64,000 nucleotides of DNA, taken from NCBI RefSeq assembly GCF_003703975.1, contig NZ_QTJY01000002.1:186001-250000 (forward strand), in the 5' to 3' direction. The DNA is from Larkinella soli. GTDB taxonomy: Bacteria; Bacteroidota; Bacteroidia; Cytophagales; Spirosomataceae. Shown here piece after piece: positions 1 through 64,000 of the stretch (position 1 is the stretch's first letter; every line of letters begins with the position of its first letter). The notes under the pieces were generated by a model that did not search any database, was not told the DNA's origin, and saw only the letters and a list, made by a program, of their open reading frames with translations. The translations under genes were made by a program, and so were the position numbers.

Positions 1-1
1 A

Positions 2-595
2 TGCGCCCTGCTCGACTCCATCCGCTCCCGGTTTTCAGCCACCGAGATTACGCTGCGGGTGGACGCCAACGGCGCCTTCCGTCCCGACGAGGTGCTGGAT
101 AAACTGGATCGGCTGGCCGCCTACGATCTCCATTCGATCGAACAGCCCATCCGCCAGGGGCAGCCCGACCTCATGGCCGACCTTTGCCGGCAGACTCCGG
201 TCCCGATTGCCCTCGACGAGGAACTGATCGGGCACATGGAATACGTGGACAAAACCCGCCTGCTGAAAAAGATTCAGCCTCAATATATCATCCTGAAACC
301 CAGCCTATTGGGCGGCTTTATTCATTGCAGTGAATGGATCGAGGTCGGCAACCGGCTCGGCATCGGCTGGTGGATCACCTCCGCCCTCGAATCGAACATC
401 GGGCTGAACGCCATCGCCCAGTATACGGCCCAGTTCAAAAACCCGCTGCCGCAGGGCCTCGGCACCGGGCAACTCTATCACAACAACATCGACAGCCCCC
501 TGAGCATCAGCCAGGGCTTTCTCCGCTCCGACCTGAATAAACCCTGGAACCTCGAACTGCTGGAAACCGGCCAGCCGGTTTCGGTGGGGGGTTAA
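2..595 (+). CDS. menC: o-succinylbenzoate synthase, C-terminal part (5' end outside window)
   Basis: This is the C-terminal part of an enolase-superfamily enzyme that dehydrates SHCHC to o-succinylbenzoate in menaquinone synthesis in the cytoplasm. The frame is already open at base 2, so the gene begins upstream of the window. Visible superfamily landmarks, in order, are VDANG (first metal ligand Asp), SIEQP (second ligand Glu), ALDEE (third ligand) and the ILKPS strand with the catalytic Lys. The C-terminal segment GLGTGQLYHNN is typical of MenC in Bacteroidota. A dipeptide epimerase of the same fold is the main alternative, but the C-terminal sequence favours MenC. It converges with hemF across a 15-base gap. 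Confidence 0.85.
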   Translation, partial: CALLDSIRSRFSATEITLRVDANGAFRPDEVLDKLDRLAAYDLHSIEQPIRQGQPDLMADLCRQTPVPIALDEELIGHMEYVDKTRLLKKIQPQYIILKPSLLGGFIHCSEWIEVGNRLGIGWWITSALESNIGLNAIAQYTAQFKNPLPQGLGTGQLYHNNIDSPLSISQGFLRSDLNKPWNLELLETGQPVSVGG

Positions 596-610
596 GCAAA
601 TTTCTTTCGC

Positions 611-1525
611 CTACAGGTCCGCCCAGTTGATGCCTTTCCGAAGCTGATTCAGCGTCTGTTCTTCCCGGCTGCCCGGCTCGGGCCGAAAGTCGTAGGTCCA
701 GTTGGCCTGCGGTGGCATACTCATCAGAATCGACTCCGTCCGGCCGTTGGATTCCAGTCCGAATTTGGTGCCCCGGTCCCAGACCAGGTTGAACTCGACG
801 TAGCGGCCCCGGCGCAGAAACTGCCACTGCTTCTCGCGCTCCCCGTAGGCCAGCGGGTTATTCTTCTCCATGAAGTGCGTGTAAATCGGAGCAAACGCAT
901 TGCCGACCTCCTGCACGAAGGCGAAAAGATCCTCCTTTTTCCGGGTATCCGACGGCCGGAGATAATCGAAGAAAATTCCGCCGATGCCCCGGGTCTCGCT
1001 TCGGTGCGGGATGTAAAAATAATCGTCGGCCCAGGCTTTGTATTTCGGATAGTAATCGGGATGATGCCGGTCGCAGACGGTTTTCAGTTGGCGGTGAAAC
1101 CAGCGGGCGTCGTCGGCGTCGATATAATGCGGGCTCATGTCGATGCCCCCTCCGAACCAGCAGTCGCCGGTACTTAGTTCGAAATACCGGACATTCATGT
1201 GAATGATCGGGACCAGGGGATTGCGGGGGTGCAGAACGATGGAAACGCCCGTCGCGTAGAACTCCACCGGCCCTTCCGCGTTCATCTGTTTCCTGACCGA
1301 CTCCGAAGCCGGTCCGTAGACGGCCGAAAACAGAACGCCCCCCTTTTCGATCACGTTGCCGTTTTGGAGCACGCGGGTCCGCCCCCCGCCCCCTTCCGCC
1401 CGCTCATAGAGGTCTTCATGGAAACGCGCGCCGTCGGCGGCTTCGAGCGCCTGGCAGATGCGATCCTGCAGACCGGTGAAAAATTCGGTGATGGCTTGTT
1501 TATCGACGGATTCAGGGGTTACCAT
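611..1525 (-). CDS. hemF: oxygen-dependent coproporphyrinogen III oxidase
   Basis: The product (304 aa) matches the usual length of aerobic HemF, which oxidatively decarboxylates coproporphyrinogen III to protoporphyrinogen IX in heme synthesis. Family blocks visible are GGGGRTRVLQNG near the N terminus, HMNVRYFE, CWFGGGIDMSPHY, the HPDYYPKYKAWADDYFYIPHR block, RGIGGIFFDYL and, near the C terminus, RRGRYVEFNLVWDRGTKFGL. No signal peptide is present, so it is cytoplasmic. It is a stand-alone gene between menC and an unrelated regulator-like gene. Its oxygen requirement fits an aerobic organism. Confidence 0.95.
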   Translation of the reverse strand: MVTPESVDKQAITEFFTGLQDRICQALEAADGARFHEDLYERAEGGGGRTRVLQNGNVIEKGGVLFSAVYGPASESVRKQMNAEGPVEFYATGVSIVLHPRNPLVPIIHMNVRYFELSTGDCWFGGGIDMSPHYIDADDARWFHRQLKTVCDRHHPDYYPKYKAWADDYFYIPHRSETRGIGGIFFDYLRPSDTRKKEDLFAFVQEVGNAFAPIYTHFMEKNNPLAYGEREKQWQFLRRGRYVEFNLVWDRGTKFGLESNGRTESILMSMPPQANWTYDFRPEPGSREEQTLNQLRKGINWADL

Positions 1526-1597
1526 ACGGAACGGTTTTGCTTCGGATGCCGCAAAGTTCGGAAAGAAGCCGGAGAGTTTGCAAGGAAACCGCCGGAA

Positions 1598-2224
1598 CTA
1601 CTCGCTGGTCTTGAGGGAAAACCGGATGGGGCGCTGTTTGTCCTGAAGCAGCAGCAGGCCCTGTTCGCTTAGCTGGTGGAGCAGTTTGCCGGCCCGGCTA
1701 CCGGAGATATTCACGAGCTGGGCAAACCGGCCGACCGTGATGGTTTCGTTTTTTCGCAGATACTGAATCAGGTTCCGGACGTTCGGCGATTGCAGCAACT
1801 GGTTGTCGGGAGCCTCGTCACCGCTCAGGATCAGGCGATTGGTCGGGATGGATTTATCCTTTGAACGGATATAGATGGTGCGGTTGCCCTGTTCGTCGAG
1901 GGCATAGTGGGGCTTGTCTTCGCTCTCCGGGACGTCGATCAGAATCACTTTGCGGCCCTCATGAATCGCCACCTCGTAGCTGACGGAGATGGCCGGGTCG
2001 ATCAGGAAATCCGTCGCCTTCTCAATTTTCTGCATTTCGTGCATCTCCGACTCGACGCCCGGCACCTTCCCGTCGTCCGACACGCCGATCACCAGGAGCC
2101 CGCCGACCGTGTTGGAAAAAGCCGTCAGGGTGCGGGCAATCCGGTAGGCGGTATGAATCGTGGATTTGAATTCAAGTCGGATTCCTTCCCCCTGGGCAAT
2201 CAGTTCGACGAGGTTGTGCGGCAT
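1598..2224 (-). CDS. AlbA_2 (Schlafen-like) ATP-binding domain protein
   Basis: A 208-residue protein with an N-terminal AlbA_2 domain: GEGIRLEFKSTIHTAYRIAR followed by TLTAFSNTVGGLLVIGVSDDG is the usual opening of this fold, which binds nucleotides or nucleic acid. Residues about 150-208 look like a short winged-helix (LIQYLRKNETITVGRFAQLVNIS, then the recognition-helix-like SRAGKLLHQLSEQGLL). Family members are often annotated as transcriptional regulators or ATP-binding proteins. The target is unknown. The long ATPase-like C-terminal region of larger relatives is absent. It is divergent from the acetyltransferase gene at 2310 with an 85-base gap, so it could regulate that gene, which is inference from position only. 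Confidence 0.8.
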   Translation of the reverse strand: MPHNLVELIAQGEGIRLEFKSTIHTAYRIARTLTAFSNTVGGLLVIGVSDDGKVPGVESEMHEMQKIEKATDFLIDPAISVSYEVAIHEGRKVILIDVPESEDKPHYALDEQGNRTIYIRSKDKSIPTNRLILSGDEAPDNQLLQSPNVRNLIQYLRKNETITVGRFAQLVNISGSRAGKLLHQLSEQGLLLLQDKQRPIRFSLKTSE

Positions 2225-2309
2225 TTTTTGTAGTTTGTGTTTCCGAAAAGCGGTCGTTTACAAAGGTAACGACGCTCGATTCCTCAAGGTTATTTTTTTA
2301 TCCACCTTC

Positions 2310-2759
2310 ATGAAAACCGACCTTACGATCCGACCGGCCACACCCGCCGACTTCGACGCCTGGCTGGCCCTCCGACTCACCCTCTGGCCCGATGCCGACA
2401 CTCGCGAAGACCGGGAAGATATGCGGACCATGCTGGAAAACGAGCATGAAACGGTTCTTCTGGCGGAACGGGGCGACGGCAGCCTCGCCGGTTTTTTGGA
2501 AGCCGGCCTCCGTCCGTATGCGGAAGGATGCCAAACCAGTCCGGTCGGTTACATTGAAGGCTGGTTCGTGCGGGAAGAATTCCGGGAGCAGGGCATCGGA
2601 GCGGCCCTGGTAACGGCCGCCGAAGCCTGGGCCCGCAGCCTGGGATGCACCGAAATGGCTTCCGACTGCCTGATCGACAACGGGATAAGTCTGGCCGCCC
2701 ATCGGGCGCTGGCCTATGAGGAAGTGGAGCGCGTCATCCTGTTCCGAAAAGACCTCTAA
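2310..2759 (+). CDS. GNAT acetyltransferase of the AAC(6')-I type
   Basis: A 149-residue GNAT protein. The start at 2310 (MKTDLTIRPAT) is chosen because the family begins there. The order of motifs matches chromosomal aminoglycoside 6'-N-acetyltransferases of the AAC(6')-Iy/Iaa group as I remember them: an acidic stretch after LTLWPD, then GCQTSPVGYIEGWFV, the acetyl-CoA loop REQGIGAAL, and the C-terminal GCTEMASDCLIDN...SLAAHRALAYEEVERVILFRK. These would acetylate the 6' amine of aminoglycosides with acetyl-CoA. The real substrate is not proven by sequence, since many such chromosomal enzymes have other physiological roles. It is followed by an intrinsic terminator, so it is a single-gene unit. 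Confidence 0.8.
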   Translation: MKTDLTIRPATPADFDAWLALRLTLWPDADTREDREDMRTMLENEHETVLLAERGDGSLAGFLEAGLRPYAEGCQTSPVGYIEGWFVREEFREQGIGAALVTAAEAWARSLGCTEMASDCLIDNGISLAAHRALAYEEVERVILFRKDL

Positions 2760-2853
2760 AAATTTTCCGGCTCTTTCCGTTACGGTGTGACTTCGGCGGT
2801 GGGCCTGCGTCTTAATCACTGAAAATAGGATTAGAGTTTAGTTGAAAGAGCTA

Positions 2854-2886
2854 AAAGCCCCGGCACCTTGACCGGGGCTTTTTTTG
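2854..2886 (+). terminator. intrinsic terminator
   Basis: A 9-bp perfect stem, AAGCCCCGG (2855-2863) with CCGGGGCTT (2872-2880), loop ACCTTGA-like, followed by a run of seven T. It lies about 95 bases past the acetyltransferase stop, with nothing coding between them. Confidence 0.85.
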
Positions 2887-2898
2887 TTCGGGAATTAA

Positions 2899-3003
2899 AA
2901 CGCTTAAAAGCGTTAGCGTCTCCTGGCGCTCAGTAAGCAGGATTGCCGGTTTTGAAACGAAACCCCGGGTTGAAACCGAAACCCCGGGTTGAAACCCGGG
3001 GCT
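2899..3003. repeat. intergenic palindromes and 19-bp tandem repeat
   Basis: Two elements sit between the acetyltransferase terminator and tmRNA. AACGCTT-AA-AAGCGTT (2899-2914) is a perfect hairpin. GAAACCCCGGGTTGAAACC occurs twice head to tail (2959-2977 and 2978-2996), and the second copy runs into a palindrome CCCCGGGTT-GA-AACCCGGGG ending at 3001. GC-rich intergenic palindromes of this kind are common in Cytophagales genomes. The role is unknown. Confidence 0.6.
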
Positions 3004-3031
3004 ATTTTGTCCCCGAGATTGTCCCCCAACA

Positions 3032-3062
3032 CAAAAAAGCCCCTCCTGCTATCAGGAAGGGC
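3032..3062 (-). terminator. intrinsic terminator of tmRNA
   Basis: Read on the minus strand, GCCCTTCCTG-ATAG-CAGGAGGGGC (3062 down to 3039) forms a 10-bp stem with one G-U pair and is followed by TTTTTT. It starts seven bases after the tmRNA acceptor stem. Confidence 0.85.
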
Positions 3063-3068
3063 GTTTTG

Positions 3069-3435
3069 TGGAGACGCAGGGAGTCGAACCCTGGTCCAGA
3101 CAAGGAAACCGTCGGGCTTTCTACATGCTTAGACGCGATTCGGATTGTCGGGAATCGGTCAGGCTCGCGTCACGCCGAACCTCATCCTTAGGTGTTTGGG
3201 TCTCGTCCGGTGTCAACACCATTACCCGGACCAGCGCAGCATTGTGATGCCTCAAATTCCAACCCAGCAGCGCAGAGGGCCGGTGAGACAATGGCTTAGT
3301 CTAATCTCCGATTAGGCAGCCATGGCGTAGTTATATTCGCCAGTTATTGTTTGAGAGTTTGTTATACAGGAAATGCCCTCAACTCCCGGCATGCTTACAC
3401 GCAGCCTCATCAAGCTGTCAATTCCGGTCGTCCCC
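3069..3435 (-). ncRNA. ssrA: transfer-messenger RNA (tmRNA), one-piece
   Basis: The 3' end (minus strand) reads TGGACCAGGGTTCGACTCCCTGCGTCTCCA, giving the T-arm and the 3' half of the acceptor stem. The 5' end at 3435 reads GGGGACGACC, pairing GGGGACG with CGTCTCC over seven positions including one G-U. The CCA end is not encoded. The internal TCTAAGCATGTAG block is the conserved tmRNA signature near the 3' domain. tmRNA with SmpB rescues stalled ribosomes and tags the nascent chain for proteolysis. The molecule is a single piece in standard order. The gene has its own terminator. Confidence 0.95.
3312..3341 (-). other. tmRNA-encoded proteolysis tag (GEYNYAMAA, stop TAA)
   Basis: Inside the tmRNA the resume frame GGC GAA TAT AAC TAC GCC ATG GCT GCC TAA encodes GEYNYAMAA. 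The form Gly-Glu-x-x-Tyr-Ala-x-Ala-Ala is the usual tag of Bacteroidota, and the terminal AMAA is the degradation signal read by ClpXP-type proteases. Confidence 0.9.
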
Positions 3436-3493
3436 GAATTGTTGTGTAAAAAGAGAACGCTAAGGTAGGGAAATAAGTTTTTCCGGCGGCTGC

Positions 3494-4129
3494 TTATTTC
3501 GGAAAATCCTGCGCCACCGGCCGGCGAAGCGTTTCGCTCAGGCTCGACAGCCAGGCCGAGTACAGGGCGGCTTCGATCGCAACGGCCCGCCCGGCATGGG
3601 GCTTCCAGTCGCCGAAAAACGTTTCCATCTGGCGCAGCATCTCGGCCAGGTGGCCCTCCTCCTCAACAATGATCGACCGGACGTTTACCTTGCTGCCGGT
3701 TTCGTTCAGCACGGCCTGATATTCGGGATACAGTTCGTCGGCCCGGACCTCGATGGCATAGGTAACCAGCAGATAGGCAGCGTATTTCAGTTCGGAGCCC
3801 TTCAGGCCGACCGTTTGCTTCAGATACCGGCAGACCTGAACGTCCAGCCGATTCAGATAAGCATGGCTTTCGGTGGGGGCGAGCAAAAAAGCCGGCTCGT
3901 AGGTCGGGCAGTCGGTGTCGGGCAGTTTACCGATCTGCTTTTTCAGATAGTAGGCGTGCCGCGCTTCTTCGGCGGCATGTTTCAGCATGAGCAGGTCGAC
4001 GCGGGTTTTATCCTCGGCCGCCGAAATCTTCCGGGCGCCGGTATTCTCCATCATCGACAGGGTATTCAGCCAGCGGGCATGGAGCCGGTCGTCGGCCACA
4101 AGACTGTTCAGTACCTGGTGGAAGTCCAT
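3494..4129 (-). CDS. ferritin-like four-helix di-iron protein
   Basis: A 211-residue, mostly helical cytoplasmic protein. Likely metal ligands follow the ferritin-like pattern E, ExxH, E, ExxH: Glu28, Glu55-x-x-His58, Glu127 and Glu157-x-x-His160. That arrangement is found in di-iron oxygenases, rubrerythrin relatives and tRNA hydroxylases of the MiaE kind. I do not recognise a specific enzymatic subfamily, so the reaction (oxidation, hydroxylation or iron storage) remains open. There is no signal peptide. It is transcribed alone, downstream of two receiver genes on the same strand, separated from them by 56 bases. Confidence 0.7.
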   Translation of the reverse strand: MDFHQVLNSLVADDRLHARWLNTLSMMENTGARKISAAEDKTRVDLLMLKHAAEEARHAYYLKKQIGKLPDTDCPTYEPAFLLAPTESHAYLNRLDVQVCRYLKQTVGLKGSELKYAAYLLVTYAIEVRADELYPEYQAVLNETGSKVNVRSIIVEEEGHLAEMLRQMETFFGDWKPHAGRAVAIEAALYSAWLSSLSETLRRPVAQDFPK

Positions 4130-4185
4130 TCAAAAGAACCTGATTTGATCCCGGCAAAGATAAGGAGGAGCCGGGCTCCAGCAGA

Positions 4186-4581
4186 CTACTTGAACCAGAA
4201 ATACCGGATATTCTCCATGATATCCCCGACTTTACCGACCGAATCCGGCTTGACCATGTAGGCGTTGGCCCCATCCTGGTAGGCTTCGGTTACCCGCTGC
4301 CGGTCCTCCTGGGTCGAGAACAGGATGACCGGAACCAGCCGGAAGAAGTTATGTTCCTTTAGTTTTCGCAGAGTCGGCAGGCCACCTTCGGGCGGCAGGT
4401 TCTGGCCCATGATGATCACGGAAGGCAGGGGGTTGTCGTCCAGCAGGTTTCCCCACAGGTCCGCCCCGTTCGTAAAAATCCGGACGTCGGTGTCCGACCA
4501 GTTCTGGTCAATATAATTTTTTAGCCTGAGTGCATCGGCTTCCTCGCGATCGGCGATGTAAAGCCCATACCGTTTAACCAT
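4186..4581 (-). CDS. single-domain receiver lacking the phosphoacceptor Asp
   Basis: The whole 131-residue protein is a CheY-like receiver fold with no output domain. The last strand is conserved (YMVKP, Lys111) and the Ser/Thr switch position is present (LFST, residues 87-90). The strand-3 site that normally reads ILDLNMP reads IMGQNLP here, putting Gly59 where the phosphorylated Asp belongs. It therefore cannot be phosphorylated at the usual place and is best called a pseudo-receiver. The neighbour at 4695-5117 is a normal receiver in the same orientation, so they may form a pair in one signalling route. Confidence 0.85.
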   Translation of the reverse strand: MVKRYGLYIADREEADALRLKNYIDQNWSDTDVRIFTNGADLWGNLLDDNPLPSVIIMGQNLPPEGGLPTLRKLKEHNFFRLVPVILFSTQEDRQRVTEAYQDGANAYMVKPDSVGKVGDIMENIRYFWFK

Positions 4582-4694
4582 TCAGAAGCGTATTAATTCG
4601 ACAAGACCTCCCTTTCTGTTTCGACCTCGTGCAGGAAAAAAAAGCGTTGCCCGGTCGAGGGATAACGCCAAATATACAAAATAAAAAATAACCG

Positions 4695-5117
4695 TTAATT
4701 TCTGCCGTTTTTTACCTGCTGCAGCCAGTAGCGATCGAGATGTTCTACCATGGTGACCAGCGTCGAAAACTGGGCCGGTTTGGTCAGGAAGGCGTTCGTT
4801 CCCAGCCGGTAAATCGTCTCCACATCATCCGGGTTCTCGGAGGTAGTGTAGGTCAGCACCGGGATGACCCGATACTTTTGCGTCCGGCGCAGCCATTCCA
4901 GCGTCTCGTAACCGTCCATGATCGGCATATTCAGATCCAGAATGATCAGGGCCGGCAGCTGTGCCTCCGCAAGTCCTTCCAGGTGGGAAAGTAGTTCTTC
5001 CCCATGCCCGAAGTACGACAGACGGTGATTCGGGTTACACCGCTGAAACGCCAGCTGCAATAGAAAACGATCTTCCGCATCATCCTCTACCACATAAACA
5101 TCCTGTCCTGTTACCAT
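4695..5117 (-). CDS. single-domain response regulator, Rcp type
   Basis: A 140-residue stand-alone receiver. The start at 5117 (MVTGQDVYVVEDD) is preferred over an upstream in-frame ATG because homologous receivers begin just before the acidic pocket. All functional residues are present: acidic EDD at 11-13, phosphoacceptor Asp61 in ILDLNMPIMDG, Thr91 and Lys113 in LTKP. Extra length between helix 2 and strand 3 resembles RcpA-type partners of phytochrome-like histidine kinases. No kinase gene is in the window. The gap to the next receiver gene is 113 bases, so co-transcription is possible. Confidence 0.85.
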   Translation of the reverse strand: MVTGQDVYVVEDDAEDRFLLQLAFQRCNPNHRLSYFGHGEELLSHLEGLAEAQLPALIILDLNMPIMDGYETLEWLRRTQKYRVIPVLTYTTSENPDDVETIYRLGTNAFLTKPAQFSTLVTMVEHLDRYWLQQVKNGRN

Positions 5118-5321
5118 ACTAACTTGTTTAACCCAACCGGCATATAACCGATTGATTTTCTGAAAGTAAAGATAAGGTCTATGGAGAAGCGCCCGATTAA
5201 AGGCCACTTAAATCGGAAGGCCCGGCTACCAAAACCGGTTAAATTGGCATTAAATCGTCCGGATCCCGGACCTTACCCTTGCAATAGCGCCGGACGGTGT
5301 CGCTGGATTCGTCTTTTTTTG

Positions 5322-5329
5322 TATTTTTG
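5322..5329 (+). promoter_or_regulatory. candidate -7 element for the ThuA/GSDH gene
   Basis: TATTTTTG matches the Bacteroidota -7 consensus TAnnTTTG and lies 78 bases before the chosen start at 5407. I do not see a good TTTG at the -33 distance. The rest of 5118-5406 contains no gene I can support. Confidence 0.3.
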
Positions 5330-5406
5330 AACCTTTGGAAAAGTCTATTTGAAGACCGAATCATTCAACGTTGTTTTCGGAAATTTCTGTAATCCAACTA
5401 ACCTCT

Positions 5407-8400
5407 ATGCTTTATTTTAAACCCAGACCCGGACTACGCTCCCGGGTGATCCTGAAGTGCCTGCTGGCGGGGTTCCTGGCGTTGTCGGCGGTTTCGCTCT
5501 ACGCCCAGACGCCTGCCAAACGGGTATTAGTGTTCTCTAAAACAAAAGGTTTCCGTCATCAGTCGATCCCGGCCGGAAAAGTAGCCCTTATGAAACTGGG
5601 CCGGGAGAACGGTTTCGCGGTCGATACGACGGAAGACGCCGGAAAATTCACGGAAGCCAATCTGAAGCGCTATAACCTGGTTGTCTGGCTCAGTACGACC
5701 GGCGACGTGCTGGACGACACCCAGCAGGCGGCTTTTGAACGGTTCATTCAGGCCGGCGGGGGGTATGTCGGCATCCACGCGGCCGCCGACACCGAGTACG
5801 ACTGGCCCTGGTACGGCAAGCTGGTGGGCGGCTATTTCGCCAGTCACCCCGGCAACCCCAACGTACAGGAAGGCGAAGCCTACGTGACCAATAAAAACCA
5901 CGTTTCCATGTTCGGCTTCCCGGACCGCTGGAAGATCAAAGACGAGTTCTATGACTTCAAGAAGGTCAATCCGGAGGTCAACGTACTGGTCAAAATCGAC
6001 GAGAAGACCTATAAGGAAGGAAAAATGGGTGATAACCACCCGATGTCGTGGTACCACGATTACGACGGCGGAAAAGCCTTCTATACCAACTTCGGCCACC
6101 CCGACGAAACCTTCACCAACCCGGTATACCTCAAGCACCTGATGGGCGGTATCCAGTATGCGATGGCCCCGAAACTGGATTATACCAAAGTGAAAACGCA
6201 GCCCTTCCCGGAAGAAAACCGCTTTATGAGGGATATTCTGGTCGAGAAACTCGACGAACCGACGGAACTGGTCGTGCTGGATAACGGCAAGGTGCTGCTC
6301 ACCGAACGCAAGGGCGCCGTCAAACTCTGGGACCCGAAGAAGAAAACCAGCAAGCTGGTGGCCAACATGCCGGTATTCACCAAGTTCGAATACGGCCTGA
6401 TGGGCGTCAACATCGACCCCAAGTTCAACGAGAACAAATGGCTGTATCTGTATTACTCACCGGTTTCGGGCGATACGGCCAACCGGCTGGTGCGCATCAA
6501 ATACGATGACGTGCGCGATACGCTGCTCTTCAACACCGAGCAGACGATCATGACCGTGCCGGTGAAACGGACCGGCTGCTGCCATACGGGAGGCTCCATC
6601 GCCTGGGACAAAGCCGGCAACCTGTATCTGTCGACCGGTGACGATACCAACCCGTTCGAGTCCAAGGGCTTCAGCCCCTCCGACGACCGCCCGGGCCGCG
6701 AAGGCTGGAACGCCCTGACGACCTCCAGCAACACGATGGACCTGCGCGGTAAAATCCTGCGCATCAAACCCCGCGAAGACGGAAAATACGACATCCCGGC
6801 CGGTAACCTCTTCCCGGCAGGAACCGCCAACGCCCGGCCTGAAATCTACGTCATGGGCAACCGGAACCCCTACCGGATCTCGGTCGACCAGCGGACGGGC
6901 TTCCTGTACTGGGGCGAAGTCGGCCCCGATGCCGGTGAAAACAGCGAGCGCTTCGGTCCGCGCGGGCACGACGAGGTGAACCAGGCCCGCAAAGCCGGTT
7001 ATTACGGCTGGCCGCTGTTCGTCGCCGACAACCGGCCTTACCGCCAGTTCAACTTCGCCGACAGCACCTCCGGCGCCTATTACGATCCGGCCAAACCGAT
7101 CAACCCGTCGGAACGGATCAAGGGTCTCCGTGAACTGCCGCCGGCCCAGAAGGCTTTTATCTATTATCCGTATGCCGATTCGCCGGAGTTTGGTCCGATC
7201 GTCGGGAAAGGCGGCCGGAACGCCATGGCCGGTCCGGTCTACTACTATGACGATTATCCGGAAACGGCCGTGAAATTCCCGCGGCATTACGACGGCAAGT
7301 TCTTCTCCTACGACTGGATCCGGGATTACATCCACCCGGTGACCATGACGAAGGAAGGCGATTTCGTGAAGCTGGAAACCTTCATGCCCAGTTCGAAATT
7401 CAGCCACCCCATCGATATGCAGTTTGCGAAGGACGGGTCCTTATATATGCTCGAATACGGCCAGAACTGGTTCGCCCAGAACGACGACGCCCGGCTGACG
7501 CACATTACCTATAATGCCGGTAACCGAAAACCGCTGGCCATCGCCGGCGCCAGCAAAACCGTCGGAGCCGCTCCGCTCGCCGTGAAGTTCGACTCGAAAG
7601 GGTCGCTGGATTACGACGGCGATGCGGTCAGATATGAGTGGACTTTCGGAAAAGGGCTGCCCAAGAGCACCCAGGCCGCCCCGACCTTCACCTATGCGAA
7701 GCCGGGTGTTTACCATCCGGTGCTGAAAGTGACCGATGCCGCCGGAAACGTGTCGACGAAAACGCTCGAAATCAAGGTGGGCAACGAGGTTCCGAAAGTG
7801 GAGGTAGCCGTCAAGGGCAATAAAACGTTCTACTTCGACAACAAACCCGTCGAGTATGAGGTCAAAGTGGCCGATAAGGAAGACGGCAGCCTCTCGGCCG
7901 GGAAAATCAGCCCCGAAGACGTTACCATGACGATCGACTTCCTCCAGGGCTTCGACAAAACCGTGCTGGCTCAGGGCCACCAGGCCAATACCAGCTTCTC
8001 GACCGGCAAACGCCTGATCGAACTCAGCGACTGCAAGGCCTGCCACAGCATCGACAAGAAATCCATCGGACCGGCCTATCAGGCGGTGGCGGAACGCTAT
8101 GCTAAAGAACGCCGTGCCGACATGGTGAACCGTCTGGCGAAGAAAGTCATCACCGGCGGTGGTGGCAACTGGGGTGAGCAGGCCATGAGCGCCCACCCGC
8201 AGCTGAAGGATGATGAAGCGAAGGAGATGGTCACGTACATCCTTTCCCTGGCCGACAAAAAACAGCCGAACCGGCAACCCCTGAAAGGTACCTATGTCGC
8301 CAAACCGAAGGAGAAAGACGGCTCCTACCTGTTCACCGCCAGCTACACCGACAAGGGCAGTACGGCCATCGGCCCGATGACAGGTTCGTCGACCATCGCC

Positions 8401-8805
8401 CTGCGCAGCGCCAGAGTTCCGGCTTCGACCTTCGATGAGGGAAAAAGCATTATGCGGTACAAAGGCCCGTCGGGTAGCGAACTGGCCATCGGCACGGAGA
8501 ACAACGCCTTCATCGCCTTCAACGACATCGATCTGACCGACATCCGCAGCCTGACGGTGGGCGTTTTCGGCAGCTCGCAGTATACGGTCGGCGGCAAGCT
8601 GGAAGTGCGGCTCGGCTCCCCCACCGGCACCCTGATCGGAGAAGCCACTGTCGAAAACGGCTCGACGACGCCGGTGAACGTGACGCTCAAAAGCCCGGCC
8701 GACACCCGTCCGCAGAAGCTCTACTTCGTGTATATCAACCCGAATGCGGGCAGTAAACCGCTGTACGCCATCGACTGGGTTCAGTTCAACACCCAGGCCA
8801 TGTAA
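5407..8805 (+). CDS. secreted ThuA / PQQ-type sugar dehydrogenase / PKD / cytochrome c fusion
   Basis: The start at 5407 gives a clean signal peptide ending in LSAVSLYAQ (an upstream ATG at 5371 adds 12 residues and spoils it). The 1132-residue product reads: ThuA glutamine-amidotransferase-like domain (about 35-250, with GGGYVGIHAAADTEYDWPW), six-bladed glucose/sorbosone dehydrogenase propeller (about 265-700, with CCHTGGSIAWDKAGNLYLSTGDD and GNRNPYRI), a PKD domain (about 705-795), a class I cytochrome c (about 850-955, heme site CKACH), and a C-terminal carbohydrate-binding-like beta-sandwich (about 960-1130). The cytochrome could accept electrons from the dehydrogenase. The sugar substrate is unknown. 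Multi-domain proteins like this are frequent in Cytophagales. It is followed by a strong terminator and stands alone. Confidence 0.9.
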   Translation: MLYFKPRPGLRSRVILKCLLAGFLALSAVSLYAQTPAKRVLVFSKTKGFRHQSIPAGKVALMKLGRENGFAVDTTEDAGKFTEANLKRYNLVVWLSTTGDVLDDTQQAAFERFIQAGGGYVGIHAAADTEYDWPWYGKLVGGYFASHPGNPNVQEGEAYVTNKNHVSMFGFPDRWKIKDEFYDFKKVNPEVNVLVKIDEKTYKEGKMGDNHPMSWYHDYDGGKAFYTNFGHPDETFTNPVYLKHLMGGIQYAMAPKLDYTKVKTQPFPEENRFMRDILVEKLDEPTELVVLDNGKVLLTERKGAVKLWDPKKKTSKLVANMPVFTKFEYGLMGVNIDPKFNENKWLYLYYSPVSGDTANRLVRIKYDDVRDTLLFNTEQTIMTVPVKRTGCCHTGGSIAWDKAGNLYLSTGDDTNPFESKGFSPSDDRPGREGWNALTTSSNTMDLRGKILRIKPREDGKYDIPAGNLFPAGTANARPEIYVMGNRNPYRISVDQRTGFLYWGEVGPDAGENSERFGPRGHDEVNQARKAGYYGWPLFVADNRPYRQFNFADSTSGAYYDPAKPINPSERIKGLRELPPAQKAFIYYPYADSPEFGPIVGKGGRNAMAGPVYYYDDYPETAVKFPRHYDGKFFSYDWIRDYIHPVTMTKEGDFVKLETFMPSSKFSHPIDMQFAKDGSLYMLEYGQNWFAQNDDARLTHITYNAGNRKPLAIAGASKTVGAAPLAVKFDSKGSLDYDGDAVRYEWTFGKGLPKSTQAAPTFTYAKPGVYHPVLKVTDAAGNVSTKTLEIKVGNEVPKVEVAVKGNKTFYFDNKPVEYEVKVADKEDGSLSAGKISPEDVTMTIDFLQGFDKTVLAQGHQANTSFSTGKRLIELSDCKACHSIDKKSIGPAYQAVAERYAKERRADMVNRLAKKVITGGGGNWGEQAMSAHPQLKDDEAKEMVTYILSLADKKQPNRQPLKGTYVAKPKEKDGSYLFTASYTDKGSTAIGPMTGSSTIALRSARVPASTFDEGKSIMRYKGPSGSELAIGTENNAFIAFNDIDLTDIRSLTVGVFGSSQYTVGGKLEVRLGSPTGTLIGEATVENGSTTPVNVTLKSPADTRPQKLYFVYINPNAGSKPLYAIDWVQFNTQAM

Positions 8806-8835
8806 GCCAATCCGGGTCGTCCGGTTCAACACCGT

Positions 8836-8866
8836 AAAGCCGGCAGGGATCTCCTGCCGGCTTTTT
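8836..8866 (+). terminator. intrinsic terminator
   Basis: A 12-bp perfect stem, AAAGCCGGCAGG (8836-8847) and CCTGCCGGCTTT (8853-8864), five-base loop, then T. It ends the fusion-protein transcript and marks the left edge of the AT-rich patch. Confidence 0.9.
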
Positions 8867-8957
8867 AATTGAGGAATAAGATTTTTTATCAATGAGCGGA
8901 AAATTCAAATACTTTTTATTTTTATTGTGCAAACAATGAAAAGACTTGTCTATTTTT

Positions 8958-9092
8958 ATGATTTCCATTATCCCAAAACAAATTCTTTCTAAGGAAGAAG
9001 ACTTGACTTTTTCTATGAGTCTGAAAGACCTGACCCTCGAAGAACTTCAAACGATTCAGGGAGGATACCGAAGCCCTTTGTTCAGGGCTTAA
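8958..9092 (+). CDS. small double-glycine leader peptide (bacteriocin/pheromone-like precursor)
   Basis: A 44-codon frame opening at ATG 8958 (a second in-frame ATG at 9015 would give 25 residues). Its C-terminal part reads LKDLTLEELQTIQGG followed by YRSPLFRA and a stop. The pattern L-x-x-L-[ST]-x-E-E-L-x-x-I-x-G-G is the classic leader cleaved after Gly-Gly by C39-peptidase ABC exporters, as in class II bacteriocins, ComC-type pheromones and RiPP precursors. The predicted core has only eight residues, which suits a signal peptide or a truncated precursor. The region is far more AT-rich than its neighbours, and a CPBP protease follows after 48 bases. No C39 exporter is in the window. The call rests on the leader motif alone. 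Confidence 0.5.
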   Translation: MISIIPKQILSKEEDLTFSMSLKDLTLEELQTIQGGYRSPLFRA

Positions 9093-9140
9093 AAAGGTAA
9101 ACGATCCCTTAGGTGATTTGATAACGGGAGAAATCAGACC

Positions 9141-9847
9141 ATGAGAATTCCAGATTTTCTGACTGTTTCCAACGACCTGAAATCTTCGGAAGAAGGTACG
9201 CTTAGGAAGCTTAAAGAACTGATTATATGCCTCATTTTGCACTTCTCCCTAACGATCCTGATCGTAATTGCCTTATCTATACTGGATTTATGCCTCACCG
9301 ATTTGTTTCATCGGGATTCGATCTTAAAATCTAGAATCACCACGAAGGAGACTTACCAGTATTATGGTCGCACCTATGGAATTTTTATTATTTCCATAGG
9401 TGCACCACTAATTGAAGAATTAGCTTTCCGGCTGATGCTTTCCTTAAAGAAATACCATGTTGCCCTTTCAGGGGCAATTTTGTTTTTCTTTCTCACCGGT
9501 CCTGTCTGGAAAGTAGATGATTTAAATTTCTATTTACTAAGACTTTTTACAAGCTTACTTATTTTTATTTTGTTGATCCGGACATGGAAAAGACTCTACC
9601 CTGGTCTTAATGAAATCGATCCTCGGTTGATAGTAATTATTTTGTCATCCGCATTATTTGGAGGAGTTCATATTTTTAACTTCTCTCCTTTACAAAGTCA
9701 GCTACTGTATTTGTATCCGTTATATGTCTTTCCTCAAATCCTTTTTGGGATCATCTTAAGCATAATGCGGTTACGAAACGGATTCTTTGGAGTTTTTTAC
9801 TTCATGCCCTCGTAAATTTTTCCTCCATCGTTCATACCTTTATTTGA
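9141..9847 (+). pseudogene. CPBP-family intramembrane metalloprotease, frameshifted at its 3' end
   Basis: As written the frame stops at 9815 (224 aa). It is a hydrophobic multi-pass protein with two of the three CPBP (Abi/Rce1-like) motifs: EExxxR at Glu92-Glu93-Leu-Ala-Phe-Arg97 and FxxxH at Phe173-Gly-Gly-Val-His177. The third motif, HxxxN, is missing from this frame but is found just past a run of six T (9793-9798) in another frame, as HALVN followed by about 11 residues and TGA at 9845-9847. Adding one T restores a roughly 235-residue protein with all three motifs. CPBP proteins cleave prenylated or other membrane substrates and often sit in bacteriocin loci. Whether the shift is real or a homopolymer sequencing error cannot be told here. 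Base composition is AT-rich. Confidence 0.75.
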
Positions 9848-9854
9848 GGAGTGT

Positions 9855-10220
9855 CTACAACCTCCGCCGGCCCGCCGGGACCACGTTCCGCATCAGGAAC
9901 GCGAGCGTAAACATGGCCGCTGCGCAGATCGCCAGACCGCCCGACTCCCGGGCCAGTTCGATGTTGACCGTTTTCATGCTCATTTCGTCCAGCAGAAAGC
10001 CTTCAAAAACCGGCGGCCACCAGTAGACGGCGGCCACAAGGTACACCAGCCCCATGGCGGCAAAAAACCAGGGGCGGCCCATGCCGACATAGGCCATGAA
10101 GCTGGCTGCGGCCCCGAACAGATAGATCGGAATCCAGACCTCCGGGTCCGGGTCGTTGTATTGAAAGGCCGCAAAAAGAATAAAAAGCAGGGCAAAAACA
10201 ATGGAAAGGGTTCTACGCAT
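9855..10220 (-). CDS. TMEM220-like small transmembrane protein
   Basis: The start at 10220 (MRRTLSIVF) is chosen because it begins directly with the first membrane helix, and ten more residues upstream add nothing. The product is 121 aa with four predicted hydrophobic segments: the first after MRRTL, then around IPIYLFGAAASFMAYVG, PWFFAAMGLVYLVAAVY and the C-terminal LAICAAAMFTLAFLM. The FQYNDPDPEVWIPIY motif after helix 1 is characteristic of the transmembrane family 220 group, whose function is unknown. It stands alone in the inner membrane. Confidence 0.75.
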   Translation of the reverse strand: MRRTLSIVFALLFILFAAFQYNDPDPEVWIPIYLFGAAASFMAYVGMGRPWFFAAMGLVYLVAAVYWWPPVFEGFLLDEMSMKTVNIELARESGGLAICAAAMFTLAFLMRNVVPAGRRRL

Positions 10221-10283
10221 GACGGTCCTGGGTTTAGTTGAATTCAGCACGCTCCGGAAGTTACGTATATTCCCGATATGACG

Positions 10284-11057
10284 CTATTTCCCGCAGTATT
10301 CCTGAATATACGCTTCGGCCTCACCGTAGCCGAGCTTCAGAGCCTGTTTCAGACTCAGACAGCCGTCTTCCCGCCGGTCCATCATGATCTGCGTGACGCC
10401 CATCGCGTTGAAGGCCTTGCCGAAACGCGGATCCAGCCGGACCGTTTGGGTGAAGTCGGTCAGTGCCTGTTCGTATTCTTCCTGCTGGAACCGGATGTTG
10501 CCGCGATTGAACAGGGCGAGGGCGTTTTTGGGGTTCAGCCGGATCGCCTTGTCGAAGTCGGACAGGGCCGACACGAGGTTGCCGGAAGTAGCGAAAAGCT
10601 GGCCCCGGTCGAGGTAGATGTCCGAGGTGTCGGGCGCCCGGCGGATGGCTTCGGCAAAATCCTTCAGAGCGCCTTCCGTGTCTCCTTTCGCGGTTTTCAG
10701 CTTGGCGCGGTTGTAATACGGCTTGTAGAATTCCGGGTTCAGTTTGAGCGCCTGCTCATAATCGAGCAGCGCGTTGGGGTATTCCTTCAGTTCGAAATAA
10801 GCCACCCCCCGGCTATTGAAGGCTTCGAAATTGCCGGCATCGGCCTCCACGGCTGCGTTCAGCGACTGGATGGCCTCCCGGAATTTGCCCTGCCGCATCA
10901 GGCCCCGCCCCTGCTCCAGGCTTTCCTCCGAAGAAGTACAGGCCTGAATAAACAGTAGGCTGAAAAGAATCAGTTTGAAAAAAACGGTCAGGGATTCCCT
11001 CACCGGTAAAACCGCGTAAGGTCCTGCCCCCTTTGCATTTATCGTCAACTTATTCAT
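10284..11057 (-). CDS. TPR-repeat lipoprotein
   Basis: The start at 11057 (MNKLTINAKG) gives 257 residues. An upstream ATG adds eight. A hydrophobic segment LILFSLLFIQAC ends in a lipobox-like cysteine, so the protein is probably a lipoprotein. From there to the C terminus about six tetratricopeptide repeats follow, recognisable by their A-x-x-x-x-x-R/G-x-x-x-x-x-x-x-x-Y-x-x-A-L-x-D-x-x-x-A pattern (for example YPNALLDYEQALKLNPEFYK and YEQALTDFTQTVRLDPRFGK). TPR proteins act as scaffolds for other proteins. The partner is unknown. The 270 bases between this gene and 11330 contain no gene I can support. Confidence 0.85.
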   Translation of the reverse strand: MNKLTINAKGAGPYAVLPVRESLTVFFKLILFSLLFIQACTSSEESLEQGRGLMRQGKFREAIQSLNAAVEADAGNFEAFNSRGVAYFELKEYPNALLDYEQALKLNPEFYKPYYNRAKLKTAKGDTEGALKDFAEAIRRAPDTSDIYLDRGQLFATSGNLVSALSDFDKAIRLNPKNALALFNRGNIRFQQEEYEQALTDFTQTVRLDPRFGKAFNAMGVTQIMMDRREDGCLSLKQALKLGYGEAEAYIQEYCGK

Positions 11058-11271
11058 ACTCGTTACGTGAAAACTCCACAAAAGTAGGCCCCCCGTTTTT
11101 ATTTTCCTTCACAAATCCATAATTTCGCAGCGGCAAACAGGCACTACCAGCTCCTGCTGAATCCCCCAGGTCTTGACCGAAGCAAGGGTAGGCGGTCGTA
11201 GCGGTGAGATGTCGGTTTGCCATTTTTTATTTTATACCGGCGGAGTTTCGGGATATTCCTGATCCGCTGCT

Positions 11272-11279
11272 TATTTTTG
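11272..11279 (+). promoter_or_regulatory. candidate -7 element for fsa-ftsE
   Basis: TATTTTTG matches TAnnTTTG, 51 bases before the fsa start. A weak TTTC lies at about the -33 distance. Plausible, not proven. Confidence 0.35.
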
Positions 11280-11329
11280 AGGCAGAGGATTCGGATCCAT
11301 TCATTTGTGTAATCACCCCATCTTTCTAA

Positions 11330-11989
11330 ATGAAATTCTTCATCGATACCGCCAACCTCAACGACATCCGCGAAGCGCAGGACCTGGGCGTTCTGGATGG
11401 CGTGACCACCAACCCCTCCCTGATGGCGAAGGAAGGAATTACCGGAAAAGAAGGCGTATTTCGGCATTATAAGGCCATCTGTGACATCGTCGACGGCGAC
11501 GTCAGCGCCGAAGTCATCGCCACCACCTTCGACGAGATGGTTCGGGAAGGCGAGGAACTGGCCGAGATCGACGACAAGATCGTCGTGAAGGTTCCGATGA
11601 TCCGGGAAGGTATCAAAGCCATCAATTATTTCTCCGAAAAAGGCATCAAAACGAACTGCACGCTGGTCTTTTCGGCCGGTCAGGCGCTGCTGGCGGCCAA
11701 AGCCGGGGCTACCTACGTGTCGCCGTTCGTAGGCCGTCTCGACGACGTTTCCGTCGACGGCGTTGCCCTCATCGAGCAGATCGTCACCATTTACCGGAAT
11801 TACGGCTATGCCACCCAGGTACTGGCCGCGTCGATTCGCCACCCGATGCACATCATCCAGTGCGCCGAGCTGGGGGCCGACGTCATGACCGGCCCGCTGA
11901 GCGCCATCACGGCTCTCTTCAACCACCCGCTGACCGACATCGGACTGGCCAAATTCCTGGCCGACCACAAGAAAGCCGGAACGAAATAA
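11330..11989 (+). CDS. fsa: fructose-6-phosphate aldolase / small transaldolase
   Basis: A 219-residue (beta/alpha)8 enzyme of the transaldolase family, short subtype. Family landmarks are [13 protein letters not shown] at the N terminus, [13 protein letters not shown], the active-site VVKVPMI strand with the Schiff-base Lys, [28 protein letters not shown], and the C-terminal [15 protein letters not shown]. It either cleaves fructose 6-phosphate to dihydroxyacetone and glyceraldehyde 3-phosphate or acts as a transaldolase in the pentose phosphate pathway. The sequence cannot separate the two. It is followed by ftsE after six bases, so the two are probably co-transcribed. Confidence 0.9.
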
Positions 11990-11995
11990 GCCGAT

Positions 11996-12676
11996 ATGTT
12001 CACGAACGAACCCGTTCTGTCACTGAGCCAGGCCGACATCTACCAGGGAGGTCGGATCGTGCTGGCCGATGTGACGTTTGACATCAATAAGGAAGATTTT
12101 GTGTTCCTGATCGGCCGGACGGGAAGCGGCAAGAGTTCACTGCTCAAAACCCTTTACGCCGACCTCTGGCTCCAGTCGGGGTCCGGGCGGGTCGCCGGTT
12201 TTGCGCTCGAAAAACTCAAACCCAAAGACGTGCCCTACCTCCGCCGGAAAATCGGGATCGTCTTTCAGGACTTTCAGCTGTTCATGGACCGGAATGTCGA
12301 GGAAAACCTGCGGTTCGTACTGAAGGCCACCGGCTGGAAAGACCAGACCAAGATGAAAAACCGCATCTCCGAGGTCCTGATGCAGGTAGGTCTGGGAACC
12401 CTCCATAAAAAAATGCCCCACCAGCTTTCAGGGGGAGAGCAGCAGCGCGTCGTGGTGGCCCGGGCCATGCTGAACGAACCGATGATCCTGATCGCCGATG
12501 AACCGACCGGAAACCTCGACCCGGCCGTAGGTGAACAGATTATGCAGGTGTTCCAGACCATCAACAACTCCGGCACCGCCATCCTGATGGCTACCCACAA
12601 CTACGATTTTCTGCGGAAATACCCTGCCCGCATCCTGCGCGTCGAAGACGGCAAAGTTACCGAGCAGGGACTTTAG
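11996..12676 (+). CDS. ftsE: FtsE-type ABC transporter ATPase
   Basis: A 226-residue ABC ATPase. Walker A is [14 protein letters not shown] (about residues 41-54), the Q-loop lies in VFQDFQLF, the signature is [16 protein letters not shown], Walker B is [12 protein letters not shown] and the H-loop is in ATHNYDFL. The short length with no membrane domain and the DEPTGNLD form match FtsE, which with FtsX controls peptidoglycan hydrolases at division. FtsX is not next door, which is normal in Bacteroidota. A LolD-type lipoprotein exporter ATPase is the nearest alternative. It shares an operon with fsa and ends at a terminator. Confidence 0.85.
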
Positions 12677-12691
12677 GAGGACATCAACGAA

Positions 12692-12732
12692 AAAGCCGGA
12701 ACCCGTTCAGTTGAGACGGTTCCGGCTTTCTC
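12692..12732 (+). terminator. bidirectional intrinsic terminator between ftsE and porX
   Basis: A 12-bp stem, AAAGCCGGAACC (12692-12703) with GGTTCCGGCTTT (12718-12729). T-rich tails occur on both strands, which suits the convergent genes on either side. Confidence 0.85.
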
Positions 12733-12743
12733 GTTTTCCGGCT

Positions 12744-14300
12744 TTATTTCGCCCGCATATAGACGAACGGAATCACCATTTCTTCGAGCGAAACGCCCCC
12801 GTGCTGGAACGTATCCCGGTAATAGTTCACGTAGTAATTATAGTTATTGGGATACGCGAAGAAATAATCCTCCATAGTAAAAACGTAGGCCGTCGAAACG
12901 TTGATCCGGGGCAGGAAGAACCGTTCCGGCTTCCGGCAGACGAACAGGTGGTTTTCGTCGAAGCCCAGGTTCTTGCCCTGTTTGTAGCGCAGGTTGGTGT
13001 TGGTTTCGCGGTAGCCGACGATCTTGGCGGGTTTCTGCACCCGGATCATGCCGTGGTCGGTGGTGATGATCAGCCGGCCGCCTTTCTCGGCGATCTTCCG
13101 GACCAGCTCCAGCAGCGGGGAGTGGTTGAACCAGGAGCGCGTGATCGACCGGTAGGCGGCCTCATCGGGGGCCAGTTCCTTGATCATCGCCATGTCCGTC
13201 CGGGCGTGGGAAAGCATATCGACAAAGTTGTAAACGATCACGTTCAGATCGTTTTGCATCAGGTTGCTGAAGTTATCGACGAGTTGTTTACCTTGGTTGA
13301 TATTCAGGATCTTGTTGTACGAGGAGCGGATGTTCAGCCGGCTCCGTTCGATCTGCCGCTTCAGAAACTGGTCTTCGTTATTGTTCAGCCCTTCCTCGTC
13401 GTTTTCGTCGTTCACCCAAAGGTCCGGGTGGTTTTTCTCCATCTCGCTGGGCAGCATCCCCGAGAAGATGGCGTTCCGGGCAAAGGCGGTAGTCGTCGGC
13501 AGAATCGAGTAGTATGACGACTCTTCCTCCACGGCGAAAAACTCCGTCAGCACCGGTTCGATCACCTTCCACTGGTCATAGCGCAGGTTGTCGACCAGGA
13601 TGAAAAACAGCGGGTTGTTCTGCTCCACCAGCGGGAACACCTTCTTCCGCATCAGCTGATGCGACATCAGCGGCTTGTCGGCTTTGGGGTCGTTGAGCCA
13701 GTCTTCGTAATTGTCCACCACGAACTTGCAGAAGGTGGCATTAGCCTCGCTTTTCTGCATGTTGAAAACCTCGACCATGCTGCGGTCCTGAGCGCCGTCC
13801 AGCTCCAGCTCCCAGAAAATGAGCCGTTTATAAATATCCGCCCACTCCTCGAAATCGATGCGGTCGTTGTATTGCATCGACAGGTTGCGGAAGTCCTGCT
13901 GGTAGCCCAGGTTGGTTCGTTCCGTCACGAGTCGCTTGTTGTCCAGAATTTTCTTGACCGAGAGCAGAATCTGGTTCGGGTTCAGCGGTTTAATCAGATA
14001 GTCGGCGATCTTGGACCCGATGGCTTCTTCCATGATGTGTTCCTCCTCGCTCTTAGTGATCATCACCACGGGGAGGTTCGGCCGCATCTGCTTGATCTGC
14101 TGAAGCGTTTCGAGCCCGGTCATTCCCGGCATCATCTCGTCCAGGAAAACCAGGTCGTATTTCTCCTGTTCCACTTTCTCCAGCGCATCGGCCCCGCTAT
14201 TGACGGGCGTGACCGCGTAGCCTTTGTTTTTCAGGAACAAAATATGCGGCTTCAGCAGGTCGATTTCGTCATCGGCCCACAGGATGGAATAATTCTGCAT
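12744..14300 (-). CDS. porX: PorX, receiver plus PglZ-type phosphatase-fold regulator of type IX secretion
   Basis: A 518-residue protein that begins with a CheY-like receiver (phosphoacceptor Asp54 in VFLDEMMPGM, Thr82 in MITKS, Lys104 in IKPL). The rest, about residue 150 to the end, is a PglZ domain with the alkaline-phosphatase-fold metal motifs: Asp237 in ILVDNLR, the nucleophile Thr271 in LPTTTAFAR, and TTDHGM near the end. This architecture is PorX, which controls type IX secretion genes with the kinase PorY and the sigma factor SigP. PorY is not in this window. The gene stands alone, so it marks this organism as likely to possess the secretion system. Confidence 0.95.
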   Translation of the reverse strand: MQNYSILWADDEIDLLKPHILFLKNKGYAVTPVNSGADALEKVEQEKYDLVFLDEMMPGMTGLETLQQIKQMRPNLPVVMITKSEEEHIMEEAIGSKIADYLIKPLNPNQILLSVKKILDNKRLVTERTNLGYQQDFRNLSMQYNDRIDFEEWADIYKRLIFWELELDGAQDRSMVEVFNMQKSEANATFCKFVVDNYEDWLNDPKADKPLMSHQLMRKKVFPLVEQNNPLFFILVDNLRYDQWKVIEPVLTEFFAVEEESSYYSILPTTTAFARNAIFSGMLPSEMEKNHPDLWVNDENDEEGLNNNEDQFLKRQIERSRLNIRSSYNKILNINQGKQLVDNFSNLMQNDLNVIVYNFVDMLSHARTDMAMIKELAPDEAAYRSITRSWFNHSPLLELVRKIAEKGGRLIITTDHGMIRVQKPAKIVGYRETNTNLRYKQGKNLGFDENHLFVCRKPERFFLPRINVSTAYVFTMEDYFFAYPNNYNYYVNYYRDTFQHGGVSLEEMVIPFVYMRAK

Positions 14301-14408
14301 GGTGGTCTATTTTAAGAATGTAATAACTACGGACTATCTTTTCTTCAAACCGATAACGCCCTAAACTGTTTGTGCGGTTCGATTTTAACAGTTTTTATGA
14401 GTTCTCAT

Positions 14409-15737
14409 TTACTCGGTAACCGGCTTCATCGACCCACTAAAATCCGTATAATCAGCGCCATACGTGCTAAATTCGGTATAAAAAAGCCGGATCGGCCCAC
14501 CCCCGACGGGTGGATACGGACGAGCCAGTTTCCGGTCGGAAGCGGTCAGAACGGTCTGCCGGTAGGCGGAATCTCCCGCTGGTTTTTCATACCGTTCCAG
14601 GGTCGTGGCGGTGTTGTCCGACCTGCGCCGGGCCAGGTAAAACACCTCCTCATACGCCGGGGTCGGAAAGGCCATGCCGGGCAGGTAATTGGCCTCCGGT
14701 TTATAGCCGATCCGCGGCCCGGCCAGACCGAAGCTTTCAGACACCCAGACCGCCTTTTCCGGATCGAACCGCAGCAGCTTGTAGGTGGCCGAATCCGGTG
14801 ACGAAACCGACCAGTCGGCGTAAGCCACGGCCGGCGGCAGCGGTCCCGACCGTACATAGAACAGCCTTCTCGATTCGCCCGGCACCCCGGCCAGCAAGGG
14901 CGTCAGGGCAGCCTCCGAAACCGGCATTCCGACCGACGTAAAGATATTGCCGGAAAGACCCGGTGTCACCGGGGATCGGACCTCACCCGTCACTGCGTCG
15001 ATCTCGAAGTAATGCAGGTCATGGGCCTGCGCGGCCGGATTGAACGAGGTGCAGACCCGGATGACCTGGTTTCCGGTCGTCGGGTAGGCGTCGGCGGTGC
15101 TGAGATAAGCCTGCTTCCCGTTTCCGTTGAAAATCACGCGGAAGGGTCGGGTCACCTCCAGCCGGCCGGTGGCCTGATCGACCCGAAAGGTCGTTATGCC
15201 CCAGTTGCTGTTGCCCGAGCGGCTGAAAACCAGGAAGGTGTCCTGCGCGGTGTCGCTTTCGGCCCTCAGCCGGTGCAGCTGGGTGTAGGAAGCCGGGGCG
15301 CCGAGGTCGATGGAGGTTTCCGGCTCCCATTCGCCGGTATCCCCCGAGCGACCGCCCACCCGAAGCCGGATGAGCCGGTCGGCGTTGTGGTTCGTCCAGG
15401 CCACGACGGCCCGTCGCCCGTCGGCCGCCCACAACGCGGGACAGCAGTGATCGTCGACGATGGCCCGTCCGACGACCGTTCGCCTGACCTTACCGGTCTC
15501 CTGAGCGTATTCGCAGGCCAGAATATCGCCGTTCCGGGCAATGGCCCCCGCCACCGTTCGGGGATAGGGGATCCGGAGGGAAACGGCGATGGGATGCTGC
15601 CACCATTCAGCCACGGCATCTTCGAAAACCGCTGGTGAAACCGGCGCCGGAGGTTGGGCAGTGGACAGCGGCCGGTCCGGCGTCTGGGCCGTGGCCGACA
15701 GGGAAAGGGATAAAAGGAAGAATAACGCCTTTTTCAT
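14409..15737 (-). CDS. secreted BNR_4-like beta-propeller protein
   Basis: A 442-residue protein with a signal peptide (MKKALFFLLSLSLSATAQ). The mature part is a regular series of beta-strand repeats. The segment VDDHCCPALWAADGRRAVVAWTNHN resembles the DDHxxPAL...DGR block that marks BNR_4 propellers. The family includes polysaccharide-binding and hydrolysing propellers, but no catalytic set is obvious here, so function is open. It may be an extracellular glycan-active or binding protein. It is transcribed alone, convergent with nothing, and separated from kdsB by 45 bases on the same strand. Confidence 0.55.
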   Translation of the reverse strand: MKKALFFLLSLSLSATAQTPDRPLSTAQPPAPVSPAVFEDAVAEWWQHPIAVSLRIPYPRTVAGAIARNGDILACEYAQETGKVRRTVVGRAIVDDHCCPALWAADGRRAVVAWTNHNADRLIRLRVGGRSGDTGEWEPETSIDLGAPASYTQLHRLRAESDTAQDTFLVFSRSGNSNWGITTFRVDQATGRLEVTRPFRVIFNGNGKQAYLSTADAYPTTGNQVIRVCTSFNPAAQAHDLHYFEIDAVTGEVRSPVTPGLSGNIFTSVGMPVSEAALTPLLAGVPGESRRLFYVRSGPLPPAVAYADWSVSSPDSATYKLLRFDPEKAVWVSESFGLAGPRIGYKPEANYLPGMAFPTPAYEEVFYLARRRSDNTATTLERYEKPAGDSAYRQTVLTASDRKLARPYPPVGGGPIRLFYTEFSTYGADYTDFSGSMKPVTE

Positions 15738-15782
15738 GCGGGGATTTCAAACGGAAAACTTAGTCCGGAATGCGGGCCGGTT

Positions 15783-16547
15783 TCAGGACTCGGGCCAGAG
15801 GGTTCCGTCCGCGCGGTGCCGTTCCAGCAGCCGTTCGAGGTCTTCGGGCGTGTCGATCCCGTAGCTGTCCATGTCGGTGACTACGCATTTGATGCGGTAA
15901 CCGTTTTCCAGCCAGCGCAGCTGCTCCAGCGCTTCGGCTTTTTCCAGCAGGGAGGGCGGCAGGCGGGTAATTTTTCCGAGCACGTCGGACCGGTAGGCAT
16001 AGATTCCGATGTGTTTGTAGAAGGTATGGTGTTCCAGCCAGTTCTCCGTAGGAACGTCCCGCAGATACGGGATGGTCTGCCGGCTGAAATACAGCGCTTC
16101 CGAAAGGTCGTTCAAAACCACCTTCGGGGTGGAGGTGCTGGTCAGCAGGGCGGGGTCGGTGATGGGTTTGACCAGCGTCGCCAGGGCGGTTTTTCCGTCG
16201 AGGGCCGAGGCCAGCAGGTCAATCTGTTCGGGTTTGATGAACGGCTCGTCGCCCTGGATGTTGATGACGTAGTCGACCGAACCGCCCACCTGTTCGAGGG
16301 CTTCGAAACAGCGGTCGGTTCCGCTGCGGTGGTCGGCCGAGGTCATCACCACCTCACCCCCGAACGACCGGACATGGTCGGCGATGGCTTCGTGGTCGGT
16401 GGCGACGATCACCCGGCTGAGGGCGGTCGCCTTCCGCGACTGTTCCACCACCCGCCGGATCATCGATTTTCCGGCAATCCCGGCCAGCGCTTTGGCATGA
16501 AAACGAGTCGATGCATAGCGGGCCGGGATAATTCCAAGAATCTGCAT
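15783..16547 (-). CDS. kdsB: 3-deoxy-manno-octulosonate cytidylyltransferase
   Basis: The start at 16547 (MQILGIIPARYASTRF) is preferred over an upstream in-frame ATG that adds 23 poorly conserved residues. The 254-residue nucleotidyltransferase activates KDO with CTP to give CMP-KDO for lipopolysaccharide core synthesis. Landmarks are IIPARYASTRFHAKALAGIAGKSMI (nucleotide binding), the SADHRSGTDR segment, VINIQGDEPFI with the metal ligands, and the C-terminal IKCVVTDMDSYGIDTPEDLERL. KdsB implies an LPS-bearing outer membrane. Confidence 0.95.
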   Translation of the reverse strand: MQILGIIPARYASTRFHAKALAGIAGKSMIRRVVEQSRKATALSRVIVATDHEAIADHVRSFGGEVVMTSADHRSGTDRCFEALEQVGGSVDYVINIQGDEPFIKPEQIDLLASALDGKTALATLVKPITDPALLTSTSTPKVVLNDLSEALYFSRQTIPYLRDVPTENWLEHHTFYKHIGIYAYRSDVLGKITRLPPSLLEKAEALEQLRWLENGYRIKCVVTDMDSYGIDTPEDLERLLERHRADGTLWPES

Positions 16548-16600
16548 GGCTGGTTCTGCTAATTTTGGCGCAAGATACAGTCTCTTAACGAATACACGAT

Positions 16601-17449
16601 ATGCCCGGTTTGACACCTGCTTTCGAGCATTGTTTTCCCTTTCCGATCTGGCGGCTGGTTTTCGGGCCGTCGGGTCCGGCCGGCGGGCAGGTCACCGCCG
16701 AACTTCGGAACGGCACCGATCCGGCGCTTTTTCTCTCCACGCTGGACCTGCCCGAAGGCCGTCCGGTGGCCGAGGTAAAAGCCGAACTTCCTTTCCATGC
16801 CTCACTGCAGGCCGTCCGGAACGGCCTGGGTCTCTACCACCGGTTCGACAACAGCCGGCTGCCCGTCCCGACCGCCATCGGGGCCCTCGACCTCCGGACC
16901 GGAAAACCGCTGTGGGAGTGGCCGGGGCACATTCTGGTCGGGGCCGATGCGGAAACCGTCCGCGCCCGACGTACGTCCGTGACCGATACCGGGCTGATGC
17001 CGGTGGTGGGCTTCCGGCTGTCGGATGGGTCGCCGGTGGAAGCCCCCGTAAATTTCCCGGAAAACGACAATTCCGGACTCCGGTTTCCCGTTTCTTACAC
17101 GGAATCCAACGTGTACCGGCCGGTGATCGATCGGTTCGTTAAAAAACTGACCGAACACTCACCCTTCGGAATAATAGATTACCTGGAAGTTGCCGATAAA
17201 ATTATTATTTCGTATTATTTTCACGAAAATAACCATCAGTTACGCTCGTATCTGTTGATTACCGACCGCCAACAAACGATCTGGTTGCACCAGCGGACCG
17301 CCCCTTTTACCGACCCGGCCCGGACCACCTCCGGGACTCAGAATCCGCCGTCCGAAAGCAGCGGAAATTTCTGCATCTGGCACGACCAGATTATTTTCCA
17401 GCAATCCCAATCCTGTATACGCAGTTATTATCTGAAGCATACGCCATGA
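16601..17449 (+). CDS. conserved Bacteroidota protein, DUF4905-like
   Basis: A 282-residue protein without a signal peptide. The N terminus FEHCFPFPIWRLVF and the central GALDLRTGKPLWEWPGHI are of the kind found in a family restricted to Bacteroidota (DUF4905, from memory). The sequence shows a short propeller-like repeat (GALDLRTGKPLWEW resembles a PQQ blade), but I see no catalytic residues. It overlaps the next gene by four bases (ATGA), so the two are translationally coupled, which links it to the LysM protein that follows. Confidence 0.55.
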   Translation: MPGLTPAFEHCFPFPIWRLVFGPSGPAGGQVTAELRNGTDPALFLSTLDLPEGRPVAEVKAELPFHASLQAVRNGLGLYHRFDNSRLPVPTAIGALDLRTGKPLWEWPGHILVGADAETVRARRTSVTDTGLMPVVGFRLSDGSPVEAPVNFPENDNSGLRFPVSYTESNVYRPVIDRFVKKLTEHSPFGIIDYLEVADKIIISYYFHENNHQLRSYLLITDRQQTIWLHQRTAPFTDPARTTSGTQNPPSESSGNFCIWHDQIIFQQSQSCIRSYYLKHTP

Positions 17450-18522
17450 AGCGACTGATGTCGGTAATTCTCGCTGGTCTCCTGACCAGTTTTATTTCCA
17501 AAGCCCACCCCCTGCTCCCGGACTCCCTCGGCATGGAGAAAAAAGACGGCCGGCTCTACGTGCTCCACCGCGTCGAACAGGGGCAGACCCTGTTTTCCCT
17601 CGTCCGGAAATACGGCGCCCCGGTGCAGGCCATCCGTGACGCCAATCCGGGGATGACCGACAATGTCCGCTACGATCAGGTCGTCCGGGTGCCGGTGACC
17701 AACCTGTCGCGGAAGGAAGAAAAAGCCGTTACCAAAGCCATTAAAAAAGAAGAAAAGGAACAGAAGCGGGAAGAACGAGAAGTGAGGGCGGAAACCGTCC
17801 GGGAAGCCAACAGCGGCATCCACCAGGTGGAACCCGGCCAGACCCTCTATAGCCTTGCCGTCCGCTACGGCGTGTCGCAGGACGACATTCGCAAGTGGAA
17901 CAACCTTTCCATGGATCATATCGTCAGCGGGCAGGCGCTGATCGTTTCCGAAAAGGCGTGGCGGGTACGCGAGCCGCTCGCCAAACCCACGGCCCCGCTG
18001 GCCAAACCGACCGAAACCGCCCACCGCTCCGACCCGCCCTCCGAAACCGCCCGGCCTTCCCGTTCGGACTCGCCCAAAACCGAGCGGCCGGCGCCCCCAC
18101 GCACGCTCCCGGCCCGCGAGAAGGAAGAAGCCGAACGGCCTGCCGAGACCGAACGCGCACCGGCCGAAGCCGCCAATACCGCCCCTTCCGAACCCCGCAT
18201 CATCCGCCCGGGCGACACCGGCCCGCTGCCGAACCCGGGGGCCAATGCGCGCCGGGTTTCGGAAATCGGGCTGGCGGAAGTCATCGACGAAACCGACAAC
18301 TCGAACAAATACCTGGCCCTCCACCGGAGCGCACCCGTCGGCACGCTGGTGCTGGTCCGCAACGACCGCAACCAGCAGTCGATCTGGGTGAAGGTGATCG
18401 GAAGGCTGCCCGATACGAGCATCAACGATAAGGTAATCGTAAAAATCTCCGCCCGCGCCTTTGAGAAACTTTCTCCCGCCGACCGACGTTTTCGGGCAGA
18501 GGTCAGCTATCTGGCGGAATAA
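17446..18522 (+). CDS. LysM-domain exported protein with RlpA-like C terminus
   Basis: A 358-residue protein with a signal peptide (MKRLMSVILAGLLTSFISKAHP). Two LysM peptidoglycan-binding domains follow (about residues 38-85, YVLHRVEQGQTLFSLVRKYG, and 123-167, HQVEPGQTLYSLAVRYG). Then comes a charged helix KEEKAVTKAIKKEEKEQKR between them, a Pro/Glu/Arg-rich linker (about 175-265), and a C-terminal double-psi barrel-like domain (about 275-358) of the septal RlpA/cell-wall-remodelling kind. It is likely periplasmic and cell-wall-associated, possibly a glycan lytic enzyme or its regulator. It is coupled to the upstream gene by a four-base overlap. Confidence 0.75.
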   Translation: MKRLMSVILAGLLTSFISKAHPLLPDSLGMEKKDGRLYVLHRVEQGQTLFSLVRKYGAPVQAIRDANPGMTDNVRYDQVVRVPVTNLSRKEEKAVTKAIKKEEKEQKREEREVRAETVREANSGIHQVEPGQTLYSLAVRYGVSQDDIRKWNNLSMDHIVSGQALIVSEKAWRVREPLAKPTAPLAKPTETAHRSDPPSETARPSRSDSPKTERPAPPRTLPAREKEEAERPAETERAPAEAANTAPSEPRIIRPGDTGPLPNPGANARRVSEIGLAEVIDETDNSNKYLALHRSAPVGTLVLVRNDRNQQSIWVKVIGRLPDTSINDKVIVKISARAFEKLSPADRRFRAEVSYLAE

Positions 18523-18524
18523 TT

Positions 18525-18629
18525 GAATTGATGAATGATAGAGTTGTTGAATGACTGAATGAGCGCTGCCGATTTTGGACTGCGGAGCTTCATTCGATTA
18601 TTCAACAATTCAACAACTCAACAATTAAA
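18525..18629. repeat. intergenic stem-loop repeat, family A, copy 1
   Basis: This gap holds arms built from TGAATGATTGAATTG-like units and their complement TTCAACAATTCAACAACTC, flanking a GC-rich middle containing GAGCGCTGCCGATTTTGGACTGCGGAGCTTC. Two related copies lie at 57689-57795 and 60541-60636, this one in the opposite orientation. A long hairpin would form if transcribed. Confidence 0.7.
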
Positions 18630-18632
18630 ACT

Positions 18633-18848
18633 ATGAACGAATCTAAAGCGGAGCGGATTGCCCGGCGGCACCGGGAACGGGATGAGAGGATGAAGGCGAC
18701 GCCGGGTTATAAGGTCTGGAGTGCCGTTTTTACCGTCAGTTATCCCATTATCGCGCTGTTCACGGCGCTGTTTTCCGTCATTGTCTCCATCTTTTCCAGA
18801 ATTTCTCAGGCGGCCGTGTGGCTGTTGAGTGGGGGCAAAATCAAGTAA
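18633..18848 (+). CDS. small single-pass or hairpin membrane protein
   Basis: A 71-residue protein starting MNESKAERIARRHRERDERM, an arginine/glutamate-rich cytoplasmic head, then a hydrophobic stretch VWSAVFTVSYPIIALFTALFSVIVSIFSRI that could span the membrane once or twice, and a short basic tail. I do not recognise a family. It sits four bases before the next gene, so the two are likely co-transcribed. Confidence 0.6.
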   Translation: MNESKAERIARRHRERDERMKATPGYKVWSAVFTVSYPIIALFTALFSVIVSIFSRISQAAVWLLSGGKIK

Positions 18849-18851
18849 ATC

Positions 18852-19652
18852 GTGATTGACCGGCCGAACGGCTTTTCCCGGCAGGAGCTTGCCGACCTGC
18901 TGAACTCCCGAGCCGGGCAGTACAACCGTCCCGCATTTATCGAAAAAGATCCCATCAGCATCCCGCACCGGTTCAGCCGTCGGCAGGATGTCGAGATCAT
19001 GGGCTTCTGGGCGGCCGTGCTGGCCTGGGGGCAGCGGCCGGTCATCCTGAACAAAGCCGACGAACTGATCCGGCTCATGGACGGTGCGCCGTATGACTTC
19101 GTGCGGAACCACCAGGAATCCGACCTCAGGCGGTTTCTGGCCTTCAGACACCGGACCTTCAACGCCACCGACGCGCTCTATTTTCTACATTTCTTTCACG
19201 GGTATTTCCGGAACCACGAATCGCTCGAAGACGCCTTTCTGCCGGAATCCGGTGATCTGACGGCGGCTCCGGACGTACAGCCGGCGCTCGAAGCCTTTCA
19301 TGACCGGTTCTGCTGCGACCCGTTTTTCCCGGAACGGACCCGCAAGCACATTGCCACCCCGGCCCGCAATTCCTCCTGTAAACGCCTGAATATGTTTCTG
19401 CGGTGGATGGTCCGGCACGACGACCGGGGTGTCGACTTTGGTCTCTGGACGCGCATCCGCCCCAGTCAGCTCATCATGCCCATCGACGTGCATGTGGGGC
19501 GGGTGGCCCGCAAACTCGGCCTGCTGACCCGACCCCAGACCGACTGGAAAGCCGCCGTCGAACTGACCGAAACCCTCCGGCAATTCGACCCGGCCGACCC
19601 CGTTCGCTACGATTTTGCGCTTTTTGGACTGGGGGTAGAAGGCGAAATGTAA
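18852..19652 (+). CDS. TIGR02757 (DUF2400) family protein
   Basis: A 266-residue cytoplasmic protein starting with GTG at 18852, three bases after the previous stop, and ending 34 bases before the epimerase start. Conserved features are DPISIPHRFSRRQDVEIMGFWAAVLAWGQR near the N terminus, CKRLNMFLRWMVR in the centre and IMPIDVHVGRVARKLGLL towards the C terminus, which is the pattern of the TIGR02757 group of unknown function. The last block resembles the VDTHVxRVxxRLGL segment of endonuclease III-type HhH-GPD glycosylases, though no helix-hairpin-helix is visible here. A DNA or RNA glycosylase role is only a suggestion. Confidence 0.75.
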   Translation: MIDRPNGFSRQELADLLNSRAGQYNRPAFIEKDPISIPHRFSRRQDVEIMGFWAAVLAWGQRPVILNKADELIRLMDGAPYDFVRNHQESDLRRFLAFRHRTFNATDALYFLHFFHGYFRNHESLEDAFLPESGDLTAAPDVQPALEAFHDRFCCDPFFPERTRKHIATPARNSSCKRLNMFLRWMVRHDDRGVDFGLWTRIRPSQLIMPIDVHVGRVARKLGLLTRPQTDWKAAVELTETLRQFDPADPVRYDFALFGLGVEGEM

Positions 19653-19686
19653 CTTTGTGATTCCATCACAAACCGCAACCTGTTTC

Positions 19687-20637
19687 ATGGCATTCCAGCT
19701 TCTCCACCGCCCGTTCGGCCTGCTGACCGAATATGTGATCCTGAATGAAAAAACCGGCGCCTACGTCGGTATTCTTCCCGCCCACGGGGCCATCGTCCGG
19801 CAACTGGCTTTACCCCACGGCGACAACCTGGTTCAGGTCATCCGGGCGCCGGAGTCGCAGCAGGCCCTGATTGCCGACGAAACCTACGCCGGTGCGCACC
19901 TGTACCCCTTTCCGAGCCGAATCCGACACGGCATCTATACCTTTGAAGGTGAGGCTTTTACTCTTCCCATGAATGAGTCCAGGCAGAACAATGCCATCCA
20001 TGGGTTTGTCGCCCGGCAGGCATTCGAATTGTTCAACCAGGAGATGACCGAAACCGCCGGTTTGCTGACCCTCCGTTACCTGCACGACGGCTCGTATGAA
20101 GGCTACCCTTTTCCGTTTGAATTCCGGGTGACCTATACGCTGTCCGAAGCGGGTTCTCTGTCGGTGACGTATGAATCCCAGAACACCGGTACACGCCCCG
20201 CTCCGGTCGCCTACGGCTGGCACCCCTATTTTACGCTTCAGGAACCGGTCGACGCGCTGACGATCAGCCTGCCGGTATCCAAACAGATCCTGCTCGACGA
20301 AAACGTGCTGCCCTACGGGGAAGAAATGTTCCCCTCCAGGGGAGAAATCTCGTTGCGGGAAAGAAATCTGGATTCGGCGTATGTGGTTCAGGGCAGCCCT
20401 GAAGGCGGAGCCACCACGGTCCTGCGGTCGCCCCGGTTGGGCCTTCAGCTGAACGTCTGGCAGGAAACCGGCCCGGGCAAGTTCAACTATCTCGTGGTGT
20501 ATACCCCGCCCGGCCGCAGCAGCATCGCCATCGAGCCGCTGACGGCCAACGTCAACGCCTTCAACAACGGCCAGGGCCTGATCGTCCTGCAACCGAACGA
20601 GGTGGCCCGGGGTACCATCCGGGTCAGCCTTAGCTAA
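19687..20637 (+). CDS. aldose 1-epimerase family protein
   Basis: The start at 19687 (MAFQLLHRPFG) is taken because the ATG follows the previous gene closely and the upstream codons are not conserved. The 316-residue product is a beta-supersandwich of the aldose 1-epimerase (GalM-like) family, which interconverts alpha and beta anomers of sugars. Visible are FPSRIRHGIYTFEGE, the first catalytic His in NAIHGFVARQ and the second in VAYGWHPYF, and a Glu in SSIAIEPLTANVNAF near the C terminus, expected to act as base. It ends with a strong terminator. Confidence 0.85.
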   Translation: MAFQLLHRPFGLLTEYVILNEKTGAYVGILPAHGAIVRQLALPHGDNLVQVIRAPESQQALIADETYAGAHLYPFPSRIRHGIYTFEGEAFTLPMNESRQNNAIHGFVARQAFELFNQEMTETAGLLTLRYLHDGSYEGYPFPFEFRVTYTLSEAGSLSVTYESQNTGTRPAPVAYGWHPYFTLQEPVDALTISLPVSKQILLDENVLPYGEEMFPSRGEISLRERNLDSAYVVQGSPEGGATTVLRSPRLGLQLNVWQETGPGKFNYLVVYTPPGRSSIAIEPLTANVNAFNNGQGLIVLQPNEVARGTIRVSLS

Positions 20638-20646
20638 TGCAACCGG

Positions 20647-20680
20647 GCCGGGAATCCGTTAATCATTCCCGGCTTTCTTC
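20647..20680 (+). terminator. intrinsic terminator
   Basis: A 9-bp stem, GCCGGGAAT (20647-20655) with ATTCCCGGC (20665-20673), nine-base loop, followed by a T-rich stretch. It ends the small-membrane-protein to epimerase unit. Confidence 0.8.
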
Positions 20681-20794
20681 CCTTTTTCTCCACGCTTACT
20701 AACTTTTCCCGGCAATTCCGCCCTTGCGACCGGCGGCCGTCAAGGTCTTTTTGGTAGATTTATCGCCTGGTTATCATTCTATCCACCGACCTTT

Positions 20795-21385
20795 ATGAAT
20801 CCGTTCTTCAGGGGAGTGCGCGGGAGTACCCGGCTCCTCCGAAACCCGACCGATGAGCTGCGGATCGCCGGGCTGTTTTCAGCGATCCACTTCCTGCTCT
20901 ATCTGTTTTTCCATGAGATGGCCCGACGGGTCGGTCTTCACTTCGACGACAAACTGGCCACATCCCTCCATTTCCTGACTGCCGTTCCCATTTACCTCGG
21001 GATGGGCCGGCTGGCGGGCTTGTCCGGCAGTGCGTCCGTCTGGTGGACCTCCCGGGCGGTTCTGGTCCTGCTTGGGCTTCACACGCTGCTTTATGTTTCG
21101 GAAAACGGCAGCGTCTGGGTATTCAGGCTGTACCTTTTCGCCGGTATCCTGTACGGCCTGACGGTTCTGGCCCTGGTTCGGAAAACCGGCGCTCCGGCGG
21201 TCTTTACCGGCCTGCTGATCCTGCTGCTGTTTGCCTGCCGACTGATTCTGCTCGAAGCCTACAGCAACGGCCGGTATTATCTCCACCTGGGCAGTATGAT
21301 TCTGCTTAGCTGCGCATACCTCATCTGGTTTTACCGGGCGGCCCGCGAACTGGAAGGCCGGAAAACGACCGATGTTAACCCCTGA
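20795..21385 (+). CDS. multi-pass membrane protein of unknown function
   Basis: A 196-residue, strongly hydrophobic protein with about five or six membrane segments (around IAGLFSAIHFLLYLFF, LHFLTAVPIYLGMGRLAG, AVLVLLGLHTLLYV, LYLFAGILYGLTVLALV, VFTGLLILLLFACRLILL and LGSMILLSCAYLIWFY). I recognise no motif or family. The ATG at 20795 is preceded by a modest upstream gap with no obvious promoter. It converges with the ALDH gene across a 19-base gap. Confidence 0.6.
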   Translation: MNPFFRGVRGSTRLLRNPTDELRIAGLFSAIHFLLYLFFHEMARRVGLHFDDKLATSLHFLTAVPIYLGMGRLAGLSGSASVWWTSRAVLVLLGLHTLLYVSENGSVWVFRLYLFAGILYGLTVLALVRKTGAPAVFTGLLILLLFACRLILLEAYSNGRYYLHLGSMILLSCAYLIWFYRAARELEGRKTTDVNP

Positions 21386-21404
21386 GTCGAGGTGGGCATC
21401 GGGC

Positions 21405-22931
21405 CTACAGTTCAAATTTGATGCCCTGCGCCAGGGGCAGGGCCGTGCCGTAATTGATGGTATTGGTCTGACGGCGCATATAAGCCCGCCAGGCGTCGGA
21501 GCCGGATTCGCGGCCCCCGCCCGACTCTTTCTCTCCCCCGAACGCCCCGCCGATTTCCGCCCCCGAGGTGCCGATGTTGACGTTGGCGATGCCGCAGTCG
21601 GAACCGGCCGCCGACAGAAACTGCTCGGCCTCGCGCAGATTCAGGGTAAAAATCGAGGACGATAAACCCTGCGGCACACCGTTCTGCAGGTCGATGGCTT
21701 CTTCCAGGGTGGCGTATTTCATGAGGTAAAGGATCGGCGCAAAGGTTTCGTGCTGAACGATCTCGGTCTGGGCCGGCATTTCGGCGATGGCCGGTCGCAC
21801 GTAGCAGCCCGATCCGAAGCCGGGGCCTTCCAGCACTTCACCGTCGATCAGCATCCGGCCGCCCTGCTCCTTGATTTTAAACAGGGCCGACTGGTAGGCG
21901 GCCACCGCATCCCGGTCGATAAGCGGGCCGACGTGTACCTTTTCGTCCAGCGGGTTGCCGATCCTGAGCTGCCCGTACGCCCTGACCAGCCGTTGTTTCA
22001 CGTCCTCGTAGATGGACTCATGGATGATGAGCCGGCGGGTAGAGGTGCAGCGCTGCCCCGCCGTCCCGACCGCCCCGAAAACGATGGCCGGAATCGCCAC
22101 GTTCAGGTCGGCATGGGAGGAGACGATGATGGCGTTATTGCCGCCGAGTTCGAGCAGATACCGCCCCAGGCGCCCGGCCACCGTCCGGGCGACGACCTTG
22201 CCCATGCGGGTCGAACCGGTCGCCGACACGAGCGCGATCCGCGGGTCCGTGCAGAGCCAGGAGCCGGCTTCGCTTCCGCCGGTGATCAGGCAGGAAACGC
22301 CCTCCGGCAAGTCGTTCTGCACCAGCACGTCCAGGATGATCTGCTGGCAGGCCAGGGCCGTCAGCGGTGTTTTTTCGGAGGGTTTCCAGATGCAGACGTT
22401 GCCGCATACCCAGGCGATCATGGCATTCCAGGACCAGACCGCCACCGGGAAGTTGAAGGCCGATATGATGCCGACCACCCCGAGCGGATGCCATTGTTCA
22501 TACATCCGGTGGTCCGGTCGCTCGCTTTGCATCGTCAGGCCGTACAGCTGCCGCGACAGACCGACGGCAAAGTCGCAGATGTCGATGATTTCCTGGACCT
22601 CGCCCAGCCCCTCCTGGAGCGACTTGCCCATTTCGTAGCTGACCAGCGTGCCGAGCTCCTTTTTATAGCGACGGAACTGCTCGCCGATCTGCCGGACCAT
22701 CTCCCCGCGCCGGGGAGCCGGTATCGTTCGCCATTCGGCAAACGCTTTTTCGGCGGTCTGCACCACCTTATCGTAATCGTCCCGCGTCGTCGGGTGAACC
22801 CGGGCCATCAGTTCGCCGTCCACCGGCGAATGCGTATCGATCAGTTCTTCCGTTGAGTGCCAGAACGCCTGTCCGGTGCTGGTCCCGGACACGACCGGCT
22901 GAGTTTTCAGTTTCTGAAGGAATTGCTGCAT
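21405..22931 (-). CDS. ALDH7-type aldehyde dehydrogenase (aminoadipate semialdehyde / piperideine-6-carboxylate dehydrogenase-like)
   Basis: A 508-residue NAD-dependent aldehyde dehydrogenase. NAD-binding SAFNFPVAVWSWN, KPSEKTPLTA and GSTRMGKVV, the general base Glu in LELGGNN and the nucleophile Cys in GTAGQRCTSTRR are all present. The overall form resembles antiquitin (ALDH7A1), which oxidises alpha-aminoadipate semialdehyde from lysine breakdown to aminoadipate. Annotations such as Pcd/AmaB apply to the same group. A saccharopine dehydrogenase-like gene lies nine kilobases away, supporting a lysine link by inference. The long frame is complete and the gene is a single transcription unit. 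Confidence 0.8.
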   Translation of the reverse strand: MQQFLQKLKTQPVVSGTSTGQAFWHSTEELIDTHSPVDGELMARVHPTTRDDYDKVVQTAEKAFAEWRTIPAPRRGEMVRQIGEQFRRYKKELGTLVSYEMGKSLQEGLGEVQEIIDICDFAVGLSRQLYGLTMQSERPDHRMYEQWHPLGVVGIISAFNFPVAVWSWNAMIAWVCGNVCIWKPSEKTPLTALACQQIILDVLVQNDLPEGVSCLITGGSEAGSWLCTDPRIALVSATGSTRMGKVVARTVAGRLGRYLLELGGNNAIIVSSHADLNVAIPAIVFGAVGTAGQRCTSTRRLIIHESIYEDVKQRLVRAYGQLRIGNPLDEKVHVGPLIDRDAVAAYQSALFKIKEQGGRMLIDGEVLEGPGFGSGCYVRPAIAEMPAQTEIVQHETFAPILYLMKYATLEEAIDLQNGVPQGLSSSIFTLNLREAEQFLSAAGSDCGIANVNIGTSGAEIGGAFGGEKESGGGRESGSDAWRAYMRRQTNTINYGTALPLAQGIKFEL

Positions 22932-23011
22932 AGTCGGTTGCTGTTACCCGCTGCAATTCTACGAACTTTTACCGGAACGACGGACAGGACCCCGGTTCCG
23001 GGGAAGGCAAC

Positions 23012-23503
23012 CTACTCACTGGTCTTCATGGCTTCCGCCACCTCCCGGCAGTCGCCGTCCTGACACTCTCCGTAGAATACCAGCGAGTGAGCCTCGATCT
23101 GGAATTCGAAGGCGTCGCCCACCTGGGTTTTGATCAGTTGCAGACGCGGGTCGCAGAATTCCTTCACGCGGTGGCAAATGGTGCAGATCAGGTGACCGTG
23201 CTGCTGCCGGCGCAGTGATTTTTCGAACCGGGTCCGGGTTTTGTCGTCCTCCCCGAACCGGTGGCGCAGCACCAGATTGCAGTCGGCCAGCACGTCGAGG
23301 GTGTTGTAAACCGTCGCCCGGCTCAGGTGGTAATTTTTGGCGATCATGGCCTGAAAAAGGTCCTCGGCGTCGAAGTGGTCGTCCCGGGAATAGACTTCTT
23401 CCAGGATGGCAAAGCGTTCGGCAGACCGGCGCAGGCCCCGGCCCTGAAGCTGTTCTTCCAGCCGGGCGCGCGCAATGTCGAGGAGAGATCGGGACTCGTT
23501 CAT
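23012..23503 (-). CDS. Fur-family metalloregulator
   Basis: A 163-residue repressor. The N-terminal winged helix contains RRSAERFAILEEVYSRDDHFDAEDLFQAM and the recognition helix YHLSRATVYNTLDVLADCNLVLRH. The C-terminal dimerisation part carries HGHLICTICHRVKEFCDP (a CxxC pair) and a C-x4-C segment GECQDGDC at the end, typical structural zinc ligands. It is the last gene of the iron-uptake operon, one base after the PepSY gene, so it is probably the Fe-sensing repressor of that operon and autoregulated. Zur or PerR variants cannot be excluded from sequence alone. Confidence 0.9.
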   Translation of the reverse strand: MNESRSLLDIARARLEEQLQGRGLRRSAERFAILEEVYSRDDHFDAEDLFQAMIAKNYHLSRATVYNTLDVLADCNLVLRHRFGEDDKTRTRFEKSLRRQQHGHLICTICHRVKEFCDPRLQLIKTQVGDAFEFQIEAHSLVFYGECQDGDCREVAEAMKTSE

Positions 23504-23504
23504 A

Positions 23505-24677
23505 TCAGGGGGCGGTGACCGCTTTTTTACGTGAACCGGGTGTTTTGGGCCGGGCGGCTTTCGTCTTCTTCCGACGGCCCCACCAGATCAGAAATCCGGT
23601 GACGGGAAGGCTCGCACAGACCAGACTGGCGCAGAAGGCCAGAATCTTGCCGGGCAGGCCCAGCACCGCGCCGATGTGCAGGTCGTAGTTCATCCGGCGC
23701 AGGCGGTCGCCGAAACCGGCGTCGGCGTATTTGCCGTCATACGGCCCGCCGGTGTGAATCCGGCGCAGGCTGTGCTGGTCGAAATAATAGTAATCAGCCT
23801 GGTAATAGGTCCCCGGCTTGTAGTTGACGTAGGCGAAAATCGATTCCGACCGCAGCTCCGGGCTGGACACATAAATTCCGGCGGTTTCCGGCTTACCGAC
23901 CATAAGCCGCTGCCAGACCCGGTCGACGGGGTCCGTATACCGGGAAACGGCGGTGGTGTCCGAATACGGCTGCCGGTATTCGGGCAGGGTTTTGCCGCCG
24001 GTCGTGGCCCAGTATACCGCCCCCGAAAACCACTGAATGCCGAACAGCATACCGGTCAGGGCCAGCAGCAGGGAAATGATCAGGGCGTAAAATCCGGGAA
24101 CATTATGCAGGTCGTAGTTGACCCGGCGCCACTGGGCTTTCCACTTCACCCTGAAGCTTTTATCACGCTGGGACCGGTTCCATTTCTTCGGCCACCACAG
24201 CACCAGGCCGCTGATGAGCAGCAGTGTAAACACCAGCGTTCCGTAGGAAACCACGACCTGCCCGATCCGTTCGGGAAGCCAGAGGTAATAATGCCCGTGC
24301 AGGATAAAATGGAAGAAATCCTTCTCCTCATCCACCACCTGAAGGACCTTGCCGGTATACGGATTCAGGTAGACCTGGTAATAATAATCAGGGGCAACGC
24401 CGTAATACGGCACGACGGCACTCTGGCCGGGGCTGCCGTAGATTACCGCCCGGGCCGGTTTTCCCGGTACGGCCCGCCCGGCGCCGGCGATCAGCCGCGA
24501 GGGCGGCAGCACTTTCCCGCCGGCGACCGGCTCCACATACTGAAAAGGACGCAGAACGCTCTTGATTTCCCGCTCAAAGGCCAGGATGCAGCCCGTCGTC
24601 GCCACCACGAACACCAGCAGCCCGGACGCCAGTCCGAGCCACAGGTGAATTTTTCCGATCATCTTTTTTGCCGTCAT
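23505..24677 (-). CDS. PepSY-associated membrane protein (PiuB-like iron-uptake oxidoreductase)
   Basis: A 390-residue inner-membrane protein. The start at 24677 (MTAKKMIGKIHLWLGL) is preferred to the upstream ATG because it leaves a short gap from the receptor gene and begins at the first conserved residues. PepSY-TM features are KIHLWLGLASGLLVFVVATTGCILAFERE, the large periplasmic PepSY loops (PYTGKVLQVVDEEKDFFHFILHGHYYLW), then later helices and YDLHNVPGFYALIISLLLALTGMLFG. Such proteins are thought to help reduce or move siderophore-bound iron after TonB-dependent uptake. It is preceded by the receptor gene with a 16-base gap. Confidence 0.85.
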   Translation of the reverse strand: MTAKKMIGKIHLWLGLASGLLVFVVATTGCILAFEREIKSVLRPFQYVEPVAGGKVLPPSRLIAGAGRAVPGKPARAVIYGSPGQSAVVPYYGVAPDYYYQVYLNPYTGKVLQVVDEEKDFFHFILHGHYYLWLPERIGQVVVSYGTLVFTLLLISGLVLWWPKKWNRSQRDKSFRVKWKAQWRRVNYDLHNVPGFYALIISLLLALTGMLFGIQWFSGAVYWATTGGKTLPEYRQPYSDTTAVSRYTDPVDRVWQRLMVGKPETAGIYVSSPELRSESIFAYVNYKPGTYYQADYYYFDQHSLRRIHTGGPYDGKYADAGFGDRLRRMNYDLHIGAVLGLPGKILAFCASLVCASLPVTGFLIWWGRRKKTKAARPKTPGSRKKAVTAP

Positions 24678-24693
24678 CGTCCTCGTCTCGGTT

Positions 24694-27075
24694 TCAGAAT
24701 CTGACACCCATGCTCAGGCGGAAATTGCGCGGAGCTTCAGCCTGCCAGTAGTAATAGTTGCTCCAGGAATAAAAGGCCCCGGAATAGAGGTAAGCATCGA
24801 ACAGGTTATTGACATTCAGGGCGATGGAAAAGCGCCGGTTCTGCCAGGAGATGGTCCCGTCGGCCCGGAAATAATCCGGCAGTTTGCTGGCGGTGCCGGC
24901 GGTCAGGCCCCAGGGCTGGCGTTCAAGCTGGCCCTGGTAGCCCAGCGAGAGGCCGAGGCCCTGCAGCGGGCCGGACGCAAGCCGGTAGGAAAGCCAGGCG
25001 TTGGTGACGTGCTTCGCAAAACCCGGAACGGGCGTTCCGACGTTTTCCGACTGCGTATCCTTCGTGATCTTCGAGTCGGTATAGGCGTAGTTGAGAACGA
25101 GGTTCATGCCCGGCAGAATCTGGCCCTGCACGTCGGCTTCCACCCCGCTCGTCCGGGTCTGGCCCAGTTGGATGGAGTAGTTCGGGTTGGCCGGATCGGA
25201 GGTCAGGACGTTGTTTTTGGTGATCTGGTAGACCGAAACCGTCGAGTTCCAGCGTCCTTCGGCCCAATCGCGCTTCAGTCCGGCTTCGAGGTTGTTCCCG
25301 GTGATGGGGTCGAAGGCCCGGCCGCGGGCATCGACGCCGGACTGCGGCACAAACGCCTGATCATACAGGGCGTAGAGGGAGGTGTGTTTATCCAGCGAGC
25401 CGCTGAGACCAACGCGGGGGGTGAATACCGTCTCATCCGTTCCGGCGCCGTACTGGCTGTCGCGGGCGGTGGTGATGCGGCCGGCCAGCGTCAACCGGAT
25501 GCGGTCCTGCCAGAAGCGCAGTTCGTCCTGAAGGTAGAGCCCGGAATAGGACTGGCTCAGCACGTTCGTTCCGGCCCGGTTCTGAAGGCTCCGCGAGCGG
25601 TCGAAGTTCGGCAGCAGCCGGGCGGGCAGGTAATAGTTCGGATTGTTGATGTTGAACACCGTCGTGCTGTCGTAGAGCGGGAACGACTGGTTCCAGTCGG
25701 CGATGTATTTCTTGCTGCCCAGGTCCAGCCCGGCCAGGATGCGGTGGGTGACCGACCCGGTGACGACCTCTCCGTTCACGAAGACCTGTGCAAACTTGCC
25801 TTCGTTGAAGGCATCCCAGATGCTGGTGTTGCGGTACAGAACCCCGCCGGTCCGGGCCGAATCGGCCCACATCGAACTGCCTATCTGGTTGTAGTTGAAA
25901 TAGGCCAGCTGGCCCGTCAGTTTCCAGTTGTCGGCGAGCTGGTGTTCCAGGATCACGTAGGTGCTGTGGTCACGGATGTTGGTGGGGTCAAGGTTGGCCG
26001 GGGCGGTCGAGACGTTGCGCGGGGCTTTGGCGAAACCGTCGGCCGAGAACACGTAGGCGGAACCGATGGCCGACATCTGCGAAAACTGATACGTGTATTC
26101 GAACGTCAGCGAGGTCTGGTCGCTGAGCTTATACTTCAGAACGGGGGCGATCGTATACCGCTTGTTGTATTCGAAATCCCGGAACGAGCCTTTCCACTGC
26201 CCCATCAGATTCAGCCGGTACAGCAGGCGGCCGTCGTCGCTGAGTTTGCCGTCGAGGTCGGTGGTGGCGCGGTAGGTGTCGAAGCTGCCCAGCGAGAGTG
26301 TGGCCTCCCCTTTCGTGGTGCCGGTCGGCTTTTTGGTGACGACGTTGTAAAAACCGCTCGGTTCTCCGTTCGCCATCATGAACCCCGCCGGCCCTTTGAC
26401 AAACTCGATCCGCTCGACCATCGACATATCCTCGGCCAGCGGGCCCCAGCTCGACTGCACGTTCATGCCGTTCCGGAACGGTGCCACCCGCGAACCGCGC
26501 ATGTTCAGCCGGGCGTAGTTATCCCAATGTTCCTGTTTGGTTACCCCGCTCACGTTCCGCGAGACGCCCTCCAGCATATCGAAGATCTGCTGATCGGCCA
26601 GCAATTGCCGGTTCACGATCTGGATGTTCTGCGGCACCTCGATCAGCGGGGTTTTCAGCCGGAGGCTGGAGGAGGCAATGTCGGTTTTGTAGGCGTTTTT
26701 CCCTTCAATGACCACTTCCTGAAGCTGTTCGGCGGTTTCATTCAGCGTCAGGTCGCCCAATTGGGTGGTTTCGCCCGGCGTAACGGTCACGGCCTGCCGA
26801 AGCCGGACGAAACCCACGCGGCTGGCGACCAGCGTGTGCGTTCCGGCCGGAACGTTGGCGAGGGTGAACTGACCCTGGTCGTCGGTTAGGGTGCCGAGAC
26901 GGGTGCCGGAAAGGCGAATGGTGACGCTGGAGAGGGGGCCGGCACCGGCGACCACCCGGCCCGTCAGACGGCCTGTGGTTTGCGCAAAGGCGGCTCCGAA
27001 AAAGAACCCGGTGAAAAGAAACAGGAGAAAAAACCTCCAAAGCGACTGACGGACTGGTATATAGGCTGTATCCAT
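24694..27075 (-). CDS. TonB-dependent siderophore receptor
   Basis: A 793-residue outer-membrane receptor. It starts with a signal peptide ending FFFGAAFAQ, a carboxypeptidase-regulatory-like domain (about residues 33-118, GRVVAGAGPLSSVTIRLSG), then a plug domain (about 125-240, with PQNIQIVNRQLLADQQ, NYARLNMRGSRVAPFRNGM and VERIEFVKGPAGFMMANGEPSG) and a 22-strand barrel ending with an aromatic residue (RF). The plug form is that of receptors for ferric siderophores. It leads an operon with the PepSY and Fur genes downstream, and a Bacteroidota-type promoter lies just upstream at 27104-27134. Confidence 0.95.
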   Translation of the reverse strand: MDTAYIPVRQSLWRFFLLFLFTGFFFGAAFAQTTGRLTGRVVAGAGPLSSVTIRLSGTRLGTLTDDQGQFTLANVPAGTHTLVASRVGFVRLRQAVTVTPGETTQLGDLTLNETAEQLQEVVIEGKNAYKTDIASSSLRLKTPLIEVPQNIQIVNRQLLADQQIFDMLEGVSRNVSGVTKQEHWDNYARLNMRGSRVAPFRNGMNVQSSWGPLAEDMSMVERIEFVKGPAGFMMANGEPSGFYNVVTKKPTGTTKGEATLSLGSFDTYRATTDLDGKLSDDGRLLYRLNLMGQWKGSFRDFEYNKRYTIAPVLKYKLSDQTSLTFEYTYQFSQMSAIGSAYVFSADGFAKAPRNVSTAPANLDPTNIRDHSTYVILEHQLADNWKLTGQLAYFNYNQIGSSMWADSARTGGVLYRNTSIWDAFNEGKFAQVFVNGEVVTGSVTHRILAGLDLGSKKYIADWNQSFPLYDSTTVFNINNPNYYLPARLLPNFDRSRSLQNRAGTNVLSQSYSGLYLQDELRFWQDRIRLTLAGRITTARDSQYGAGTDETVFTPRVGLSGSLDKHTSLYALYDQAFVPQSGVDARGRAFDPITGNNLEAGLKRDWAEGRWNSTVSVYQITKNNVLTSDPANPNYSIQLGQTRTSGVEADVQGQILPGMNLVLNYAYTDSKITKDTQSENVGTPVPGFAKHVTNAWLSYRLASGPLQGLGLSLGYQGQLERQPWGLTAGTASKLPDYFRADGTISWQNRRFSIALNVNNLFDAYLYSGAFYSWSNYYYWQAEAPRNFRLSMGVRF

Positions 27076-27103
27076 GTTATTTATTTAGACTAATTCTACA
27101 TTG

Positions 27104-27134
27104 CAAAAGTAGAGTCTGTCGTCATCAGTCCAAA
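27104..27134 (-). promoter_or_regulatory. Bacteroidota-type promoter of the iron operon
   Basis: On the minus strand TTTG (27134-27131), 19 bases, then TACTTTTG (27111-27104) gives a full -33/-7 match to the TTTG...TAnnTTTG consensus, about 30 bases before the receptor start codon. I do not see a convincing Fur inverted repeat over it. Confidence 0.6.
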
Positions 27135-27181
27135 CTATTTCTTAAAAAATTTTGCTAAGTTTCGTCAAATCGCCTTCCCTT

Positions 27182-29122
27182 ATGAAAAAAAGCCTTTTTA
27201 CTCTTTTAAATGTCCTGTGGCCCTTCCTTGATCTGGCACAGGGATCCGGCTCATCGGGGGACTTCGTCCGGCAGACCTATCAGAAGTATGAGTATAAAAT
27301 CCCGATGCGGGACGGCACGAAGCTTCATACGGCGGTATACGTACCGAAAGATGCGTCCGAAAGCCGGACCTATCCGCTGCTGATGCAGCGGACGTGCTAC
27401 AGCGTGGCGCCCTACGGCCCGGATCAGTATCCGGCGAAGGTAGGGCCGTCGGAAACCCTGATGCGGGAGAAATACATCTTCGTTTATCAGGACGTGCGGG
27501 GCCGGTATCTGTCGGAAGGCACTTGGACGAACATGACACCCAATCTCCCCGATCCGGGCCCTTCGGCCGCGCTGAACAAGAAAAGTGCGGTTGCTACGAC
27601 CCCGGCCGGCTCTCCCGACGAAAGCTCCGACACTTACGATACCATCGACTGGCTCCTGAAGAATGTGAAGTTTCATAACGGCCGGGTCGGACAGTGGGGT
27701 ATCTCCTATCCGGGTTTCTACACGATCGCGGGTGCCCTCGACGCCCATCCGGCCCTGAAGGCCTCCTCCCCCCAGGCGCCGGTCGCGGACTTCTATTTCG
27801 ACGACTTCCACCACAACGGCGCGTTCATTCAGGCGTATCTTTTCACCTATCCGGTGTTCGGTATCCAGCACCCCAAACCGACGACGGACGCCTGGTTCAT
27901 GCCGGCCATGATCCAGACCGGGACGAAAGACGGCTTTCAGTGGCATTATGACCTCGGGCCGCTGAAGAATGCCGACCGGTATTACAAGGACAATTTCTTC
28001 TGGCAGGAAACCGTCAATCATCCCAATTATGACCAGTTCTGGCAGAAACGCAGCATCGTTCCGCACCTGAACGGGGTCCGACACGCCATCATGACGGTTG
28101 GGGGCTGGTTTGACGCCGAGGACCTCTACGGCCCGCTGACCATTTACAAAACGCTCGAAAAAAACAACCCCGGCACCTATAACACGCTGGTCATGGGGCC
28201 GTTCGGACACGGGCGGTGGTCGGTGGAAACCGGGCATACCCTCCACAGCAACGTATATTTCGGCGACAGCATCGCCACGTTTTACCAGCGCAACATCGAA
28301 GCCCGGTTTTTCAACCATTTCCTGAAAGGCCCCGGCGACGGCAAAACCGGCTTGCCGGAAGCCTACCTGTTCGATACCGGCCGCAAGGAATGGAAAACCT
28401 TTGAAAAGTGGCCGGCAAAAGAAGCCCAGCCCCTGCGGTTGACCCTGCAACCCGGGGGAAAACTGATCCGGTCGGACCAGACGGTGCGGGAGACCCCCGA
28501 AACCGGCTTCTCCGAGTTCGTCAGTGACCCCCTGAAACCGGTACCCTACACAGAGGACGTTACGACCACGACGGGTTTCACGCCCTTCAACTATATGTCG
28601 GAGGATCAGCGGTTTGCGGCCCGGCGCCCCGACGTGCTGGTCTTTCAGACGGAGCCGCTGACGCAAGACCTGACACTGGGCGGGGAAATTACCGCCCGGC
28701 TAATGGTCAGCACCACCGGGACGGATGCGGACTGGGTCGTGAAGCTGATCGACGTCTACCCGCCCGACGAACCGGACCATCCGTATCTGCCCAACAAGAA
28801 CATTACCCTCGGCAACTACCAGCAGATGGTGCGCTCGGAAGCGATGCGCGGACGCTTCCGCAAGTCGTTTTCAAACCCCGAACCCTTCCGGCCCGGCAGC
28901 CAGACTCAGGTTAATTTCCGGCTGCAGGATGTGCTGCACACCTTTAAAAAAGGCCACCGGGTGATGATTCAGGTCCAGAGTACCTGGTTCCCGCTCATCG
29001 ACCGCAACCCGCAGAAGTACGTCGAGAACATCTTCAAAGCGGAAGCATCGGATTTTCAGAAAGCCACCCACCGGGTATACGGTACCTCGACCATCGAAGT
29101 TCAGACCCTGCCCAATCCCTGA
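27182..29122 (+). CDS. secreted CocE/NonD-family alpha/beta hydrolase (X-Pro dipeptidyl-peptidase S15 type)
   Basis: The start at 27182 gives a signal peptide (MKKSLFTLLNVLWPFLDLAQG), 646 aa in all. The alpha/beta-hydrolase domain has the family opening KIPMRDGTKLHTAVYVPK, and the nucleophile Ser (about residue 175) in VGQWGISYPGF. A mid-domain insert and the C-terminal jelly-roll (about 400-640, PLTQDLTLGGEITARLMVSTTG and WVVKLIDVYPPDEP) complete the S15/CocE architecture. Members act on acyl-amide or ester bonds, such as cocaine esterase and glutaryl-7-ACA acylase. The natural substrate is unknown. It is divergent from the iron operon across 106 bases. Confidence 0.85.
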   Translation: MKKSLFTLLNVLWPFLDLAQGSGSSGDFVRQTYQKYEYKIPMRDGTKLHTAVYVPKDASESRTYPLLMQRTCYSVAPYGPDQYPAKVGPSETLMREKYIFVYQDVRGRYLSEGTWTNMTPNLPDPGPSAALNKKSAVATTPAGSPDESSDTYDTIDWLLKNVKFHNGRVGQWGISYPGFYTIAGALDAHPALKASSPQAPVADFYFDDFHHNGAFIQAYLFTYPVFGIQHPKPTTDAWFMPAMIQTGTKDGFQWHYDLGPLKNADRYYKDNFFWQETVNHPNYDQFWQKRSIVPHLNGVRHAIMTVGGWFDAEDLYGPLTIYKTLEKNNPGTYNTLVMGPFGHGRWSVETGHTLHSNVYFGDSIATFYQRNIEARFFNHFLKGPGDGKTGLPEAYLFDTGRKEWKTFEKWPAKEAQPLRLTLQPGGKLIRSDQTVRETPETGFSEFVSDPLKPVPYTEDVTTTTGFTPFNYMSEDQRFAARRPDVLVFQTEPLTQDLTLGGEITARLMVSTTGTDADWVVKLIDVYPPDEPDHPYLPNKNITLGNYQQMVRSEAMRGRFRKSFSNPEPFRPGSQTQVNFRLQDVLHTFKKGHRVMIQVQSTWFPLIDRNPQKYVENIFKAEASDFQKATHRVYGTSTIEVQTLPNP

Positions 29123-29212
29123 CGACCGGGAGCGGTCGGGCCGTCCGGAAGAACCCGTTTCCGAACAAAACCGACGTTTACGGGTTGATTCCGTAATCAA
29201 CACGCTCAACGT

Positions 29213-29449
29213 ATGAAAACGAAACAATGGATTCTGGGACTCGCCCTGACGATGATGGCAGGTTCCTTTACGGCAGGCTGCAGTTCGAAGACGGACCGTA
29301 AAGCCGACGATGTTCAGGACGAATACAAGGATGTCGTTGAAGCCCAGGAAGAGGGCGACTCCGCCGATGTGAAGGATGAACAGGCGGAACTGGACTCGGC
29401 CCGCCAGGACTACAAGGAACTGGCCAAAGACTCTACCCGCAGGAAGTGA
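29213..29449 (+). CDS. small acidic lipoprotein
   Basis: A 78-residue protein with a signal peptide and a lipobox-like end (SFTAGC) giving a lipid-anchored Cys near residue 23. The mature part is very acidic, made of Asp/Glu/Lys-rich helix (DDVQDEYKDVVEAQEEGDSADVKDEQAEL), probably a helical, possibly coiled-coil, surface or periplasmic protein. I recognise no family. It is followed by another small acidic gene after 65 bases. Confidence 0.65.
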   Translation: MKTKQWILGLALTMMAGSFTAGCSSKTDRKADDVQDEYKDVVEAQEEGDSADVKDEQAELDSARQDYKELAKDSTRRK

Positions 29450-29514
29450 CCCATTAGCGGCCGTTTACTAAAATCAACCGTTCACCAAAACCATCCGGCC
29501 CGACAACCGGTTAT

Positions 29515-29658
29515 ATGGCTACGATGACACAAGAAAACCCTGAAGACTTCTATCCTGAGGAGGAACCGGAAACCGAAGCGGTCTCAAACGATTCGGCACT
29601 TGATCCTGAGATCGTTACCAGTTCAACTCAGCAGGAAAAAGGCGATAAGGACAAATGA
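29515..29658 (+). CDS. small acidic hypothetical protein (47 aa)
   Basis: A short frame from ATG 29515 to TGA 29656 that encodes an acidic, Glu/Pro-rich, disordered-looking protein (MATMTQENPEDFYPEEEPET near the N terminus). It has its own strong terminator starting 22 bases after the stop, and codon use is like the rest of the genome, which support its being real. There is no recognisable domain. Confidence 0.5.
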   Translation: MATMTQENPEDFYPEEEPETEAVSNDSALDPEIVTSSTQQEKGDKDK

Positions 29659-29680
29659 TCTGGAATGAATACAGCCACCG

Positions 29681-29709
29681 GCACAGACCTTCGGGTCTGT
29701 GCTTTTTTT
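29681..29709 (+). terminator. intrinsic terminator
   Basis: A 9-bp stem, GCACAGACC (29681-29689) with GGTCTGTGC (29694-29702), a TTCG tetraloop and a run of seven T. The T tract overlaps the end of the convergent AAG gene. Confidence 0.9.
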
Positions 29710-30310
29710 ATTTCCGGCTCACATACGGATTGTTTTTCACGTAAAACCGGTACGGCAGGTCGGCGCCCTGGGTGATGCCGATCCGGGTGGTGGTTACCAT
29801 CTCGAAATCAGGCAGCACCGGGCCGCGGATATGCACCCGCCCGGCCTGGGCGTCGGATCCGGCCAGGTATTCGAAATTGTGGTCCCGACTGATGCCCATG
29901 GCAATCACGAGTTTTCCGGGGCCGCTGCACAGGCCGCGCAGGCCCGCCCGCGTGCCGGGGTCGAGGTTGCGACGCAGCCCCATGAGGTCGAGCCCCTCAG
30001 TCGGCTGGAGCGCCCGGATCAGGACGGCCTCCCCTACCCCCTCCGGCCCGGTAACTACATTCATACAATAGTATACTCCGTAAATGAGGTAAACGTACAG
30101 CGTCCCGGCCGGGCCGAACATGGGGGCGTTGCGGTTGGTTTTCCGGACATAGGCGTGGCAGGCGGGGTCGCCGGTCAGGTAGGCTTCCGTTTCGACGATG
30201 ATGCCGGCCGTCGTTCCATCTTCGTGTTCATGCACCAGTTCACAGCCCAGCAGGAGCTGCGCCAGGGTAAGCGTATCGTGTCGTTCGTAAAAATCGAGGG
30301 GTAACTTCAT
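29708..30310 (-). CDS. DNA-3-methyladenine glycosylase, AAG/MPG family
   Basis: A 200-residue base-excision glycosylase that removes alkylated purines and other damaged bases from DNA. The N-terminal half carries the catalytic Glu in IIVETEAYLTGDPACHAYVRKTNRNAPMFGPAGTLYVYL, and the Tyr/His-rich substrate pocket follows in IYGVYYCMNVVTG. AVLIRALQPTEGLDLM and GLCSGPGKLVIAMGI are further conserved blocks. The bacterial and eukaryotic AAG fold is met at full length. It is convergent with the small acidic genes. Confidence 0.9.
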   Translation of the reverse strand: MKLPLDFYERHDTLTLAQLLLGCELVHEHEDGTTAGIIVETEAYLTGDPACHAYVRKTNRNAPMFGPAGTLYVYLIYGVYYCMNVVTGPEGVGEAVLIRALQPTEGLDLMGLRRNLDPGTRAGLRGLCSGPGKLVIAMGISRDHNFEYLAGSDAQAGRVHIRGPVLPDFEMVTTTRIGITQGADLPYRFYVKNNPYVSRK

Positions 30311-30435
30311 TTGTTAAATTTCATACGTGAACGCGAAGGGGCAAAGAATTTTCCGTTAAACTTAGGGACCATTTCGCGCCCGGGGATTCCTTCCTCTTAT
30401 ACGGTGCATCAACTTCATCACCCCTGCTGTCGTCT

Positions 30436-31515
30436 ATGAAAAACGTACTTGTCGTCGGGTTGGGAAAAGTCGGCTCGCTGGTCGGCATTCTGCTCGGCAA
30501 GCGGTTCAGCGTCACCGGTTTCGACCGGCACAAACCCGCCCTGGAGCTTCCGTTCCCGGTCATTCAGGGGAACGTCACCGACGAAAAGACCCTCACCGAA
30601 ACGCTCGGAGCCTTCGACGCCGTCGTTTCCTGCCTCCCCTACAACCTCAACCTCCCGATTGCCGAAGCGGCTTTTAAGCTGGGCCTCCACTACTTCGACC
30701 TGACCGAGGACGTCCCGACCACGACGGCCATCCGGAAGATGGCGAAGACCGCAAAGGCCGTCATGGCACCCCAATGCGGTCTGGCTCCCGGCCTGATCGG
30801 CATCGTGGGCGCCGATCTCGCCAAACGGTTTACGCGGCTTCGCGATATCGAACTGCGGGTGGGCGCCCTGCCCCGCTACCCGAACGGTCTGCTGGGCTAC
30901 TCCTTCACCTGGTCGCCGGCCGGGGTCATCAACGAATACCTGAACGACTGTGAAGTGATCTCGAACGGCGCCCGCAAAATGGTGCCGGCGCTGGACGGCA
31001 TCGAGCATATCAACATTGAAGGGCAGGAATTTGAAGCGTTCAGCACGTCGGGCGGTCTCGGAACGATGTGCGAGAGCTTTGAAGGAAAGGTCGATACGCT
31101 CAATTACAAAACCATCCGCTACCCCGGCCACGCCCGCCTGATGCGGTTTCTGCTGTATGAACTGATTCTGAAGGAGCGACGCGAACAGGTGGAGGAAATC
31201 CTGACGACAGCCAAACCGCCGGTGCAGGACGACGTGGTGTATGTATATGCCGTCGTCGAAGGCTGGAAAGACCGGGAACTGGCGCGGGAGGAATTTTTTC
31301 GGGCCTACCATCCCCGCCGGATCGACGGCCGGCCCTGGCGGGCCATCTCCTGGACCACCGCCGGGTCGGTGGCCGCGGTGGTGGAGCTGGTGGCCGACGG
31401 CCTGCTGCCCCAGAAAGGCTTCCTCAAACAGGAAGACATCCCCTTCGACGCCTTCCTCGAAACCCGCAACGGCCAGTTTTTCCGAAGCGGGCAGGAAGAA
31501 GGAAGCCTGGTGTAA
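30436..31515 (+). CDS. saccharopine dehydrogenase family protein
   Basis: A 359-residue Rossmann protein starting MKNVLVVGLGKVGSLVG (GxGxxG). It continues with DAVVSCLPYNLN and the FDLTEDVPTT block, then a catalytic domain with TSGGLGTMCESFEGKVDTLNYKTIRYPGH. The combination matches saccharopine dehydrogenase-like proteins (lysine/alpha-aminoadipate metabolism), though the reaction in Bacteroidota is not proved and related proteins act on other amino acids. An ALDH7-type dehydrogenase lies upstream, making a lysine pathway plausible. It stands alone and converges with yicC with a five-base gap. Confidence 0.75.
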   Translation: MKNVLVVGLGKVGSLVGILLGKRFSVTGFDRHKPALELPFPVIQGNVTDEKTLTETLGAFDAVVSCLPYNLNLPIAEAAFKLGLHYFDLTEDVPTTTAIRKMAKTAKAVMAPQCGLAPGLIGIVGADLAKRFTRLRDIELRVGALPRYPNGLLGYSFTWSPAGVINEYLNDCEVISNGARKMVPALDGIEHINIEGQEFEAFSTSGGLGTMCESFEGKVDTLNYKTIRYPGHARLMRFLLYELILKERREQVEEILTTAKPPVQDDVVYVYAVVEGWKDRELAREEFFRAYHPRRIDGRPWRAISWTTAGSVAAVVELVADGLLPQKGFLKQEDIPFDAFLETRNGQFFRSGQEEGSLV

Positions 31516-31520
31516 TGAAC

Positions 31521-32411
31521 CTAAATCACGTTCATCGTCTGCTCCTTGATCTTTTCCAGTTCATCTTTCATCTGGACGACGTGCCGCTGGATGGCGGCAT
31601 CGTTGGCTTTGGAGCCGATGGTGTTGATCTCGCGGCCGATTTCCTGGGCGATGAAGTTGAGCTTCTTGCCGTTGGCCTCCTCGGTCGCCAGCACTTCCAG
31701 AAAATACGACAGGTGGTTTTTCAGCCGGACTTTTTCTTCGGAGATGTCGAATTTCTCGATGTAATAGATCAGTTCCTGTTCGAAGCGGTTCTGGTCGAAC
31801 TCGTCGCTGATGAGCAGCTCGGTCACCATGTTCCGGACCCGCTCGCGAACGGCCGGGATCCGCTTCACGTCCTGCTCCTCGATCTGGGCCAGGCGGTCGC
31901 TGATGGACTGGATGTATTCGCCGAATTTCGTTTCCAGGGCCCGGCCTTCCTGGGTTCGGAACTCGTCGCACTTCCGGATGGCTTCGAGCACCGTCTGGTG
32001 CACGACTTCCCAATCGCTCTCGCTGGTTTCGCCCACCGTGGCCGCTTCGGTATTGAAGGCGTTGGGTTGCTGAAGGGCCAGTTTGAACAGGTCCGCATCC
32101 GGCACATCGAGCAGCATACCGTGGGCGGTTTGCCGGAGGTCGTTCAGATACGCTTCCACGAGCGGCCGGTTCACCGATACGCCGGGGCGCAGGTCGGTGG
32201 TCCGGTTGATGTTCAGGGAGAGTTCCACTTTCCCCCGTTCGAGCCTTTGGGTCAGCAGGTTACGAAGTTCGACCTCCTTGTCGGAAAAGGTTCTTGGAAT
32301 CCGGCAGTAAATATCCAGAAACTTTGAATTCAGGGTTTTCAATTCGGCGGAGACCGTCAGGCCATTGGATTCCTGAGTGGAGCTGCCGAATCCGGTCATT
32401 GATTTTAGCAT
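31521..32411 (-). CDS. YicC family protein (endoribonuclease)
   Basis: A 296-residue YicC/YloC protein. It opens MLKSMTGFGSSTQESNGLTVSAELKTLNSKFLDIY, the hallmark N-terminal domain, and ends with the conserved block FIAQEIGREINTIGSKANDAAIQRHVVQMKDELEKIKEQTMNV of the DUF1732 tail. In E. coli YicC is an RNase that targets small RNAs. The gene is 16 bases downstream of pdxA on the same strand and probably co-transcribed. Confidence 0.9.
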   Translation of the reverse strand: MLKSMTGFGSSTQESNGLTVSAELKTLNSKFLDIYCRIPRTFSDKEVELRNLLTQRLERGKVELSLNINRTTDLRPGVSVNRPLVEAYLNDLRQTAHGMLLDVPDADLFKLALQQPNAFNTEAATVGETSESDWEVVHQTVLEAIRKCDEFRTQEGRALETKFGEYIQSISDRLAQIEEQDVKRIPAVRERVRNMVTELLISDEFDQNRFEQELIYYIEKFDISEEKVRLKNHLSYFLEVLATEEANGKKLNFIAQEIGREINTIGSKANDAAIQRHVVQMKDELEKIKEQTMNVI

Positions 32412-32427
32412 AAGGGCCGGTTACGGT

Positions 32428-33528
32428 TTATTTTTCTACGGGTTGTCCTTTCTTCAGCGATTCCTGCTCAATTTCAGCCATTTCTTTTCGGTACCGTGCC
32501 ACATCGCAGGCCAGGAAGATGGCGTGGAGCATGGACGTTTCGTCGGCCTGGTTTTTCCCGGCGATGTCATAGGCGGTGCCATGATCCGGGGAAGTCCGGA
32601 CGACGGGCATCCCGGCCGTAAAGTTCACGCCCTCGTCGAAGGCGATCGTTTTGAACGGAATCAGCCCCTGGTCGTGATACATCGCCAGCACGGCATCGTA
32701 GTTCCGGTAGGCTTTCGTACCGAAGAAACCGTCGGCGGGAAGGGGTCCGTAAACCAGCTGCCCCTTATTCCGCAGTTCCTGAATCAGCGGTTTCAGTACT
32801 TCCTGCTCTTCCGTGCCGATCAGCCCCTCCTCGCCCGCGTGCGGGTTCAGACCCAGCACCGCGATGCGGGGTTTGCGGATGCCGAAATCGTTCCGCAGCG
32901 AGTACTGCATGAGCTGGATTTTCTGAAGCACTTTTTCCTTCGTGATGCTCGAACGGACCCGCCCCAGCGGAATATGACCGGTGACGACCCCCACACGGAG
33001 GGCGTCGCTGACCAGAAACATCAGGTTTTCCTTCACCTCGAAGGCATCGGCGAAAAACTCGGTATGTCCCGGAAATTTAAATTCTTCGGTCTGGATGTTG
33101 TACTTGTTGATCGGGGCCGTCACGACGGCGTCGATATGGCCGGCTTTGAGGTCTTCGGTGGCCCGCTGCAGGCTGGCCAGGGCGGCCTGCCCGGCTTCGG
33201 GGGTCACTTTGCCCGGCTGGATGTCGCTGTTCTGATCGTTCCAGCAGGTGATGACGTTGGTGAATTTGTGGTTGACCTGCCCGGCGTGCTGAATCCCGTT
33301 GAGGTTCCAGTCCTTCAATTGAAGCAGGCCGCGGTATTTATTCAGGATACGCATCGACCCGTAAATGATCGGCGTACATATTTTCTGCAATCGGTTGTGT
33401 TGTAATGCTTTCAGGATCACTTCCGGTCCGATGCCGTTGTAATCGCCCAGCGTTATTCCCAGAACGAACCGGTGGTCCGGCGACTCCGGCTGACGATCGT
33501 TTTTCTTCTCTGATTGGCGCGGTTCCAT
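32428..33528 (-). CDS. pdxA: 4-hydroxythreonine-4-phosphate dehydrogenase
   Basis: A 366-residue metal-dependent dehydrogenase of the pyridoxal 5'-phosphate pathway, oxidising 4-phosphohydroxy-threonine. Conserved blocks are LGITLGDYNGIGPEVILKAL, VTAPINKYNIQTEEFKFPGHTEFFAD (His ligand), VTGHIPLGRV, LGLNPHAGEEGLIGTEE, LPADGFFGTKAYRNYDAVLAMYHDQGLIPFK and VRTSPDHGTAYDIAG. Its length is slightly above the usual 330 because of an N-terminal extension. It leads a likely operon with yicC. Confidence 0.95.
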   Translation of the reverse strand: MEPRQSEKKNDRQPESPDHRFVLGITLGDYNGIGPEVILKALQHNRLQKICTPIIYGSMRILNKYRGLLQLKDWNLNGIQHAGQVNHKFTNVITCWNDQNSDIQPGKVTPEAGQAALASLQRATEDLKAGHIDAVVTAPINKYNIQTEEFKFPGHTEFFADAFEVKENLMFLVSDALRVGVVTGHIPLGRVRSSITKEKVLQKIQLMQYSLRNDFGIRKPRIAVLGLNPHAGEEGLIGTEEQEVLKPLIQELRNKGQLVYGPLPADGFFGTKAYRNYDAVLAMYHDQGLIPFKTIAFDEGVNFTAGMPVVRTSPDHGTAYDIAGKNQADETSMLHAIFLACDVARYRKEMAEIEQESLKKGQPVEK

Positions 33529-33605
33529 CTAAGTTTGTTAGTTTCGCCCTCTGACCACAACCCGCAAAGGCGTGGTTTTTTGCGCAAGTTAATAAAACCC
33601 GACGG

Positions 33606-34547
33606 ATGTCACAGAACCGACCTATAATCCTGATCGCCGATGAAATGCATCCCTCCCTGTTTACCATGCTCGACGGTGCAGGAGCCGCCTACCATTATGA
33701 CCCCCACATTTCCCGGCTGAATCTGGTCGGGCAGATCGCCGGATACGATGGCCTGATCATTCGGAGTAAAACCACCGTCGATGAGGAGATACTGGAAAAA
33801 GCCGGCCGCCTGCGGTTCATCGGGCGGGCCGGGGCCGGCCTCGACCTGATCGACCTCCAGGCCGCCGAACGCCGGGGCATCCGGGTGTTTCACGCGGGCG
33901 AAGGGAACCGCGACGCAGTGGCCGAACACACGGTCGGGATGCTGCTCGCCCTGCTGGCTCATATCGCCAAAGCCGACCGCGAGGTGCGACGGGGTATTTG
34001 GGACCGCGAAGGCAACCGGGGCCGCGAACTGGGCCGAATGACCGTGGGCATCATCGGCTACGGAAACAACGGCCGCGCCACCGCCCGTCGGCTCAGCGGC
34101 TTCGGCTGCCGGGTGCTGTGCTACGATAAATACCTGACGCAGTACGGCGGAGCCTACGCACAGGAAGCCGAGCCGGAACAGATCATGGAGGAAGCCGACG
34201 TGCTTAGCCTCCACATTCCCCTGACCGACGAAACCCGCCTGATGGTCGACGACGCCTGGATCGGCCGGGCCGGAAAGCCGTTCTATCTGATCAATATCGC
34301 CCGGGGCGAAATCGTGTCGCTGCCGGCGCTGGTCCGGGGTCTTCAGAGCGGCAAGGTGCTGGGGGCGGGCCTGGATGTGCTGGAAAACGAAAAACTGAAC
34401 AAACTGACGCCCGACCAGCAGGAGGCTTTCGATTACCTTCGGCATTCGGACCAGGTCATCCTGACGCCCCACGTGGCCGGCTGGACGCAGGAAAGTTACG
34501 TACGCATCAACGAGGTACTGGTCCGCCAGCTGAAAGAGGTCATATGA
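33606..34547 (+). CDS. D-isomer 2-hydroxyacid dehydrogenase (SerA-like, no ACT domain)
   Basis: A 313-residue NAD-dependent dehydrogenase. The NAD-binding motif is GIIGYGNNGRA, the catalytic Arg is in NIARGEIV, the Glu in GLDVLENEKL and the His in TPHVAGWTQESY. It resembles D-3-phosphoglycerate dehydrogenase but has no regulatory C-terminal ACT domain, so either serine synthesis or the reduction of another 2-oxo acid is possible. It overlaps the next gene by four bases (ATGA), so the two are translationally coupled. Confidence 0.8.
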   Translation: MSQNRPIILIADEMHPSLFTMLDGAGAAYHYDPHISRLNLVGQIAGYDGLIIRSKTTVDEEILEKAGRLRFIGRAGAGLDLIDLQAAERRGIRVFHAGEGNRDAVAEHTVGMLLALLAHIAKADREVRRGIWDREGNRGRELGRMTVGIIGYGNNGRATARRLSGFGCRVLCYDKYLTQYGGAYAQEAEPEQIMEEADVLSLHIPLTDETRLMVDDAWIGRAGKPFYLINIARGEIVSLPALVRGLQSGKVLGAGLDVLENEKLNKLTPDQQEAFDYLRHSDQVILTPHVAGWTQESYVRINEVLVRQLKEVI

Positions 34548-35365
34548 AGATTCTGATGTTTCTGCTGCTGCCCCTGCTGGCCTCCGCCCAGCCGCTGACC
34601 GAATCGCTGAACGCATACCTGCAAAAGCTGCCGCCGACGGTGCGGGTCAGTCTGGCGGTGGAATCGCTGTCCGACAGCACGGTGGGCTATTTTCATCAGG
34701 CAGACGAAGCGGTTCCTTCGGCCAGCGTCATCAAAATTCCGATTCTGATCGAGGCCATGGAGTGGGTGAAGGCCGGCCGCATCAACCCCGACGAAAACCA
34801 TATTCTGCTGGATTCCGAAAAAACCGGAGGCTCGGGCATTCTGGCCACCTACCCCCACCGCACCCGGGTCTCCTACCGTGACGTCATGACCCTGATGATG
34901 ACCCACAGCGACAATACCGCCACCAACCTGCTGATCGCGGAAATCGGTATGGAAGCCGTCAACGCCCGGATGCGGCAGCTGGGCCTGACCCAAAGCCGCC
35001 TGAACCGGGTCATGATGGATACGCTGGCGGCCCGTCAGGGACGGGAAAACCGGGTTTCCTGCCGGGAGATGAATCTGCTGCTGAAAAAAATCTACCGCCG
35101 TCAGGTCGCCACGCCGGCCCTCTGCGACGAAATGCTCGACATCCTGAAACGCAACGAAGACACCCTGACCATCCGGCGGTTCCTGCCCCGCTCGACGGTG
35201 ATCGCCCACAAGACCGGCGGTCTTGCCTACGTCCGGGGGGATGCCGGGATCGTCTTCGCTCCCAGGCCGTTTCTGTTCACGGCCTTCGTCCAGGGAACCA
35301 ACACCGGCGATGCGGAACGGATCATCGGTGAGCTGGCCGCCCTGTGTTTCAAACAGTTCCAATAA
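34544..35365 (+). CDS. class A beta-lactamase-like serine hydrolase lacking the Omega-loop Glu
   Basis: A 273-residue exported protein (signal peptide MKILMFLLLPLLASAQ). Penicillin-recognising motifs are present: Ser61-Val-Ile-Lys64 (SxxK), Ser122-Asp-Asn124 (SDN) and Lys223-Thr-Gly225 (KTG). In class A enzymes an Omega loop RxxRWEPELN supplies the deacylating Glu166 and Asn170. The aligned segment here reads RLNRVMMDTL (residues 152-161), with Met157 and Leu161 in those places. The protein may therefore acylate but not turn over beta-lactams, suggesting a peptidase or other hydrolase role. It lies in an operon with a 2-hydroxyacid dehydrogenase and a glycosylase. Confidence 0.75.
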   Translation: MKILMFLLLPLLASAQPLTESLNAYLQKLPPTVRVSLAVESLSDSTVGYFHQADEAVPSASVIKIPILIEAMEWVKAGRINPDENHILLDSEKTGGSGILATYPHRTRVSYRDVMTLMMTHSDNTATNLLIAEIGMEAVNARMRQLGLTQSRLNRVMMDTLAARQGRENRVSCREMNLLLKKIYRRQVATPALCDEMLDILKRNEDTLTIRRFLPRSTVIAHKTGGLAYVRGDAGIVFAPRPFLFTAFVQGTNTGDAERIIGELAALCFKQFQ

Positions 35366-35366
35366 G

Positions 35367-36041
35367 ATGAAAACCTTCGCGGAGCAGGCCATCGACTATT
35401 ACGTCCATCTGAGCGAACCGGCCCGTCTGCCGCCGGGGGTCGGGGTAATGAATCCGTACCGGCAGCCGGAGGTACAGACCATCGTCCGGCAGTTTTTCGG
35501 AACCTACTTCCACGACGACCGGCCCCGGGTGTTCGTGCTGGGCATCAATCCCGGCCGGTTCGGGGCGGGCGTGACCGGCATTTCGTTCACTACCCCCCAG
35601 AACCTGAAGCGGTATTGCGGCATCGACAACGACCTGCCGCCTACCCCGGAACTGTCGAGCCGGTTCATTTACCGGATGATCGAGGCTCTGGGTGGGGCGA
35701 AGGCGTTTTACGGACGGTTTTTTCTGACCTCCCTGTTCCCGCTGGCGCTGGTGAAAGACGGCAAAAACTACAACTTCTACGACGACCGGGCCACGACCGA
35801 AGCTCTCTGGCCCACCATCACCGAAACTGTCCGCCGGCAGCTCGACTTCGGCAGCGACCGCCGGGTGGCCGTCTGTCTCGGCCGCAAAAACGAAACCTAT
35901 CTCAAACGGCTGAACGACCAGCAGGGCTTCTTCGACCGGATCGAAACGCTGGACCATCCCCGGTATATCCTTCAATATAAAAGCCGCGAGGCCGACACCT
36001 ACCTGGAGAAATACATCCGGACGCTGAGCGACTGGTTATAA
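35367..36041 (+). CDS. SMUG2-type uracil-DNA glycosylase family protein (DUF4918)
   Basis: The start at 35367 (MKTFAEQAIDYYV) follows the previous gene by one base. The 224-residue protein fits the uracil-DNA glycosylase superfamily in its SMUG2/DUF4918 form: FVLGINPGRFGAGVTGISFT carries the water-activating and base-pocket motif, and DHPRYILQY near the C terminus supplies the His-Pro loop that inserts into DNA. It would excise uracil or oxidised uracil. It is the last gene of the unit 33606-36041. Confidence 0.75.
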   Translation: MKTFAEQAIDYYVHLSEPARLPPGVGVMNPYRQPEVQTIVRQFFGTYFHDDRPRVFVLGINPGRFGAGVTGISFTTPQNLKRYCGIDNDLPPTPELSSRFIYRMIEALGGAKAFYGRFFLTSLFPLALVKDGKNYNFYDDRATTEALWPTITETVRRQLDFGSDRRVAVCLGRKNETYLKRLNDQQGFFDRIETLDHPRYILQYKSREADTYLEKYIRTLSDWL

Positions 36042-36061
36042 GGCACATTCCCAAAAAACGG

Positions 36062-36088
36062 AAAGCCCGCCGGATGGGCGGGCTTTGC
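36062..36088 (+). terminator. intrinsic terminator
   Basis: A 10-bp stem, AAAGCCCGCC (36062-36071) with GGCGGGCTTT (36077-36086). The T tract is short. It ends the 33606-36041 operon. Confidence 0.7.
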
Positions 36089-36106
36089 TATGGTGGAGAC
36101 AGGAGA

Positions 36107-36664
36107 TTAAGCCTTCTTGAATTCGATCGTGATCGTATCGTCTTTGCCGTCGCCGTCGATGTCGTCCATCGGAGAAGACCATTTCATGGTGCTTCCGGAG
36201 AATTCGGCATCATACACCGTCGAGGTGCCGTCGCCGTCGGTGATCGTTACCTTGTTGCCTTCGACTTTCCATTTGGAGTTGTTTCCGGCCGGGTTGTAAT
36301 CATCGACATCCGCCGATTGGCATTTTGGAGAATCGACCCCGGTGACGGTACCGTTGCCGTTGAAGATAATTTTGATGTCGGTCAGACAGGCAATCATTTT
36401 GGTCCCTTCACCGCCCGGAATGGCCTGGAACAGGACAAACAGGTCGCTGGTTTTGGTCCCGTTGCCGAGGTCGATCGGCGTGCTGGTTTTCATGCCTGAA
36501 ATTTTCCAGCTTCCTTCAATGGCGCTGGGTTTAACATCCGGATCGCCGTCGCCGTCGCTGTCTTTCTTACAGCCGGTAAACCATACCGACAGAGCCATCA
36601 GCATCACCAGGGTCCAGCTAAAACGGAATTGCACTACGTTCATCAGTACTGATTTTGTTTTCAT
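36107..36664 (-). CDS. lipocalin-like lipoprotein
   Basis: A 185-residue lipoprotein: signal peptide FSWTLVMLMALSVWFTGC with a lipobox Cys, then an acidic Asp-rich linker (KKDSDGDGDPDVKP) and a small beta-barrel that resembles a Bacteroidota lipocalin-like domain (IEGSWKISGM, WKVEGNKVTITDGDG). The Asp-rich segments DSDGDGDPD and DDIDGDGKDD look like calcium-binding loops. Function is unknown. It is read from its own promoter. Confidence 0.65.
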   Translation of the reverse strand: MKTKSVLMNVVQFRFSWTLVMLMALSVWFTGCKKDSDGDGDPDVKPSAIEGSWKISGMKTSTPIDLGNGTKTSDLFVLFQAIPGGEGTKMIACLTDIKIIFNGNGTVTGVDSPKCQSADVDDYNPAGNNSKWKVEGNKVTITDGDGTSTVYDAEFSGSTMKWSSPMDDIDGDGKDDTITIEFKKA

Positions 36665-36856
36665 TGTTGTTTACAGATTGAAGAGGTTTTTTTTTGATTT
36701 CGACTGCAAAGATGATCAGGGGGTAATTAATTAATGCAAGGTCCTTGAGCGAACGGTCGGCGGTTTGAGCAAACGGTAACTTCCTTTCCCTTAACTTGCC
36801 GCTCGTATCGGAAAACATTTACTCCGTGTAGCCCTGAGAAAGTCCATGTAACTCTG

Positions 36857-36888
36857 TTTTTTCTCCATGCTGCCGAAATATAATTTTG
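36857..36888 (+). promoter_or_regulatory. candidate promoter for the YbjQ-like gene
   Basis: TTTT (36857-36860), 20 bases, then TAATTTTG (36881-36888), the latter an exact TAnnTTTG, 45 bases before the start at 36933. The remaining bases 36665-36932 hold no gene. Confidence 0.45.
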
Positions 36889-36932
36889 AAGTATTCAAAT
36901 CAAACGAAAACTGAGGTACCCAGACATCTCCT

Positions 36933-37253
36933 ATGCTGATAACGACTACCCCCAACATTGAAGGCAAACAGATCGTACAGTACATTGGCCTCGCCAACGG
37001 AGAAGCCATCATCGGCTCCAATCTGATCAAGGACTTCTTCGCTACCGTGCGCGACGTAGTGGGCGGGCGGTCGGCCGCGTATGAACAGGCCCTGCGGGAA
37101 GCGAAAAGTATTGCGCTCAAGGAAATGACCGAACAGGCCATGCGTCTGGGGGCCAATGCCATCATCGGCGTGGATCTCGACTACCAGACCATCGGAGGAA
37201 ACGGCGGTCTGCTGATGGTCAGCGCCAACGGGACGGCGGTGATCGTTGAATGA
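36933..37253 (+). CDS. YbjQ/UPF0145 family protein
   Basis: A 106-residue protein matching the heavy-metal-binding YbjQ family: TTPNIEGKQIVQYIGLANGEAIIGSNLIKDFFATVRDVVGGRSAAYEQALREAKSIALKEM and LGANAIIGVDLDYQ are the signature blocks. It forms a pentameric ring in structures of the family; the physiological role is unknown. It is a single-gene unit with its own promoter and terminator. Confidence 0.9.
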   Translation: MLITTTPNIEGKQIVQYIGLANGEAIIGSNLIKDFFATVRDVVGGRSAAYEQALREAKSIALKEMTEQAMRLGANAIIGVDLDYQTIGGNGGLLMVSANGTAVIVE

Positions 37254-37288
37254 AAAAAGGGGATGAGAGCGATCTCATCCCCTTTTTT
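37253..37288. terminator. bidirectional intrinsic terminator
   Basis: A 10-bp stem, GGGGATGAGA (37259-37268) with TCTCATCCCC (37273-37282), flanked by A6 and T6, so it works in both directions between two convergent genes. Confidence 0.9.
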
Positions 37289-37302
37289 CATATGGATCTA
37301 TC

Positions 37303-38313
37303 TTATTTTCCCAGGGGAATGATGTAGCCCACCGAGACCGTTCCGATCATCGGATTGACGTAATCGGCCGGCGTTTTCTCTGCGTTCGTTCCCAGACCGT
37401 AGTTAAACCGGCCTTCGATCAGCAGGGAGCCGGGTCCGAGGGGCAGGGAAGCTCCGATTCCGCCCGTGGCGCCGTATTCCAGCCGCCCGTCGACGTTCTT
37501 ATAATCATCCTTTTCGGTCTGGCTCTCCCCGGCATACTTCATCTTCAGCTGCCCGTTCAGCCCGTAGCTGATATACGGCCCGGCGTTGACGAAAACCCTG
37601 GCTTTCCGCCCGAACGACAGCTTCAGCAGCAGCGGCACTTCCACCGCGTTGGCATCCATCTGCAATTCAAACTTTTCGCCCTGCACACTGGCCGCATATT
37701 TGACCGTCCGGCGCGTATACAGAATCTCCGGCTGAACCGAGAAGACCGAGCTGAAACCGTAGTTCACAATAACGCCCGCCGTGAAACCGGGGACCGTTTC
37801 TTCCTTCAGATCAACTTCTTCAAAGCTGGCGACCGACTCATTCAGGATCAGGTTGGCACCGCCCCGCAGACCGACGGAAAGGCCCTTGCCGGATGCCGAG
37901 CCGGAGGCTGCCGGACGAGTCGGTTTCTCGGGACGTGCCGGTTTCTCGGCCCGGGCCGTCGCGTTCTTTTTGCCGGCCGCCGGTTTGGTGGTGGTCGTCG
38001 CGGAGGTCGTGGGGGCTTCAGCGGCCGGGGTCGTGGTCTGCTGGGCTACGACGGTTTCGGTAGCGGGAGCAGCCGCCGGTGTTGGGGCCGGAGTGGCGGC
38101 CGCTACGGTCGGTTTCGCAACCGGTTTTTTGGCCGCCGTGACGGGCTTTTTGGCCGCGGTCGTCGCCGGTTTCGGTTTGGCGGCCGTTGTGGTTGCGGTA
38201 GTTTTGGCGGTAGTGGTAGCCGGTTTGGCCGGGGCGGTTTTCGGTTTCGTGGTCTGAGCCTGAACGGTCAGCCCGGCGGCCACCAGACAGAGGGTGAAAA
38301 AGGTAGATTTCAT
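37303..38313 (-). CDS. outer-membrane beta-barrel protein with an Ala/Thr/Pro/Lys-rich linker
   Basis: The start at 38313 (MKSTFFTLCLVAAGLTVQAQ) gives a clean signal peptide, 336 aa. Residues about 20-140 are low complexity, rich in Ala, Thr, Pro and Lys (repeated TTTAKTT, AAKKPV and PAPTPAA units). The C-terminal part from about 150 is an outer-membrane beta-barrel (SVGLRGGANLILNESV, GVIVNYGFSSVFSVQPEILYTRR, MIGTVSVGYIIPLGK) of the PorT/OmpW-like kind found in Bacteroidota. The linker could span the periplasm or bind peptidoglycan. A clear Bacteroidota-type promoter lies upstream. Confidence 0.75.
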   Translation of the reverse strand: MKSTFFTLCLVAAGLTVQAQTTKPKTAPAKPATTTAKTTATTTAAKPKPATTAAKKPVTAAKKPVAKPTVAAATPAPTPAAAPATETVVAQQTTTPAAEAPTTSATTTTKPAAGKKNATARAEKPARPEKPTRPAASGSASGKGLSVGLRGGANLILNESVASFEEVDLKEETVPGFTAGVIVNYGFSSVFSVQPEILYTRRTVKYAASVQGEKFELQMDANAVEVPLLLKLSFGRKARVFVNAGPYISYGLNGQLKMKYAGESQTEKDDYKNVDGRLEYGATGGIGASLPLGPGSLLIEGRFNYGLGTNAEKTPADYVNPMIGTVSVGYIIPLGK

Positions 38314-38352
38314 CGCTTGTTCCAATTAGTATTTGTTGTTTTACTGTTGCCG

Positions 38353-38383
38353 CAAAATTAGAGCGCGGCAGCATCCGGCCCAA
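38353..38383 (-). promoter_or_regulatory. promoter of the barrel-protein gene
   Basis: On the minus strand TTG (38383-38381), 20 bases, then TAATTTTG (38360-38353), matching the TTTG/TAnnTTTG consensus, about 40 bases before the start codon. Confidence 0.5.
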
Positions 38384-38515
38384 GCGCGAAACTACGTGAT
38401 TTGGATCGGGTAGTTTCCCGTATTATTCCATAAAGAAGGCCCTTCAACATTCATTATTCCATATTCATTATTCGATATTCACTATTTCAACACGCCATCC
38501 GCCAAAAACGAAAAA

Positions 38516-38602
38516 TTCGTTATTCCGTATTCATCATCCGATCTTCGACATTCTCCACAGTCGGAAAAATCGAAAAATGAATGATGAATACGGAATAACG
38601 AA
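38516..38602. repeat. perfect 22-bp inverted repeat, intergenic
   Basis: In the 327-base gap 38314-38640, bases 38516-38537 and 38581-38602 are perfect reverse complements of 22 bases with a 43-base loop (key core TATTCCGTATTCATC). The AT-rich stretch before it (38440-38500) has further related TTCATTATTC units. It could be a nonautonomous element or a regulatory hairpin. I see no gene in the gap. Confidence 0.75.
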
Positions 38603-38640
38603 CTTTGAAGGGGCCTCCCGAAAGTTGAGGATGCGGAGAA

Positions 38641-40170
38641 TCAGAAACGATCCTCGTCGTCATCGTCTTCCTCCCCGAAGCGGTTGCCGGGGCTGAACAT
38701 GCTGCCGAGCAGGTCCTTGAACTGCTGGCCGGTATCCAGGGCTTTTTTACCGACGAGCGAATGTTCGGCCAGGCCGTGCAGGGCGAATTCCATCATGAAG
38801 AGTTTCTCCTGGCGGCTTAGTCTCGGGTGCAGTGAATCGACCAGATCATCCAGGCCGTCGATGGACCGCAGGCGATTTTCGTATTCCCGGGTCGGCAGGT
38901 CGTTCAGGAATTCCATGATGTTGCCGTCGCCGAACCAGTCCGTCACTTTTTTATAAGGGTTTCCGCCTTTCTGCTTCTTGGCCTTCTCCGGGTTGGGGAA
39001 GTAGTTGAGAAACTGAGTCCGGATGGCTTTCCCGATCAGGTTCTGCGCCACGATGACCGGCCCTTCCACTTCGCCTTCATAGACCAGCTCCACCTTTCCG
39101 CAGATGGCCGGCACGACCCCGTAGAGGTCCGTGATGCGCACGTAGGTTTCGCGCTCGGCATTCAGGAGCGCCCGGCGTTCGGCCGCGGACAGCAGGTTTT
39201 CGTAGGCCGAGATGGTCAGACGGGCCGACACCCCGCTCTTGGAATCGACATATTCACTCTCGCGGGCTTCAAGGGCCACCTGTTCGATGAGGTCGGCGAT
39301 GAGGTCGTTGGTCTTCACCAGTCCTTTCTGTTCGGTCTTGATGATGGCCTCTTGCTGGGTGATCTTCTTGCCGATTTCGAGCGACTTCGGATAGTGCGTC
39401 ACGATCTGGCTGTCGATCCGGTCTTTCAGCGGGGTCACGATGCTGCCCCGGTTCGTATAATCTTCCGGGTTGGCCGTAAATACGAACTGGATGTCGAGCG
39501 GCAGGCGGAGCTTGAAGCCCCGGATCTGAATGTCGCCTTCCTGCAGGATGTTGAACAGCGACACCTGAATCCGGGCCTGTAAATCCGGCAGTTCGTTGAT
39601 GACGAAAATACACCGGTGCGACCGCGGAATCAGGCCGAAGTGAATGGTCCGTTCGTCGGAATAGGGCAGTTTCAGCGTGGCGGCCTTGATGGGGTCCACG
39701 TCGCCGATGAGGTCGGCCACCGAGACGTCAGGGGTGGCCAGTTTTTCGGTATAGCGGTCGTCGCGGTGCATCCAGGCGACGGGCGTGTCGTCGCCCTTTT
39801 CGGCGATCTGGTCATGGGCGTAGCGCGACAGCGGCTGCATGGGGTCGTCGTTCAGTTCGGACCCGGCCACGACCGGAATGTATTCGTCCAGCAGGTTGAT
39901 CATCAGGCGGGCAATCCGGGTTTTGGCCTGCCCGCGCAGACCCAGCAGGTTTATGTGGTGCATGGAAAGGATGGCCCGTTCCACGTCCGGAATGACGGTA
40001 TCTTCATACCCCCAGATACCCGGAAACACCACTTCCTTCTCCCGGATCTTTTCGATCAGGTTTTCGCGAAGCTCCTGTTTGATGGTCCGGGGGCGGTACC
40101 CGGCGGCTTTCAGTTCGCCGAGGGTTTTGATTTTCAGCAACTCCTTACTCTTCAGGGATGAATAGCTCAT
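38641..40170 (-). CDS. MoxR/magnesium-chelatase-type AAA+ ATPase
   Basis: A 509-residue AAA+ protein of the ChlI/MoxR group. The nucleotide-binding loop is LLGLRGQAKTR (the MoxR-like GxxGxAKT form of Walker A), the Walker B-like strand is CIFVINELPDLQ, the arginine finger region is in VTPLKDRIDSQIV, and it ends in an acidic tail EEDDDDEDRF. It works with the VWA protein encoded just upstream on the same strand (33-base gap), the usual MoxR-VWA pairing thought to remodel or metal-load a target. The target is unknown. Confidence 0.8.
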   Translation of the reverse strand: MSYSSLKSKELLKIKTLGELKAAGYRPRTIKQELRENLIEKIREKEVVFPGIWGYEDTVIPDVERAILSMHHINLLGLRGQAKTRIARLMINLLDEYIPVVAGSELNDDPMQPLSRYAHDQIAEKGDDTPVAWMHRDDRYTEKLATPDVSVADLIGDVDPIKAATLKLPYSDERTIHFGLIPRSHRCIFVINELPDLQARIQVSLFNILQEGDIQIRGFKLRLPLDIQFVFTANPEDYTNRGSIVTPLKDRIDSQIVTHYPKSLEIGKKITQQEAIIKTEQKGLVKTNDLIADLIEQVALEARESEYVDSKSGVSARLTISAYENLLSAAERRALLNAERETYVRITDLYGVVPAICGKVELVYEGEVEGPVIVAQNLIGKAIRTQFLNYFPNPEKAKKQKGGNPYKKVTDWFGDGNIMEFLNDLPTREYENRLRSIDGLDDLVDSLHPRLSRQEKLFMMEFALHGLAEHSLVGKKALDTGQQFKDLLGSMFSPGNRFGEEDDDDEDRF

Positions 40171-40203
40171 GAAATGAATTACTTGCGTAGGTAATGGTAG
40201 TAG

Positions 40204-41307
40204 TTATTTAATATTCTTCCGGCGGTTGCGCTGGAAGTCCTCGAACATCATATTGCCCAGCCCCTGCAGGCTGCTGTAATAGGCCCGCCCGTTGTTCACC
40301 TTGGTAAACTCGTGCACGAACTGCTTCAGGTAGGGGTCGGTGGCGATCATGAAGGTCGTAATGGGAATGTCGAGACGACGGCACTGGGCCGCCAGCGTCA
40401 GCGTTTTGGAGACGATTTTCCGATCCAGCCCGAAGCTGTTTTTGTAATACCGGATGCCTTCTTTCAGACAGGTCGGCTTTCCGTCGGTGATCATGAAAAT
40501 CTGCTTGTTCTTGTTCTTCCGACGGCGCAGCAGGTCCATCGCCAGTTCCAGCCCGGCCACGGTATTGGTATGGTACGGCCCGACCTCCAGATACGGCAGG
40601 TCCTTCACCTGAATCTGCCAGGCGTCGTTTCCGAATACGATGATGTCGAGGGTATCTTTCGGGTATTTCTGCTTGACGAGTTCGACCAGGGCCATCGCCA
40701 CCTTTTTGGCGGGCGTAATGCGGTCTTCTCCGTACAAGATCATGGAGTGGCTGACGTCGATCATCAGCACCGTGGAGGTCTGGGTTTTCTGTTCCTTTTC
40801 GACCACCTCCAGATCGCGCTCCATGAGCGTAAACTCCTCTACTCCGCTGTTGATCTGGGCGTTACGGATCGACTCGGTCATCGAAATCTGTTCGAGGGTG
40901 TCGCCGAACTGGAAATCGCGCAGGTCGCTGGAGAGTTCGTCTCCGGCGCCTGAATACGGCGTGTGGTGATTCCCGCCGGATTTGGACCGCTTCAGTTTTC
41001 CGAATATCTCCTCCAGGGCCGACCGCCGGATGGTCTGTTCACTTTTGGCCGTCATCGCGAGCGTTCCCTCTTCGTTCTGCTCGGTCAGATAGCCCTTTTC
41101 TTTCATCTCATCGACAAAATTGCCGATGCCGTACTTGTCGTCGGTGAGGCCGTAGCGCCGGTCGAGTTCATTGAGGTAGGCCAGCGCCTGCTCGACATTG
41201 CCGGACGTCATCAGCAGCAATTGCTGGAAGATATTCAGCAGCTGATCAAATTTTCCGCCCTCTTTCTGCTCGGGCGGGATATATTCGGAAAATTCAAATC
41301 CTTTCAT
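40204..41307 (-). CDS. VWA-domain protein, partner of the MoxR-like ATPase
   Basis: A 367-residue protein whose C-terminal half is a von Willebrand A domain with a MIDAS site: the DxSxS of TVLMIDVSHSMILYGEDR and the later FMITDGKPT. The N-terminal part carries helical segments and a highly charged linker. In magnesium-chelatase-like systems the VWA subunit bridges the ATPase ring and the substrate. It is the upstream member of a two-gene operon with 38641-40170. Confidence 0.85.
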   Translation of the reverse strand: MKGFEFSEYIPPEQKEGGKFDQLLNIFQQLLLMTSGNVEQALAYLNELDRRYGLTDDKYGIGNFVDEMKEKGYLTEQNEEGTLAMTAKSEQTIRRSALEEIFGKLKRSKSGGNHHTPYSGAGDELSSDLRDFQFGDTLEQISMTESIRNAQINSGVEEFTLMERDLEVVEKEQKTQTSTVLMIDVSHSMILYGEDRITPAKKVAMALVELVKQKYPKDTLDIIVFGNDAWQIQVKDLPYLEVGPYHTNTVAGLELAMDLLRRRKNKNKQIFMITDGKPTCLKEGIRYYKNSFGLDRKIVSKTLTLAAQCRRLDIPITTFMIATDPYLKQFVHEFTKVNNGRAYYSSLQGLGNMMFEDFQRNRRKNIK

Positions 41308-41453
41308 ACGATGGCGGTCCGTGACTGGTGGTCAGTTGTTGGGAAAACAGCAGGTTCAGCGTATTTGTTCGGCCCGGCGGGTGGAACGGCAATGAATCGG
41401 CTTATTAAATTTATAAAATAAAAATCATTCCTCCACCCCGCCTGCATTTTCCC

Positions 41454-41526
41454 TATATTTGCGGTTCCTCACCCTTCATCCAACAACGACAGAAATAGTT
41501 GATTGACAAAACTTCTTTGTTTTGTC
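41454..41526 (+). promoter_or_regulatory. candidate thrA promoter with an inverted-repeat operator
   Basis: TATATTTG (41454-41461) matches TAnnTTTG without a clear -33 box. Forty-three bases later GACAAAAC-TTCTTT-GTTTTGTC (41505-41526) is an 8-bp perfect inverted repeat 26 bases before the thrA start, a candidate operator or RNA hairpin. Confidence 0.4.
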
Positions 41527-41551
41527 CGAGTGAAATCAGAATTCCCACTGT

Positions 41552-44014
41552 ATGAATGTTTTGAAGTTCGGCGGAACGTCCGTAGGGTCAGTAGAAAGCA
41601 TCAGGCAAGTCATCCGCATTATCGAAAACCACCGGCAGAACGGCGACACCCTCGGGGCGGTCGTGCTGTCGGCCATGGGGGGAGTCACCAATCAGCTGAT
41701 CGAGATCGGCCAGATGGCGGCCGAGGGCAATACCGATTACCTCGAACTGGTCCGGCGGATCGAAGACCGGCATTTCAACGTCATCAAGGGGCTGATTCCG
41801 GTCAAAGAGCAGAGCAAGGTGTTTGCCACGGTCCGGGGAACGGTCAACGAACTGGAAGACCTGCTGCGGGGGGTGTCCCTGATCCGGGAGCTTTCCGTCC
41901 GGACGATGGACCTGATCATGAGCTTCGGCGAACGGATGTCCTGCCTGGTCGTCAGCGAATGCCTGAAAAGCCGGGGCATTCCGGCCCGGTTCTGCGACGC
42001 CCGCGGACTCATCAAAACCGATGCCCAGTTCAGCATGGCCGAGGTCGACTATCCGACGACCAATTCGTTGATTCAGGATTATTTTTCCGCGATCGGCACC
42101 GACCTCCCCATCGTGACGGGCTTCATCGGATCGACGCCTAAAAACGAGACCACGACCCTCGGACGGGGCGGTTCGGACTATACGGCCTCGATTCTGGGCG
42201 CGGCCCTCAACGCCGGCGTCATCGACATCTGGACGGACGTCGACGGCATGATGACCGCCGACCCCCGCAAGGTGCCGAACGCCTTCAACATCCCGACGAT
42301 CACCTATGCCGAAGCAATGGAACTCAGCCACTTCGGTGCCAAGGTGATCTACCCGCCGAGCCTCCAGCCGGCCTTTGCGAAGAACATCCCCCTCCGGATC
42401 CTGAATACCTTCAACCCGGACCACGAGGGCACCGTCATCAGCCGCACCGCCGACCGGCGCGACTACACGATCACCGGTATTTCGTCCATCGACGACATCG
42501 TTCTGGTGAACGTCCAGGGCAGCGGGATGATCGGGGTGGCCGGGGTGTCGGCCAAGCTGTTCAGCACGCTGGCGCACTATAAAATCAGCGTCATCCTGAT
42601 CTCGCAGGCTTCGTCCGAACATTCCATCTGTTTCGCCATCGACCCCCGCAACGCCGACCATGTCCGGGATATTCTGGAAGCCGAGTTCGCTTCGGAAATC
42701 GAACACGCCCACATTGACAACATCAGCATCGAACGCGACCTGTCGATCATCGCCATCGTGGGCGAGGGCATGAAGAAAAGCTCCGGGATTGCCGGAAAGC
42801 TGTTTTCGGTACTCGGCAAAAACGGGGTCAACATCGTGGCGGTGGCCCAGGGTTCCTCGGAGATCAACATTTCGGTGGTGATCAACCGGAACAACCTCTC
42901 GAAGGCGCTCAACGCGATTCATAACGTCTTTTTCCAGTCGGAAGCCCGCATCCTGAACCTGTATCTGGTCGGTACGGGCCTGATCGGCCGGACGCTGTTG
43001 CAGCAGATTCAGTCGCAGTATGAATTTCTCCGGAACGAAAAGCTGCTGCGGGTTTGTCTGGTCGGGGTCGCCAATACCAAAAAGATGCTGCTCGACCCGA
43101 AGGGCATCGATCTCGACAAATGGCAGGAACGGGTGCTGACCGAGGGCGTCACCACGTCCGTGTCCGCCTTTGTGGAGCAGATCAAGTATTACAACCTGCC
43201 GAACAGCGTTTTTATCGACTGCACGGCCGACAAGGATATTCCCCTTTTTTACGAACCGCTGCTGAATGCGAACGTGTCGGTCGTAACCCCGAACAAGGTC
43301 GCCAACTCCGGTCCGTATGAGGAATACCGCCGGCTCCAGCGGACGGCCGTCCGGCGGGGCGTAAAATTCCTGTATGAGACCAACGTGGGCGCCGGCCTGC
43401 CGGTAATCAACACCCTGCAGGGCCTGATGACCTCCGGGGACCGGTTCCTGAAGATCGAGGCCATCCTCTCCGGCACGCTCTCCTACATCTTCAACACCTT
43501 CCAGCCCGGCGTCTCGTTTGCGTCGGTGGTGCGGGAGGCCAAGGAAAAAGGCTTTACCGAACCCGACCCCCGCGAAGACCTGAGCGGCATGGACGTGGCC
43601 CGGAAAATTCTGATTCTGGCCCGCGAAGCCGGTTTTCCTCTGGAGCCGTCCGATGTGACGATCCGGCCCCTGCTGCCCGAAAGCTGCATGCAGGCGCCGA
43701 CCATCCCGGCTTTTTTCGAAGAACTGGAGCGCAATAACGATTTTTTTGAGAACCTGCTGGGTACGGCCGAAAACCGCAACGAAAAACTGCGCTATGTGGC
43801 CTCCCTGGAAAACGGCAAGGCGGTGATCGAACTGCGGCCGGTCGGGCTCGACCACCCGTTCTACTTCCTGTCCGGTGCCGACAACATCATCTCGTTCACG
43901 ACGGAGCGGTATAAGGAGCGGCCGCTGGTGATCAAAGGCCCCGGTGCCGGTGCCGAAGTGACCGCGACGGGCGTTTTCGCCGACATGGTCAGCATCGGTA
44001 GTTATCTGGCCTGA
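41552..44014 (+). CDS. thrA: bifunctional aspartate kinase / homoserine dehydrogenase
   Basis: An 820-residue fusion of two enzymes of threonine and methionine synthesis. The aspartate kinase (about 1-300) opens MNVLKFGGTSVGSVESI and contains TLGRGGSDYTASILGAAL. Two ACT domains (about 310-465) carry SGMIGVAGVSAKLFSTL and KSSGIAGKLFSVLGKNGVNIV and allow feedback control by amino acids. The homoserine dehydrogenase (about 470-820) opens LYLVGTGLIGRTLL and contains DLSGMDVARKILILARE. The order and spacing match ThrA of gamma-proteobacteria and Bacteroidota. It would lead the thr operon, but a hicBA insertion separates it from thrB. Confidence 0.95.
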   Translation: MNVLKFGGTSVGSVESIRQVIRIIENHRQNGDTLGAVVLSAMGGVTNQLIEIGQMAAEGNTDYLELVRRIEDRHFNVIKGLIPVKEQSKVFATVRGTVNELEDLLRGVSLIRELSVRTMDLIMSFGERMSCLVVSECLKSRGIPARFCDARGLIKTDAQFSMAEVDYPTTNSLIQDYFSAIGTDLPIVTGFIGSTPKNETTTLGRGGSDYTASILGAALNAGVIDIWTDVDGMMTADPRKVPNAFNIPTITYAEAMELSHFGAKVIYPPSLQPAFAKNIPLRILNTFNPDHEGTVISRTADRRDYTITGISSIDDIVLVNVQGSGMIGVAGVSAKLFSTLAHYKISVILISQASSEHSICFAIDPRNADHVRDILEAEFASEIEHAHIDNISIERDLSIIAIVGEGMKKSSGIAGKLFSVLGKNGVNIVAVAQGSSEINISVVINRNNLSKALNAIHNVFFQSEARILNLYLVGTGLIGRTLLQQIQSQYEFLRNEKLLRVCLVGVANTKKMLLDPKGIDLDKWQERVLTEGVTTSVSAFVEQIKYYNLPNSVFIDCTADKDIPLFYEPLLNANVSVVTPNKVANSGPYEEYRRLQRTAVRRGVKFLYETNVGAGLPVINTLQGLMTSGDRFLKIEAILSGTLSYIFNTFQPGVSFASVVREAKEKGFTEPDPREDLSGMDVARKILILAREAGFPLEPSDVTIRPLLPESCMQAPTIPAFFEELERNNDFFENLLGTAENRNEKLRYVASLENGKAVIELRPVGLDHPFYFLSGADNIISFTTERYKERPLVIKGPGAGAEVTATGVFADMVSIGSYLA

Positions 44015-44026
44015 ACCGAGGCTACT

Positions 44027-44239
44027 TTATAAATCCTCAGGTTTTAGTCCGGTTTTTCGGGCAATTTTAGAGAGCATTACCGGCCCGATTTCGTCACCAT
44101 CGTGGAAAGCAAAAACGTAATCGGGCCAATCGGAGCGTTCCAGGATTCGATGAGAACCACTTTGACGTTTTATTCGCCAACCAATCGTTAACAAGGCAGA
44201 CAATACCAATCGGGCTTTGGTCAAAGGCCATCGGAGCAT
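44027..44239 (-). CDS. hicA: HicA-type mRNA interferase toxin
   Basis: A 70-residue protein. The core GWRIKRQSGSHRILERSDWPD is the HicA double-stranded-RNA-binding-like fold, with the catalytic His in GSH. Its start ATG (44239-44237) overlaps the antitoxin stop by the TGATG arrangement, so translation is coupled. HicA cleaves mRNA when not bound by HicB. The predicted N terminus (MLRWPLTKARLVLSA) is a little longer than most and the true start may be slightly internal. Confidence 0.8.
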   Translation of the reverse strand: MLRWPLTKARLVLSALLTIGWRIKRQSGSHRILERSDWPDYVFAFHDGDEIGPVMLSKIARKTGLKPEDL

Positions 44240-44445
44240 CAGACAGCAAGTGAAAAAAGAGGTGATAAATCAGGAACAGACTCTCCATTTTCAAGTCGTT
44301 CTGCAATGACTCTCAGGGCGAGGGCTTCCACTAAGGTAATGGCCTGTTCGCGCGTTTTGCCATAAGCGAGAACACCGGGCAACTCCCCTATTTCGGCAAT
44401 CCAGCGCCCGTCATCTTCCCGATCAAGCTCAATGGTATAGTTCAT
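44239..44445 (-). CDS. hicB: HicB-type antitoxin
   Basis: A 68-residue protein with a partial RNase H-like fold: MNYTIELDREDDGRWIAEIGELPGVLAYGKTREQAITLVEALAL is the signature of HicB antitoxins, which bind and block HicA and often repress the operon. There is no separate DNA-binding domain, so autoregulation would need the complex. It is the upstream gene of the pair, in the order hicB-hicA. Confidence 0.85.
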   Translation of the reverse strand: MNYTIELDREDDGRWIAEIGELPGVLAYGKTREQAITLVEALALRVIAERLENGESVPDLSPLFSLAV

Positions 44446-44543
44446 AGGCCGAAAACGAGGCTCACATTTGTCTATCTAAATGACAAAACAATTGAAAAAT
44501 CGGCAATAAACCACTAAAATTGTCCCTCTTTTTAGCTTGTCCT

Positions 44544-45473
44544 GTGGATTCGATCAAAGTCTTTGCCCCCGCCACCGTAGCCAACGTCGCCTGCGGATTC
44601 GATATTTTCGGTTTCGCCGTCGACAGTCCCGGCGACGAACTCATCGTTCGGAAAAGCAGCCAGCCGGGTGTGCGGATCAAAGCCATCGTCGGGGATGAAG
44701 GCCGTCTGCCGCGTCAGGCCGAACGAAACACGGCCGGCATCGCCATCCAGTCGTTTCTCCAGCACATCGGTTCGGAGCAGGGCATCGAGATGATCCTGCA
44801 CAAAAAAATGCCGCTCGGCAGCGGTCTGGGCTCCAGTGCGGCCAGTGCCGTTGCCGGGGTGTTCGCCATCAATGAACTGCTCGGCCGTCCGCTGAAGAAA
44901 ATCGACCTGCTGCCTTTCGCCATGGAGGGCGAGCGGCTGGCCTGCGGCTCGGCCCACGCCGACAACGTGGCCCCCTCCCTCATGGGCGGCTTCGTCGTCA
45001 TCCGTAGCTACAACCCGCTGGATATCATCACCATCGACACGCCCAACCAGTTGTACGCCACCATCGTTCACCCGGACATCGAAGTCAATACGAAGGACGC
45101 CCGCTTCATTCTGAAGAACGAGGTGTCGATGAAAAACACCATCACCCAGATGGGGAACGTCGCCGGGCTGATCGCCGGGCTGATGAAACCCGACTACGAC
45201 CTCATCGGCCGGTCGATGGTCGATGTGATCATAGAGCCCATCCGCGCCATTCTCATTCCCGAATTCAACCAGGTCAAACAGGCGGCTCTCGACGCCGGTG
45301 CGCTGGGTTGCAGCATTTCCGGCTCCGGCCCCTCGATGTTCGCCCTGAGCGGTGACCCGGACACCGCCCGGAGAGTCGGCAAAAGTATGCAGGCCGCCTT
45401 CTCGGCCGTCGGCATTGCCAGCGAAGCCTACGTTTCCGGCATCAATCAGGAAGGCCCCCGCGTCATCGAGTAG
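44544..45473 (+). CDS. thrB: homoserine kinase
   Basis: A 309-residue GHMP kinase that phosphorylates homoserine with ATP. The GTG start at 44544 (MDSIKVFAPATVANV) is preferred because homologues begin there; a TTG at 44520 would add eight residues. The ATP loop is PLGSGLGSSAASAVAG, the substrate segment DIFGFAVDSPGDEL, and the C-terminal GHMP motif GCSISGSGPSMFAL. thrB normally follows thrA, but a hicBA module lies between them here, and thrC is not in the window. Confidence 0.9.
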   Translation: MDSIKVFAPATVANVACGFDIFGFAVDSPGDELIVRKSSQPGVRIKAIVGDEGRLPRQAERNTAGIAIQSFLQHIGSEQGIEMILHKKMPLGSGLGSSAASAVAGVFAINELLGRPLKKIDLLPFAMEGERLACGSAHADNVAPSLMGGFVVIRSYNPLDIITIDTPNQLYATIVHPDIEVNTKDARFILKNEVSMKNTITQMGNVAGLIAGLMKPDYDLIGRSMVDVIIEPIRAILIPEFNQVKQAALDAGALGCSISGSGPSMFALSGDPDTARRVGKSMQAAFSAVGIASEAYVSGINQEGPRVIE

Positions 45474-45707
45474 CCCGAAAAACGGAACAATATTTGTATA
45501 GCCAATTAATTAGTGAATTGCCCTGCGGAACATTAAGGGTATTTTACTAAGTAATCGGCTATTGCCTTATTATCAGGAGTCTATCCACATAATAAATATT
45601 GAGGCCTGTTAGTAAGTAAATCAACCGGATTGACCGGGAACTTCAGTTAATTTAAACTACGACTCACCGTGCTCTTCTGAAACGTGTATTTTTTTTAACC
45701 CTCCTGC

Positions 45708-47258
45708 ATGAGAGCACTGTTACTGCTGATTTTCTGCCCACTTATTTTGAGAGGGCAACCCACTATAGAAACCCGCCCGACCCGGCTGTTTGCGGAACTG
45801 GGCGGCTTTTACTCTACCTCCGGCCACACCCCCTTCTGGCTGCGGGCCAACCAGTTCGGCATCGTTCCCGGTAAAGCCCCATACGCCACGATGCGGGTCG
45901 GTATTCGGCAGGACTATCGCTATTACCCCGTTTCCGACTCCGCCCCTTCCCGTCGGGCCGACCTGTTCGGATGGGGATATGGCGTGGAAGCCGTCGGAAA
46001 CGTCGGCCCGGCCGGCCAGACGCAGGTCATTCTGCCGGAAATCTACGTCCGGGCAAAATTCTCTATTTTCGAGGTGATGGGCGGCCGTCGGCGCGAAATT
46101 GCCGGCCTGGTGGATTCGACGCTGAGTTCGGGATCCTACAGCTGGTCGGGCAACTCGCTGCCGGTTCCGAAGATCCAGATTTCACTGCCTGACTATACGC
46201 CGATCGGTTTTACAAAAGGAATCCTCTCCTTCCGGGGCAATTTTGCCCACGGCTGGTTCGAGGGCGACCGCTTCGTCCGGAATTCCTACCTGCACCAGAA
46301 ATCCCTGTACGGCCGGTTGGGCAAACCGAACTGGCCGATCAAGCTGTACGGCGGTTTCAACCACCAGGTCATGTGGGGCGGCCGGACCGACCAGCTCACG
46401 GAAGGGCTGGCGAAAAACGGCCGGCTTCCGTCCCGATTGCAGGATTTTGCCTATGTCGTCGTGGGGAACAGTCTCGGTCGAATCCTGAACGTCGATACCA
46501 CCCGCTACAGTACGTTCGACCGGGAAAACCGGGTAGGGAACCACCTCGGCACCCTCGACCTCGGGATGGAAATCAGTACGAAGAAGTTTTCCATCCTTCT
46601 GTACCGCCAGTCTTTATATGAGGACGGTTCGCTGTTTTATTTCACTAATTTCGACAGCGGCCTCCAGGGCCTTAACTACCAGAAGATGAAACCGGCCCTG
46701 GAAGACGGCCTGAACGGGATTCGCTACCGGAATCTGAATCCGGCCCGGACAGGATTCCGCATCACGGGGGCGGCCCTCGAATTTCTCTTCACCAAAAGCC
46801 AGGGGGGCGGAACGTTCAACGGTGCCGTTCGCGGCCGCGACAACTATTTCAACCACGCCCAGTTCCGGGACGGATGGTCGTATTTGGGCCGGGGCATCGG
46901 CACGCCGTTCATCACCCCGCTGACGGAGGTGCGCCAGGGCCTGTCCAGTTACGGCTATTTTGCCAACAACAGGGTTCGGGTCTATCACGCGGGGATTCAG
47001 GGCGCCTTTGCCAAAAACTGCGTCTTCCGGGCCAAATTCTCCTATAGCGAAAACTATGGAACCTACGATCAGCCCTTCCCGAAAATGATGCCGCAGTTTT
47101 CTTCCATGGTATCGTTCGAAATACCCGTGGAGCCGAGCGGCTACCTGATCACGGTCTCGGCGGCCGCCGACCAGGGCGACCTGCTGCCGAGGAGCCAGGC
47201 GGTATTCGCCGGCGTGCGAAAAACCTGGGATTTCTACAAATACCGGGTCCGACAGTAA
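45708..47258 (+). CDS. Wzi-family capsule-assembly / outer-membrane protein
   Basis: A 516-residue protein with a signal peptide (MRALLLLIFCPLILRGQ). The barrel-forming sequence contains AELGGFYSTSGHTPFWLRANQFGIVPGKAPYATMRVG near the N terminus and repeats of aromatic beta-strands to the end (VSAAADQGDLLPRSQAVFAGVRKTWDFYKYR). It matches the Wzi/capsule-assembly family, whose members anchor or export capsular polysaccharide at the outer membrane. No other capsule gene is nearby. The 234 bases upstream hold no gene. Confidence 0.8.
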   Translation: MRALLLLIFCPLILRGQPTIETRPTRLFAELGGFYSTSGHTPFWLRANQFGIVPGKAPYATMRVGIRQDYRYYPVSDSAPSRRADLFGWGYGVEAVGNVGPAGQTQVILPEIYVRAKFSIFEVMGGRRREIAGLVDSTLSSGSYSWSGNSLPVPKIQISLPDYTPIGFTKGILSFRGNFAHGWFEGDRFVRNSYLHQKSLYGRLGKPNWPIKLYGGFNHQVMWGGRTDQLTEGLAKNGRLPSRLQDFAYVVVGNSLGRILNVDTTRYSTFDRENRVGNHLGTLDLGMEISTKKFSILLYRQSLYEDGSLFYFTNFDSGLQGLNYQKMKPALEDGLNGIRYRNLNPARTGFRITGAALEFLFTKSQGGGTFNGAVRGRDNYFNHAQFRDGWSYLGRGIGTPFITPLTEVRQGLSSYGYFANNRVRVYHAGIQGAFAKNCVFRAKFSYSENYGTYDQPFPKMMPQFSSMVSFEIPVEPSGYLITVSAAADQGDLLPRSQAVFAGVRKTWDFYKYRVRQ

Positions 47259-47267
47259 GCGGCCCGC

Positions 47268-47675
47268 TCAGTCTTCCGGAAACGGGATGAAGATAAACCC
47301 TGCGAACTCGCCGTCGACTACAAACAGACAGCAGTATTCGTCCGGGTTTTTATAATTTTCCCTGAACAGATCGACGGACTCGGCCCCAACGAGCCGGCGC
47401 TGAACGAATTCGTCGAGCAGCGAAGCCCGGTAACTCCATTCGTTATCGGCCAGTTCCTTCGCGCCGAGGAACAGCTGGCCGATGTCCACGTCTTTCCGGG
47501 AGGCCACAAAAATCGGATTTTCGGTAAAGCCGCGTTTGCGGATCTGGTAGGACGCTTCCCGTAGAACCTCGGCCACCTTCACGAAGTCGCCGGAAACGGC
47601 ACTCATCAGCTTCCGGTTGAGGTCCGGCGAGTTGGCGTCGTCCAGGATGGTATTTTCATTGCTGTGATGAATCAT
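47268..47675 (-). CDS. conserved hypothetical protein
   Basis: A 135-residue cytoplasmic protein (MIHHSNENTILDDANSPD) of mixed helix and strand. No motif is visible. It is separated from ald by six bases on the same strand, so it is probably co-transcribed and may assist alanine metabolism, which is inference from position only. It converges with the Wzi gene. Confidence 0.6.
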   Translation of the reverse strand: MIHHSNENTILDDANSPDLNRKLMSAVSGDFVKVAEVLREASYQIRKRGFTENPIFVASRKDVDIGQLFLGAKELADNEWSYRASLLDEFVQRRLVGAESVDLFRENYKNPDEYCCLFVVDGEFAGFIFIPFPED

Positions 47676-47681
47676 GGCGTG

Positions 47682-48896
47682 TTATATTCTGGCGGCCAGC
47701 AGGAGCGTCAGGTCCTTGTACCGCATATTGTACTTCTTTGCGATATAGGCGTTGGTCAGCAGCCCGTTATGGCTGTATACGCCTTTCATGAACCAGCGGT
47801 TGGCAAACATCATCTCCTCGATGCCGCCGATGGTCCCTGTCTGTAACAGGAAAGGCAGAAAAATGTTGCTGAGCGCGAGGCTGGCGGTGTGGGCCACCCG
47901 GGAAGCGATGTTGGGTACGCAGTAATGCAGGACGTCGTGCACCTTATACACCGGATTTTTGTGGGTGGTCATCCGGGAAGTTTCGAAGTTGCCGCCCTGA
48001 TCGATGGACACGTCGATGATGACCGCGTCGAGCTTCATGTGCGAGATCATTTCCTCGGTTACGACCACCGGGCTGATGCCGTCCTCGGCCCGCATGGCGC
48101 CGATCACCACGTCGGCCCGCTGAATGGCTTCCGAGAGCGTGTCGGTTTCGATGATCGAGGTGTAGATGTGCTGCCCGATGGCGTATTTCAGCCGCTGGAG
48201 TTTGTAGATGTGCTTGTCGAAGATCTTGATTTCCGCCCCCAGGCCCAGGGCGGTCCGGGCGGCATACTCGGCCACGGTTCCGGCACCGAGGATGACCACT
48301 TTGGTCGGCGGCACGCCCGTAATACCACCGAGGATAACGCCCCGGCCATTGTTGGCGCTGCTCAGGTATTCACCGGCGATCAGCATGACGGTGCTGCCGG
48401 CAATCTCGCTCATGGCCCGGATGACGGGCAGTCCGCCGACCCGGTCCTCGATGTATTCGTAACCCAGGGCGGTGATCTTGCGGGCGTTCAGCCGCTCGAA
48501 ATAATCCCGGCCGTGGTTGGGCAGGTTCACCGCCGAAATCAGCGTACTGCCGTTTTTAATATAATCGAACTCCCGGTCGACCAGCGGCTCTACCTTCAGA
48601 ATCAGGTTGGCGTTGTACACCTCCTTCGTGGAGGGAACCACCTGCGCACCGGCCTCGCTATAGTCCCGGTCGGAAAATTTTGCTCCTTCCCCGGCTCCTT
48701 TTTCCACCAGCACCTCATGCCCATTCCGCACCAGGATGGCGACGGCCTCGGGTGTCAGGGCGATCCGGTTTTCCTGAAGGGAAACTTCTTTCGGCAGGCC
48801 GATCATCAGACTGCCTTTCTGCTTCCTGACGGCTGCGGGAGACTCCTGCGGATACAGGGCTGTTTGCTTTGCTAATTCTTCAAATCCAGTCACCAT
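47682..48896 (-). CDS. ald: alanine dehydrogenase
   Basis: A 404-residue NAD-dependent enzyme interconverting alanine and pyruvate plus ammonia. It begins with an extra N-terminal stretch (about 30 residues), then GLPKEVSLQENRIALTPEAVAILVRNGHEVLVE. The NAD fold is KVVILGAGTVAEYAARTALGLGAEIKIFD, and conserved residues for substrate lie in VIIDVSIDQGGNFETSR. The length is close to other Bacteroidota enzymes, which carry the same extension. It forms a likely operon with 47268-47675. Confidence 0.9.
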   Translation of the reverse strand: MVTGFEELAKQTALYPQESPAAVRKQKGSLMIGLPKEVSLQENRIALTPEAVAILVRNGHEVLVEKGAGEGAKFSDRDYSEAGAQVVPSTKEVYNANLILKVEPLVDREFDYIKNGSTLISAVNLPNHGRDYFERLNARKITALGYEYIEDRVGGLPVIRAMSEIAGSTVMLIAGEYLSSANNGRGVILGGITGVPPTKVVILGAGTVAEYAARTALGLGAEIKIFDKHIYKLQRLKYAIGQHIYTSIIETDTLSEAIQRADVVIGAMRAEDGISPVVVTEEMISHMKLDAVIIDVSIDQGGNFETSRMTTHKNPVYKVHDVLHYCVPNIASRVAHTASLALSNIFLPFLLQTGTIGGIEEMMFANRWFMKGVYSHNGLLTNAYIAKKYNMRYKDLTLLLAARI

Positions 48897-48993
48897 ACAC
48901 GGGGATGTATGATTACGAACTTCCTGAGGGAGAACGAAGGAACCGGTGCTACCCGATTACGCCCCTTCCCGTTCCCCGACCGGCGTCCGCAAA

Positions 48994-49404
48994 TCAATCG
49001 GTTTCAATCACTCGTTGATCGCCTTCTACCCGAAGGCGTACTGTCCAGGCATCGGGTGGTAATAATCCGGCAATTCGCTCGGGCCATTCGATAAAACACC
49101 GGTCGCCGGAGTCAATGTATTCCTCCAGGCCGCTGTCCAGTGCTTCCGTTTCACTGCGAAGCCGGTAACAGTCAAAATGATAAACGGGTTCACCCTCAGG
49201 GGTGACATATTCGTTGACAATCGAAAAGGTCGGGCTTTGAACCGTGCCGGTCACACCCATCCGGCGGCACAGCGCCTTGATGAGCGTGGTTTTTCCCGCT
49301 CCCATTTCTCCTTCGAAGAGCCAGACGGAACGGGTTCCGCCCGCTTCGAGCAGCCGATCGGCAATCGTATCCAGCTCATTCAGGTTACGGACGGGTAAGA
49401 TCAT
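48994..49404 (-). CDS. tsaE: tRNA threonylcarbamoyladenosine biosynthesis ATPase TsaE
   Basis: The start at 49404 (MILPVRNLNELD) is chosen; 31 residues upstream in frame are not conserved. The 136-residue P-loop ATPase has Walker A FEGEMGAGKTTLIKALC and the conserved SPTFSIVNEYVTPEGEPVYHFDCYRL segment, then FIEWPERI. TsaE joins TsaB and TsaD to make the universal t6A modification of tRNAs reading ANN codons. TsaD is also in this window at 59537-60529. Confidence 0.9.
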   Translation of the reverse strand: MILPVRNLNELDTIADRLLEAGGTRSVWLFEGEMGAGKTTLIKALCRRMGVTGTVQSPTFSIVNEYVTPEGEPVYHFDCYRLRSETEALDSGLEEYIDSGDRCFIEWPERIAGLLPPDAWTVRLRVEGDQRVIETD

Positions 49405-49528
49405 TCGGCAGCATCGGTTCTGAAGTTCAAAGATAGCATTTTTCTCGGTCGTGATGAGTCGGTTCCGGGCGTTGAAGTTCTCCGCATTTTTATTCATCTT
49501 CGGCCGTCATTTCATTTTCCTCAACTCT

Positions 49529-50560
49529 ATGCCCCGTACGATTCAGGTAGGCCTCATCGGCTTCGGTCTTTCCGGCCGGTATTTCCACGCACCGTTCCTG
49601 ACGGTCAACCCGCATTTCAAACTGGCGAAAGTCGTCGAACGAAACCGAAACGAGGCCGAAGCCTTCGACCCCTCCATCAAAACCGTTCGCAGCCACGAAG
49701 ACCTGCTCGGCGATCCGGGCCTCGACCTCATCATCGTCGGAACGCCCAACGATACCCACTACCCCTACGCCAAAGCCGCCCTCGAAGCCGGTAAGCACGT
49801 GCTGATCGAAAAGCCGTTCGCCAATACCGCCGGGCAGGCCCGGGAACTGCTCGACCTGGCCCGCGATCAAGGGCTGGTGGCGATTCCCTACCAGAACCGG
49901 CGGTATGACGCCGACTTTCTGACCATCCGGAAACTGCTTCAGGACAACCGGCTCGGCGACGTGGTCGAGTTCGAAGCCCATTTCGACCGCTACCGGCCCG
50001 ACGTGCTCAACAACTGGAAAGACCAGGACCCCGAGGGCGGTGGAAATCTGCTCAACCTCGGCCCCCACCTGATCGACCAGGCGGTTTGCCTCTTCGGCAT
50101 CCCCGAGGCCGTGCAGGGCGAAGTCCGGACCATCCGCAAAGGAGCCAAACTGGACGATTATTTCGACATCCGGCTGTTTTATCCCGACAAACGGGTTCTC
50201 CTGAAATCCTCGATGCTGGCTCCGGACAACAGCCTCCGCTACGTCATCCACGGCACCCGGGGCTCCTTCGTCAAGCACGGACTCGACATTCAGGAAGAAA
50301 CGCAGCGGAAAAACATCCTGCCGGACACCCCCGACTGGGGCCGCGAGCCGGAAAGCCAGTACGGCACGCTCACCACCGCCGACGGCCGGACCACCCTTCC
50401 GAGCGAAGCCGGGAACTACCACCATTTCTACGATAATCTGTACGCGGCCATCGTGGGAGAAAAGCCGCAGGAAGTGACTCCTGAGCAAATCCACGCCGTC
50501 ATCCGCATCATGGATCTGGCCTGGGAAAGCACCCGGGAGCGGAAGGTGATGGCCTTTTAG
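49529..50560 (+). CDS. Gfo/Idh/MocA-family oxidoreductase
   Basis: The start at 49529 (MPRTIQVGLIGFGLSGRYFH) is chosen because the Rossmann motif GLIGFGLSG comes directly after it. The 343-residue protein has the family EKPF motif (HVLIEKPFANTAGQ) and YQNRRYDADFLTI with the usual substrate Tyr, followed by the alpha/beta dimerisation domain. Such enzymes oxidise or isomerise sugars and cyclitols with NAD(P). The substrate is unknown. It is convergent with the SusD gene, separated by a very stable hairpin. Confidence 0.85.
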   Translation: MPRTIQVGLIGFGLSGRYFHAPFLTVNPHFKLAKVVERNRNEAEAFDPSIKTVRSHEDLLGDPGLDLIIVGTPNDTHYPYAKAALEAGKHVLIEKPFANTAGQARELLDLARDQGLVAIPYQNRRYDADFLTIRKLLQDNRLGDVVEFEAHFDRYRPDVLNNWKDQDPEGGGNLLNLGPHLIDQAVCLFGIPEAVQGEVRTIRKGAKLDDYFDIRLFYPDKRVLLKSSMLAPDNSLRYVIHGTRGSFVKHGLDIQEETQRKNILPDTPDWGREPESQYGTLTTADGRTTLPSEAGNYHHFYDNLYAAIVGEKPQEVTPEQIHAVIRIMDLAWESTRERKVMAF

Positions 50561-50580
50561 GCAGGCTGAAAAAAGCCAAT

Positions 50581-50645
50581 AAAAGCCGGGAGGCTGTCCT
50601 TCGCGGAAGATCATTCCAGCGAAGGACAGCCTCCCGGCTTTTTTA
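50581..50645. terminator. unusually long bidirectional terminator hairpin
   Basis: Bases 50581-50604 and 50619-50642 form a perfect 24-bp stem with a 14-base loop. A tract of T follows on the plus strand and a tract of A/T on the other side. Between convergent genes it should stop transcription from both directions. Confidence 0.85.
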
Positions 50646-50660
50646 CTATATCCGGCTTTC

Positions 50661-52388
50661 TCAGTAGCCCGGATTCTGCGTCAGCGTCGGTTTTCCGTTT
50701 TTCTGGCTGTTCAGGATTTCCTGCAGCGGGATCGGGAAATATTCGTGCTTGCCTTTCACGAAGGTAACGCCCGTCAGATAAGCCCGTTTTTTGGCTTCGG
50801 CGGCATAATAGGCGTTCAGCACCTGATCGGCGATGCCCCAGCGCACCAGGTCGAACCGGCGGTGGCCTTCCATCGCGAATTCGAGCCGCTGTTCGAACTG
50901 TACGGCTTTGCGGGCCAGCGCCCGGTCGGTCCAGGGCGTCGCGTATTCCCTGATCACGTAGTTGGCGGCCGGTTTGCCGTCGGCCGTCTTGACGAAACCG
51001 TCCGGGTTGGCCGCCCGGCGACGGATCTGGTTGACGTAACCCCGGGCTTTCTCCAGATCACCGATTTCCGCTTCGATCTCGGCCAGCCACAGCAGCACGT
51101 GCGAATACCGGATCATGCGGTAGTTATTGGCGTTCAGACGGGGGTTGCTGGCGAAGGTGTTCGTTCCGACATCCGAACGGTACATCAGGTGCTTCTTCGG
51201 CGAATACGGGCCGCCGTACGCCTGGTCGCGGACGTAGACTTTCCCCGGATGGACGCCCCAGTCCAGGAACGGAATGCCCCGGCGGCCGACCGTCCAGTCC
51301 AGACGCGGGTCCACCTGGCCTTCATACGGCGTAAAGGGAGCCGTCGACTCGATGCCCTGGTCGCTTTTCACGTCCTCTTTGTTGAAGTCGTCGAGCAGCG
51401 GCAGCCCGTTGGCGTCGGTTTTAAAGGCATTGACCAGGTTCTGGGACGGCTGGAAGAAGCCGCAGCAGGTAGTCACCCCGCCCCCGCCGTACGGGTAGTT
51501 CAGTGTCGAACCGATGTTGCCGTTTTCCCCGCCGGATGCTCCGTCGTTCACCGAATACTGAATCTCGAAGATCGACTCGTTGTTGTTGTTGGTGGCCGTG
51601 CGGAAGTTGTCGTGATAGTTCGTCATCAGGCGGTATTGCCCGCTGGCGACGATGGCCTCCAGGAGGGTTTTGGCCTCGGCAAACTTCTTCTGGTACAGAT
51701 ACGCCTTCGCCAGCGTGGCTCCGGCGGCCCATTTGGTCGGGCGGCCTTTCTGCGACTGGGTCGTGGGCAGAGCATCGTAAGCGGCCTGAAGGTCGGCGTT
51801 GATCTTCGTCCAGATGTCCTCCGTGTTGGTCAGCTTGGTGCTTTCCAGATCGTTCGGGTTGTAAATCTTCTCGTCGATGTACGGCACGTTGTTGTACATC
51901 TTTTTCAGCTCGAAGTGATAATGTCCGCGCAGGAACCGGGCCTCGGCCGTGATCTGCTTTACTTCAGCTTCGGTCAGGTCCTTGGCGAGCGGCAGCGTCT
52001 GAAGCACGTCGTTGGCCCGGGCGATGCCGTCGTACATCCCCCGCCATTTCCCGCGGAAATAGATGTTGTCCGACTGAATGTTGCCCTGTTCGATGAGCGA
52101 GATGGGCGGCTGGTCACCGGCGATGGTACCCTTGTAGGCGTCGTCGGAAGCCACGCTCCCGTACACCCAGTTGTCGGCCCCGACCTGATAGGAGCGGTAG
52201 GCGCCTTCCGGCGTCGCCCAGCCGTCGAGAAGCGAATAGGCCCCGATCAGCAGCGCGTTCACCCCGGCCTTGTTCTGCAGGGCGGAGTTGGCAAGGGCCG
52301 CCTTCGGCTGCACGTCCAGAAACTTGTCCGAGCAGGAGGTAGCGACAAGGCTACCGGCGACAAATACGGCAATGGTTATCTTTTTCAT
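50661..52388 (-). CDS. SusD/RagB-family outer-membrane lipoprotein
   Basis: A 575-residue lipoprotein (signal peptide ending GSLVATSC, lipid-anchored Cys). It has the SusD signature in TPR-like helices (KFLDVQPKAAL, ARANDVLQTLPLAKDLTEAEVKQITAEARFLRGHYHFELKKMYNNVPYIDEK) and a C-terminal RagB part (YSHVLLWLAEIEAEIGDLEKARGYVNQIRRRA, ALARKAVQFEQRLEFAMEGHRRFDLVRWG). SusD caps the barrel of its partner SusC and binds the imported glycan or peptide. The substrate is unknown. It is downstream of the SusC gene on the same strand, separated by 27 bases. Confidence 0.95.
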   Translation of the reverse strand: MKKITIAVFVAGSLVATSCSDKFLDVQPKAALANSALQNKAGVNALLIGAYSLLDGWATPEGAYRSYQVGADNWVYGSVASDDAYKGTIAGDQPPISLIEQGNIQSDNIYFRGKWRGMYDGIARANDVLQTLPLAKDLTEAEVKQITAEARFLRGHYHFELKKMYNNVPYIDEKIYNPNDLESTKLTNTEDIWTKINADLQAAYDALPTTQSQKGRPTKWAAGATLAKAYLYQKKFAEAKTLLEAIVASGQYRLMTNYHDNFRTATNNNNESIFEIQYSVNDGASGGENGNIGSTLNYPYGGGGVTTCCGFFQPSQNLVNAFKTDANGLPLLDDFNKEDVKSDQGIESTAPFTPYEGQVDPRLDWTVGRRGIPFLDWGVHPGKVYVRDQAYGGPYSPKKHLMYRSDVGTNTFASNPRLNANNYRMIRYSHVLLWLAEIEAEIGDLEKARGYVNQIRRRAANPDGFVKTADGKPAANYVIREYATPWTDRALARKAVQFEQRLEFAMEGHRRFDLVRWGIADQVLNAYYAAEAKKRAYLTGVTFVKGKHEYFPIPLQEILNSQKNGKPTLTQNPGY

Positions 52389-52415
52389 GGAGTTTCTTCA
52401 AAAAAGTCTTTCAGG

Positions 52416-55400
52416 TTAAAAGCTCAGGTTCAGACCAACCAGCAGCGATTTTGCCACCGGATAGGCGCCACCGTCCACCCCGATCTGACGATCGTTCCCG
52501 GCCGTATACGACCGCAGGTTGATTTCGGGGTCCATGCCGGAGTATTTCGTGATCGTGGCGAGGTTCTGGGCCTGAATATACACTGCCGACTGGCCGAGGC
52601 CGAGTTTGGAAAGCAGGCTGGTCGGCAGGCTGTAGGTCAGCTGGATATTCTTGAACCGGAAATACGATCCGTTTTCGATGTAATAGGTCGAGGGCTGGAT
52701 GCTGACCTGGTCGCTCGACCGCAGCTGCGGCAGGATGGCGTCGGTTTTGCCCGGCCGCCAGGAGTCGTACAGCATCCGGGTGCTGCGGTTCCCGGCAAAA
52801 GTCGGGAAGTCCGTCCAGTACTTGGTATAGTTGAAGATATCGTTCCCCTGTACGCCCTGTCCGAAGATCGTCAGCCCGAAGTTCTTGTAGTTGACGCTCA
52901 GGTTGACCCCGTAGTTGAAGCTCGGGTGCGGGTTGCCGATGATGCTCAGGTCTTTGGTGTCGACCTTGCCGTCGCCGTTCACATCCCGGAACTTGAACCG
53001 GCCCGCCTTGTTTTCAGCAGCCGCATTCCCAAACTGAACCGGGTGTTTGGCCGCTTCTTCATCCGACTGGAAAATACCGTCGATGATGTAGCCGAAGAAC
53101 GACGAGATCGGGTAGCCCTGCTGGGTGACGACGAAGTTCTGAATCCGTTCGTCGTTGATGCCGAAATACTGCGTGGCCGGGTCGCCGGTGGTCCGGACGA
53201 CGGTGTTCCGGTACGTGCCGAAGTTGACGCCCACGTTGTAGGTCAGCCCCTGCATCACCTGGCCGTGGTAGTTCAGGCCGAGGTCGACGCCCCGGTTCCG
53301 CATCTCCCCGATGTTCTGGAACGGCGCCGTAGCGACCCCCTGCGTCAGCGGCACCTGCACCGGGAAGAGCATGTCCGTCGTAGTGCGGGTGTACCAGTCG
53401 AAGGAGAGGTCCAGCTTGTTCTTGAACAGAACGGCATCCAGACCGATATTGGTGCTGGTGGTCGTCTCCCACTTGGCTTTGGCGTTCCCGAACTGAGTCA
53501 GTTCATAGCCCGGCACGGCGGAGGTCCGGGTGCCGTTGATGTCGTAGAACGACGTGATCGGGTTCGTGCTGAACTGGGTGTAGGGGTTGTAGTTCCCGAT
53601 TTCCTGGTTCCCGGTCTGGCCCCAGCCGATCCGCAGTTTCAGGTCGTCGACCCAGGTAACCGGCTGCATGAAGGCTTCTTTCGAAATCCGCCAGCCTGCA
53701 CTCACGGCCGGGAAATAGGCCACGCGGAAGTCTTTGGCGAAGCGAGAAGACCGGTCGCGACGGACGGTCAGGTCGAGCAGGTAGCGGTCGGTGAAGGCGT
53801 AGTTCACTTTCCCGAACTCGGAAGCCAGCCGCCAGTTGGAAGCCGTCCCGTTGTTGGTCTGCACCCCCGTTCCGGCGCTCAGGAAGCGGTTGTCCAGATC
53901 GTCGACGGCAAAGTTGGTCCGGCTGGCATCGAACGACTCGAAATAGTTCTTGATGGCCTCCGTCCCGACGATCACGTTCAGGCGGTGGTCATTGCCCAGC
54001 GACACGTTGTAGGTCAGCGTGTTGTACCAGGTCCAGGTCCACTCGTAGCTGTTGTTGGTCTGGAGGCTGTTCGAACCGCGCGATTCCGGCGACTCGATGT
54101 CCCGCAGCGTGTAGTTCTTGAAGTTGTACAGGTTATAATCGATCCCGAAGCTGGTACGGGCCGTCAGGTTCTTCAGAAGGTCGACCTCCCCGAAGGCATT
54201 CCCGAACAGGCGGACTTCCTTCTGGATATTGTCTTTATTCCGCCACAGGTCGGCCACCGGGTTCCGGGCATTGTCGAGGTCACCCCCGCGGGCGCCGGCG
54301 TAGTAGCCGGAAACGTCGAAGACCGGGATGATCGGCTGAATCCGGTAGGCGAAGGAGATCGGGTTGCTTTCGTTGCTGTTCCCGTTCGGCTGGCCGAGCC
54401 GCTCACCGTAGGCTACCTGGAAGTTCTGACCCAGCCGCACGCGCTTGTTGACGTTGAACTCGGTGTTGGCCCGGAGCGAATACCGCTTGTAGCCGGTGTA
54501 CTTCATGATCCCTTCCTGGTTGAAGTAGTTGACCGACATGGCATAGCGGCCGGCTTCCGTTCCGCCCGAAACGCCGAGCTGGTGGTTCTGGATGGGCGCC
54601 GGGTTGAAGATTTCGTCGAACCAGTTGGTCCCCTGCTTGTTAGCCTTGGTAATCAGCCATTTGTTCTTGTTGAAGTCCGGGCTGTCGATGTTGTTCGAGT
54701 AGTTGATGTAGTTGCCGTTGGCATCTCTGGCCAGCCGGGGATCCCCCTCCGAGGCCCCGCTCGGGAAGACATAGTCCGGGATGGTCGGCGTGGCGCCGTT
54801 ACCGAACTGCGAGTGCAGCGGGTTACCGTTGGCGGCCACCGCGCCGGAGTTTCTCCGGGATTCCCAGACCAGCTGTGCATACTCGTTGGTATTCAGCATG
54901 TCCAGAAACTTGCCGGGCCGCTGGATGCCGTAGTAGGCATCGTAGGTAAACTTCGGTTTGCCGGCCTTGCCGCGTTTGGTGGTGATGATCACGACCCCGT
55001 TCCCGGCGCGGGACCCGTAGATGGAGGCCGCCGATGCGTCCTTCAGCACCTGAATGCTTTCAATGTCGTTCAGGTTCAGGGTGTTGAGGTTGCCTTTGGT
55101 AGGCGTTCCGTCGATGACGTAGAGCGGTGAGTTGTCGTTGATCGTCCCGAAACCGCGGATGCGGACCATGACGCCCCCGCCCGGCGAGTTCTCGTTACCG
55201 ACCTGCACCCCGGCTACCCGGCCCTGGAGCGCCTGACCCACGTTGGTGGCCGGCACCGACAGCAGCTGTTTGGCGTCGACCGTGGCGACGGCCCCGGTAA
55301 TGTCCTTCTTCGACTGCGTGCCGTAGCCCGTCACGATGACTTCACTCAGGGTCTTGATGTCCGGCTGAAGGGTAACGGTCAGGTCTGTACGATTACCGAT

Positions 55401-55673
55401 GGTAAGGTCCTGCGTGGTGAAGCCGATGGCTGAAATGGTCAGGACGTTCTGGTTGGTCGGTACATTGAGCGTAAAGCGCCCGTCGGCGTCCGAGACTACA
55501 CCGGTCTGGGTGCCTTTCACAACTACGTTCACGCCCGGCAACGGATTGTTATCGTTCCCGTCGAGAACACGGCCGGTTATTCTGCGATCCTGCGCCCAGG
55601 CCGAGATCGTCAGTAACCATGCCAGCAGCACCGACGCGCCCAGGCGCATCGATCTCAGGTAGTAGTTTCTCAT
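52416..55673 (-). CDS. SusC/RagA-family TonB-linked outer-membrane transporter
   Basis: The start at 55673 (MRNYYLRSMRLGASVLLAW) gives a signal peptide ending TISAWAQ, 1085 aa. Domains in order: carboxypeptidase-regulatory-like (about 30-110), plug (about 115-240, GYGTQSKKDITGAVATVDAKQL and the SusC motif SIQVLKDASAASIYGSRAGNG), then the 22-strand barrel ending with Phe. It forms the gated pore for SusD-bound substrates with TonB energy. No glycosidase or regulator is adjacent, so the substrate cannot be inferred. It has a promoter upstream and shares an operon with SusD. Confidence 0.95.
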   Translation of the reverse strand: MRNYYLRSMRLGASVLLAWLLTISAWAQDRRITGRVLDGNDNNPLPGVNVVVKGTQTGVVSDADGRFTLNVPTNQNVLTISAIGFTTQDLTIGNRTDLTVTLQPDIKTLSEVIVTGYGTQSKKDITGAVATVDAKQLLSVPATNVGQALQGRVAGVQVGNENSPGGGVMVRIRGFGTINDNSPLYVIDGTPTKGNLNTLNLNDIESIQVLKDASAASIYGSRAGNGVVIITTKRGKAGKPKFTYDAYYGIQRPGKFLDMLNTNEYAQLVWESRRNSGAVAANGNPLHSQFGNGATPTIPDYVFPSGASEGDPRLARDANGNYINYSNNIDSPDFNKNKWLITKANKQGTNWFDEIFNPAPIQNHQLGVSGGTEAGRYAMSVNYFNQEGIMKYTGYKRYSLRANTEFNVNKRVRLGQNFQVAYGERLGQPNGNSNESNPISFAYRIQPIIPVFDVSGYYAGARGGDLDNARNPVADLWRNKDNIQKEVRLFGNAFGEVDLLKNLTARTSFGIDYNLYNFKNYTLRDIESPESRGSNSLQTNNSYEWTWTWYNTLTYNVSLGNDHRLNVIVGTEAIKNYFESFDASRTNFAVDDLDNRFLSAGTGVQTNNGTASNWRLASEFGKVNYAFTDRYLLDLTVRRDRSSRFAKDFRVAYFPAVSAGWRISKEAFMQPVTWVDDLKLRIGWGQTGNQEIGNYNPYTQFSTNPITSFYDINGTRTSAVPGYELTQFGNAKAKWETTTSTNIGLDAVLFKNKLDLSFDWYTRTTTDMLFPVQVPLTQGVATAPFQNIGEMRNRGVDLGLNYHGQVMQGLTYNVGVNFGTYRNTVVRTTGDPATQYFGINDERIQNFVVTQQGYPISSFFGYIIDGIFQSDEEAAKHPVQFGNAAAENKAGRFKFRDVNGDGKVDTKDLSIIGNPHPSFNYGVNLSVNYKNFGLTIFGQGVQGNDIFNYTKYWTDFPTFAGNRSTRMLYDSWRPGKTDAILPQLRSSDQVSIQPSTYYIENGSYFRFKNIQLTYSLPTSLLSKLGLGQSAVYIQAQNLATITKYSGMDPEINLRSYTAGNDRQIGVDGGAYPVAKSLLVGLNLSF

Positions 55674-55744
55674 AGATTTAGAGAAAGGTTTGAAAGAAAG
55701 TAGTGAAACAGAAAACAATAAGTAGAATTACAAGTTACCACTTA

Positions 55745-55777
55745 CGAAAATACGACGAATGCCGCTCCAAATTCAAA
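55745..55777 (-). promoter_or_regulatory. candidate promoter of the SusC-SusD operon
   Basis: On the minus strand TTTG (55777-55774), 21 bases, then TATTTTCG (55752-55745), one mismatch from TAnnTTTG, about 72 bases before the start codon. Confidence 0.4.
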
Positions 55778-55831
55778 TTTTATAGGGAAATAGTACCGGC
55801 ATTTTCTTATCTAATCTACGAATAAATATAA

Positions 55832-55858
55832 AAAAACCGGACACAAGGCCCGGTTTTT
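55832..55858 (-). terminator. intrinsic terminator after the phosphoglucomutase gene
   Basis: A 9-bp stem, AAAAACCGG (55832-55840) with CCGGTTTTT (55850-55858), on the minus strand followed by T-rich sequence, placed between the phosphoglucomutase stop and the SusC promoter. Confidence 0.75.
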
Positions 55859-55895
55859 GACTGATCTACAAGTATTTAGACCTACTCTAAGTAGA

Positions 55896-57653
55896 TTATC
55901 CTAAGTTTAAATCCGTCATTACCGACTGAACTTTCTTTTTGAGCTGGGCATATACCCCGTCAAAATCCTCTTTCCGGGCAAGCGGCTCGTTGACGCTGAC
56001 GTAGAATTTGATCTTCGGTTCGGTGCCGGAAGGTCGGGCCGACACCTTGGTGCCGTCGGCGGTGAAGAACTGAAGCACGTTCGATGTTTCAATACCCATC
56101 TTTCCGGCTTCGATGGCGGTTTTTTCGCCGGTTTTCAGGTCGGTTCGGACGAGGTGGTCGTAGTCGTCGACCCGGATCACCTCCGAGCCGGCGATCTGCT
56201 TCGGCGGGTTGGCCCGGAAATCGGCCATCATCTGCTGGATTTCCTCCGCTCCGGTTTTGCCTTTTTTCGTCAGGGAAATGAGACCCTCGTAGTAGAAGCC
56301 GAACTCCTGATACATTTCCATCAGCAGGTCAAACAGGCTCAGGTTGTTGTCTTTGGCGAAGGCCGTCAGTTCGGCGATCATGGCGCAGGAAGCGATGGCA
56401 TCCTTGTCGCGGACGAAGTCTCCGATCAGATAGCCGTAGCTTTCCTCCCCCCCGCCGATGAACTGCTGCCGGCCTTCCAGCTCACGGATGATCTGGGCGA
56501 TGTACTTGAAACCGGTCAGCGTGTTGTAACAGGACACCCCGTATTTGGCGCACATCGTGTCGATGAGGTCGGTGGTCACGATGGTTTTGGCCACGAACTC
56601 CTTGCCGGTCAGCTTGCCGGCTTCCTTCCAGGCCCGCAGCAGGTAATAAATGATGAGGCTCGCCATCTGGTTGCCGTTCAGCAGCTCGTACTCCCCGTGG
56701 TGATTCCGGGTACCCGAACCCACGCGGTCGGAGTCGGGGTCGGTCGCCATGATCAGGTCGGCATCCAGGGCTTTGGCCTTCTCCAGCGCCAGGTGCATGG
56801 CGTCGCGCTCCTCGGGGTTCGGCGACTTCACGGTCGGGAAGTTGCCGTCCGGCTCGGCCTGTTCCTCCACGATGCTGACGTTGGTGAAGCCGAGCGCTTC
56901 GAGCGTCCGCGGCACCAGCGTGATACCGGTCCCGTGAATCGGCGTATAAACGATCTTCAGGTCTTTCTGGCGGGCAATGACGTCGGGGTTGATGGAGTTG
57001 GATTTGATCCGCTCCACATAAACGCTGTCGATTTCCTCGTCGATCAGGTGAATGCGCCCGGGATCGCCCTCGAACTTCACCTCGTCGACCGACTGAATTT
57101 TGTTGACTTCGGCAATAATGTTTTTGTCGTGCGGGGCGACCACCTGACCGCCGTCGTTCCAGTACACCTTGTAGCCGTTGTATTCGGGCGGGTTGTGGGA
57201 GGCCGTCACGACCACCCCGCTGTGGCAGCCGAGCTGCCGGATCGAGAAGGAAAGCTCGGGCGTCGGACGGAGCGCGCTGAAGAGGTACACCTCGAAGCCG
57301 TTGGCCGAGAAGATATCCGCCGTGATGCGGGCAAACTCGGGGCTCATCCGGCGGCTGTCGTGCGCAATGGCCACTTTCACGGTCTCGTTCGGAAAAGCCG
57401 CCCTGATGTAATTGGCCAGCCCCTGCGTGGCCGTGCCGACGGTGTAGCGGTTCATGCGGTTCGAGCCGACCCCGATCACCCCCCGGAGCCCGCCCGTTCC
57501 GAATTCAAGATTTTTATAGAAAGCGTCGACGAGTTCGGTCGATTCGCCCCTGTCCATCATCGAGCGGATGGCGGCTTTGGTTTCTTCGTCATAATTACCG
57601 TTGAGCCAGCGGTCGATGGCTGCCTGCGTAGCGGAATCAATGGCAGTGGTCAT
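55896..57653 (-). CDS. phosphoglucomutase / phosphomannomutase
   Basis: A 585-residue alpha-D-phosphohexomutase. The phosphoserine loop is VTASHNPPEYNGYKVYW, the Mg-binding loop MATDPDSDRVG, the sugar-binding GGEESYGY, and the C-terminal phosphate-binding RPSGTEPKIKFY. It interconverts glucose 1- and 6-phosphate (and possibly mannose phosphates) for glycogen and wall precursors. It is read alone, with a terminator downstream. Confidence 0.95.
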   Translation of the reverse strand: MTTAIDSATQAAIDRWLNGNYDEETKAAIRSMMDRGESTELVDAFYKNLEFGTGGLRGVIGVGSNRMNRYTVGTATQGLANYIRAAFPNETVKVAIAHDSRRMSPEFARITADIFSANGFEVYLFSALRPTPELSFSIRQLGCHSGVVVTASHNPPEYNGYKVYWNDGGQVVAPHDKNIIAEVNKIQSVDEVKFEGDPGRIHLIDEEIDSVYVERIKSNSINPDVIARQKDLKIVYTPIHGTGITLVPRTLEALGFTNVSIVEEQAEPDGNFPTVKSPNPEERDAMHLALEKAKALDADLIMATDPDSDRVGSGTRNHHGEYELLNGNQMASLIIYYLLRAWKEAGKLTGKEFVAKTIVTTDLIDTMCAKYGVSCYNTLTGFKYIAQIIRELEGRQQFIGGGEESYGYLIGDFVRDKDAIASCAMIAELTAFAKDNNLSLFDLLMEMYQEFGFYYEGLISLTKKGKTGAEEIQQMMADFRANPPKQIAGSEVIRVDDYDHLVRTDLKTGEKTAIEAGKMGIETSNVLQFFTADGTKVSARPSGTEPKIKFYVSVNEPLARKEDFDGVYAQLKKKVQSVMTDLNLG

Positions 57654-57688
57654 AAGGAGTGAGAGTTTGAAATCGCCGACAAGTTAAG

Positions 57689-57795
57689 AATTGTTGAATT
57701 GCAGAATGATTGAATGATTGAATAAAATAGCTCCGCCAACCCCGCACCGCGAAGCCCCATTCAACAATTCAATCATTCCATCATTCAACAATTTA
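57689..57795. repeat. intergenic stem-loop repeat, family A, copy 2
   Basis: Arms made of TTGAATGATTGAATG-like units and the complementary CATTCAACAATTCAATC flank a GC-rich middle AGCTCCGCCAACCCCGCACC. The right arm runs into the stop codon of the UbiA-like gene. It matches copy 3 at 60541-60636 in the same orientation. Confidence 0.75.
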
Positions 57796-58647
57796 AAGGA
57801 TCAGCGCCGGCAGCCAGAAGACGCCGTCGCCGATCCAGCGGTAGCGTTCGTTGGTCAGAAAGGGCGTTGGGTAGCGCTGGATGGCGTAGAGGGCCGCACT
57901 CATCAGTCCCTCGATGATGGCGGCCCGCTGCGCAAAGCGGGTGTCGGCCAGGAAGAAGATCACCAGCGCCAGCACCGTGACCAGCACCGCCAGCGTTCTC
58001 AGGGCAACGTCACTGCGTTCGAGACCGAGGGCGGTCGCCAGTGAATAGGTGTTGCCGGGAAACTCACAGGCTTCCATCACCGAGAAAAGGAGCAGATTCT
58101 GGAAAGCGATCATCAGAAACAGGAGAGCAAGCCCGATTTCGGGCCAGCTGACGGCAGGCCGGTGGGACCAGGCGCTGCCCCAGACCCCGGCCGTATACAG
58201 CACCGCTACCACCGGCTCCTTCCACTTGAGCGTAGCATGCAGGGCCGGCAGACGAAAAACCGCCACCACATAGGCCCCACACACGACCGCCAGCCCGACC
58301 CCGAAGCTGAACACGCCCTCCGGGAGAAAGAACAGCAGAATGATCGCCAGAACGCCCATGCCGGCCAGAACCTGGATGAGCGTCCGCTGATGAGCGGCAT
58401 GGAACTGATGCCGGGGGGTGGCCGGAACCGCCGGCCCGACGCCCTTGCGCACATCGAAAAGCCGGTCGGCCGCGTAGATCAGGAACACGCAGACCCCCAG
58501 CAGCAGGGTCGTGGCAAAATCAATTTTCTGATGGCCGTCCGGAAGCCGGGCCGCCATGCAGTGGGACAGAATGGCGCCCAGCACCACGTCGAGGCTGAGG
58601 TAGTGGGCCTGCCGGAAGGTATTCTTCAACGAGTCGAGAAAATTCAT
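57793..58647 (-). CDS. UbiA-like integral membrane protein
   Basis: A 284-residue protein with about eight membrane helices. The loop after helix 2 reads VFLIYAADRLFDVRK, a reduced DxxxD version of the prenyl-pyrophosphate site of UbiA prenyltransferases. The second aspartate-rich motif is not clear (FSVMEACEFPGNTY in its place), so it may be a degenerate relative rather than an active prenyltransferase. It is nine bases upstream (in reading direction) of nothing else and follows the MOSC gene on the same strand by nine bases. Confidence 0.6.
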   Translation of the reverse strand: MNFLDSLKNTFRQAHYLSLDVVLGAILSHCMAARLPDGHQKIDFATTLLLGVCVFLIYAADRLFDVRKGVGPAVPATPRHQFHAAHQRTLIQVLAGMGVLAIILLFFLPEGVFSFGVGLAVVCGAYVVAVFRLPALHATLKWKEPVVAVLYTAGVWGSAWSHRPAVSWPEIGLALLFLMIAFQNLLLFSVMEACEFPGNTYSLATALGLERSDVALRTLAVLVTVLALVIFFLADTRFAQRAAIIEGLMSAALYAIQRYPTPFLTNERYRWIGDGVFWLPALIL

Positions 58648-58656
58648 ACTGACGGA

Positions 58657-59505
58657 TTATCCAAACGGCACCAGCGCCGGCCGGTATTCCAGCACCTGGA
58701 CCGGACTACCGACCCGCAGCGTTCCGGCCGATGCCGGCAGGACGTTCTGCCCGAAATAGATCTTGTTGTTTAACTGCCGGTAGGTTCCGAGGGTTCGCAG
58801 CGGCTCCTTTCCCTTTTGACCGGTCTGCGGGTCGACGGTGGTCAGCACGCAGCGGGCACAGGGCTTGACGCCGTAAAAATCCAGCCCGCCGATCCGGAAA
58901 TGATACCAGGTGTCCTCCTCATGCGGCCGCGTGCCCTCCATGATCAGGTTGGGCCGGAAACGGGTCATTTCGAGAGGCTGGTCCAGCCGACGGTTCAGTT
59001 CGTCCATCGAACCCGTGCCGATCGCCAGGAACGGGTACCCGTCGGCAAAGCTGACGAGGTCGCCGGGCCGCGCATATTTCTGATCGACCGGCCGACGGGC
59101 ATCGTCGGGCATATGCACGAGCCGGGCCGGGAAGCCCAGCAGCCGGCTGAACCAGGCATCGGCCTCCGCCCCGACCGCTTCGGCCGTGACGGTGTCGTCC
59201 CAGACGGTCACGTCGAGTCGTTCTCCTCCCGACCCGCTCAGGGGCACTTCCAGCACATCGTCGGGCCACCGGCGGTGGAAAACGCGAAGCGTGGTGTCCG
59301 TCAGCTGCTGTTCCACCAGGGCCATGACGGTATGGGCGCGCTGGGTCAGGAAACGGGCCGGGCCGCCGGCCGGATCGGGCGATACCAGCATCCAGCGCCG
59401 GTCATAGCGGAAGCCCTTCGGCTCGACGACCGCTTCCGGCAGGACGATCCCGCCCAGCGACTTGATCGGATAAATTCTGATTTCTTTGAGGAGTGGCGCA
59501 TTCAT
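58657..59505 (-). CDS. MOSC-domain protein (mARC/YcbX-like)
   Basis: A 282-residue protein with an N-terminal MOSC_N barrel (EIRIYPIKSLGGIVLPEAVVEPKGFRYDRRWML) and a C-terminal MOSC domain whose KPCARCVLTTVDPQTG segment carries the conserved Cys that binds molybdenum cofactor in mARC-type enzymes. Members reduce N-hydroxylated compounds. There is no ferredoxin domain, so an external electron donor is needed. It may be co-transcribed with the UbiA-like gene downstream. Confidence 0.8.
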   Translation of the reverse strand: MNAPLLKEIRIYPIKSLGGIVLPEAVVEPKGFRYDRRWMLVSPDPAGGPARFLTQRAHTVMALVEQQLTDTTLRVFHRRWPDDVLEVPLSGSGGERLDVTVWDDTVTAEAVGAEADAWFSRLLGFPARLVHMPDDARRPVDQKYARPGDLVSFADGYPFLAIGTGSMDELNRRLDQPLEMTRFRPNLIMEGTRPHEEDTWYHFRIGGLDFYGVKPCARCVLTTVDPQTGQKGKEPLRTLGTYRQLNNKIYFGQNVLPASAGTLRVGSPVQVLEYRPALVPFG

Positions 59506-59536
59506 GCCGCAAAAGTAGGCGGATTTGGCATCCGTC

Positions 59537-60529
59537 CTACCACCGGGGCAGCGGGCTGACTTCCTGCGACGTAAATTCCCCCTTCAGGTATTTGAAATGA
59601 GCGGCCATCGCGATCATGGCGGCATTGTCGGTACAATACTCGAAGCGGGGGATGTAGACGTTCCAGCCTTCCTTCTGCCCCATTTCGGTCAGGGCGGTCC
59701 GCAGCCCGGAATTGGCCGAAACCCCGCCGGCCAGCGCCACCTCCCGGATGCCGGTCTGGCGGGCGGCCTTCCGCAGTTTGGTGAGCAGGATACCGACGAG
59801 CGTCTTCTGAATGCCGGCGCAGATGTCGGGCAGGTTCTGTTCGATGAAGTCCGGATTCTGTCGGGTCTGGTCACGGAGGAAGTACAGAAAGGCGGTTTTG
59901 ATGCCGCTGAACGAAAAGTCCAGTCCCGGCATTTCCACCTCCGGAAACCGGAAAGCTTCCGGGTTACCCTGCCGGGCGTAGCGGTCGATGAGCGGACCGC
60001 CGGGATAGGGCAGCCCGAGCAGCTTCGCGGTTTTGTCGAAAGCCTCCCCCACGGCGTCGTCCTGCGTCTGTCCGATGATTTCCATGTCGGCAGGGTCCCG
60101 CACCAGCACGATCTGGGTATGCCCCCCGCTGACGGTCAGGCATAAAAACGGGAATTCCGGGACCGGTGGCTCGATAAAATGGGCCAGCACATGGGCCTGC
60201 ATGTGGTGAACCTCAATGAGCGGGATGTCGAGGGCGAGGGCCAGCGCTTTGGCAAAGGAAGCACCCACCAGAAGAGAACCCAGTAATCCGGGTCCACGGG
60301 TGAAAGCCACGGCATTAAGCGCGTTTTTTTGTATGTTTGCTTCCGACAAGGCCCTTTCGACCACCGGCACGATCCGTTGCTGGTGGGCGCGGGAGGCCAA
60401 CTCTGGAACCACTCCGCCATATTGTTCGTGTACAAGCTGGGTGGCTACAACATTGGATTGTATTTTTCCGTTAACACAAACGGCAGCCGACGTTTCGTCG
60501 CAGGAAGATTCAATAGCCAGAAGGAACAT
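59537..60529 (-). CDS. tsaD: tRNA N6-adenosine threonylcarbamoyltransferase TsaD
   Basis: The start at 60529 (MFLLAIESSCDETSAAVCV) is preferred, with 30 upstream in-frame residues that are not conserved. The 330-residue ASKHA-fold enzyme transfers threonylcarbamoyl to adenosine 37 of tRNA. The metal site His-x-x-x-His lies in EVHHMQAHV, SGGHTQIVLVRD and GGVSANSGLRTAL are further conserved blocks. It is divergent from tamB across a gap filled by a family A repeat. TsaE is at 48994-49404. Confidence 0.95.
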   Translation of the reverse strand: MFLLAIESSCDETSAAVCVNGKIQSNVVATQLVHEQYGGVVPELASRAHQQRIVPVVERALSEANIQKNALNAVAFTRGPGLLGSLLVGASFAKALALALDIPLIEVHHMQAHVLAHFIEPPVPEFPFLCLTVSGGHTQIVLVRDPADMEIIGQTQDDAVGEAFDKTAKLLGLPYPGGPLIDRYARQGNPEAFRFPEVEMPGLDFSFSGIKTAFLYFLRDQTRQNPDFIEQNLPDICAGIQKTLVGILLTKLRKAARQTGIREVALAGGVSANSGLRTALTEMGQKEGWNVYIPRFEYCTDNAAMIAMAAHFKYLKGEFTSQEVSPLPRW

Positions 60530-60540
60530 AAAATTTATTT

Positions 60541-60636
60541 TTGAATGAATGAATAATTGAATTGTTGAATGAGCTCCGCCAATTTCAGCACGGCGAAGCC
60601 CATTCAACAATTCAATCATTCAACAACTCACCAATT
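60541..60636. repeat. intergenic stem-loop repeat, family A, copy 3
   Basis: The left arm GAATGAATAATTGAATTGTT and the complementary right arm AACAATTCAATCATTCAAC flank AGCTCCGCCAATTTCAGCACGGCGAAGC. The perfect arm core TTGAATTGTTGAATG is 15 bases. It lies in the divergent gap of tsaD and tamB, so it must overlap or displace their promoters. Confidence 0.8.
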
Positions 60637-60646
60637 CCCAGGCTCG

Positions 60647-63600
60647 GTGCGCTCCTTTTTTACGATACTTCTCAAAACCCTGCTCTACACGATTCTCGTG
60701 GTGGTGCTGGTGCTGGGAATTGTTGTCGCCAGCCTGCAGATTCCGTCCGTACAGACGCAGCTGGTGCGTTATGCAGCGAAACGCGTATCCGCCGAACTTC
60801 AGTTCCCCATCGATATTAAAGGCGTTGCCATCAAGTGGTTCGACACCATCACGCTGGAACAGGTCAGCATCAAGAACCGCGACCGGAAGCCGATGATCGA
60901 CGTCGGGCGGCTCGAAGTGAATTTCGATCTCAAAACCCTCATCGACAGTTCCCGGACCAATATTCATCTCGACGAGGTGCTGCTTTACCAGCCGCAGGTG
61001 GCCCTGGTGAAGGACCGGAAAACCGGCAACCTGAACATGGACGACTTCATTGCCCGCATCAACGAACTGCTGGCGGGCGATACCACCAAACCGTCCATTC
61101 CGAACCAGAATGTTCCGTTTACGATCGGAAAAGCCACCCTGGTCGACGGGAAGTTCACCTACCGCGACATGCGGAAACCCCGTATGGACGGCAAGGTCTT
61201 CGACTACAACCACTTCCAGGTGACGGGCCTGAGCGCTAATCTTGAAAACTTTCTGCTGCTGGGCGACACCATCGCCGTCGGCATCGGCCGGATGAAGGGG
61301 TTCGCCCGGCAGTCGGGCCTTCAGATCCACCGGCTCGACACGAAATTTCTCTATTGCGCCAAAGAAATGCGGCTGGATGACCTCTACGCCCGCATCAACG
61401 GATCGACGGTTCGCAACAACCTGATCTTTTCGTACGACAGCTTCTCGGCCTTCAACGAGTTCAACGACCAGGTGGTCATGCGCGTCCGGCTGCGAAACGC
61501 GACCGTCCGGGCCCAGGACCTGAAGCCGTTCACCTCCTATTTCGACCAGAATTTCGACGTGGCCCGGGCCTCGGGCGATTTTGTCGGGACCGTTCGCAAT
61601 TTCCGGTTTTCCAATGCCGACATCCGGTTTGGAAAGGGCAGCCGGCTGGTGGGTGACGTGGCCTTCCGCGGCCTGCCCGATGCCGACCGCACCGTGGTCG
61701 ATTTCCGGTTCAAACCGTCGGTGGTGCAGTTGACCGACATCCGGCCCTACTACTCCGACCCGTCGTTCGATCCCATCGCCGACAAGCTGGGGACTCTCAG
61801 CTTTGCCGCCACCTACGCCGGCCGGTTTACGGATTTCAAAACCGTGGGAACGTTCCAAACCAGGATCGGGGCGGTGAACGGCGAGCTGGCCCTCAAGCTC
61901 AACGGCGACCGCGGCACCACCTACAGCGGCAACCTCAAACTGACCGACGTCAACGTCGGTTCGCTGATCGACCGGCCGGAACTGGTGCAGCGGGTCGAGG
62001 GCCAGGGCCGGTTTTCGGGCCGGGGCCTGACCGTCAGGGATGCCTCCCTCGACCTCGACGCCCGGTTCAGCCGGATCGGGTTCCGGAATTACAACTACCG
62101 GAACATCGCCGTCCGGGGTAATCTGCAGAAATCATTCTTCCACGGGCAGGTAAGCGCCCGGGACACCAACATGAACCTGAACCTCGACGGGGAGTTCGAC
62201 CTGCGGGGCAGCAAAAACCTGTTCGACGTCCGGGGCAACGTGAAGCGGGCCGACCTGCTGGCGACGCACCTGCTCGACGACAGCCTCATCGTGAGCAGCG
62301 ACCTCGACGTCCGGCTGGTGGGCAATACCCTGAACGAACTGGTAGGCGACGCCCGGCTGCTGAACACCTACGTGACGCTCGGCAAGCGCAGCCTCGTGCT
62401 GGATACGCTGTTTGCCTCCTCGGCGATGGACGGCCCCGAGCGTACCATCCACATCGGTTCCGACTACCTGAACGCCGACCTGAAAGGCAATTTCCAGCTA
62501 ACCCAGGTGGTCGACGATCTGAACCGGCTGGCGCGCGAATACCGTATGAACTTTGCCGGGGATGCCGCCGGCATGGCCGCCTATTACCAGAACCGCCTTC
62601 GGAAAATCCCGCCGGCCGCTCCGTATTACATCGACTACGCGTTCCTGCTGAAGAACGTCCAGCCCCTGACGGCGCTGATCTACCCGGCGCTCTATTTCTC
62701 CCCCAATACCCGGCTGGAAGGCCGGTTCGGGGTGGACCGGACGGCCCTGCTGACGCTCAACGGCGCCATCGATACGCTGAAACTGGACGATTACGCCTTC
62801 TACAAAAGCACGATCGACCTGAACACCTCCAAATTCGTCAATACGCCGGACGTGCTGGCCGCCCTGGTCATTAACTCCGAACGGCAGCAGTTCGGCTCGC
62901 TGGCGGCCAGCGAAAACCTTCAGGTGGAAGCGTCCTGGGACGTCAACCACATCGACTTTACGACCAGCATCCACCAGCAGAAAAGCACCAACCGCGCCGA
63001 CCTGAACGGTTCGCTGACCTTCAAGGGAGACGCTATGGACCTGGAACTGAATCAGTCGCGGTTCCGGCTGCTGGACAGCGTCTGGACGCTCTCGCCCGAA
63101 AACCTGATCCGGGTGGTCGGGCCGGAAGTGACGGTCCGCAACTTTACCCTTTCCAACCGAAACCAGCTGATCTCCTTCAGCGGAAAAGTGTCCAGAGACT
63201 CGCTCCAGGAATTGCGGATGGAGGCCCGCAACTTCCTGCTCCAGACGCTCAACCCGGTCCTGAACACCAACGTTTCCGGGCTGGCCAACGGCCGGGTCAA
63301 CATCCGGGGCCTGTATGGCCTTCCGCTGCTCGACGGCCTCTTCACGATCGACTCCCTCAAATACAATAACTTCCTGATCGGCAACGTCGTCAACCGCAGC
63401 GTTCTCGATAAGTCGAACCGGGTAAACGTCGATACCCGCATCCGGCGGCTCGACCGCGAGGTGCTGGCCATCACCGGCACCTACGACTCCCGCCCATCCA
63501 CCGGCAGCCCGCTCGACCTCCGGGGCATCTTCAACAATACCGATCTGCGGCTGCTGGAGCCGTTCGTCAGCGACTACGTATCCAATGTGGGCGGAACCGC

Positions 63601-64000
63601 CACCGGTACGGTCATGGTCACCGGAAAGGTGAGCAGCCCGGTGCTGGGCGGTACGGTCGACGTGCAGAACGGCCGGCTGACGCTCAACTACCTGAAGGCC
63701 GATCTGGGCTTTTCCGATAAGGTATACTTCGGGCCAAATGAGATCGTGGCCCGCAACATGACCCTGACCGACCAGAACGGCGGCCGGGCCACCCTGCGGG
63801 GCGGGGTCTTCCACGACGGTTTCCGGTATTTTACGGTGGATCTGAACGTCACCGACATGCGGAATTTCAAGATCCTGAACACCACCATCCGGGATAACGA
63901 ACTGTTCTACGGGACGGCCGTGGTCAGTGGCCGGGCCGGCATCGAAGGGCCGTTCAACAACCTGACCATCCGGGCCAACGTAACGAGCAACCGCGGGACA
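60647..64000 (+). CDS. TamB-type translocation/assembly protein, N-terminal part (3' end outside window)
   Basis: The frame opens at GTG 60647 (MRSFFTILLKTLLYTILVV) and runs without a stop to the window end, 1118 codons so far. An N-terminal membrane helix (TILLKTLLYTILVVVLVLGIV) anchors it in the inner membrane. A long periplasmic AsmA/TamB-like repetitive beta region follows, with repeats such as GRMKGFARQSGLQIHRLDTKF and GTVMVTGKVSSPVLGGTVDV. It helps outer-membrane protein insertion or lipid transport across the periplasm. TamA is not in the window. The GTG start is a best guess, because the gap holds no ATG nearby. Confidence 0.85.
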   Translation, partial: MRSFFTILLKTLLYTILVVVLVLGIVVASLQIPSVQTQLVRYAAKRVSAELQFPIDIKGVAIKWFDTITLEQVSIKNRDRKPMIDVGRLEVNFDLKTLIDSSRTNIHLDEVLLYQPQVALVKDRKTGNLNMDDFIARINELLAGDTTKPSIPNQNVPFTIGKATLVDGKFTYRDMRKPRMDGKVFDYNHFQVTGLSANLENFLLLGDTIAVGIGRMKGFARQSGLQIHRLDTKFLYCAKEMRLDDLYARINGSTVRNNLIFSYDSFSAFNEFNDQVVMRVRLRNATVRAQDLKPFTSYFDQNFDVARASGDFVGTVRNFRFSNADIRFGKGSRLVGDVAFRGLPDADRTVVDFRFKPSVVQLTDIRPYYSDPSFDPIADKLGTLSFAATYAGRFTDFKTVGTFQTRIGAVNGELALKLNGDRGTTYSGNLKLTDVNVGSLIDRPELVQRVEGQGRFSGRGLTVRDASLDLDARFSRIGFRNYNYRNIAVRGNLQKSFFHGQVSARDTNMNLNLDGEFDLRGSKNLFDVRGNVKRADLLATHLLDDSLIVSSDLDVRLVGNTLNELVGDARLLNTYVTLGKRSLVLDTLFASSAMDGPERTIHIGSDYLNADLKGNFQLTQVVDDLNRLAREYRMNFAGDAAGMAAYYQNRLRKIPPAAPYYIDYAFLLKNVQPLTALIYPALYFSPNTRLEGRFGVDRTALLTLNGAIDTLKLDDYAFYKSTIDLNTSKFVNTPDVLAALVINSERQQFGSLAASENLQVEASWDVNHIDFTTSIHQQKSTNRADLNGSLTFKGDAMDLELNQSRFRLLDSVWTLSPENLIRVVGPEVTVRNFTLSNRNQLISFSGKVSRDSLQELRMEARNFLLQTLNPVLNTNVSGLANGRVNIRGLYGLPLLDGLFTIDSLKYNNFLIGNVVNRSVLDKSNRVNVDTRIRRLDREVLAITGTYDSRPSTGSPLDLRGIFNNTDLRLLEPFVSDYVSNVGGTATGTVMVTGKVSSPVLGGTVDVQNGRLTLNYLKADLGFSDKVYFGPNEIVARNMTLTDQNGGRATLRGGVFHDGFRYFTVDLNVTDMRNFKILNTTIRDNELFYGTAVVSGRAGIEGPFNNLTIRANVTSNRGT

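Follow-up and report, generated by a model that had tools for sequence, protein, structure and literature searches.

A solitary double-glycine peptide gene and its CPBP partner in Larkinella soli: a probable remnant of a known kind of bacteriocin module

Abi/CPBP membrane proteins were reportedly described as bacteriocin immunity proteins by Kjos and colleagues in 2010. A putative unmodified bacteriocin cluster of Bacteroides sp. 2_1_56FAA, in the passage of PMC4573289 that presents it, combines a peptide with a CAAX protease, a C39 ABC protein and HlyD-type proteins. The bacteroidetocins (Coyne et al. 2019, cited in PMC10352776) are class II peptides of Bacteroidales with double-glycine (GG) leaders, and their clusters carry a C39 (PCAT) transporter; the part of PMC10352776 that deals with such peptides also mentions GG precursors in Bacteroidales that have no C39 exporter in the cluster. 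What does the CAAX protease contribute? The relevant section of PMC8692603 considers, for one such protein in a bacteriocin locus (SilX), a possible part in self-immunity. The SilX study, in the part concerned with the role of that protein (PMC9298176), reports no immunity role and suggests that SilX processes a signal peptide.

Here we describe a GG-leader peptide gene followed by a CPBP gene in the genome of Larkinella soli (G000; 6.92 Mb in 82 contigs). The window is the whole stretch of 64 kb that was analysed (G000:C2:186001-250000). The pair is probably real, of a known kind and a remnant. Among the matches listed in full-text literature searches there was no paper on this locus.

An AT-rich patch with two genes

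The patch is about 1 kb long and lies between a gene with ThuA, GSDH, PKD, cytochrome c and CBM6 domains (stop at 8805) and an opposite-strand TMEM220 gene (Table 1). The GC content is 37.0% in the CPBP gene and 40.0% in the peptide ORF, against 57.9% in the window, and the first-pass annotation was correct in placing an AT-rich patch between two ordinary genes. The right flank is present in all nine Larkinella genomes (L. soli included). In the sister genome G100 the flanking genes adjoin each other, with 123 bases from stop to stop, compared with 1049 in L. soli. Because the site is empty in G100, the patch is best read as either an addition in L. soli or a loss in that sister, a comparison that does not fix the direction. 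In a second sister, G016, the matching intergenic site is occupied by a different gene, a 343-aa ORF (L050, G016:C5, about 1280-2730). In the other six Larkinella genomes, no left flank turned up next to the right one. The patch edges have no direct repeats, neither a target-site duplication nor repeats that would betray a mobile element; no exporter remnant was seen within the patch, and the upstream region offers only weak -7-like boxes as promoter candidates.

Table 1. Positions of the features discussed (plain numbers count from the first base of the window; other entries give contig and locus)
Feature	Position	Strand	Evidence
Terminator-like perfect inverted repeat	8836..8864	.	3' of the ThuA-type gene, at the left patch edge; short T run after it
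AT-rich patch	8867..9850 (limits approximate)	.	No counterpart at the matching site of sister genome G100
44-aa GG-leader peptide gene	8958..9092	+	ORF reading; leader matches below cut-off
CPBP/Rce1-like membrane protein, 224 aa	9141..9815	+	PF02517, 24.5 bits (cut-off 22.4); alignments
-1-frame stretch WSFLLHALVNFSSIVHTFI with motif 3 (HxxxN) and stop	9788..9847	+	Aligned with in-frame ends of relatives
HlyD, C39 ABC exporter and 43-aa GG peptide	G000:C30, L052:6950-10568	+	
LanC-like, LanB-like dehydratase and C39 ABC transporter genes	G000:C10, L051:4549-11183	+	
72-aa GG peptide, then two Rce1-like ORFs (162 and 101 aa)	G000:C4, L119:3266-4706	+	

The peptide frame has 44 codons and ends LKDLTLEELQTIQGG-YRSPLFRA, with its stop codon at 9090-9092. 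The two glycines are residues 35 and 36, which leaves a core of eight residues (YRSPLFRA); an internal in-frame ATG lies at 9015. Between the peptide stop and the CPBP ATG there are 48 bases. The frame, its GG-YRSPLFRA end and the gap had all been given in this form by the first-pass annotation, and its outer limits need to be changed: the ATG at the start that it gave (8936) opens another frame of 18 codons, and at the end that it gave (9847) it is the -1 frame that stops, not the CPBP ORF.

In the CPBP protein, motif 1 (EELAFR, for EExxxR) and motif 2 (FGGVH, for FxxxH) align with those of relatives. The frame then ends in GVFYFMPS, before motif 3, and the residues LLHALVNF (motif HALVN) can be read only in the -1 frame. 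All ten aligned relatives have the motif in frame, with ends of the WSVLLHILIN type. The encoded protein is therefore a truncated member of PF02517 and not a complete protease, and of the three-motif protease first proposed here, motifs 1 and 2 and the family assignment stand and the third motif does not. The His and Asn of motif 3 belong to the active site of Rce1; thus, the protein as encoded probably does not work as a protease. The frame loss is a property of the deposited sequence, and an error in sequencing could look like such a frameshift. The CPBP protein had no match among plasmids, and none among solved structures at E<=1.

Programmed -1 frameshifting would restore a full-length CPBP protein. 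A T-rich run lies just 5' of motif 3 and the -1 frame is open from there to its stop at 9847, as slippage would require. However, the residues WS, which several relatives also have, lie 5' of the T run, and even there they are read in the -1 frame. The frame must thus have changed 5' of the run, which argues for a mutation or a base-call error over slippage. No classical heptamer is in register, and the aligned relatives encode motif 3 without any shift; programmed frameshifting was rejected as barely credible.

The leader and the short core

Is the peptide a gene, or is it an accidental GG-containing frame 5' of a lone, degraded CPBP gene? The curated GG-leader models are one point in favour of an accident. 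The search against leader models that had been suggested for this peptide does give matches, to PF16934 (17.5 bits, cut-off 27.6; E 0.0035), NF033456 (18.4 bits, cut-off 24; E 0.0015) and TIGR01847 (13.5 bits, cut-off 15.7; E 0.092), and none of them reaches its cut-off. Seven GG peptides that stand beside CPBP genes in relatives were scanned in the same way, and they too missed the cut-offs or had no match (none of seven over); a score below cut-off does not, therefore, exclude a leader. When the whole genome was searched with TIGR01847 at E<=10, two places were found, namely the peptide beside the exporter on contig C30 (E 0.435) and the window peptide (E 1.66).

A profile built from 20 leaders of the relatives' loci, with the window excluded, gives a similarly weak signal. 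Among 1019 short ORFs from L. soli DNA (the window, L051, L052 and L119), the window peptide ranks third with 5.8 bits (E 1.2), below the peptides of contigs C30 and C4 (16.9 and 14.6 bits). Of 5000 full shuffles, 13 reach this score, which speaks against an accident; of 5000 that keep the two glycines, 85 do, which speaks for one. The same profile applied to the whole genome at E<=10 picks out C30 and C4 together with one more place, on C5, and the window peptide is absent.

The position of the frame argues against an accident. On both strands of the 64 kb, the pattern used for the relatives' loci finds no GG-leader-type ORF of 25-115 aa other than the window peptide, and a looser pattern adds one more (18633-18848). 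From a background of 0.0185 per kb of strand far from CPBP genes, about 0.006 such ORFs would be expected on the same strand in the 300 bases upstream of the CPBP gene.

Homology favours the accidental frame, in that no full-length homologue of the peptide was found: only three of 200 family genomes, L. soli among them, have a match at E<=0.1. The best outside match (G162; E 0.0098, with 48% over residues 7-38) falls in the leader of a different GG-type ORF, L015, whose core is unrelated, and the third lies inside a 954-codon frame. The pattern LxxL-x-EELxxI-x-GG had been put forward for a conservation check, and the peptide itself proved not to be conserved in the family genomes.

The core of eight residues is shorter than all of the 24 neighbouring cores listed, which have at least 17 residues, and it is unlike the cores of related loci (best score P 0.13). 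A longer ancestral core in the +1 frame, where a tail of 25 residues follows the glycines, was considered and is unsupported (P 0.25 against 2000 shuffles). In the same comparison, which comprised four tests, P was 0.13 for the reversed-tail control; for the 11 residues of the +2 frame it was 0.012. A family search with leader and tail together found no notable homologue: matches at E<=1 occur in 10 of 222 genomes, L. soli included, and the best of the others (E 0.009) has an internal stop.

Related loci and the search for an exporter

Matches to the CPBP protein at E<=1e-8 were found in 12 of 200 family genomes, and, across the order, a CPBP profile at E<=1e-15 matched 43 of 390 genomes (L. 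soli counted in both). A separate scan gave 21 loci in Larkinella, Spirosoma, Runella, Dyadobacter, Mucilaginibacter, Sphingobacterium, Ferruginibacter and others. For the analysis of neighbourhoods 27 distinct loci were used, with the window left out and L058, L059, L060, L064, L071 and L076 dropped as presumed duplicates of whole-genome loci. The first-pass annotation had proposed looking for homologous small peptides beside CPBP genes in other Cytophagales; 11 of the 27 loci have GG-leader peptides on the same strand within 2.5 kb, 24 peptides in all. Their density is 0.190 per kb of strand near CPBP genes, compared with 0.0185 far away. The remaining 16 loci have none by pattern, a pattern that still misses some real-looking peptides (L066, L041). 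HlyD and/or ABC transporter matches are present at 16 of the 27 loci, within the stretch covered and not always adjacent; the ABC match of L037 is weak, but this locus also has HlyD. The other 11 have no exporter match in that stretch, and five of them, from Mucilaginibacter, have no GG peptide nearby either. This branch of CPBP proteins is thus not tied to bacteriocins everywhere.

A second set of 30 loci minus that of L. soli, limited to covered flanks, has a same-strand GG peptide at seven of 29 loci (L127, L129, L131, L132, L141, L147 and L148, with L132 weak); it is not independent of the 27, which had included the contigs of L126, L127 and L129. In six related loci (L035, L036, L038, L040, L042 and L043) the gap from the last peptide to the CPBP gene is 6-71 bases, a range that brackets the 48 bases of the window, and this likeness to the relatives' operons is a further point against an accidental frame. 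In L037, L075 and L077 the gap is longer or another ORF intervenes.

The CPBP genes of relatives are also AT-rich, with 24.9-38.4% GC in all nine that were measured, so an AT-rich patch is typical of this cargo. The two exporter genes of G043, by contrast, are like its flanking genes in GC content (49.1 and 53.9% against 50.7 and 53.7%). The AT-rich patch of L. soli fits horizontal exchange and does not date it.

Could an exporter be supplied from elsewhere in the genome? None adjoins the pair, and here the first-pass annotation was right locally; L. soli nevertheless has two C39 domains above the Pfam cut-off. One belongs to the HlyD and C39 pair on C30, which is possibly a shared exporter; the 43-aa peptide beside it has a weak match, below cut-off, of the lactococcin G-beta type. 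The second belongs to the C10 locus, which by its gene content is a lanthipeptide-type cluster. On C4 there is a further peptide and CPBP unit, whose two Rce1-like ORFs (26.1 and 34.6 bits) are both over the Pfam cut-off. This unit, too, is AT-rich; it takes the place of the full bacteriocin cluster that other Larkinella carry at this site, and the 7.4 kb covered has no exporter match. Its CPBP proteins are not of the window's branch; searches for that branch find only the window copy. The existence of a second unit with no adjacent exporter suggests that peptide and CPBP units can live apart from one.

The common Larkinella site has different contents in different genomes. In G043 three GG peptides are followed by CPBP (37% identity to that of the window), HlyD and C39 ABC genes. 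The order is the same in G071, where the CPBP gene is broken across two frames (L038:7356-8049). G091 keeps HlyD, C39 ABC and a different GG peptide, with only C-terminal fragments of CPBP (L120:7358-9404), and in G082 the CPBP gene begins at a contig edge. In G058 and G100, tblastn finds none of the cluster genes at this site. G108 keeps a CPBP gene alone, with no peptide (L039:7815-8534); it is of the same branch as that of the window, and a CPBP gene standing without a peptide again favours the accidental frame. Taken with the evidence of position, an accidental frame is nonetheless unlikely. Decay of the cluster, as judged from these sites, recurs across the genus.

Such decay also bears on the idea of an intact, working module, in which the CPBP frameshift is a base-call or assembly error or is harmless, and the peptide, exported in trans by the C39 and HlyD proteins of C30, has an immunity partner. 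The 224-codon frame is open, with motifs 1 and 2 and the conserved segments intact up to the break; an exporter is available in trans, and the C4 unit offers a second case. On the other hand, the core has eight residues, against 17 or more in the 24 neighbouring cores listed, and CPBP is broken at two of the five other Larkinella sites (G071 and G091). We doubt, on balance, that the module is intact.

A probably decaying module and its known counterparts

We favour, with moderate confidence, a solitary bacteriocin-type cargo module, exported in trans or left from a lost cluster, that is now decaying. It would be a Bacteroidota module of the GG-leader, class II-like kind, a precursor and CPBP apart from their exporter. 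The leader would be cut after the two glycines by a C39 exporter, here possible only in trans, the C39 ABC and HlyD pair on C30 being one candidate; the module would formerly have been exported in this way, or would derive from a cluster since lost. The CPBP protein encoded directly downstream would have served as an immunity or processing partner. Because CPBP has lost motif 3 and the core has only eight residues, the module is most likely decaying. Export, cleavage and loss of function are what we infer from gene content, and the immunity role is proposed because of known cases of CAAX proteases in bacteriocin loci. Several results count against the module: the peptide has no full-length relative and scores weakly on the leader profile, there is no remnant of a longer core or, in the patch, of an exporter, and 16 of the 27 CPBP loci have no GG peptide.

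A pheromone has also been considered, that is, an eight-residue signal secreted after C39 cleavage, with CPBP as its maturation or sensing partner. The form of the leader and the C39 exporters of the genome would suit it, and the CPBP protein SilX of Streptococcus anginosus is linked, in the part of PMC9298176 that treats it, to a signal peptide and its processing or export. Next to the pair, however, neither a receptor nor a kinase gene was recognised, CPBP is without motif 3, the octapeptide is not conserved and the related loci carry longer, bacteriocin-like cores; a pheromone is very unlikely. Equally improbable is a live minimal signal module, in which the octapeptide would leave through a shared C39 exporter in trans, CPBP would work without motif 3, and the pair would be one of at least two scattered GG-peptide and CPBP units that lack exporters of their own and are served by a single one.

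The original reading of a bacteriocin locus thus gains from the GG peptides and the C39 and HlyD exporters near the relatives' genes, and not from the leader models, which stay below cut-off. Its own refuting conditions give a mixed outcome: every leader model falls short and the peptide is not conserved, while its place beside a CPBP gene of this type agrees with the relatives. Three options had been offered for the tiny core. Of these, a horizontally acquired remnant has the most support, as the patch is absent from a sister genome, which would also fit loss in that sister, and motif 3 is lost. Nothing in the results speaks positively for a short signal peptide. A new pairing finds no support, for a peptide with CAAX protease, C39 ABC and HlyD proteins was already published for Bacteroides sp. 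2_1_56FAA, as the cluster is presented in PMC4573289.

The locus may show how, within a single genus, AT-rich peptide and CPBP bacteriocin cargo is gained, parted from its exporter and lost: sister Larkinella have a full cluster, a lone CPBP gene, fragments or nothing at the usual site. It draws attention, too, to a second peptide and CPBP unit in the genome, and to a C39 exporter that could serve orphan precursors.

How does the pair compare with known systems? Similar to the Abi/CPBP immunity proteins, it places an Rce1-like membrane protein beside a GG-leader gene of the bacteriocin type; in contrast to them, the L. soli protein has no in-frame motif 3, and its immunity role would be by analogy. 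With the bacteroidetocins, likened here only through their description in part of PMC10352776, the peptide shares the GG leader. As in Bacteroides sp. 2_1_56FAA, a small peptide gene lies immediately 5' of a CAAX-protease (PF02517) gene; judged by the gene content given in that portion of PMC4573289, the Bacteroides cluster includes its exporter, whereas in L. soli the exporter is elsewhere, the core has eight residues and CPBP is truncated. The clusters of G043 and G071 occupy another chromosomal site and have longer cores and an exporter in the cluster, but they belong to the same genus, encode a related CPBP protein and have the same order of peptide and then CPBP.
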